The position numbers and the translations under genes were made by a program. A stretch of 34,698 bases of DNA from Deltaproteobacteria bacterium (GTDB lineage: Bacteria; Desulfobacterota; Desulfobacteria; Desulfobacterales; SURF-15). Positions within the stretch are counted from its first letter, which is position 1; each line of letters begins with the position of its first letter. This document shows, one piece after another, positions 1 through 34,698 of this stretch. The notes beneath the pieces are model-generated. The model made no database searches. It was not told the origin of the DNA and saw nothing but the letters and a program-made list of their open reading frames with translations. The stretch covers positions 1-34,698 of the forward strand of contig DUZK01000012.1 of NCBI GenBank assembly GCA_013349495.1, in the 5' to 3' direction.

Positions 1-627
1 AAAATACATGGCATCGTCCATGACATAGTGAAAAGGAAGGTTTAACAGACAGCTTTTTCCCTCATCGTCGACGACATAATAAGGAAAATCGTCTGCAGTA
101 TTGTTGGATGTGTAGATGTAGCCCGCGTCTCTTAGTAAAGAAAGTTTGTGTCCGCTTCGGGTTCCCACCGGTTTATTGCCACATACTTTTTCAATGGCCG
201 AAGTGGTCCTTGAAAGATGATCTTTTTCCAGCTCGATATCGGATGGAATGCGATGCTCCCACATATGATTCGCCACTTCATGTCCTCGTCGGGCGGCTTC
301 CTTAAGAGACTCTGGATACAGTTCGCAAATGCGGCCGGGAGTAAAGATGGTTAGCTTGACATCGTATTGATCACAAAGATCCATCAACCGCCAAATACCC
401 ACGCGCCCACCGAATTCGCCCTGGCTCAACTCCATGGCGGGTTCGTTCTTCAGCCTGCGATTGAGCATGGTATCAAAATCGATGGTGAAATTCACAGCCA
501 GTCGAATACCGGCCGGGTATTTAAATTTGTCTCTCAGAAAATATTTGGGATGGACAAGATAGGCTGAACTTGAAGTATTGGCCGGCATGTTGCCCGATGG
601 GGTGGGGTTTGTTTTTTGTTGCATCAT
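1..627 (-). CDS. Polysaccharide deacetylase family protein (3' part cut by window edge)
   Basis: Reverse-complement reading from ATG at 627 is open to the window edge: MMQQKTNPTPSGNMPAN...GIRLAVNFTIDFDTMLNRR...GRVGIWRLMDLCDQYDVKLTIFTPGRICELYPESLKEAARRGHEVANHMWEH...GTRSGHKLSLLRDAGYIYTSNN. The NFTIDFD and GHEVANHMWEH patterns are typical of NodB-like deacetylases. Absent from the ORF track because no stop lies in the window. Confidence 0.85.
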   Translation of the reverse strand, partial: MMQQKTNPTPSGNMPANTSSSAYLVHPKYFLRDKFKYPAGIRLAVNFTIDFDTMLNRRLKNEPAMELSQGEFGGRVGIWRLMDLCDQYDVKLTIFTPGRICELYPESLKEAARRGHEVANHMWEHRIPSDIELEKDHLSRTTSAIEKVCGNKPVGTRSGHKLSLLRDAGYIYTSNNTADDFPYYVVDDEGKSCLLNLPFHYVMDDAMYF

Positions 628-693
628 CGGTTCCTCTCTTTCTTCATGCGCTACGGGGTAATCATATTGCCAAGGAAAAAACCTTATTTGGAT

Positions 694-2358
694 TTATGCC
701 GCCTGATACACCGTCTCCCCGCCGATAATGGTCCGTTCAACCTTGACATTTCGAATCTCCCAGGGGTCTACCTCACATGGGTTTTCGGATAGGACGACAA
801 AGTCGGCCAGTTTGCCCGGTTCGATGGAACCTTTTATGTTTTCTTCAAAAGAGGCGTACGCGGCGTTGATGGTATAGGCTCGAATCCCTTCCATGGGGGT
901 AATCCGTTCTTCGGGTCCAAGGAGCACGCCGTTTCGGGTCTTCCGATTCACCGCACACCAGATGCCGAATAGAGGGTCGGCCCCGAAAATGGGGTCCCCG
1001 ATCCCGGCAATAGGAGCATCGGAATGAGCGATGGTCACCACCCCGGCATTGATGGCGGATTTCATGGGATCGATGCGGCTGGCCCGCTCCATCCCGATAA
1101 AGGTGGAAATATGACGATCCGCCCAGTACCAGGTGTGGTGCGGGTAGAAGGAGCCGATAATCCCGAGCCGCTGCATGCGCGTGAGGCCCTCGGGGGTTAC
1201 ACACTGGCAATGCTCGATCCGGTGCCGGGGATCAGGCCTGGGGTGCTTCCACATGGCGTATTGAATCGCATCGATGGCAACATCGATGCCGTAGTCGCCC
1301 TGGGCGTGAATCGCCACCTGATAACCTTTCTGATGGGCTTCGAGAACAATATCGTTTGTTTCGCTCGGAGACATCTGGAGCACGCCGCGGGGATTCCGCC
1401 GGGTGCTTTCCGATTCGAGGGTGATGTATGGGTCGTAAAATGCACAGGTGAACACTTGGATGGATCCGTCCGTGCAGGTTTTAACCGGCCCCAGTCTCAA
1501 CCGATCATTGCCGAATCCGGTGCGCAGGCCCAGGTCCCGCTTCATGTAGTAATGGTCATACGGGCGATCCCGAATCATGAGATAGACACGGGTCTTTAAC
1601 CGGCCTTCATCGATGGCTTCCTGGTATGCGCGGTAGGTATCCGGTCGGGTGTCGGCGCCTGCATCGTGGGTGGAGGTAATCCCGGCCGTGGCGTAGAGGC
1701 TGCCCGCTTCAATAATCCCATCTTTCATCTGGTCCTTTGTGGAAGGAGGGATGAGATTTTGTACGGAGTTAAAAGCCGCCTTCTCTCGAAGCACACCGGT
1801 CAATCGGCCGGTTTTCGGATCTCTGTCCATGTGACCGCCCTCCGTTTGAGGCGTCGACTCATCAAGCCCTGCCAGAGCCAGCGCTCTGCTGTTTGCGATG
1901 CTGGCATGCCCCGACCGGTGCCGGATATAAAGGGGGTTATCCGGAGCAACCGCATCGAGCTCATCCCTTGCGGGCCAGCGTTTTTCCTCAAACGCACCCT
2001 CTTCAAGCCCGTAGCCTGTAATCCACTCTCCCTTGGGTGTTTCGGCAACCTTTTTTTCGATTCGCTCCAAAAGTTGAGGGATGTTCTCATTGGGCGGCGT
2101 TTTGGCGTTTACCCATCTCGCCCAGATTCCGTACATCATAAAGTGGGTGTGGGGCTCAATAAAACCCGGCAGCACGGTTTGGCCGTTTAAACGAATGACT
2201 TCTGTGGTATCCCCGATTAAAGGGGCGATCTCATCCGCCTTCCCCACGGCAACGATTTTATCACCCAAAACGGCTACAGCCTCTGCCGTCTCACCCTTTG
2301 GGTTCACGGTAATGACGTGACCACCGGTAATTACAAGGTCGGCACTCAGTCCATTCAT
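694..2358 (-). CDS. YtcJ-like metal-dependent amidohydrolase
   Basis: 554 aa; N-terminal ADLVITGGHVITVNPKGETAEAVAVLGDKIVAVG, PGFIEPHTHF metal-binding motif, C-terminal GSIEPGKLADFVVLSENP; typical amidohydrolase-3 family layout. Confidence 0.9.
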   Translation of the reverse strand: MNGLSADLVITGGHVITVNPKGETAEAVAVLGDKIVAVGKADEIAPLIGDTTEVIRLNGQTVLPGFIEPHTHFMMYGIWARWVNAKTPPNENIPQLLERIEKKVAETPKGEWITGYGLEEGAFEEKRWPARDELDAVAPDNPLYIRHRSGHASIANSRALALAGLDESTPQTEGGHMDRDPKTGRLTGVLREKAAFNSVQNLIPPSTKDQMKDGIIEAGSLYATAGITSTHDAGADTRPDTYRAYQEAIDEGRLKTRVYLMIRDRPYDHYYMKRDLGLRTGFGNDRLRLGPVKTCTDGSIQVFTCAFYDPYITLESESTRRNPRGVLQMSPSETNDIVLEAHQKGYQVAIHAQGDYGIDVAIDAIQYAMWKHPRPDPRHRIEHCQCVTPEGLTRMQRLGIIGSFYPHHTWYWADRHISTFIGMERASRIDPMKSAINAGVVTIAHSDAPIAGIGDPIFGADPLFGIWCAVNRKTRNGVLLGPEERITPMEGIRAYTINAAYASFEENIKGSIEPGKLADFVVLSENPCEVDPWEIRNVKVERTIIGGETVYQAA

Positions 2359-2859
2359 GACTATTCTCCTTTTTTGAACGCAGATAAACGAAAATTATTA
2401 TATTTCAGCAAGATACTGTCGGTTGTTAATGACAAAAACGAAGTGTTCCTTTGCAACCAGAAAAATTATATTTCATTACCAACTTATTAAAAGTCAAATT
2501 AATTATTATCATAAGAACAATGAAATTCTGTATTGTCTGTTGCGATTATCCCATATCCTGCTTTGTGAATGGAAGCGCCTGCTTGATGATTCGTGTCATA
2601 TGTTCGAGAAGCTGTGCGTTTTGAATTTAACCGGTATTCCTCTACATAATTTGTTTTGATACAATCGTTATACTGAAAAGCTCCATCATGGAAACCGTAG
2701 GAAGCATTGACACCATATAGATCCTGTGAAATATTAGCTCAATTCCAACTATTGGGAAGCATGCCATGAACTACCGGAAATGAATTTATGTTTTGCTCAT
2801 CTTTTTTATTGAATATCTGATCATAACCGACTTGACGGCAACCGACAAGTGAGACTGAA

Positions 2860-3726
2860 ATGATGAACCCGATTAAATTTTTTAAATATCACGGACTCGG
2901 AAACGACTATATTGTCCTGAATCCTGAAGATTTAAACACCACGCTTGCCCCGGAGCAGATTACACGGATTTGTCATCGTAATTTCGGAATCGGTTCCGAC
3001 GGCATCCTGCTCGGCCCTCTTGCAGATAAAGATCATGGTACGGATTTCGCTCTGAAAATTTATAACACTGATGGAAGTGAGGCTGAAAAAAGCGGAAACG
3101 GGCTTCGCATCTTTTCAAGATACCTATGGGACAAGGGTCTTGTTGATTCTAAGCCTTTTACCATTCATACCCTAGGGGGCATCGTGACCTCTCAGATATT
3201 GAACGGCGGCAAGGAAATTTCTGTTGGAATGGGGCATGTCAGTTTTCAGAGCAAAGACGTACCGGTCGTGGGACCGAACCGAGAAGTGATCGATGAAAAC
3301 ATTGTCATCGATGGTGTCTCATATACCTATTGTGCCGCTACCATCGGAAACCCCCACTGTGTCATCGTAAAAGATGAGATATCAAAGGAAGAAGCCTGCA
3401 AGTATGGCCCGAACATTGAAATTGACAGCCTTTTTCCGAACCGAACGAATGTACAGTTCATGAGAATATTAGATCGAAATAATATTCAGATCGAGATTTG
3501 GGAACGGGGTGTAGGGTATACACTCGCTTCAGGAAGCAGTGCCAGCGCATCGGCCGCCGTGGCATTCAAACTCGGACACATCGATTCTCATGTTACGGTC
3601 CACATGCCGGGAGGAAACATGGAAATTGAGATCGCTGAAGACTTTTCAATACAGATGACCGGCGCCGTGACCCGGGTCTGCGAAGGGCTTATAGACCCTG
3701 AGATATTCGATATTGAAAGAGCTTGA
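2860..3726 (+). CDS. DapF-like (diaminopimelate epimerase fold) protein with both catalytic Cys replaced by Ser
   Basis: 288 aa; FFKYHGLGNDYIVL, YNTDGSEAEKSGNGLR, GNPHCVIV and IEIWERGVGYTLASGSSASASAAV match the DapF motif series. The two Cys positions (usually ...CGNGxR and ...ACGTG) read Ser here. Confidence 0.9.
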   Translation: MMNPIKFFKYHGLGNDYIVLNPEDLNTTLAPEQITRICHRNFGIGSDGILLGPLADKDHGTDFALKIYNTDGSEAEKSGNGLRIFSRYLWDKGLVDSKPFTIHTLGGIVTSQILNGGKEISVGMGHVSFQSKDVPVVGPNREVIDENIVIDGVSYTYCAATIGNPHCVIVKDEISKEEACKYGPNIEIDSLFPNRTNVQFMRILDRNNIQIEIWERGVGYTLASGSSASASAAVAFKLGHIDSHVTVHMPGGNMEIEIAEDFSIQMTGAVTRVCEGLIDPEIFDIERA

Positions 3727-3762
3727 CAACTTTCAGACCATCCCGCATGAATATGTCCACTT

Positions 3763-4962
3763 GTGTCTAATCATTCGGAAAGGATTGAATCCCATATGAC
3801 GAACATCCCTTTGGCTCGGAACTTATCAACGGTTGCTCCTTCCCGCATTCGAGAAATTGCAGATATCGCTTTTACCATGGACGGTGTGTTCAAACTCCAT
3901 TTTGGGGAATCCGATATGCCGACGCCGGCATACATTAAAGAGGCTGCCTTTCAAGCCATGAATGAAGGTTACACCTTTTATAGTGAAAATGCAGGTTTGC
4001 TCAGCCTTCGGAAAGCCATTGCCAGAAAATATTCCGACCTCCACGATGTAAAGGTAGATCCGGAAACTGAAATAGTAATAACGGCATCCGGTGTTCAGGC
4101 ATTAAACGTATCCATCCGCTGTGTCATCGATCCCGGAGACGAAGCCATCATTTTATCTCCGAACTGGCCCAATGCCACCTCCATTGTGAGCCTTTACGGC
4201 GGCCGCCCCATTGAGATCCCCTATACCAGCAATCGCAGTCGATTCGAGATCGACTTCGATGCTATAGCGTCCGCTGTTACGCCGAAAACCAGGCTTCTTG
4301 TCTATACTTCGCCTTCCAATCCCCTGGGATGGGTCGCAAATCCTTCCGAACAGCAATCGTTGTTGGATTTCTGCCGAAAGCACCGCCTCTGGTTGTTGGC
4401 CGATGAAGTTTACGAACGTTTCTACTATGCCGGTCCGGTTGCCCCTTCGATTCTTAAGATCTGCTCACGAGATGATGCCGTCATTGTGGTTCATTCATTT
4501 TCCAAAAGTTATTGCATGACCGGTTGGCGGCTGGGCTGGATGGTTGCCCGGTCGGACTTGATACATAAAGCATCACAGCTTAATGAATTCATTGTTTCAC
4601 ATGCACCGTCCATGATTCAGCGGGCGGGTGAAATTGCACTGGAAAAGGGAGAAAAAGATATTGAATCCATGAAGGATTCGATTCAAGAACGAGTCAATTT
4701 CTGCTTTAAGGCCTTGTCTTCCATCGAATCGGTTTCGCTGCCGCAACCGGAGGGGGCATTTTACCTGTTTCCCAGAATTGAAGGAGTTACCGACTCATTT
4801 TCTTTTGCGCTCTCTTTGCTGAAAGAAACAAAAGTTTCTCTTGCTCCCGGTGTTGCATTCGGAAACGGGGGTGAAGGGGCTGTACGGATTTGCTGCGCTG
4901 CAGACCTATCGGTTCTTGAACCGGCGATGGAGCGGTTCGTTAAGTTTCTTAAAAAGGGTTAA
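3763..4962 (+). CDS. PLP-dependent class I/II aminotransferase
   Basis: 399 aa; SPSNPLGWV, LLADEVYERFYY, VHSFSKSYCMTGWRLGWMVA (PLP-Lys motif). A downstream start (MTNIPLARN at 3796) is also possible. Confidence 0.9.
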   Translation: MSNHSERIESHMTNIPLARNLSTVAPSRIREIADIAFTMDGVFKLHFGESDMPTPAYIKEAAFQAMNEGYTFYSENAGLLSLRKAIARKYSDLHDVKVDPETEIVITASGVQALNVSIRCVIDPGDEAIILSPNWPNATSIVSLYGGRPIEIPYTSNRSRFEIDFDAIASAVTPKTRLLVYTSPSNPLGWVANPSEQQSLLDFCRKHRLWLLADEVYERFYYAGPVAPSILKICSRDDAVIVVHSFSKSYCMTGWRLGWMVARSDLIHKASQLNEFIVSHAPSMIQRAGEIALEKGEKDIESMKDSIQERVNFCFKALSSIESVSLPQPEGAFYLFPRIEGVTDSFSFALSLLKETKVSLAPGVAFGNGGEGAVRICCAADLSVLEPAMERFVKFLKKG

Positions 4963-4974
4963 AAGTAACTTTAA

Positions 4975-5733
4975 ATGCAGGACACCCGCTCTACCGAAAG
5001 AAATATTTCATGGCTGATCCAGGCGCCCATCGCCCATAGAGGTCTCCATGATATTCGCCGACAGATTCCCGAAAATTCAATACCGGCTTTTATGGATGCG
5101 GTTGACCACGGCTTCCCCATTGAATTGGATATACGAAGGACTTTAGACAATCAAATCGTTGTGTGTCACGATTCCAATTTATTGCGACTAACCGGATCAA
5201 ACCAACACATTGAAGCCCTACCCTTGCAATCCATCAAGGACTTGAGGTTAAGAAATACAGAATTCCGAATCCCGCTATTTGAAGATATTTTAAAAGCAGT
5301 AGACGAAAAGGTACCGATTCTGATTGACATCAAAAACGAAAAGACAGCCGGAGTCTTTGAAAACAAGATATATGAGATCATCGGAAATTATTCAGGCAAA
5401 TTTGCCGTTGAGTCATTCAACCCGCTCACCCTTCAATGGTTTAAAAACAATGCACCCGGTATTTTACGGGGACGAGTAGGATATGATCATAACGCTGAGA
5501 GCTTTAAGTTTTTACGGCGATATTTAATTGGACGATTTTTGAAAGACCCCGTGGGTTCTCCGGATTTTCTGGCATGCGACATCCGTTGCCGTCCTTATTG
5601 GGCCGTTCAATTTCACCGGAGAAAAGGAGTTGTCATTCTGGGATGGACGGCAAAGAATAAAAAACAGATGACAGCCTGTGGAAAATATTTCGATAACCTG
5701 ATGTTCGAAGGGTTTCTCCCAGAAAATATTTGA
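4975..5733 (+). CDS. Glycerophosphodiester phosphodiesterase family protein
   Basis: 252 aa; PIAHRGLHD...PENSIPAFMDAVDHGFPIELDIRRTLDNQIVVCHDSNLLRLTG carries the GDPD HRG, E-x-D and HD motifs. Confidence 0.88.
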   Translation: MQDTRSTERNISWLIQAPIAHRGLHDIRRQIPENSIPAFMDAVDHGFPIELDIRRTLDNQIVVCHDSNLLRLTGSNQHIEALPLQSIKDLRLRNTEFRIPLFEDILKAVDEKVPILIDIKNEKTAGVFENKIYEIIGNYSGKFAVESFNPLTLQWFKNNAPGILRGRVGYDHNAESFKFLRRYLIGRFLKDPVGSPDFLACDIRCRPYWAVQFHRRKGVVILGWTAKNKKQMTACGKYFDNLMFEGFLPENI

Positions 5734-6007
5734 CCGGGATGAGAATAAAAATCACCCGTATGCATCTCCGCTTCTGGCTGAAAATCTCTCGAATCTTCCG
5801 CCTGCCCTTATTATCGTCGCCGAGTTCGATGTGCTGAGAGATGAATGCCTGGCTTATGCCGACCGGTTGAAAAAAGCCGGTATTCCTGTTACATGTCTTA
5901 TATATGACGATATGATTCATGCGTTTCTCAATCTTAGCGGCGCGGTCGACCGTAGCCGTGAAGCTATCGAAGATATGTGCGACAAATTGCGGAAAGTGTT
6001 CAGTTGA
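5732..6007 (+). pseudogene. C-terminal remnant of an alpha/beta-hydrolase (HSL/alpha-beta hydrolase-3 family)
   Basis: Reading frame ending in TGA 6005-6007: DRDENKNHPYASPLLAENLSNLPPALIIVAEFDVLRDECLAYADRLKKAGIPVTCLIYDDMIHAFLNL...; has the Asp (EFDVLRDE) and His (MIHAF) regions but no GxSxG nucleophile half. Confidence 0.7.
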
Positions 6008-6078
6008 TGATTTAAAACCAAGTTAAATGGGGCGCGGATCTTCGCAGATATGCGCGGATAATTTGTAATCGATTCGCG

Positions 6079-6206
6079 ATATTGGATAATGGATACTCGA
6101 TGTTGGTCGGATCAAAGCTGAGATCTCAACCCATCGAGGATTCTGAATTAAAGTACAAAATTCTTTCAAATATCGAGTATCAAGTATCGAGCATCAAGAA
6201 TCAAAT
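6079..6206. repeat. Intergenic inverted array of GATACTCGAT-type units
   Basis: GGATAATGGATACTCGATGTTGG (from 6085) versus AAATATCGAGTATCAAGTATCGAGCATCAAG (from 6168), inverted relative to each other. Confidence 0.7.
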
Positions 6207-6226
6207 CAATTTAGGAGGTTAACTGT

Positions 6227-6328
6227 ATGGGAAAAGGCGATATTCGCAGCAAACGTGGAAAAATATGGAGAGGAACAACGGGCAAGACGCGCCCGAAAAA
6301 GAACAAAAAGAAAGAAAAAGAAAAATAG
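6227..6328 (+). CDS. bTHX-like small 30S ribosomal protein
   Basis: 33-aa ORF below the track's length cut-off: [33 protein letters not shown]; matches the MGKGDxRTxRGKIxxGTxGKxRPxK pattern of ribosomal protein THX. TTAGGAGG Shine-Dalgarno at 6211-6218. Confidence 0.85.
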
Positions 6329-6356
6329 TGTGAACGAAATCTCTTAAGGTCAGATA

Positions 6357-7028
6357 GTGGCAGACGAATTTTCGTTGGAATCCTTCCGCCAGGAATATGA
6401 TACTGAAACCACGGACATGACCATTCGGTCAAGGGAATTTCAGTTTCTTCTTCCCTGTTCTCTGGATCGATTTATCAATACGGATAATTTGTTTCAACAT
6501 TTCCCTCTTTGGGCCAAAATCTGGGAGGCGTCATGGATATTGGCAGATTACATGGCCGGCGCCAGCCCGGACTCTTATAAACGCATCCTTGAAATCGGCG
6601 GAGGGATCGGGCTGGTCAGCATTACGGCAGCCGCTTTCGGGCACCGCATCACCATGACCGAATCAGATACCCATGCCGTCAAGTTTGCCAAAGCGAATGC
6701 CGCATTGAATGGAGTAAACGATCTGGAATGCTTTAAACTGGATTGGAACAAACCGAGCCTCAGCGGCCGATTTGATATGATCATCGCCTCGGAAGTGGTT
6801 TACAAAGAGAAAGATTTTAAACCGCTCGAAAACCTGTTCAAAACCTACCGGGCGCCAAGAGGTGAAATCGTTCTGGCCTCGGGCATGCGCAATACCACCA
6901 TGGCATTTTTAAATCATATGTCCCAAACCTACGATATTGATGCCCGGAAAAAGATCCTCCGATCGGAAGAAGATGAGGAGAAAGTCACAGTCGTTCTCGC
7001 CCGGATGACGCCCAAACAAGGAAGATGA
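6357..7028 (+). CDS. Class I SAM-dependent methyltransferase (METTL/methyltransferase-16-like)
   Basis: 223 aa (GTG start); FPLWAKIWEASWILADY, ILEIGGGIGLVSITAAAFG, DMIIASEVVYKEKDFKPL. Confidence 0.82.
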   Translation: MADEFSLESFRQEYDTETTDMTIRSREFQFLLPCSLDRFINTDNLFQHFPLWAKIWEASWILADYMAGASPDSYKRILEIGGGIGLVSITAAAFGHRITMTESDTHAVKFAKANAALNGVNDLECFKLDWNKPSLSGRFDMIIASEVVYKEKDFKPLENLFKTYRAPRGEIVLASGMRNTTMAFLNHMSQTYDIDARKKILRSEEDEEKVTVVLARMTPKQGR

Positions 7029-7094
7029 GAAATGGTTTTAAAAAATAACAGATAAAAGCAATTTTCCATCCTTAACTGCAAGAAGGAGTTGGGT

Positions 7095-7685
7095 ATGCTG
7101 GATGATCATGTCATTTACGAGGTGGTAAGCCCTGTTGGAGAGTATGTCGGTGGGGTCCGCCCCATCGCTCCGCGTCTTTCTGACCTGAATGGGAAAACGG
7201 TGGGTGAGGTCTGGAACGGTATGTTTCGGGGAGATGCGACCTTTCCTATCCTTCGTGAGTTGCTAAAGAAGCGCTACCCGGATATAAAATTCGTGCCGTA
7301 TACCGAATTTCCGTCTTTCCTGCCCATGGTAAATATAGACGCTGCTGCCATGGCGCTGCGAGAGACGCTATTGCGGTCCGGCTGCGATGCCGTCATCTCC
7401 GGTGTCGGCGGCTGAGGTACCTGTACGCCCGCAGTTATGCGGGCAAGTCTGGTGGCTGAGGAGCTTGGTATCCCCTCAGCATCGATTGTTGTTACCATGT
7501 TTCTAGAGCTGTCCCATTTCATCGCGTCGTCCTACGGAGTCCCTGACGCCAGGGTTGTTGAATGGTCCGGTGCTATTGATGACTTTAGCCAGGTTCAACT
7601 ATCAGAAATGGCTGAGAGAACCGTAATCGATCACATTATCAAGGCATTAACGAAAGGGGTTTCAGGAGGCGTTCTGGATGTTTGA
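7095..7685 (+). CDS. UGSC/GrdB-like selenoprotein; in-frame TGA at 7413-7415 read as selenocysteine
   Basis: ORFs 7089..7415 and 7437..7685 are the same frame separated only by TGA. Fused protein reads ...RSGCDAVISGVGGUGTCTPAVMRASLVAEELGIPSASIVVTMFLELSHFIASSYGVPDARVVEWSG.... The UGTCT context resembles GrdB/UGSC selenoproteins. AAGGAG at 7083-7088 precedes ATG 7095. Confidence 0.85.
7427..7444 (+). promoter_or_regulatory. Candidate bacterial SECIS element
   Basis: 7-bp perfect stem GCCCGCA / TGCGGGC with GTTA loop (7434-7437). The apical loop begins with G 18 nt after the last base of the UGA, within the usual bSECIS geometry. Confidence 0.75.
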
Positions 7686-8811
7686 AGATACCCTGAAGAA
7701 TCCGGAAGAGATTGTATATCGTGGTAGTTTCGATGAGGTGAACGACTTTTTCTACCGAAAAGGTTGGACGGACGGGCTTACCATCATCCCCCCCACCCGG
7801 GAGGCGGTTGAAGAGATGCTGAACTGGACGGATCTGTCTCCTGATGAAGAAATAGGGATACTGCCGCTGGCCAATCGGAAAGCGACTCCCTGGAATATTG
7901 CCGTCAATGCGGTGATGGCTGGGTGTCGCCCCGAGTATATGCCGGTGCTGATCGCCGCAGTGTCGGCTATGGCGGACCCGGCATTTCAACTAAAGGATCT
8001 CGGCAGTACCGGCTGTATTAAGCCCTTTATTGTGATAAATGGTCCGATTATCAAGCCACTGGACTTGAATTACGGCACCGCGTTGCTGTCCCTTGGGAGG
8101 AGAGCCAATGCCACCATCGGACGCGGCCTCGGCCTAATCGTGAGAAACATAGCCGGTTTCAAGGAAGGGATAACATGGATGGGGACTTTTGGCTGGCCGG
8201 GAGGAGCCTGGGTTATGGCCGAGGATGAAAATGCCAGTCCATGGGACCCTTTTCATGTCGACCGTGGTTTTGACAGGAATACGAGTACCGTCACGGCAGG
8301 GATGATGATGAATGCGACGCACCAGTTTATGACCTCCGGTGCTCAGGCGCAGCCCCATCTCACCGGTATTTGTCATTACATGGGCAGGGCGTTTGGTGTC
8401 ACCTCCATATTGTTCGGCATGTCCAAGACGATCAGCGTGTTCATCAGCCCGCCCAATGCCGCCGCCATCGCTAATGACGGTTATTCAAAACAGGACATAA
8501 AAGCGTACATCGTCAAACATGCCACCCTGCCGGTGGATGAAGTCAACACGGAATTTGCTTACACCGAAGAGCGTGTGGTGCCGTGGACTGTTCACAATTT
8601 GGTGGAAGAAGGCCGGGCGCCAAAGGCGTTTGATGTGGCACCCGGGGAGAGGATGCCGATCATCGAGAGTCCGGAACTCATCGATATTTTCGTATGCGGC
8701 AGCCGGCAGAGAAACCGCAACCTGATATTCCGTAATTCTTACGCCAGGTCCGTCACCAGGGAAATAAAACTACCCGCGAACTGGGAAACCCGATTAGCCC
8801 CCTCTGCCTGA
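7678..8811 (+). CDS. Uncharacterised protein translationally coupled to the selenoprotein gene
   Basis: 377 aa, ATG overlaps the upstream gene by 8 nt (ATGTTTGA). Contains GWTDGLTIIPPTREAVEEML, NAVMAGCRPEYMPVLIAAV, GSTGCIKPFIVINGPI. No family I can name with confidence. Confidence 0.8.
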   Translation: MFEDTLKNPEEIVYRGSFDEVNDFFYRKGWTDGLTIIPPTREAVEEMLNWTDLSPDEEIGILPLANRKATPWNIAVNAVMAGCRPEYMPVLIAAVSAMADPAFQLKDLGSTGCIKPFIVINGPIIKPLDLNYGTALLSLGRRANATIGRGLGLIVRNIAGFKEGITWMGTFGWPGGAWVMAEDENASPWDPFHVDRGFDRNTSTVTAGMMMNATHQFMTSGAQAQPHLTGICHYMGRAFGVTSILFGMSKTISVFISPPNAAAIANDGYSKQDIKAYIVKHATLPVDEVNTEFAYTEERVVPWTVHNLVEEGRAPKAFDVAPGERMPIIESPELIDIFVCGSRQRNRNLIFRNSYARSVTREIKLPANWETRLAPSA

Positions 8812-8975
8812 ACCGTTTCGACCGGGCAAAATGCTCAGCGATCGTTCAGGCGCTGTTTGGATTTCTGTCAGAACTCCCTTTATCTGCCGGATTTTATCAG
8901 CGCGGTTTTTACTGTGGGGATTCTATTCGTTGGCTATATTCAGGAATGGTCGAACAATTAAGTAGAGAATTTTAA

Positions 8976-9725
8976 ATGGCTAAGCCATGGCGGATAGTTG
9001 ACAGTATTGATACCGATGAGGGGCTTCTCGATCTTCGGCAGAGAGGCGAGGCGGATTTTCTTATAACTATTGACAGTCGGGTGCTGATGAACTCCTTGGC
9101 CAACATGTCCGAGATAGTTTTAGCGGAGCTGGCGTGTGAGTCCCTGAAGAATAAAAAGAATCCCAGGGTGCTGGTGGGTGGCCTGGGCATGGGCTTCACC
9201 CTGAAGGCGGCCATTGATAATCTCCCAACTGATGCCGAGGTCGTGGTGGCCGAACTGAACCCGATAATGGTCAAATGGTGCCGGGGGCCGATTGCCCATC
9301 TTACCGGCGGGGCAGTTGATGACCCGCGAGTCAAGGTTGTGATTGATGATGTGGCCTCGGTCATTCGTTATGCGGCAATGAAGGGCAAGGAAAATTGCTT
9401 TGATGCCATAATTCTTGACCTGTACGAAGGTCCTCATAAGGGGGATCGGGGCCGGGGAGAGTATTTGTACGGCGATATGGCGCTGAAGTTAAGCAGTTCC
9501 GCCTTGAAGGAAGGCGGGGTGTTTGCTGTTTGGTCCGAAGATCCGGACAAGGCCTTTGAAAAACGTTTGAAAGCTGCCAGGTTCTCCGTTAACCGGCAAC
9601 GCCCTGGGCGGGGCGGGCGCAGACATGTGGTTTATATCGCCAAAAACCCGTCCGGCTCTCAAGCCGGCGGATCCGGAAAAACTGGTCCAGCCGGTCGAAG
9701 ACTCCACAAAAATAGATCAACGTGA
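8976..9725 (+). CDS. Spermidine-synthase-like (polyamine aminopropyltransferase-fold) protein
   Basis: 249 aa; RVLVGGLGMGFTLKAAIDNLPTDAEVVVAELNPIMVKW, DPRVKVVIDDVASVIRYA, FDAIILDLYEGP. Confidence 0.8.
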   Translation: MAKPWRIVDSIDTDEGLLDLRQRGEADFLITIDSRVLMNSLANMSEIVLAELACESLKNKKNPRVLVGGLGMGFTLKAAIDNLPTDAEVVVAELNPIMVKWCRGPIAHLTGGAVDDPRVKVVIDDVASVIRYAAMKGKENCFDAIILDLYEGPHKGDRGRGEYLYGDMALKLSSSALKEGGVFAVWSEDPDKAFEKRLKAARFSVNRQRPGRGGRRHVVYIAKNPSGSQAGGSGKTGPAGRRLHKNRST

Positions 9726-9794
9726 CGATGGGGACGCGTAACGATGGGAAAAGACGGCCGCCTATGAATTTGCGATCGATGCCGTCAGGGTTTT

Positions 9795-12700
9795 CTACAA
9801 GATTTTGAACCGGGATAAATTTTCAAACACCGGTTCAAATATCTCCAATGAAAGGGTTTCGAAAAGGTCATCGAGGGGATCCGTTGTCCCGAAGCAACGC
9901 CTGAAGTACGGATCTTCAGACTCTCCGCGGTTAAAATCGCTGCCCCGCCATTGATTGCGTGCAGACCGGAGGGCATCATCTTCAGTCTTTTGTTTCTGAA
10001 GGATATCGCTTGCATATCGGTAAGCGGATTCCGGAAAAAACGGCAGCGGTTTTGACAACCCCTCCCAATATCGGGATAAAAGATCTTTCAGAATCGACTC
10101 ACTCTCATTCACGGGGCAGAATTCCCAAGCGGCGTCTCTGCATATCAGCACTGTCTTTTTCTGATGCGGGATATCCCCCATTGAGCACAGCAGCAAGTGG
10201 TCTATCCAGGATGAAAGCAGGTCTTTCGGTTTCATATTTACAAATCGATACCGGATCAGACCCCGATCCTTATGGAAATAATTCAATTCTCCATGAATCC
10301 GATAAGTTTCCACACTCAAATCGACTTCAATGGATTCTTCCTGCGACTCTCCCTTGACGGTTCTTATGCTATTCACGAATTCATCCACATCCAGGCAGAG
10401 TTCTCTAAACTGTGTTTCTCCCACAGATCCGTGGGGAAGCATACCGGAAGCCCGATAGACAGGCAGCAGCTCGTCAGGATCGACTCCCTTCAGTCCCTGT
10501 TCGACCAGTTCTTGCCCGATAATGTATCGATCCAGGGGATCCAGTCTGAAGTTTTCCCTGTCTTCCAGAACTGAACCTCCCTTATCATAGTAGATTCTCA
10601 GGCGTTGCTGGAGAAGATGCCTGGCCGGATGCGTGAAGAAACGCTTCAATTGGCCGGGGTTGATCTGTTTCCATTCATCATCCGGTGGGGAAAGCCCTTT
10701 GGTTATAAAGGCTACATTCTCCTTGGGTCCGAGAAGGCTGGTGCTTGCCAGCATATTTTCTTCAGAATAACTGACCAGATCCTCCCTGCTTTTTTTGAAG
10801 TATTCGGGAGAAAACGCCTGCAAACGATGTCGGGTCACAAGATCCGCATCTTTTAATCCGAAACCCTCTGCAAGGTAGTCCATCAATTCGCTCACGAGGA
10901 CCGATGGCGGCATGATGGAAGCATCTTTAATGCTCTGCCCCACATAGCTGATGTATATTTTTTTTCGTGCCGACAGGATGGACTCCAGAAACAGATATCG
11001 ATCATCATTACGGCGGGATCGGTCTCCCGGTTTCGGATATTTCGACACCAAATCAATTTCCAGATGTCGGGATTCCCTTGGAAATGCATCAGAATTCATT
11101 CCCACCAGACAGACGACTTCAAATGGAATACTCCGCATGGGAAGCATGGCGCAAAAGGTCACCCCGCCGGAAATAAATCCGGATCCGAAGCCCTCCTTGC
11201 CCAAATGATGAAGCATATAAGAACGAACCACCTCCAGCGAAACGGATTCGGTATACCCGGAAAGCGCTTGATTGTTTGTCATCCCGTCAAAAAGGGTTCT
11301 GAGCAGTTGAATTTCACGTTCGCTGTCCTCATCGGAATGGAACAATTGGTCCAGCTGGGTGTGTAGGGTGCGGCTCCATTCCGACAATGAATCGTCCTGT
11401 TCCATCAATTTCACCCAGTGAATCATCCGTTCAATAAACTCGATGAACCGGCCGAGAATCTTAACGTCGCTTCCTTCCATTGGATCATAGGGGAGAATAT
11501 CGGCGAACATTTTGTTGTCGCCCCCCCGCATGGCATAGCCCAAAAGCAGTCTCTCGATTCCGGCTTTCCAGGTGTTTTCTTTAAAATCCGGAAGATCCAA
11601 TCTCTCACGGTTTTTCGCATCAATGCCCCATCGGATACCGGTCTCCTGAATCCAATGTTCTATGGTTCTTAAATCGGATTCCGATATATTGAATTTTTTT
11701 CTGATACTGCCGACTTCCAGGAGGGATAGAACTTGTGATGAACCGAACCGGCTGGCTTTAAAGTCCAAAAGCGCGGCAAAAGCATCCGCTATTCGGCTTT
11801 CGATTCGAATATTCCGGTCCGCTATAGTGAACGGGATTCGAAGTTCATCACGGGTTTGGGCCCCGAATACCGCTTGAACAAAGGGTGAATATGTTTCAAT
11901 GTCCGGAGTCATAACGATAATGTCTTTTGGAAGGAGGCCCGGCAATTCTTCAAACATGGACAGCAGGTTATCATGGAGCACTTCGATTTCCCGCATGGGA
12001 CTGTGGCAGGAATGAATCCGAATGCTGCGATCCTCTCCGGGTTGAAAAAGCAACCCATGGTAAGCTTCATCATTGAATTCATTTCGATCAGTAAGCGTTA
12101 AAATGTCGGACTGGACGCTGGTCAATAGTGACAGCTCCTGAATATCATCATACTGTTCATGAAATTCGCAGTCGTGGTCAAAAATGATATTCAAGAAATC
12201 TCTACCCAGACCGCCCATGGATGCCAGCAGCGGGTTACCTGATTTCAGGTGGAGATCCGTTTCCGCCACCCCGGTTCCCTGATATTTTCTGCGAATTCTC
12301 TTACTGTCCTGACCGGATACAATATCACCCCAGAATTCTTTGCATGGATTCATAAGGAAAAGATTGACGGGAATATATCGTGATAATTCAGCAAACACCT
12401 GAATATGGAAGTCCGGCAAATGGGATATTCCGAAGATGGAGATCCGCTCCGGAAACTTCGCCATCGCAGGTGTCGAAGTTCGGATTTTCTCAAGAAATTG
12501 CTTCCTGAGTCCCGCCCGGTGGTGGAGATGGTCGACTTTTTCCGTCAATTGGCGCCACAGAGCAGCCTGCCAGTGGGCTCCCTTTCCGGCTTCCCAGGCA
12601 AAAACCATTTCAGGTCGAAAAACAAGGTACTGATCAAAAATATCAGCTACCTTTTCAGAAAGTTGATAGAGTTTTAAACCGCTGGGATCCTCCTTTAAAT

Positions 12701-13052
12701 AAAGGCGAAGCGATTCGAATTCGGGCTGCGTCACATTTTCCGGAAGCAGTTTCATGATACGAAACGTTAAAATGTCCGGGTCAAAGAGTGTGGTATCCGG
12801 AACATCAGCCAGCAATTTCTGGAACGCTTCGTGGAGGAACGTATTCGGGAACGAATAACGAATGTTTGCACATATTCGGTTATGGGCGGCCAGCTGCATG
12901 GACACCCATCTTTCCATGCCCCTGCTTTGAACGACAATCACTTCAGAGGCAAGCGGTGAAGACAGCGGTCTCTGAATGATACCTGCAAGTTGTGCAGCAA
13001 GAAATTCAAGCCGGTTGCTTGCGTGAACGTGGAATCCTTTGGCCTTGAGCAT
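9795..13052 (-). CDS. recC: Exodeoxyribonuclease V gamma subunit (RecC)
   Basis: 1085 aa; FHVHASNRLEFLAAQLAGII...EVIVVQSRGMERWVSMQLA, FGISHLPDFHIQVFAELSRYIPVNLFLMNPCKEFWGD, VTFCAMLPMRSIPFEVVCLVGMNSDAFPR; full RecC pattern. Confidence 0.93.
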   Translation of the reverse strand: MLKAKGFHVHASNRLEFLAAQLAGIIQRPLSSPLASEVIVVQSRGMERWVSMQLAAHNRICANIRYSFPNTFLHEAFQKLLADVPDTTLFDPDILTFRIMKLLPENVTQPEFESLRLYLKEDPSGLKLYQLSEKVADIFDQYLVFRPEMVFAWEAGKGAHWQAALWRQLTEKVDHLHHRAGLRKQFLEKIRTSTPAMAKFPERISIFGISHLPDFHIQVFAELSRYIPVNLFLMNPCKEFWGDIVSGQDSKRIRRKYQGTGVAETDLHLKSGNPLLASMGGLGRDFLNIIFDHDCEFHEQYDDIQELSLLTSVQSDILTLTDRNEFNDEAYHGLLFQPGEDRSIRIHSCHSPMREIEVLHDNLLSMFEELPGLLPKDIIVMTPDIETYSPFVQAVFGAQTRDELRIPFTIADRNIRIESRIADAFAALLDFKASRFGSSQVLSLLEVGSIRKKFNISESDLRTIEHWIQETGIRWGIDAKNRERLDLPDFKENTWKAGIERLLLGYAMRGGDNKMFADILPYDPMEGSDVKILGRFIEFIERMIHWVKLMEQDDSLSEWSRTLHTQLDQLFHSDEDSEREIQLLRTLFDGMTNNQALSGYTESVSLEVVRSYMLHHLGKEGFGSGFISGGVTFCAMLPMRSIPFEVVCLVGMNSDAFPRESRHLEIDLVSKYPKPGDRSRRNDDRYLFLESILSARKKIYISYVGQSIKDASIMPPSVLVSELMDYLAEGFGLKDADLVTRHRLQAFSPEYFKKSREDLVSYSEENMLASTSLLGPKENVAFITKGLSPPDDEWKQINPGQLKRFFTHPARHLLQQRLRIYYDKGGSVLEDRENFRLDPLDRYIIGQELVEQGLKGVDPDELLPVYRASGMLPHGSVGETQFRELCLDVDEFVNSIRTVKGESQEESIEVDLSVETYRIHGELNYFHKDRGLIRYRFVNMKPKDLLSSWIDHLLLCSMGDIPHQKKTVLICRDAAWEFCPVNESESILKDLLSRYWEGLSKPLPFFPESAYRYASDILQKQKTEDDALRSARNQWRGSDFNRGESEDPYFRRCFGTTDPLDDLFETLSLEIFEPVFENLSRFKIL

Positions 13053-13131
13053 AAATCATCCTCAACCACAATGATGCTTCTCTAGTTATATGGAAATCTT
13101 TACGTCTTCAAGCCGTTTTTGTATCGAAGCT

Positions 13132-15267
13132 TCAGTCAGCGAGGCAACGAAATCCGAGGGTATTTGATGTGAAATCGGTTGGAAATCTGAATCGCGAAGC
13201 AAGCTGGATGTTTTCTTCGGATACCCAGCTACCGCCCTTTGCGATGTGGTAATCAAAATTGTTTCGAGAACCGCTTATCGGGTCACATTTCTCTGATGTC
13301 CATTCCAATGTATTTCCCAACAGATCGGCAATACCCATTTTGTTGACCCCATCCGGAGAATGGTCAACCGGCACGGTATCGGCAATTTCGCTGGTTTCAG
13401 TATTACAGAGTCCATCTTTCCAATCGTCTCCCCAAGGGAATCGATAACCCTTATCTGCCCTTGCAGCAGCCTCCCATTCAGCCTCAGTCGGCAGACGTTT
13501 TCCCACCCAAGAGGCGAAGGCCATGGCATCTAAGAGACTCACCTGAACCACCGGATGATTCCGCTTCTGATGCAATGTGCTGCCGGGCCCGGTGGGCTGA
13601 TACCAGTAAGCGCCTTTGACTTCTTTCCAACTGTGAGCCGAATTCCATGCGTACCGGTATTGGCCGGTGTTTTCGTCCTTAATTTTCCGATATCTTCCCT
13701 CATAGACGACACCGAAGCCTTTTTTCTCGGCTGTGGTGGTGTAGCCGGTTCTTTCCACGAAAACTTCGAAAAGCGCGTTAATAACGGGATATTTTCCCAT
13801 AAAAAAATCGTGCACCTGAATCTGCTGTTCAGGCAATTCTCCAGGGGTTGGGACCTTGCTTCCGATAGTATATGCACCACTCGGTATAAGTAGGAACTGA
13901 TTAAAATGCCGCTCCATTGCACCCAAATATCGATCGAAACGCTCTGCCAGGATTCTCTTACGTTCGGTTTCCGAGAGCGCATCAAGGCCAAACTCATCTT
14001 CATCGATATCGTATTTACCTTCAAAATCAGCACTTGCAGCCTCTTTGCCCGGCTCCTCAACAACAGCTACACCGTCATCCTCAACCTCCTCTATTTCATC
14101 ATCGGGTACTTCGACTTCCGCTATGCCATCTTCATCGTCAGCCATAACATCCAGCACTTCCACTACATCTGAATCCGATTCTGAATCATCACCCTCCCCT
14201 TCTTCATCATCTAATCCGGAAACTTCTTCAAGGTCGTCGAGTTCATCGACCTCTTCAAGATCCTCATCATCCAGTTGCTCTTCTTCGGGCTCCTCCAGTT
14301 CATCATCTTCCACTTCTTCTAGTTCATCCAGTTCGGATAAGTCTTCATCCTTTACAGATTCCGCATCCTCGTCTGATTCATCTTTTTCTTCATCTTCTAT
14401 GACAACATCGACGACCTCCACAATTTCAGACGCCTCCTCCGGTTCTTCGGATTCTATATATTCGGTTTCTTCTTTCCGGTCGTCTGTCGGAATGACTTCC
14501 TCTATGTCCTCTTCATCGATTGTGTCGAGTTTGGAAAAATCTTCCGCACTGAGGGAATCGATACCTTCATGGGGTGCAGTTCTCGGTACGATCTGCGCAT
14601 CATCTGAAGTTTTAGCTGGCGGCGTCCAACAGGCTTTGTCCGCCAGTTTATCAAGCAATGCCCTGACCGTGTCATGCGCTATTTGACTATCCGGCATATT
14701 TGTAATGAGATTGTCAAACATCCCCAAGACCTCAGCGGCCTGTTCAATGGGAAGCGGTTTCTTTGAAGACAGCGCATCCAATATAGATCCGACAAATTCC
14801 AAAGAGTGGTCATCCGGCACCTTGTTTAAAAATTCACCGAACAATCGCGTCACCTCTGATATGCTGTCCAGCGTAATAGGTTCATTTGAAGCGAGTGCGT
14901 TCGTAAACGATTTAAGAAAAGCATCCTTGGCCTCATCACACATGCTGAACACATTGGAAGGATTGATGATGATGCCTTCAGGGTTTTTTCCATCCCTGAA
15001 AAGCTTCATGAGATCCGAATTGATTGAAGATCTGATGCTGTTAAGGTTTTTCCTTTTGGATTTCAACTGGTCGGTATCGGTTACATCATCCCACACCAAA
15101 GGGACCAGTTCGTCCGGATCGATGGTCCGGACGGCTCGGAGGGATTGGTCCGAATCATAGAATTGTCTGATGGCGTAGACCAACCGATACTTGAGAGATC
15201 GGGAATTCCGGTATTCCAGTTCGGATACGGCTTTCTCAACACCGGATATGGATATGTTGTCGCTCAA
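13132..15267 (-). CDS. FGE/SUMF1 (formylglycine-generating-enzyme-like) domain protein with long acidic linker
   Basis: 711 aa; C-terminal FLLIPSGAYTIGSK...GKRLPTEAEWEAAARADKGYRFPWGDDW...LGNTLEWTSEKC...AKGGSWVSEENIQLASRFRFPTDFTSNTLGFRCLAD. A roughly 190-residue D/E-rich segment lies between the N-terminal helical region and the FGE-like domain. Confidence 0.88.
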   Translation of the reverse strand: MSDNISISGVEKAVSELEYRNSRSLKYRLVYAIRQFYDSDQSLRAVRTIDPDELVPLVWDDVTDTDQLKSKRKNLNSIRSSINSDLMKLFRDGKNPEGIIINPSNVFSMCDEAKDAFLKSFTNALASNEPITLDSISEVTRLFGEFLNKVPDDHSLEFVGSILDALSSKKPLPIEQAAEVLGMFDNLITNMPDSQIAHDTVRALLDKLADKACWTPPAKTSDDAQIVPRTAPHEGIDSLSAEDFSKLDTIDEEDIEEVIPTDDRKEETEYIESEEPEEASEIVEVVDVVIEDEEKDESDEDAESVKDEDLSELDELEEVEDDELEEPEEEQLDDEDLEEVDELDDLEEVSGLDDEEGEGDDSESDSDVVEVLDVMADDEDGIAEVEVPDDEIEEVEDDGVAVVEEPGKEAASADFEGKYDIDEDEFGLDALSETERKRILAERFDRYLGAMERHFNQFLLIPSGAYTIGSKVPTPGELPEQQIQVHDFFMGKYPVINALFEVFVERTGYTTTAEKKGFGVVYEGRYRKIKDENTGQYRYAWNSAHSWKEVKGAYWYQPTGPGSTLHQKRNHPVVQVSLLDAMAFASWVGKRLPTEAEWEAAARADKGYRFPWGDDWKDGLCNTETSEIADTVPVDHSPDGVNKMGIADLLGNTLEWTSEKCDPISGSRNNFDYHIAKGGSWVSEENIQLASRFRFPTDFTSNTLGFRCLAD

Positions 15268-15350
15268 TACGGAGCTCCTCGGCGGCGTGAACGATCTTCC
15301 GCAGGCGAAGGTTTCTTTTCAAGCCATTGTTTTTATGTTAAATAATAGCC

Positions 15351-16124
15351 ATGGGGAAAATAATCAACGTTTCGAGTCAAAAAGGCGGGACCGGCAAAAC
15401 CACCACTGCTGTGAACCTGGCCGCTTCCCTTGCATTATTCGAACAACGAACGCTGCTTGTCGACTGCGATCCCCTTGGCAATGCCACAACTAATTTAGGT
15501 ATCGACAAAAACCGCCTATCCCTTGACCTCTATGATGCACTGGTGGGTGAGGCCGGATTTCATGATATTGTTGTTTCCGGCCAACTGGAATTTCTCGACG
15601 TCATACCTTCTCGATTTAGATTGCAGCAGGTGGAAAAAAAACTGACTCAGCTCCCGAACAAAGACAATGTGTTGCGGGTCTTGCTCGAGCAAAATGCAGA
15701 CAGCTACGACTATATCATTTTGGATTCTCCGGCGTCCCTCGGTTTTCTCACCACATGCGCGATCATCGCTGCCGATTGGTTGGTCATTCCGCTTCAATTC
15801 CAGGTCTATGGCATAGAAGGTCTCGGTCAACTCTTAACGGTCATCAGAGAAATCCGTAAAAAGAAGAGACCGGATCTCAGGGTCGCCGGTGTATTGTTTA
15901 CCATGCAGGACAACGCGGATATCGAAATTATACACCAGCACAACAACAAACTGAGAGGTTTCAACACCCATGTGTTTTCCACAATCATTCCATGGGACAA
16001 AACGCTACGGGATGCTTCAAATTATCCCAAACCACTTGCGCTTCGCGATATCGCATCCAGAGGAGCCCAGGCGCATTTAGATTTTGCAAAGGAACTTATA
16101 GCCCTTCTTAAGCAAAGAAGATAA
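15351..16124 (+). CDS. ParA/Soj-family ATPase
   Basis: 257 aa; GKIINVSSQKGGTGKTTTAVNLAASLA deviant Walker A, LLVDCDPLGNATTNLG, YDYIILDSPASLGFLTTCAIIAADWLVIPLQ. Confidence 0.93.
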   Translation: MGKIINVSSQKGGTGKTTTAVNLAASLALFEQRTLLVDCDPLGNATTNLGIDKNRLSLDLYDALVGEAGFHDIVVSGQLEFLDVIPSRFRLQQVEKKLTQLPNKDNVLRVLLEQNADSYDYIILDSPASLGFLTTCAIIAADWLVIPLQFQVYGIEGLGQLLTVIREIRKKKRPDLRVAGVLFTMQDNADIEIIHQHNNKLRGFNTHVFSTIIPWDKTLRDASNYPKPLALRDIASRGAQAHLDFAKELIALLKQRR

Positions 16125-16163
16125 TTAGTCGATAAGATATTAAACCTAAAGGGATTATTAAAA

Positions 16164-16712
16164 ATGGCGAAACTTAAAATCACAGACTCGGAAGTGATCA
16201 AATCCGGAGAAAGGGAACTCCTGGACATCATTATTGGAGATCTGGACTGGGAAGCCATTGAAAAGATCGTTAAAGAAAAGCATCAGTTAAGGATTCAAGA
16301 TGATGTGGAGTTCAAGCAAGGGGACATCGTGGTCCACGGTAACACGGTGGCATACAAACTTGATTTTGATGTTAAAGTAACCCTGACCGTATTGTTAGAC
16401 CGCGACGGAAATTATCTCTCTTTTTCAACATCCGGAGATTTCACAAGTGACGCCACAGGGGCGGATTTGGAAGAAGAACCTGAACCTGGAATGGAGGCTT
16501 CCGAGACGGATGAAGTGAATGCTGCCCAGGGTGACGAAACGATTCTGGAAGAAATCTCACAGCCGGAGGATTCACCCGATCCGGAAGAAAAGCAGGATTC
16601 TGCTCCTCCGCCATCTTACGATCCCGAAAAGAGTCCGGATGAGAATATGTCCGGAATGGCATCTCAGATAGCGGAGATGCTGTCTGAAATCAACGCGGAA
16701 AATGAAGAATAG
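16164..16712 (+). CDS. Hypothetical protein with acidic, Pro/Glu-rich C-terminal tail
   Basis: 182 aa in tandem after ParA; N-terminal LKITDSEVIKSGERELLDIIIGDLDWEAIEKI..., acidic tail from about residue 100. Confidence 0.75.
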   Translation: MAKLKITDSEVIKSGERELLDIIIGDLDWEAIEKIVKEKHQLRIQDDVEFKQGDIVVHGNTVAYKLDFDVKVTLTVLLDRDGNYLSFSTSGDFTSDATGADLEEEPEPGMEASETDEVNAAQGDETILEEISQPEDSPDPEEKQDSAPPPSYDPEKSPDENMSGMASQIAEMLSEINAENEE

Positions 16713-16731
16713 GATATAGATTAAAGACAAT

Positions 16732-18210
16732 TTGGACATGCGCGCCCAATTTGACAACGTTTTAAGAAAGCATATTGGTCGTTTGCTCGAAGCCTTTCCT
16801 GGCGCTGCATCGCTGCCCTTCGACCTTGCCACCATTACCGGTCTCATCTTATTGGTGGAGCGTGAAAATGAAATTGAAGCATTCCCCGAATCCCCGCCGG
16901 ATCGATATTTCGTGAACACACTCTTGGAGGAATTGAGTGCGACCGGGTTGGATTTAGACGATCATTGTCGTTCCGCTGTTCAAAATCTTTCCCAAATGGG
17001 ATTTGTTACCATCGAAGCCGAGGGGAAATTTGTCCCCAGGGAATCAACCCCGCGGCTGGTGGGTATCTTGGATAATCTTTTCCCCGGACTTCCGGGATTA
17101 AATCTTGTGGCTTATGTCCTTCAAACCATTGATGAAGCCAAATCCGGAAGAAAAGATCCGGCTCTCGCATTGGATCAATTCGAGCAGACCCTTCAAAAAC
17201 GAGGGGTGCCCTTTTCTCCCAATCAAACTGAAACGCCGGACGCGAAGGAAAAATCGGATGCTCAGATTATCGAACGAGAACCTCCGAAGAAATTATCCCA
17301 GGAACAAAAGCAAGCCTATCTTCAGCAATTGTCTAAAATGCGGGCCCAATCCAACGCCGCAGGATCGGATCTTGCCTTTAATGTAAAAACCCTTTTTGGA
17401 AAAACACCGGAAAATGAGCCGGATGTACCTGAAGAACAAACCTCTGAAACCCTTGTTTCAGAACCGCAAGATATCGAGGCATCGACATCCCCGGTTGATG
17501 AAACCCCGGGCCCTCAATCGGATCCTCAAACGGATATGATAGAAGCTCCAATCACGGAAGAAGACGAGTCCGCGTCGAAGTATGAGCAGGAACCGGCAGA
17601 GACAGAGAAATCAAGGATGCCCGGGGATGTGGTAACCGAGCAGGCGGATGAACAGCTTGAGACAGAACCGATTGAATCGACTGATTCCGATGAACAGCCT
17701 GTATCTGCATCTGAGGATGATGGATCGGATGCCGACACGGAAACGCCCATGGCGGATCCTCTCCATAATGATGAGTCTTCCGTCACCACCGATGAAGATT
17801 CGGTGGATGAGCAGGTCCGGGCATTTGAAGAACTTCTGGCCATGTCCTGTCCCACTTGCGAAGCGGGCAAAGTTCGTGTTGCAGTGACGGAAAAGGGGAA
17901 AATGTATTATGTCTGCGACAACGAGGACTGCAATTTCATTACCTGGGGAAAGCCCTATCACTTTTCCTGTCTTTACTGCAAAAACCCATTTCTAGTGGAA
18001 TTCTACACTCCCAAAGGAGTAATGGGATTAAAATGTCCAAAGGCTACCTGCAACTATCGCCAGGATTACATTGGAAGTCCGCTCCTCAAGAATCAGGCTG
18101 CCGGTTCAAACGCAGTGCACGCGTCCCAGGAAACCGGCAACTCTCTTGAGCCGCCGAAAAAGAAAAAGAAAAAAGTGATGAGAAAGAAATTTGTCCGCAG
18201 AAAACGGTAA
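16732..18210 (+). CDS. Hypothetical protein with acidic middle, tandem topoisomerase-type C4 zinc ribbons and Lys/Arg tail
   Basis: 492 aa (TTG 16732 or ATG 16738). CPTCEAGKVRVAVTEKGKMYYVCDNEDC and CLYCKNPFLVEFYTPKGVMGLKCPKATC resemble topoisomerase I C-terminal zinc fingers; tail PPKKKKKKVMRKKFVRRKR. Confidence 0.8.
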   Translation: MDMRAQFDNVLRKHIGRLLEAFPGAASLPFDLATITGLILLVERENEIEAFPESPPDRYFVNTLLEELSATGLDLDDHCRSAVQNLSQMGFVTIEAEGKFVPRESTPRLVGILDNLFPGLPGLNLVAYVLQTIDEAKSGRKDPALALDQFEQTLQKRGVPFSPNQTETPDAKEKSDAQIIEREPPKKLSQEQKQAYLQQLSKMRAQSNAAGSDLAFNVKTLFGKTPENEPDVPEEQTSETLVSEPQDIEASTSPVDETPGPQSDPQTDMIEAPITEEDESASKYEQEPAETEKSRMPGDVVTEQADEQLETEPIESTDSDEQPVSASEDDGSDADTETPMADPLHNDESSVTTDEDSVDEQVRAFEELLAMSCPTCEAGKVRVAVTEKGKMYYVCDNEDCNFITWGKPYHFSCLYCKNPFLVEFYTPKGVMGLKCPKATCNYRQDYIGSPLLKNQAAGSNAVHASQETGNSLEPPKKKKKKVMRKKFVRRKR

Positions 18211-18213
18211 TCG

Positions 18214-19128
18214 TCAACTGCCCAGCCGGTTCCCAATCTTCAAGGAAAATTCTTTAAGAAAATCCACCGCAGATATCTTCCCGGAATCTTTGTATTGAAC
18301 CCGCTGAACCAATATGGAGCCATTGGCGGTTGATACCACAAATCCCTCATGCATGAGAATCTCCATCACCTCTCCCGGTTTTCCAGTAGCAGGACGGGGT
18401 ACACCTTCCCACACCTTAAGTCTATCCCCTTGAAACGAGGAAACAGCGCCTGGCGAAGGATTGGACCCTCTGATGAGATTATATACCTGTTGAGTCGGCT
18501 GTGACCAGTCGATGAGCGTATCCGAGTCCGTAATCACCGGTTGAAACGAGGCCTGAGTGTTGTCTTGCGGTATGGGGATGGCGCTGCCTTCCCTGATCAA
18601 ACGGACGGCTTTCGCCACCATTTTGATACCCAATGGGTATAGTTTCTTAAAATAGAGACTCTTCACCGTATCGTCCGGAGCGATTTCCACCTTTTCCTGT
18701 AAGACAATCGGGCCGGTATCTACTCCTTCATCGATCTGGTGTATGGTAACACCGGTCTCTGTTTCACCGCTGATGATCGCCCAGTTGATGGCAGATCCTC
18801 CCCGGTATTTCGGCAACAGTGAGGGATGATAGTTGATGCCGCCGTGGGTGGACATATCGATCATTTTTTGGGGTACAAATTGCGTTACGAATGCCAGTAC
18901 TAGCAGGTCGGGGAAAAGGTTTTTTACCCATTCGACGGCGTCCGGGTCTTTCAACCTTACAGGTTGGATGACGGGTATGTTGGTCTCCTGAGCTAATTCT
19001 TTTATAGGGTCTTTTTGACCTCTCCTATCGGGAACGGTTATGACCCCGGCAATGCTTTCCCCCTGTTCAACGAGCGCCTGTAAAGCTTCTTTTCCGAATG
19101 CAGCCTGGCCGATAAAAATAATCCGCAT
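18214..19128 (-). CDS. Formyltransferase/hydrolase resembling the N-terminal 10-formyl-THF hydrolase domain of ALDH1L
   Basis: Start placed at MRIIFIGQAAFG (19128), not the track's 19254. GVITVPDRRGQKDP, FVTQFVPQKMI, NYHPSLLPKYRGGSAINWAIISGETETGVTIHQIDEGVDTGPIVLQ, DDTVKSLYFKKLYPLGIKMVAKAVRLI. Confidence 0.82.
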   Translation of the reverse strand: MRIIFIGQAAFGKEALQALVEQGESIAGVITVPDRRGQKDPIKELAQETNIPVIQPVRLKDPDAVEWVKNLFPDLLVLAFVTQFVPQKMIDMSTHGGINYHPSLLPKYRGGSAINWAIISGETETGVTIHQIDEGVDTGPIVLQEKVEIAPDDTVKSLYFKKLYPLGIKMVAKAVRLIREGSAIPIPQDNTQASFQPVITDSDTLIDWSQPTQQVYNLIRGSNPSPGAVSSFQGDRLKVWEGVPRPATGKPGEVMEILMHEGFVVSTANGSILVQRVQYKDSGKISAVDFLKEFSLKIGNRLGS

Positions 19129-19189
19129 GAAAAATCCTTCAGATTTGGAATTTCCGGCTATCCGCCTCCCTCTGGCGGGTTTATCCGGG

Positions 19190-20428
19190 TTAGGGTTGGC
19201 TGAGAGGCAGAAAGAACACAAAGCGACTGCCCTGCCCTTCATCACTCTCTGCATAGATTTTTCCCTTGTGTTCCTCCACGGCCATTTTGCAAAACGTGAG
19301 ACCCAAGCCGGTGGTAAATTTCCTTCCGTCCTTTCGGCTGCTCACCTGCATGAATTTATCGAATATGGCTTCACGAAACTCCGGAGGAATACCGGGCCCC
19401 TTATCCTTGACGAAAAACTGTATCTGGCCGGGGTCTGCAGAAATGTATCCGATTTCGATTATTTCACCGGCCGGTGAAAACTGGATGGCGTTGGTCAATA
19501 GATTCTGAAACACCCTGAGGAGAATGCCGCGATCGGCATTAAAATAGACATTTCCACCATCAGGCGGCACTTTTTCCACCACGGTAAGATCCTTGCTACG
19601 AGACAACCCGTATATGCGAGATGCGGCTTCTTTTACGAGATCTGCAGGATCGATCCTTTCACGATAGAGTTTAAGACTCCTTTCTTCCAATCTGGCGATA
19701 TCAAGCAGATCGGTGATCATCCGGTACAGGGTATCACCACCGGATCTTGCGGCTTCGACATACTCCAGGTTTTCACCCCCGGTGACATAGGACAGAATAT
19801 CGATATTGGCCATCACCTCTGAAATAGGCCCCTTGAGATCATGGATCAACATATTGAAAAGTTCGGTTCGAATCTTTTCCAGTTTCCTGAGCCGGATATT
19901 TTTGTTGTTGAGGTTTTTCTTGCTTCTTCTCAATGATTCGGCGAGCCTGTTATTTTCAAGGGCGCTGATCACATGACCGGCAAGATTCAACAAAATGGTT
20001 TGATCCGCTTTGCTGAATCGATCACTCCCCATTTTTTCAGTGACACTGATGATCCCGATCACCTTATTTTGGCTCAGTACGGGTGCAAGCAGGAATGCAT
20101 CTTTTTTGTAATGATCGAATCGATTGGAAAACAGACTCCGGTCTGAAGCCTTATCCACTGAAAGGAGTTTTTTGTTCTTAACCACCCAAGACGACGGTGA
20201 GTCTTGCTCGATGGATTGTTTAACACCGATTAAATGAGGGCTGGTTGCAGCGGCTACCTCAAGATTCTTTCGCCCTTTCACCAGCATGATGGACCCGCGT
20301 TCAGTGCCCATGCAGGAAACCACATCGGAAAGAATTCGCTGAAGCTTTTCTTTGAAGTCCAGGCGGGGGGTATTGGCCGTCCGCGTAATGGACATCAAGG
20401 CTTCAAGGATCTTTTCTTCTTTGCTCAT
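19190..20428 (-). CDS. GAF-domain sensor histidine kinase
   Basis: 412 aa; GAF-like N-terminus, MLIHDLKGPISEVMANIDIL H-box, VFQNLLTNAIQFSP (N), DKGPGIPPEFREAIFDKF (G1/F), TGLGLTFCKMAVEEHKG (G2). Confidence 0.9.
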   Translation of the reverse strand: MSKEEKILEALMSITRTANTPRLDFKEKLQRILSDVVSCMGTERGSIMLVKGRKNLEVAAATSPHLIGVKQSIEQDSPSSWVVKNKKLLSVDKASDRSLFSNRFDHYKKDAFLLAPVLSQNKVIGIISVTEKMGSDRFSKADQTILLNLAGHVISALENNRLAESLRRSKKNLNNKNIRLRKLEKIRTELFNMLIHDLKGPISEVMANIDILSYVTGGENLEYVEAARSGGDTLYRMITDLLDIARLEERSLKLYRERIDPADLVKEAASRIYGLSRSKDLTVVEKVPPDGGNVYFNADRGILLRVFQNLLTNAIQFSPAGEIIEIGYISADPGQIQFFVKDKGPGIPPEFREAIFDKFMQVSSRKDGRKFTTGLGLTFCKMAVEEHKGKIYAESDEGQGSRFVFFLPLSQP

Positions 20429-20444
20429 GATATACCGTCCATCC

Positions 20445-21596
20445 TTAGAGACATTGTTTTAGCAGCTCTCGTGCACCTTGGTTTTCCGGATCTTTTTTCA
20501 ATATGGTATTCAGTATCTGCTCTGCTCGAAGCACCTGGCCCGTATCGACGAAATTTTTTGCAATTTTCAACTGAATATCGACATTGTCACGGTTCCTCTT
20601 TCCCGCTTCAATAAAATAGCTCAACGCCTTTCTCGGTTGCCCCAGGTTCTCATTGATAACGCCCAGTTTGTATATAACATCTTCCCGGTTCGGTGCCTGC
20701 TCCAATACGAACTCCATAAGTTTTCCGGCATACTCATTCACGCCGGATTCCATACAATAATCAGCCACATCCTCGTGTACCCCTAAAGAGTTGCTCGAAA
20801 GTTCGATGGCACGATCAAATACCTTTTGTGCCTTGTTAATCATCCCTTTTTGAACCAGAACCTTTCCGAAATTAATCCCCCGGGAGACATGTCGCGGGCT
20901 GATGTTCATTGCTTTGTTAAAGAATTCCGAGGCTTTTTCGATGTCGTTCTGTTGAAGATGCAGCTCCCCCAAATGGTGAAAGGCAATGACATCGAACTTA
21001 TTCATGGCGGCGGCTTTGGTCAACCACTTTTCTGCTTCTTTATATTCGCTTCTTCCAAGGTAGATTTTCCCGAGCTCCCGCATGGGCCGTGTTGACAGCG
21101 GGTCTGCCTCCATGGCTTGCTTGGTTTCTTCGATGGCGGCTTCAATCTCGCCGGCTTCTTCAAAATCCCTGGCCAGCTTTAGATGATAAAACATGGGAGG
21201 GGGATTATTCGATTTTTCTATGACAACGGAGATTTTATCTCCTAGGGATTTTACTGTCAGGGGCTTTAGAAGATAGGCGTCGATATCGGATTCTGCTGAT
21301 TCTGCGACGATTTCCCGATTGGCTTCAGCCGTCACCATGACAATCGGCATATCCCTTAAGGTTTTATCCTCCCGGATGCGCCCCAAAAGCTCAACACCGG
21401 TCATTCCCGGCATATTCCAATCGACAATGGCAAGATCCGTGGGGTCTTTTTGTAAGAGGGTCCAGGCCTCGAGACCGTTGGTGGCGAATCGAAAAACAGA
21501 TCCGTAATTGAGTACCTTCAACATGCCACGAATGGAGCGGCACATGTTCTCCATGTCATCGACAATGAGGACGCTCATACGTTTTAGATCGATCAT
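20445..21596 (-). CDS. Response regulator receiver domain protein with TPR repeats
   Basis: 383 aa; SVLIVDDMENMCRSIRGML, LAIVDWNMPGMTGVELLGRIR, MVTAEA, YLLKPLTVKSL, followed by multiple TPR-type helices. Confidence 0.9.
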   Translation of the reverse strand: MIDLKRMSVLIVDDMENMCRSIRGMLKVLNYGSVFRFATNGLEAWTLLQKDPTDLAIVDWNMPGMTGVELLGRIREDKTLRDMPIVMVTAEANREIVAESAESDIDAYLLKPLTVKSLGDKISVVIEKSNNPPPMFYHLKLARDFEEAGEIEAAIEETKQAMEADPLSTRPMRELGKIYLGRSEYKEAEKWLTKAAAMNKFDVIAFHHLGELHLQQNDIEKASEFFNKAMNISPRHVSRGINFGKVLVQKGMINKAQKVFDRAIELSSNSLGVHEDVADYCMESGVNEYAGKLMEFVLEQAPNREDVIYKLGVINENLGQPRKALSYFIEAGKRNRDNVDIQLKIAKNFVDTGQVLRAEQILNTILKKDPENQGARELLKQCL

Positions 21597-21700
21597 GAAA
21601 TCACTCCTGGATCCTGCCGACAGCTATATATTAACATCCCGAAAATTCTACAATTTATTGATATTATGTTTTTACTGATATTCAACATTGTAGTGCAATA

Positions 21701-21817
21701 TGGAATGGTGGAATAATGGAATATTGGGTATAAAAGCGAAAAAGACCTTTATCATAAAATCGATAGAATTCATTTAAACCCATCATTCCAACGCTCCAAT
21801 ATTCCAGTATTCCAATT
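21701..21817. repeat. Intergenic inverted array of TGGAAT-type units
   Basis: TGGAATGGTGGAATAATGGAATATTGGG (21701) versus CCCATCATTCCAACGCTCCAATATTCCAGTATTCCA (ending 21817). Confidence 0.7.
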
Positions 21818-21840
21818 GTGAGCAAAGCGAACTTTGTTCT

Positions 21841-22242
21841 TTATGCCTGTGGTGCCTGCCACAGATTGGCTTCAATATTGAATTCTTCAAGTTTATTTTT
21901 CACTATCGCCACCTGCCCGGTGGGGAACACGATATAAAAGAGCGCGCTATTCTGTTTTGCAAACTCGGCGAACAGTTTCCAACGCCTCTCCGGTTCCCCC
22001 TGCCCTAGAGTCTCTTTGGTTTCAACAGCAAATATCCGGAACTGTTTATTCTTAACAGTTGTAACTTCTGGAATATAGGTTTCGCCAGTTGACTTTCGAA
22101 TCGCGCGTTGGGGGGAATCAAAACCGGGTATGGTTGCACGAATCTTCTCGTTATTCTTTTCAGAGAGGATATTCACAACATATTTAATCATCCGGTCAAG
22201 AGGAGATTCTAACACGGTCGATTTCAGAAAAGACTTAATCAT
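21841..22242 (-). CDS. Hypothetical protein, possible PD-(D/E)xK-like fold
   Basis: 133 aa; GETYIPEVTTVKNKQFRIFAVETKETLG has a possible E...ExK arrangement; no confident family. Confidence 0.55.
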   Translation of the reverse strand: MIKSFLKSTVLESPLDRMIKYVVNILSEKNNEKIRATIPGFDSPQRAIRKSTGETYIPEVTTVKNKQFRIFAVETKETLGQGEPERRWKLFAEFAKQNSALFYIVFPTGQVAIVKNKLEEFNIEANLWQAPQA

Positions 22243-22584
22243 GGGAATTTCCGATCATTTCACTGCCTGAAAACAAGTTAATACAGCACCTGTTTATATA
22301 TCGACAAATAAAAATTTTATTTTAAACTTTATTAGATATCATATGCTAATGATAATTCAAGGGAAAAATCCCTTCTTGAACCTTCTGCAGCGGACGTTTT
22401 CGGGCATCGATACCCATCAGGTTTCGATATTCAATCGTATTGATTCTGTGTATCAGTTAAGATACAGTCTGAATCTGCTCCAACAACCACTGCAAGAGCA
22501 ACACATCAATCGCGTGTCGAATGTGGTTTTTGAGAAGCACTATAAGTTATTGTTGAGCGTAAAATTGGAATCGAGGAGATCAAT

Positions 22585-23709
22585 TTGGAAGATGCATTCA
22601 CGGTTAGACTTGCACGGTTAAGAGAACAGATACGCGAATTGAATATCGACACCATGCTGGTGCAGACGGAAGAAAACCGTCGATATTTAAGCGGTTTTAC
22701 AGGTGAGGATGGAAATTTTGACGAATCTGCCGGCGCGCTTTTGATTACTGTAAAAGAGATGATCCTGGCCACCGATTCTCGTTATGCCCTCCAGGCCCGC
22801 AGAGAAGTGCCCGGGTGTGAGGTGTTCTGCTATAAACAAGGACTTTCCGAATCACTACCGGAGCTGTTTAAGCGCTTAAACACCAGACGGTTGGGATTTG
22901 AGGCCAGTCGCCTTTCCTTTAACCAGCATAAAAAAATATCCGAAACGCTGAAAACGGAAGCCATTACCTTTGAGCTTGTGGAAACAGAGCAATTGTTGGA
23001 ACTGCTTCGCGCTGTCAAGGACGAAACCGAAGTTAAAAACATCACACTGGCTTTGGATCTCGCCGAATCGGTATTCAGGCAAGTGGTATCAGGTCTGAAA
23101 CCCGGCATGGCCGAAAAGGAAATTGCTTGGGATCTCGAAAAAGGAATGCGTGAAGCCGGTGCAGAAAACATCTCTTTTCCGGTTATTGTTGCATCCGGAC
23201 CGAACAGTGCCCTGCCTCACGCCGTCCCCGGTGAGCGTCGTATCGGCGAAGGAGAGCCGATTCTCATTGACTGGGGTGCGAAGTTCAATGGATATTGCTC
23301 GGACATTACACGAACTTTCGTAATGGGCAAACCGGATGAAACCTTCAAAAAGATATTTGAAACCGTGTCCGAAGCCCAGCGACGTGCCATTGATGCGGTC
23401 AAACCGGGAGTGAGCACCAAAACAATTGATGCCATTGCCCGGCAGTATATAGAAGAACAGGGATTTCAAGGAAAGTTCGGACACGGTCTCGGCCATGGGG
23501 TCGGACTTGCGATCCACGAGTATCCAAGATTGAGTCAATTTTATGACAAACCGCTTAAGCCCGGTATGGTCACCACGATGGAACCGGGAATCTATATCCC
23601 TGAATGGGGAGGTATACGATTGGAGAACATGATCGTTGTCCGGGAAAACGGAGCAGACGTCTTAAACAGGTTGGACATGGTCAGCCATATCGATGGGATA
23701 TCCGGATAA
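22585..23709 (+). CDS. M24 family Xaa-Pro aminopeptidase/dipeptidase
   Basis: 374 aa; ILIDWGAKFNGYCSDITRTF, FGHGLGHGVGLAIHEYPRL, MVTTMEPGIYIPEWGGIRLENM metal-ligand motifs. Confidence 0.93.
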   Translation: MEDAFTVRLARLREQIRELNIDTMLVQTEENRRYLSGFTGEDGNFDESAGALLITVKEMILATDSRYALQARREVPGCEVFCYKQGLSESLPELFKRLNTRRLGFEASRLSFNQHKKISETLKTEAITFELVETEQLLELLRAVKDETEVKNITLALDLAESVFRQVVSGLKPGMAEKEIAWDLEKGMREAGAENISFPVIVASGPNSALPHAVPGERRIGEGEPILIDWGAKFNGYCSDITRTFVMGKPDETFKKIFETVSEAQRRAIDAVKPGVSTKTIDAIARQYIEEQGFQGKFGHGLGHGVGLAIHEYPRLSQFYDKPLKPGMVTTMEPGIYIPEWGGIRLENMIVVRENGADVLNRLDMVSHIDGISG

Positions 23710-23717
23710 AGGCAATC

Positions 23718-24614
23718 ATGGCATCAACGGACGAATCTGTCGACCGCTACATCAACTACCTTATATTCGAAAAAGGACTTTCGGAGAAGACCATCGAGTC
23801 TTATTCGCGGGATCTCGCACGTTTCCTCAATTATTTAAAATCAAACGATATATCCCATCTCTCAAAAGTCGATACCCCTCTGGTCTTAAAGTACCTGATC
23901 GAACTTCGAGATACGGGCCTTAAACAAAGATCCAGGGCCCGACACCTTGTATCGCTGAGGGGTTTCTTCAGGTTTCTGGTTCAAGAAAAGATGATACCCA
24001 AAGACCCGATCCGCAACGTGGAATTTCCCAAATCGACTCTAAAACTCCCGGATGTGATGTCCGTTGAAGAAATTGAACAGCTCCTCGATGCTCCGAACTC
24101 TAAAACGCCAAGAGGTCTTCGAGATGCAGCCATGATGGAACTCCTGTATGCCGCCGGTTTAAGGGTTTCGGAACTCATCTCGTTGAAACTACAAGATGTC
24201 AATCTTGATGCCGGTTTCGTGAGGGTATTCGGAAAAGGATCAAAGGAAAGGGTGGTGCCCATCGGGCAATATGCCCAGGGAAAAATTAAGCAGTATATCC
24301 AGTCTGCAAGACCGGCCTTGTTGAAAAACGCGGCCAGCCGCTATCTATTTGTTGCCAGGGCGGGCAAACCCATGACACGCCAGGGCTTTTGGAAACTTCT
24401 ACGCAGCTATGTGTCAAAGGCGAATATCAATAAAACAATAACTCCCCATACTATTCGTCATTCATTTGCCAGTCATCTTTTGGAACGTGGAGCCGATCTT
24501 CGGGCGATTCAGGAAATGCTGGGACATGTGGATATTTCAACAACCCAGATCTATACCCATGTCGCACGGGAATATGTGAAGAAAATGCATGAAAAGTATC
24601 ATCCGCGGGGATAG
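23718..24614 (+). CDS. xerD: Site-specific tyrosine recombinase XerD
   Basis: 298 aa from ATG 23718 (track start 23604 overlaps the M24 gene). ELLYAAGLRVSELISL, GKGSKERVVPI, TPHTIRHSFASHLLERGADLRAIQEMLGHVDISTTQIYTHV. Confidence 0.93.
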   Translation: MASTDESVDRYINYLIFEKGLSEKTIESYSRDLARFLNYLKSNDISHLSKVDTPLVLKYLIELRDTGLKQRSRARHLVSLRGFFRFLVQEKMIPKDPIRNVEFPKSTLKLPDVMSVEEIEQLLDAPNSKTPRGLRDAAMMELLYAAGLRVSELISLKLQDVNLDAGFVRVFGKGSKERVVPIGQYAQGKIKQYIQSARPALLKNAASRYLFVARAGKPMTRQGFWKLLRSYVSKANINKTITPHTIRHSFASHLLERGADLRAIQEMLGHVDISTTQIYTHVAREYVKKMHEKYHPRG

Positions 24615-24663
24615 AGGTCGGATCGTTTTTAGATGATTAAAGCGCTTAACTGAAAGAGGGTGG

Positions 24664-24692
24664 GTCGGGTGGATGTCCCAGATCCACCCGAC
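24664..24692 (+). terminator. Perfect 10-bp stem-loop after xerD (possible terminator or attenuator)
   Basis: GTCGGGTGGA - TGTCCCAGA - TCCACCCGAC; no T-tract follows, so intrinsic terminator status is uncertain. Confidence 0.45.
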
Positions 24693-24887
24693 TCATCATA
24701 AAAAGGAGGTAATGAAAATGGGTCAATTATTAAAATAGCAATAGTTATGCCAATTGATCTGATACGTTCTTTTTCATATATATTTTAGATAGTTACTACT
24801 TAATATTCTTTTACATCCTTGGAAATTACAGTGGTTACTTGACGGAATATTGACAGTATCTCGATTCGGAATCGACGCACCGTCAAA

Positions 24888-25388
24888 TTATGATAACGGT
24901 TCTGACACGAGAAAGGCATTTAGCCGTTCGGCGTGACGAATTTCTTCTGATATAATCCTATCCAACAGCTTTAAGGTCTCTTGATCGGTGACCGCTGAAC
25001 GGATCAGTTGATAGAAAAGAACCGTATCCTCTTCAAACTCCATCATGATTGTTATTAACCCTTCAATATTATCCAATTTGGAAAAATCTGTATCACCAAG
25101 AGAAAAACTCTGATCCCCCAGCATATCCTTGAGAAGGTTTTTCCCCATTTCCTCAAGGTGGCTCATATCCGTGCTCTCTTTAGGAGTCGGGCTCAATTGA
25201 GAAAACCACTCCGCGTGCTGTCTCTCTTCGTTTTCCATCCATTGAAGTAATGACACCAGTTCGGGCTCGGACACTTCTTTTTGAGCCGACCGAAGAAGTT
25301 TCTCGCCATTTTGTTCAATCTGTACCGCCAAATCAATGATTTCGTTTATTGAAAACAAGCGATCATCTCTCCTTCTGCCACACGACAC
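24888..25388 (-). CDS. Ferritin-like/rubrerythrin-type diiron protein
   Basis: 166 aa; IEQNGEKLLRSAQKE, MENEERQHAEWF, FEEDTVLFYQLIRSA, IISEEIRHAERLNAFL. A TTG start at 25358 is an alternative. Confidence 0.8.
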   Translation of the reverse strand: MSCGRRRDDRLFSINEIIDLAVQIEQNGEKLLRSAQKEVSEPELVSLLQWMENEERQHAEWFSQLSPTPKESTDMSHLEEMGKNLLKDMLGDQSFSLGDTDFSKLDNIEGLITIMMEFEEDTVLFYQLIRSAVTDQETLKLLDRIISEEIRHAERLNAFLVSEPLS

Positions 25389-26505
25389 GGCCGTTTTGAA
25401 TCGTCTGTTTCAGAGCGATATGAACCGATCCCTTCAGCACCTCTTCTTCGGAATCCTGAAAACTGAAGTCTCCGGATTCCAATTCGAAAACGGCTATATC
25501 GGCAAAAGCCCCTTTCTTAAGGGTGCCGATCTCTTCGGTTTTACCCAAAAGGCGTGCAGGATTTGAAGTGACACAGGCAATAACCGTGTTAATATCCAGC
25601 CCCAGATTCAGGAACTTTGAGAGGGTATGTGCTAAATCTTTGACAAGACCGTCACGCCCTCCACGAGTCAGATCAGTTGAAATGGTATCCGGAAGAAAGT
25701 TCTGCGCAAATACCGCCCGGGCAACCTCAAAGCTTACATGAAACCGGCCGTGGCCGACATCAAAAATAATTCCGTTTTCCCGTGCATTGATAACGGCAGG
25801 GAAAATATCTCCGTCTTCATTCAAGATGCCGTTGGCCTTGCCGTGCAGGAAGTGGCTTACAATATCACCCGGCTCCAACAGTTCCAGGATTTGAGCCAGC
25901 GGCACCGGTGGATGCGTGACATGAACCATTACCGGTAACCCCCCGGCAAGTGCGGCTGCCTGTTTTGCCAGACGCAAGGGTTCGAGGCCGTTATCACCCA
26001 CGACTTCAGCTTGTTGGCGAACCTTTATGCCAAAGATAACGTCCCGGTTGGCTTTAGCCATATCGGCAGCCCGCTGTGGATCGTGCAATGTCAAATAAGT
26101 CGATTCGCCCACATCGATATCGGCCAAACCGATAGACGAGATATGCAGAAATGAAAAGATTCGAATCTCGGAAGGGTCAATGATATATTCTCTGAATCCG
26201 GGAAAAGTAGCTGCTCCTGCGCTTCCGCCATCCACAAGAGATGTCACGCCACTCGGGTAACAAGCCGCTTCCAGGTCTTTTCCCAAACCGAGATCTCCCA
26301 GGTAAAATGCATGAGCATGCATGTCGATGAATCCGGGCGCCACCACCAACCCTTCGGCATCTATTACCCGACTGGCTTCGGAAGGGTCAATGTTGGGAGC
26401 CACTTCTTCGATTCGGTTTCCTTTAACCGCCACATCCAGCACATCGTCCACCCCGGATGCAGGGTCGAGCACACGGCCATTTTTAACTACCAGGTCATAC
26501 GGCAT
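25363..26505 (-). CDS. Amidohydrolase/deacetylase family metallohydrolase
   Basis: 380 aa; YDLVVKNGRVLDPASGVDDVLDVAVKGNRIEEV, APGFIDMHAHAF, HVTHPPVPLAQILELLEPGDIVSHFLHGK, STDLTRGG, GTLKKGAFADIAVFEL. Confidence 0.9.
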   Translation of the reverse strand: MPYDLVVKNGRVLDPASGVDDVLDVAVKGNRIEEVAPNIDPSEASRVIDAEGLVVAPGFIDMHAHAFYLGDLGLGKDLEAACYPSGVTSLVDGGSAGAATFPGFREYIIDPSEIRIFSFLHISSIGLADIDVGESTYLTLHDPQRAADMAKANRDVIFGIKVRQQAEVVGDNGLEPLRLAKQAAALAGGLPVMVHVTHPPVPLAQILELLEPGDIVSHFLHGKANGILNEDGDIFPAVINARENGIIFDVGHGRFHVSFEVARAVFAQNFLPDTISTDLTRGGRDGLVKDLAHTLSKFLNLGLDINTVIACVTSNPARLLGKTEEIGTLKKGAFADIAVFELESGDFSFQDSEEEVLKGSVHIALKQTIQNGRVVWQKER

Positions 26506-26717
26506 AGTTCATCTCCATTTTATTTTATGGCAAAAGAATCAGTTCACAAGCACTAACTGTTAAAATCTCGAATAACAAGCACCAAATCACAAACAAATTT
26601 CAAATATTTCCCGTCCTCGTATTGTTAATGTTATTTTATACTTAATTCACTTTAACTTTACATTGACATTGACATTTCGATATTATATTTTAAAATCAAA
26701 ACCTGATAGGAGGACCC

Positions 26718-27353
26718 ATGCGATCGGAATTAACCGCGAAACAGCAGCAGGTGCTGAATTATCTGGAGCACGCGATTCGTCACGCCGGAGTACCTCCGAG
26801 CCTGCGGCAGGCGGCCCTGGATTTAGGCGTAAGCCATGCTGCGGTGGCCCAAACCCTCAGAATGCTGGAAGAAAAAGGCTATGTGAAGCGGGAGGGCCGC
26901 TACAGCCGTACCATTTATCTGCTAAACCGGGCTCGCGAAACATCTGCTTTACAGCGCTGGCGTGAAGTCCCCATCATTGGACGTATAACAGCCGGGCTTC
27001 CCATGTATGCCCAAGAAGAATGGGATGGAAGCATTGTAATCGATGCCGATGTTTACCGGGGTCAAAACATCTTTGCCCTCCAGGTCAGAGGAGACTCCAT
27101 GAAGGATACCGGTATCCTGAACGGGGATCTGGCGATCTGCGAACCTCGTCAGTACGCCCGGAATGGAGAAATTATCGCAGCGCTTATCAGGGATGAAGAA
27201 GCCACGGTCAAACGGTTTTTTCTGCATAACGATCATATCGAACTGCGCCCGGAAAATACCGAATACTCCTCCGTGCGATACCCATTCAGCGAAGTATTGA
27301 TTCAGGGCAAAGTGATCGGCATTCAGCGGGGACCTGAAGGGTTCGACCGATAA
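26718..27353 (+). CDS. lexA: LexA repressor
   Basis: 211 aa; N-terminal wHTH SLRQAALDLGVSHAAVAQTLRMLEEKGYVKR, A-G cleavage site in RITAGLPMYA, catalytic GDSMKDTGILNGDL and EATVKRFF. Confidence 0.92.
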   Translation: MRSELTAKQQQVLNYLEHAIRHAGVPPSLRQAALDLGVSHAAVAQTLRMLEEKGYVKREGRYSRTIYLLNRARETSALQRWREVPIIGRITAGLPMYAQEEWDGSIVIDADVYRGQNIFALQVRGDSMKDTGILNGDLAICEPRQYARNGEIIAALIRDEEATVKRFFLHNDHIELRPENTEYSSVRYPFSEVLIQGKVIGIQRGPEGFDR

Positions 27354-27447
27354 TGCACTGAATCTGATGGATCAACTGGCTGACAAGAGGATGCTGCATC
27401 CTCAGGGCCAAGCCAGAAGCAGCCGGCTTTGCCGATAAATAGTTAAT

Positions 27448-27571
27448 GAGTGCCTAAAGTGAACTAAAGTGAGCTAAAATTAAGGAATTCTGCCATTTAC
27501 ATATCAAAAAGACCGCGCGACAGCGTGTACCTAAACTTTAGGCACTTTAGATCACTTGAAACTTTAGTCAC
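27448..27571. repeat. Intergenic inverted array of CTAAAGTG-type units upstream of the imuB-like gene
   Basis: AGTGCCTAAAGTGAACTAAAGTGAGCTAAAAT versus CTAAACTTTAGGCACTTTAGATCACTTGAAACTTTAGTCAC. Confidence 0.7.
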
Positions 27572-27583
27572 TGATAACGCATA

Positions 27584-28771
27584 GTGGGCATGGCGTTTAT
27601 GGAACGTTCAATCATCCATATCAATGTGGCCGATTTTGCCGTGGCCGTGGAACGGATGGTGGATTCCCGTTTAAAAACCCGCCCGGTGATCATCGCCCCA
27701 AAAGGCACGGCACGGGCGGTGGTTTATGACATGAGCGAGGAGGCATATCAGATCGGTGTCCGAAAAGGGATGGCGTTGAGAAAAGCCGCCCGTCTCTGCC
27801 GTGGTGTCAACATTCTTCCGCCGCACCCCGACCGGTATGAAGGGGCGATGCGCGCCCTGCTGAAGCAGGCGCTGCCCTATTCACCCTTGATCGAACCCGG
27901 GGACCGGGACGGACATCTGTTCGTGGATGTTACCGGCACCAACCGATTGTTCGGCCCGCCCATTGATATTGCCTGGCGGCTCCGGAAGCGGATCAAAACA
28001 GATCTGAGCTTCGATCCCACCTGGTCGGTTGCCTCGAACAAGCTGATCGCCAAGGTGGCTACCCGTTTGGTGAAACCCACCGGAGAGTACATTGTCGGAC
28101 AAGGAGAAGAAGAAAAGTTTTTGGCCCCTCTGCCGATCCGATTGATTCCCGGTATCGACCGGAATGATTTGCTCCAGTTCGAAGCGTTCAACCTGACCCG
28201 GGTTTACCAAGTCTCGGCATTGAGCCTTGAACACCTGCAGGTTCCTTTTGGAAACCGGGCGCCGTTTCTTTACGAAGCGGTTCGCGGAATCGACCCTTCT
28301 CCCGTACTGCCGGTGCGGCAGAAAAAACCGACGGTACTTTTGGATCACGATTTCGGGGATGATACCAACGATGTGGAGCTTTTGAACCGGGCCCTGTACG
28401 GCCTGGTGGAACGAGGCGGTAAAAACCTGCGGGACCAACGGCTAGCAGCCCGCAGTCTCTGCATTGTTCTCGACTATTCAGACGGCATCCGCCATGTGCG
28501 CCGTGCTGTGGCCCAACCGGCCACATCCAATGATTTAATGCTTTTTGAGGCGGCCCGGCAAACACTCATGCGGGCCTGGACGCGCCGGATCCGGATTCGG
28601 CACATAGGTTTGATCTTTGACAAACTGATATTTCCACCGGCTCAACTGGAGTTGTTCCCTGAAAACCGGAGAAAGACTGAAAAACGCACCGGCTTGATCC
28701 AGGCGGTGGATAAAATTCGGGACCGTTTCGGTAAAGACGCCATCCACATGGGACGGATGCTAGCCGCGTAG
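27584..28771 (+). CDS. ImuB-like Y-family polymerase-fold protein, apparently lacking catalytic acidic residues
   Basis: 395 aa (ATG 27590 or 27599 also possible); IIHINVADFAVAVE in place of HxDxDxFxAxVE, GDRDGHLFVDVTGTNRLFG in place of SIDEAYLDVTG, QLELF clamp-binding-like motif near the C-terminus. Confidence 0.85.
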   Translation: MGMAFMERSIIHINVADFAVAVERMVDSRLKTRPVIIAPKGTARAVVYDMSEEAYQIGVRKGMALRKAARLCRGVNILPPHPDRYEGAMRALLKQALPYSPLIEPGDRDGHLFVDVTGTNRLFGPPIDIAWRLRKRIKTDLSFDPTWSVASNKLIAKVATRLVKPTGEYIVGQGEEEKFLAPLPIRLIPGIDRNDLLQFEAFNLTRVYQVSALSLEHLQVPFGNRAPFLYEAVRGIDPSPVLPVRQKKPTVLLDHDFGDDTNDVELLNRALYGLVERGGKNLRDQRLAARSLCIVLDYSDGIRHVRRAVAQPATSNDLMLFEAARQTLMRAWTRRIRIRHIGLIFDKLIFPPAQLELFPENRRKTEKRTGLIQAVDKIRDRFGKDAIHMGRMLAA

Positions 28772-29905
28772 ATAGGACGGCACATATTCCCGGGCGTGTT
28801 GGAACATGGCCAGAATGTTTTCAATCGGCACATCCGGCTGAATGTTGTGGACGGCTCCCACCACATATCCGCCCCCTTCCCCCATTTCCTCTACACACCG
28901 CTCAACTGCCTGTTTGACATCTTCAACGCTTCCCCGGGGAAGAATGTGCTGGGTATCGATACCGCCCCAGAACACCATGCGGTCACCGAATTGCCGCTTC
29001 AGTTCGACCGGATCCATGCCGGCGGCCGTCACCTGAATCGGGTGAATGGCATCGACTCCCATATCAATCATATCTTCCATGATACTGACCACGGATCCGC
29101 AGGTATGGTAGAGTATTTTTGCAGGCGTAAAATCGCGCACCAATCGGAAGTATTTCGTATGCCGGGGTTTTACATATTTCAAATAAGCATCATGACTGAT
29201 TTGAAGCCCGGTCTGAGCGCCGATATCATCTCCGGTAATCACCACATCCACCTCCCGGCCCACCGCTTTCAGGATACGCCGAACCATTTGAAGGGAAATT
29301 TCAAGAACCGCATCACAGATGGCGTCCAACACCTTTGCGTTCAGTGCGATGTCGCAATACCAGTCCTCAAACCCTCTAATATACTGGCTGACATGGATAA
29401 AGGGAGGGGGAAGTGCCAAAACGGCAGCGGCGTCTGTGTTTTCACGAATCCATTGGATACGCTCTTTGAGACCGTTTACGATGCCGGGATCATCCGGGTC
29501 CGGCCAGGGGTACTGATGCACATCGTCCAGGGTGACGGCTCCCGAAAGGGGCGATCCCTTCAGATCGTAATAATAACTGTGGGACGGTTTTATCCGTTCG
29601 ACATTCCAGAAATCGCGATAGCCATCCGGTTCCAGTTCCTGATCCGCCCCTTTGATGGGAGCGCCCAGAAAAACCCCTCGGGTATCGATATCGAGTGCCC
29701 GGAGAATCCTCTCCTCCACCCTGACCACCCGCATCATCCGATTGCAGAGCGCATCTTCGGCATCGATTCCGAAATGTTGTTTCAGTTTTGCGTATCCCTC
29801 AACCACGATGCTGCTGTCGACGGTGCCCCCCAGATCGATGGGAACGCTATCCGGTTGTTGGTGAGAAAGTGCAGCAAGCAATCGGTCCCTGTGCGTCATC
29901 ATCAT
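28760..29905 (-). CDS. Uroporphyrinogen decarboxylase (URO-D/MtaA-like) family protein
   Basis: 381 aa; MTHRDRLLAALSHQQPDSVPIDLGGT, FTPAKILYHTCGSVVSIMEDMIDMGVDAIHPIQ, FWGGIDTQHILPRG. Confidence 0.9.
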   Translation of the reverse strand: MMMTHRDRLLAALSHQQPDSVPIDLGGTVDSSIVVEGYAKLKQHFGIDAEDALCNRMMRVVRVEERILRALDIDTRGVFLGAPIKGADQELEPDGYRDFWNVERIKPSHSYYYDLKGSPLSGAVTLDDVHQYPWPDPDDPGIVNGLKERIQWIRENTDAAAVLALPPPFIHVSQYIRGFEDWYCDIALNAKVLDAICDAVLEISLQMVRRILKAVGREVDVVITGDDIGAQTGLQISHDAYLKYVKPRHTKYFRLVRDFTPAKILYHTCGSVVSIMEDMIDMGVDAIHPIQVTAAGMDPVELKRQFGDRMVFWGGIDTQHILPRGSVEDVKQAVERCVEEMGEGGGYVVGAVHNIQPDVPIENILAMFQHAREYVPSYLRG

Positions 29906-30049
29906 CGCCTCCTATTCTAAGCAGATTCATATAAAGCGGTTCATAAATATATAGAAGAATTTTGAAAGAAGTCAACCGAGTTATGCAGTTCACTTTAGTA
30001 ACCATATATTCGATGCATGAAATATATCCTTAGACAACGTCAAGGTTTC

Positions 30050-30106
30050 GGGTGTCAGGTGTCAGGGAGGACCGCTACTTGAAAACCGAACCCTGACACC
30101 TGACAC
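30050..30106. repeat. Hairpin-forming GTGTCAGG inverted repeat upstream of dnaE2
   Basis: GTGTCAGGTGTCAGGG (30052-30067) is the exact reverse complement of CCCTGACACCTGACAC (30091-30106), 23-nt loop. Confidence 0.85.
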
Positions 30107-30138
30107 TTGAACACTAAACTCTTTTAAGAAAGCAAATT

Positions 30139-33100
30139 ATGATCCCTTTAACCGTTCGATCCCACTACTCCCTCATGTGGGGAACCGCGGACGTCAAGAC
30201 ACTCTGTAGAACCGCAAAGCGTCTCGGTTATCAGCGTCTCGCACTGACGGACACGGATAATCTCTACGGGCTGTGGCCCTTTCTCGCTGCCTGCCGCCGG
30301 GAGGGCATTACCCCCATTGTGGGGGCGGAAGTAACCGATCCGGTTCGAAGTGTTCGGGCCGTATGTCTAGTGGAAAACGAAACCGGGTATCGCAATCTCT
30401 GCCGATTGCTCACCCGTCGCCACACAGACAATACCTTCAACCTCAAGACCATCCTGCCCGCATTTGCGGAGGGGTTGAAAATACTTACCCAAAGTCCCGA
30501 TCTTCTAAAGTTTTGTTACGATGCCGGCTTATCCATTGCCGCCGCCATGCCCCGGAAACCCGCACCATCAACCCATCGTCTCTGCAGAACCGCCAAGCTT
30601 TTGGGAATTCCTTTGGTTGCAACTCCCGGCAGTTTCTTTCTTCATCCCGGCGATATCGCGGTACATCGACTGTTGCGCGCCATCGATCAAAACACGGTTC
30701 TCTCTCGACTGGCGGCCAAAACGGTCGCCCCGGCTGACGCTTATCTTGGGGCCCCCGCCGAATACGCCGATCGGTTTGTCGTTTGTCCTGAAGCATTAAA
30801 TGCCTCTCATACTTTCGCTGAATCCCTTACTTTCACCGGTCCGGATTTCGGTATCGTGCTCCCGCCATGGCGTAATGGAAATGGTCGAGTCGCCGCCGAG
30901 TGTCTCCGGCAAGCAGCTTATGATGGGGCAAAAGAGCGGTATGGGGAGGAGCTTCCGGAATCGGTGGTGGAGCGGTTGGAGCAGGAATTACGAATCATTA
31001 CGGATATGGGATTTGCTGCATACTTTCTCATCGTTTCCGATATCGTCAAACGAAGTCCGCGTACCTGCGGAAGAGGATCGGCTGTTGCTTCTCTTGTAGC
31101 CTATTCCATGAAAATCACCAATGTCTGTCCCGTCAAACACAATCTCTATTTCGAGCGGTTTTTAAATCCGGGGCGAACCGATCCTCCGGATATTGATGTA
31201 GACTTCGCATGGGATGAACGAAACGGGGTCTTGGAATCGGTTTTGACCCAATACGCCGGCCATGCCGCACTGGTGTCGAATCATGTCTGCTTTCAACCAC
31301 GCATGGCGGTCCGGGAGACAGCAAAGGTCTACGGCCTCACCGATGCGGAAATCGGTAAAGTCACTCGAAGACTGCCCTGGTACTGGCGGTTTGAAGAAAC
31401 TTCAGACCTGATAACGTGGTTTTCTCAACGGCCTGAAGCAAAAACTTTGGAATTTCCCCGCCCCTGGCCGGAACTGATGCAATATGCCCATCGCATCCTC
31501 GGCACTCCCCGATACTTATCCGTGCATCCGGGCGGCATCGTCATCACCCCGGATCCCATCGATACCTATGTGCCGGTTGAAAAGGCCCCCAAAGGCGTAC
31601 CGATAATTCAATGGGAAAAGGACGGTGCCGAAGAAGCCGGGTTGGTGAAAATCGATTTGCTGGGCAATCGGAGCCTCGGTGTTGTCCGGGATGCATTGAA
31701 AAACATGCGGAAGAACCATATCCCATTCGATGAGTCCCTATGGGAGCCGGAAGACGATTTTATCACTCAAAATGCCATCGCCCAGGGTCGGACCATGGGG
31801 TGTTTTTATATCGAAAGCCCGGCCATGCGATTGCTTCAGCAAAAATCAGGTGTGGGAGATTTCGAACACCTGGTCATCCACAGCAGCATCATTCGCCCGG
31901 CAGCCAACGATTTTATTCAGGAATATCTTCGCCGTCTCCACGGCGGCGAATGGGACCCCATTCATCCCCTGCTCACCGATGTGCTGGATGAAACATTCGG
32001 AATCATGGTCTATCAGGAAGACGTTTCCCGGGCTGCTGTATCCGTTGCCGGTTTTACCCATACTGAGGCAGATCGACTCCGCAAAATCCTATCGAAAAAA
32101 GACAGAGAATATCATCTTCAGGATTTCCATCAGAGGTTTATCGAAGGGGCCGGGGCAAAAGGTCTATCGGAGCAAAAGATTGCCGAAATTTGGAACATGA
32201 TGATGAGTTTCAACGGGTATTCCTTTTGCAAGCCTCACAGCGCTTCATATGCACGGGTCTCTTTCCAGGCGGCATATCTAAAAACTCACTTCCCCGCTGA
32301 ATTCATCGCTGCGGTGATCAGCAATCAGGGCGGTTTTTACAGTCCATTTGCCTATGTTTCAGAAGCCAAACGGATGGGGCTTGAGGTTCTGCCGCCGGAT
32401 ATTGAAAAGAGCGATATCCGGTGGACGGGAAACGGAAATTCCATCCGAGTGGGCCTACTGGCCGTTAAAGATCTGGGGGATGAAATCCGGAAAAGGATCG
32501 TCTCGCAACGTCGGCAGGCCCCATTCCAAAGTTTTCGGGATTTTCTCAACCGGATCCTTCCGGATGAACACGAGGCGAAAGCCCTGATTCATAGCGGAGC
32601 TTTGGATAGATTCGCACCCGACAACAGCCGGACCGGTCTTTTGTGGGAACTTGCCCGGTGGCGGCACACGAAATCCTCAAAAACCGTATCCAAAAATCTT
32701 TTCTCAACAGATCTCGCCGACACCATCCCGCTTCTTCCTCCTGAAACCGAGCGAAACCGTCTTCGGCGGGAGTTTGACGTGCTCGGCTTTCTGTGTGATC
32801 GCCATCCCATGGCATTATATCAGGAATTCGTCAGGCAGGCCCGGGCAGTGAAAGCCGTGGATCTTCCCCTCCTCATCGGGAAACAGATCCGTTTGGCGGC
32901 ATGGATCATCACCGGCAAAGTCGTGCATACCAAGCATGGGGAGTTGATGGAATTCCTGACATTTGAAGATGAAACCGGCATTGTGGAAACCACTTTTTTC
33001 CCTGATGCCTATCGCCGCTTCTGCCACATGATCGACCGGAACCGGCCGTACCTGCTGACGGGAAAAGTGGAGCAGAACTGGGGGGCAGTCACCCTGACGG

Positions 33101-33141
33101 TGGAAAAGGTGGAAAAAATCAGAGCCTCAATGTCAAGTTAA
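30139..33141 (+). CDS. dnaE2: Error-prone DNA polymerase III alpha (DnaE2/ImuC)
   Basis: 1000 aa; PHP-type N-terminus, GRGSAVASLVAYSMKITNVCP, PPDIDVDFAWDERNGV catalytic Asp motif, SVHPGGIVITP, KIDLLGNRSLGVV, GYSFCKPHSASYARVSFQAAYLK. Confidence 0.93.
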   Translation: MIPLTVRSHYSLMWGTADVKTLCRTAKRLGYQRLALTDTDNLYGLWPFLAACRREGITPIVGAEVTDPVRSVRAVCLVENETGYRNLCRLLTRRHTDNTFNLKTILPAFAEGLKILTQSPDLLKFCYDAGLSIAAAMPRKPAPSTHRLCRTAKLLGIPLVATPGSFFLHPGDIAVHRLLRAIDQNTVLSRLAAKTVAPADAYLGAPAEYADRFVVCPEALNASHTFAESLTFTGPDFGIVLPPWRNGNGRVAAECLRQAAYDGAKERYGEELPESVVERLEQELRIITDMGFAAYFLIVSDIVKRSPRTCGRGSAVASLVAYSMKITNVCPVKHNLYFERFLNPGRTDPPDIDVDFAWDERNGVLESVLTQYAGHAALVSNHVCFQPRMAVRETAKVYGLTDAEIGKVTRRLPWYWRFEETSDLITWFSQRPEAKTLEFPRPWPELMQYAHRILGTPRYLSVHPGGIVITPDPIDTYVPVEKAPKGVPIIQWEKDGAEEAGLVKIDLLGNRSLGVVRDALKNMRKNHIPFDESLWEPEDDFITQNAIAQGRTMGCFYIESPAMRLLQQKSGVGDFEHLVIHSSIIRPAANDFIQEYLRRLHGGEWDPIHPLLTDVLDETFGIMVYQEDVSRAAVSVAGFTHTEADRLRKILSKKDREYHLQDFHQRFIEGAGAKGLSEQKIAEIWNMMMSFNGYSFCKPHSASYARVSFQAAYLKTHFPAEFIAAVISNQGGFYSPFAYVSEAKRMGLEVLPPDIEKSDIRWTGNGNSIRVGLLAVKDLGDEIRKRIVSQRRQAPFQSFRDFLNRILPDEHEAKALIHSGALDRFAPDNSRTGLLWELARWRHTKSSKTVSKNLFSTDLADTIPLLPPETERNRLRREFDVLGFLCDRHPMALYQEFVRQARAVKAVDLPLLIGKQIRLAAWIITGKVVHTKHGELMEFLTFEDETGIVETTFFPDAYRRFCHMIDRNRPYLLTGKVEQNWGAVTLTVEKVEKIRASMSS

Positions 33142-33287
33142 ATATCTTTTTTCAATTCAGATGCTCTGCTAAACAGTAAAGAGGGGGTATCAAATTTTTC
33201 TGTTGTATTTTCTTGTTTCGTTACCTACAAACCGATCATATATGGTATATGGGACGCAGATAACCAATGCTCGAAAGGAGATAACCA

Positions 33288-34220
33288 ATGGCCGATACAC
33301 CCAAATATCCGAAATATATCTGGATGGATGAAGAATTTGTTCCCTTTGAAAAAGCAACCGTACATGTTCTTTCTCCCTGTGCTCGAAATGCCGCCAATGT
33401 TTTTGAAGGCATTCGGGGTTACTGGAATTCCGATAGAAATGAGCTGTTCTGTTTCCGTTTGCCTGAGCATTATAAACGGCTTTTTGAATCCATGCGGATC
33501 ATGCACATGGAACTCCCCTACTCGATTGAGAATCATACGGAATTTCTACTGGAAACCCTGCGTAAAAACGAAATCCGGGAAGATGTCCATATCCGGCATC
33601 AAGTGCTGGTAAACGGTATCGGTCTTTTTTCCGCTACTGAACCGGTCAGCATGTTCATTGCCACCATGCCGCGTCAGTCCTCCCCTCAAATCGAAAAAGG
33701 TGTGAGATGCTGCATCAGTGCCTGGACTCGAATCTCGGATGACAGCGTGCCGCCCCGGGTGAAGGCCGGGTCCAATTACCAAAATTCCCGGTTGGCTCAA
33801 ATCTGGGCCCGTAAATTCGGTTTTGAAGATGCAATTCTGCTAAACAATAACGGTAAAGTGGCAGAGGGTCCGGCAGCATGTGTATTCATGGTCAGAAACG
33901 GCATGCTCATTACCCCGTCGGTTACCCAGGGAATTTTGGAAAGCGTTACCCGGGAAACGATCATTGAATTGGCTGAAAAGGAAATGGATCTCGAAGTCAT
34001 TGAACGTGAGGTAGATCGTACCGAACTCTATGTGGCGGAAGAGGCGTTCTTCGTGGGTACGGCTGCTGAAGTTAAACCGATCATCGAAATTGACGGCTTC
34101 AGGCTCAAGTCTTTAGATTCCGGGTCACTGACACGGCGCATTCAACGCTGTTTCTTCGATGTGGCTCGAGGATATAATCCAAAATATGCGGATTGGTTGA
34201 CGCCGGTATATGGGGCATAG
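33288..34220 (+). CDS. ilvE: Branched-chain amino acid aminotransferase (class IV)
   Basis: 310 aa; YIWMDEEFVPFEKATVHVLSPCARNAANVFEGIRGYW, KAGSNYQNSRLAQIWARKFGFEDAILLNNNGKVAEGPAACVFMV, AEEAFFVGTAAEVKPI. Confidence 0.92.
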   Translation: MADTPKYPKYIWMDEEFVPFEKATVHVLSPCARNAANVFEGIRGYWNSDRNELFCFRLPEHYKRLFESMRIMHMELPYSIENHTEFLLETLRKNEIREDVHIRHQVLVNGIGLFSATEPVSMFIATMPRQSSPQIEKGVRCCISAWTRISDDSVPPRVKAGSNYQNSRLAQIWARKFGFEDAILLNNNGKVAEGPAACVFMVRNGMLITPSVTQGILESVTRETIIELAEKEMDLEVIEREVDRTELYVAEEAFFVGTAAEVKPIIEIDGFRLKSLDSGSLTRRIQRCFFDVARGYNPKYADWLTPVYGA

Positions 34221-34247
34221 GCCGAAAAGCTCGGATCAACGGAATAA

Positions 34248-34572
34248 AAGGTTTCGGGTGTCAGGTTTCAGATGTCAGCTAAGCCGCCAGTGGAGCTCGA
34301 TTCATCATAATAAAAAACAAGGTTTCTCAGATGAGGGCTCAAGAATCGGGATTCAAAGGTTCAGGGATTGGTGTTGAGCCACGCAAATTCCAATTCAGGC
34401 ATTACCCCACAGCTGTTTGGTCATTTAATATTGGAATTTGAGATTTATTTGTAATTTGCTTGCCCGCCGTTTTTCTGGCGGGGTGCTTGAGATTTGGGAT
34501 TTTACCAGGTTTCTCAGACGAGGAAACATCCGTACTTAAGAACTGAACACTGACACCTGACACCTGAAACCC
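34248..34572. repeat. Intergenic repeat cluster, GTGTCAGG family
   Basis: AAGGTTTCGGGTGTCAGGT (34248) is identical to 30043-30061; inverted copy ACTGACACCTGACACCTGAAACCC at 34549-34572. Confidence 0.75.
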
Positions 34573-34577
34573 ACAAC

Positions 34578-34698
34578 TTAGCCTGTTCTCGGAAAGTAGC
34601 AGGCCACAAACCGTCCGTCCTGGATTTCTTTGAGATCCGGTACGGTTTGGCGGCAGATATCCTGCCGGTATCGGCACCTGGGATGGAAACTACAGCCG
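34578..34698 (-). CDS. C-terminus of oligopeptide/dipeptide ABC transporter ATP-binding protein (5' part outside window)
   Basis: Minus-strand reading from the edge: GCSFHPRCRYRQDICRQTVPDLKEIQDGRFVACYFPRTG*, matching the Opp/Dpp ATPase C-terminal Cys-rich signature. Confidence 0.85.
   Translation of the reverse strand, partial: GCSFHPRCRYRQDICRQTVPDLKEIQDGRFVACYFPRTG

What the first reader, a model, noticed from the sequence alone, without database searches (positions are those of the whole stretch)
2860..3726. DapF-family protein with both catalytic cysteines replaced by serine
Seen: the DapF ligand-binding motifs are intact (HGLGNDY, YNTDGSEA, GNPHC, ERGVG). The two-base catalytic Cys positions read Ser: AGC at 3091-3093 (EAEKSGNGLR) and TCA at 3529-3531 (TLASGSSAS). 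Two independent Ser codons make a single sequencing error unlikely. Established: DAP epimerase uses a Cys/Cys acid-base pair, while other members of the fold (PhzF, PrpF types) use different residues. Inference: this may be a neofunctionalised isomerase, a ligand-binding protein, or an enzyme with unusual Ser/Ser chemistry.
Basis: partly seen in the sequence, partly recalled or inferred. Interest (0 to 1): 0.75.

Follow-up and report, generated by a model that had tools for sequence, protein, structure and literature searches.

The report
Cysteine-free Ser/Ser diaminopimelate epimerase family
An essential-pathway enzyme that textbooks say needs two cysteines to flip one carbon of diaminopimelate has a large, old lineage, found in many bacterial phyla, in which both cysteines are serine, and genome evidence says it still does the same job.

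Summary
It is not an isolated or decaying copy. All 117 close relatives read at both positions (95 distinct in one alignment plus 22 from Opitutaceae), from about ten phyla, have Ser/Ser. They form one clade (SH-aLRT 100 with the two columns masked), and no Ser/Cys mixture was seen among 135 aligned sequences. The clade keeps every residue that binds DAP in solved DapF structures. It adds its own fixed set: Lys77 before the first Ser, Tyr220, Ser226-Ser227, Tyr17. In 41 of 50 inspected relatives from the window's class the Ser/Ser protein is the only recognisable DapF. It sits beside dapA, dapB, dapL or lysA in several phyla. It alternates with Cys/Cys DapF as the single copy inside one family (Opitutaceae). 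In one genus the Cys/Cys dapF is cleanly gone from a conserved lysA-folK operon in a Ser/Ser carrier. I found no meso-DAP dehydrogenase in 30 such genomes. Best reading: a thiol-free LL-/meso-DAP epimerase. Ser/Ser proton transfer is unproven and unexpected, because Cys-to-Ser mutants of characterised relatives are nearly dead. I found no paper describing it.

The parts
2860..3726 (+). dapF-family gene, Ser/Ser type, 288 aa
   Evidence: AlphaFold2 model with mean pLDDT 93.5 matches solved DapF (TM 0.90 to P. aeruginosa DapF 8qzy)
3091..3093 (+). Ser78 (AGC) at the first catalytic Cys position, just before predicted helix 79-91
   Evidence: Ser in all 95 Ser/Ser sequences, Cys in all 40 others
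3529..3531 (+). Ser224 (TCA) at the second catalytic Cys position, just before predicted helix 225-237
   Evidence: Ser in all 95 Ser/Ser sequences, Cys in all 40 others
3088..3090 (+). Lys77, invariant in the Ser/Ser clade (Met, Ala, Asn or Ser in the Cys/Cys sequences examined); candidate tuner of Ser78
3517..3519 (+). Tyr220, clade-specific (one Asn exception in L213), four residues before Ser224
3535..3540 (+). Ser226-Ser227, replacing Thr-Gly of Cys/Cys DapF; position 226 matches the Thr whose amide and hydroxyl bind the proximal carboxylate in Anabaena DapF
   Evidence: PMC12039745
2902..2904 (+). Asn15, equivalent of the Anabaena DapF Asn13 that binds the proximal amine
3064..3066 (+). 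Asn69, distal-DAP ligand
3349..3351 (+). Asn164, distal-DAP carboxylate ligand
3448..3450 (+). Asn197, distal-DAP carboxylate ligand
3502..3507 (+). Glu215-Arg216, distal-DAP amine and carboxylate ligands, recognition of the L centre
3763..4962 (+). Next gene: PLP aminotransferase of subfamily PRK06108 (not the DapL model; a partial DapL-like match lies on another contig, C153). Linkage to the Ser/Ser gene is not conserved, so it is a neighbour, not a demonstrated part

Best explanation
The gene encodes a diaminopimelate epimerase (LL-DAP to meso-DAP, for lysine and peptidoglycan) belonging to an ancient, thiol-free DapF subfamily. Shown: intact ORF; Ser at both catalytic positions throughout a deep monophyletic clade; predicted DapF fold with each Ser just before the N-terminus of the equivalent helix; complete DAP-binding site; linkage to dap genes and replacement of Cys/Cys DapF in genomes. 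Inferred: it binds DAP in the closed two-domain cleft as DapF does. One Ser, activated by the helix dipole and the clade-specific set Lys77, Tyr220, Ser226-Ser227 and Tyr17, takes the alpha proton as an alkoxide-like base, and the opposite Ser, or a water or neighbour it positions, returns a proton on the other face.
For: Ser/Ser is fixed in 95 distinct relatives and 22 more Opitutaceae loci, with no mixed pairs among 135 sequences. The clade is one side of a branch with SH-aLRT 100, catalytic columns masked. The six side-chain ligands of DAP taken from Anabaena DapF (PMC12039745) are complete in 94 of 95 Ser/Ser sequences, the last being cut at its N-terminus. The protein is the only TIGR00652 match over cut-off in 41 of 50 class relatives, including single-contig genomes (G032, G265, G269), and in most Verrucomicrobiota, KSB1 and SAR324 genomes tested. 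In Opitutaceae 55 of 61 genomes have exactly one DapF; of 29 loci read, 22 are Ser/Ser and 7 Cys/Cys. Synteny: argH, lipoprotein, lysA, dapF(CC), folK in Cys/Cys carriers; lysA directly followed by folK in Ser/Ser-only G265 and G269. G223, of the same genus as G269, still holds both copies. No meso-DAP dehydrogenase over cut-off in 30 Ser/Ser genomes, LysA-family protein in all 30, DapL over cut-off in 22. Gene order dapB-dapA-dapF(SS), and dapF(SS)-dapL-lysA, in KSB1 and others. DAP was found by GC/MS in Opitutus terrae and Lacunisphaera (PMC5303756), members of the same family. Ser can serve as the alpha-proton base in the related proline racemase superfamily: a Ser/Cys 4-hydroxyproline epimerase and a Ser/Thr dehydratase (PMC4113996).
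Against: Cys-to-Ser mutants of DapF-type enzymes are nearly dead: under 0.1% for PddB, with the same stated for M. tuberculosis DapF (PMC8225329), and greatly reduced for HisR (PMC11602996). I know of no characterised epimerase of this fold with Ser on both sides. No enzyme of the clade seems to have been assayed. Some genomes carry both types (9 of 50 class relatives, the Cyanobacteria and Bacillota found), so there the Ser/Ser copy may do something else. dap-gene linkage is seen in only a minority of loci. Co-occurrence counts are not phylogenetically independent.
Confidence: 0.74

Rival explanations
1. It is a DAP epimerase, but the Ser residues are not the bases. Lys77 next to Ser78 and/or a Tyr (Tyr220, Tyr17) took over proton transfer, and the Ser residues only hold the carboxylate or water.
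For: Lys77 and Tyr17 are clade-specific and fixed, Tyr220 nearly so, in step with the Cys-to-Ser change.
Against: In DapF the residue before the first Cys does not hydrogen-bond the inhibitor or substrate directly (PMC12039745). The Ser residues keep the exact Cys positions before the helices.
Confidence: 0.13
2. It binds a DAP-like amino acid but catalyses another reaction, for example a one-base elimination or dehydration as in the Ser/Thr trans-3-hydroxyproline dehydratases, and a different unrecognised enzyme epimerises DAP.
For: In the proline racemase superfamily loss of Cys goes with a switch to dehydratase (PMC4113996; PMC8142540). Mutated racemases do eliminations.
Against: Ser/Ser replaces Cys/Cys DapF as the sole copy within a family and, by operon loss, within a genus. 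No meso-DAP dehydrogenase was found to bypass epimerisation. The distal-DAP site is fully kept.
Confidence: 0.09
3. It is a catalytically dead DAP-binding or regulatory protein (pseudoenzyme).
For: Both residues known to be essential in characterised homologues are absent.
Against: Being the only DapF in many genomes that keep LysA would leave them without meso-DAP. A precise set of new active-site residues is fixed rather than drifting.
Confidence: 0.04

Closest known systems
DapF, diaminopimelate epimerase (TIGR00652; Anabaena 9mro, A. thaliana 3ejx, P. aeruginosa 8qzy)
   Same: Fold (TM about 0.8-0.9), 33-38% identity, full set of DAP-binding residues, operon company, Ser placed exactly where Cys lies.
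   Different: Both catalytic Cys are Ser. Lys replaces Met/Ala/Asn before the first; Tyr220, Ser226, Ser227 and Tyr17 are clade marks. The protein fails the PROSITE DapF signature, which requires the first Cys (pattern quoted in PMC8225329).
[quoted passage not shown]
   Same: Same overall fold and evidence that Ser can replace the first Cys as alpha-proton base.
   Different: About 12-16% identity in the fold matches, other substrates, and never Ser on both sides in the cases described.
HisR, CntK, PddB and O-ureidoserine racemase (DapF-like amino acid racemases)
   Same: DapF fold, cofactor-independent racemisation.
   Different: They use Cys/Cys and act on other amino acids; Cys-to-Ser mutants of HisR and PddB lose activity.
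EcL-DER and MMP0739 aspartate/glutamate racemases (Cys/Thr)
   Same: Natural loss of one catalytic thiol in a cofactor-independent racemase (PMC8142540).
   Different: Another structural group, only one Cys replaced, unidirectional (reported or predicted).

Membership tests
DapF family (sequence and fold) | Score above the TIGR00652 equivalog cut-off | tested here: met
   248.9 bits against 114.65
DapF family (sequence and fold) | Two-domain DapF fold with catalytic positions at the N-termini of two helices | tested here: met
   Model pLDDT 93.5, helices 79-91 and 225-237 begin right after S78 and S224; best PDB matches are DapF
DAP epimerase (enzyme) | Residues that bind both ends of DAP (Asn15, Asn69, Asn164, Asn197, Glu215, Arg216) | tested here: met
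   Complete in the window protein and 94 of 95 clade members, equivalences from PMC12039745
DAP epimerase (enzyme) | Catalytic Cys/Cys pair | tested here: not met
   Ser/Ser in the whole clade
DAP epimerase (enzyme) | Genomic role: DapF of a lysine/DAP pathway | tested here: met
   Sole DapF with LysA and mostly DapL, no Ddh; dap operons; replacement of Cys/Cys dapF
DAP epimerase (enzyme) | LL-/meso-DAP interconversion in vitro or complementation | not testable with these tools
   Needs the bench
Ser-type hydroxyproline dehydratase / proline racemase superfamily | Close sequence relationship to PRS members | tested here: not met
   Only fold-level similarity, about 12-16% identity; Pfam hit is DAP_epimerase only
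PhzF family | PhzF sequence family | tested here: not met
   Pfam lists DAP_epimerase only at E up to 0.001; fold match about 14% identity

The most novel reading that the evidence does not exclude
[quoted passage not shown] It has repeatedly displaced the Cys/Cys enzyme and would be insensitive to oxidation and to thiol-directed DapF inhibitors.
Probability: 0.57. Interest if true: 0.87.

Novelty: new variant of a known kind. Interest (0 to 1): 0.74.

Why it matters
The textbook account of cofactor-independent amino-acid racemases holds that the thiolate/thiol pair is what makes the reaction possible, and Cys-to-Ser mutants are used as inactive controls. A natural, widespread Ser/Ser DAP epimerase would show that the fold can do the chemistry without sulfur and would isolate which surrounding residues make that possible. 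It would give a redox-insensitive enzyme and a natural escape from thiol-directed DapF inhibitors. It is hidden in databases because Ser/Ser proteins score above the DapF cut-off and so can simply be named diaminopimelate epimerase.

Tried and rejected
1. Sequencing error or decaying copy: rejected, since the ORF is intact and Ser/Ser is fixed across about ten phyla. 2. Another Cys taking over: Cys38 is invariant but is also Cys in 38 of 40 Cys/Cys sequences; Cys167 is common (90 of 95) but not fixed. Neither is a new clade-specific cysteine. 3. A special LysA partner: most Ser/Ser genomes have a LysA-like protein just below the TIGR01048 cut-off, but so do many Cys/Cys-only genomes, so the link was dropped. 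4. Bypass of epimerisation by meso-DAP dehydrogenase: no match over cut-off in 30 Ser/Ser genomes. 5. The frequent 410-aa neighbour in the window's relatives looked at first like DapL but is MoeA-like. 6. The next gene in the window (3763-4962) is a PRK06108-type aminotransferase without conserved linkage. 7. Promoter/terminator scan around the gene gave no clear excess over shuffles. 8. Five literature searches aimed at a Ser-type DapF found no description, but only open-licence PMC papers are held.

Full report
Observation. The ORF at 2860-3726 (+) encodes 288 aa without interruption. Pfam DAP_epimerase (192 bits) and TIGR00652 DapF (249 bits, cut-off 114.65) match; the TIGR00652 match covers residues 5-277. 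The best solved relatives by sequence are A. thaliana and Anabaena DapF.

The Ser/Ser pair is a clade property. A scan of 85,462 species genomes returned 64 relatives at about 48-63% identity from Desulfobacterales, Verrucomicrobiota, KSB1, Cyanobacteriota, Bacillota, Gammaproteobacteria, SAR324, Chloroflexota, Calditrichota, Omnitrophota, Spirochaetes and others. A search of 292 genomes of the window's class gave 50 further genomes with a hit at 52-66% identity, well separated from the rest, which are below 40%. Every relative that could be read at the columns has EA(E/K)KSGNG (first two letters vary in two loci) and YT(L/M)ASG(S/T)S. In an alignment of 135 distinct sequences, 95 are Ser/Ser, 40 Cys/Cys and none mixed. 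With the two catalytic columns masked, the Ser/Ser rows form one side of a branch with SH-aLRT 100. Both Ser codon families occur at both positions (S78: 100 AGY, 20 TCN; S224: 7 AGC, 112 TCN).

Active site. Anabaena DapF binds DAP through Asn13 at the proximal amine, Asn66, Asn164, Asn197, Glu215 and Arg216 at the distal end, and amides plus Thr226 at the proximal carboxylate (PMC12039745). The window equivalents Asn15, Asn69, Asn164, Asn197, Glu215 and Arg216 are complete in 94 of 95 Ser/Ser sequences, the exception being cut at its N-terminus. The clade has its own marks: Tyr10, Tyr17, Lys77, Ile84, Tyr220, Ser226 and Ser227; Tyr220 has one Asn exception in L213. Cys38 is shared with Cys/Cys DapF, and no new fixed Cys appears. 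The AlphaFold2 model (pLDDT 93.5) puts S78 and S224 immediately before helices 79-91 and 225-237. Foldseek returns DapF structures first (8qzy, TM 0.90).

Genomic role. In 41 of 50 class relatives the Ser/Ser protein is the only TIGR00652 match over cut-off, including one-contig genomes. The same holds for most Verrucomicrobiota, KSB1 and SAR324 genomes reached through loci. Counting the window genome as a two-copy genome, presence of Ser/Ser and of Cys/Cys is strongly anti-associated in the class sample (Fisher p about 4e-24). That count ignores kinship, so three local cases matter more. In Opitutaceae 55 of 61 genomes have exactly one DapF, and of 29 loci read 22 are Ser/Ser and 7 Cys/Cys; one genome, G389, has two matches, of which I read one. 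Synteny: Cys/Cys carriers G044, G207 and G223 have lysA, dapF(CC), folK, with an aminotransferase between dapF and folK in G044. In Ser/Ser-only G265 and G269 lysA runs straight into folK with the flanking genes kept (gene names in this stretch read from the sequences and lysA/DapF matches). G269 and G223 are of one genus, and G223 still has both copies. This is what one expects if the Ser/Ser enzyme made the Cys/Cys enzyme dispensable. Third, dap linkage: dapB-dapA-dapF(SS), dapF(SS)-dapL-lysA, or dapF(SS) near dapA and dapB, in KSB1, Calditrichota, Verrucomicrobiota and unassigned MAGs.

Pathway need. In 30 Ser/Ser genomes no meso-DAP dehydrogenase passes its cut-off, all have a LysA-family protein, and 22 have a DapL over cut-off. 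Without epimerisation these genomes would have no evident route to meso-DAP. DAP has been detected by GC/MS in Opitutus terrae and Lacunisphaera, with the DapL pathway annotated including a DapF (PMC5303756). I could not check the residues of that particular DapF.

The window's own genome. It is 92.7% complete in 334 contigs. Besides the Ser/Ser gene the only other TIGR00652 match is a 396-aa Cys/Cys protein on contig C118. It is extremely divergent (end branch 6.45) and has Glu at two DAP-binding Asn positions, so it is probably another racemase.

Mechanism. Known facts cut both ways. Cys is thought to be favoured because it is more acidic and more easily desolvated than Ser (PMC8142540), and Cys-to-Ser mutants are nearly inactive (PMC8225329; PMC11602996). 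Yet a proline-racemase-superfamily 4-hydroxyproline epimerase works with Ser/Cys, and a dehydratase with Ser/Thr, the Ser being positioned by an Asn (PMC4113996). I therefore infer direct Ser/Ser acid-base catalysis with help from the clade-specific shell as most likely, with a Lys77- or Tyr-based variant as the main rival. The substrate and pathway claim is stronger than the residue-level mechanism claim.

Limits. No assay exists to my knowledge. The genomes are mostly metagenome assemblies. Co-occurrence is not corrected for phylogeny beyond the local cases. Only open-licence literature was searched. Where both types coexist (Cyanobacteriota, Bacillota, some Desulfobacterota) the second role is unexplained.

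Noticed in passing
window 7089-7682 (+): UGSC-family selenoprotein candidate: with TGA at 7413-7415 read as Sec the frame runs on as GVGGUGTCTPAV and matches NF041046 (66 bits, below its cut-off of 125; motif U-G-T-C rather than U-G-S-C). No SECIS or Sec machinery check was made.
   Followed up: partly
window 26718-33141 (+): LexA, a Y-family polymerase (DNA polymerase IV/ImuB-like) and a DnaE-type (error-prone-like) polymerase in a row on one strand: looks like a lexA-imuB-dnaE2 mutagenesis cassette.
   Followed up: partly
G000:C118:6687-7874 (-), L172: Second DapF-family protein of the same genome, 396 aa with insertions, Cys/Cys but Glu at two DAP-binding Asn positions: possibly an undescribed amino-acid racemase.
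   Followed up: partly
L084 (Sporomusa malonica) 5874-6800 (+): A protein resembling PhzF, a distant member of the same fold, lies directly downstream of the Ser/Ser DapF in this two-copy genome (identified by eye from its sequence).
   Followed up: no
L092 (gammaproteobacterial MAG) 2904-8088 (+): Ser/Ser dapF lies inside a leucine-biosynthesis run, upstream of leuB and flanked by ORFs read by eye as leuC, leuD and asd; in several Opitutia the gene follows leuA. Reason unknown.
   Followed up: no
window about 5740-6000 (+): Read by eye: a frame resembling the C-terminal end of an alpha/beta hydrolase follows the GDPD gene without a full-length ORF, so possibly a decayed esterase.
   Followed up: no
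window 13132-15267 (-): 711-aa protein with a very acidic low-complexity middle and a C-terminal EgtB/SenA-like (formylglycine-enzyme-type) domain; the Ser-rich ORF 14045-14686 on the other strand is its antisense shadow.
   Followed up: no
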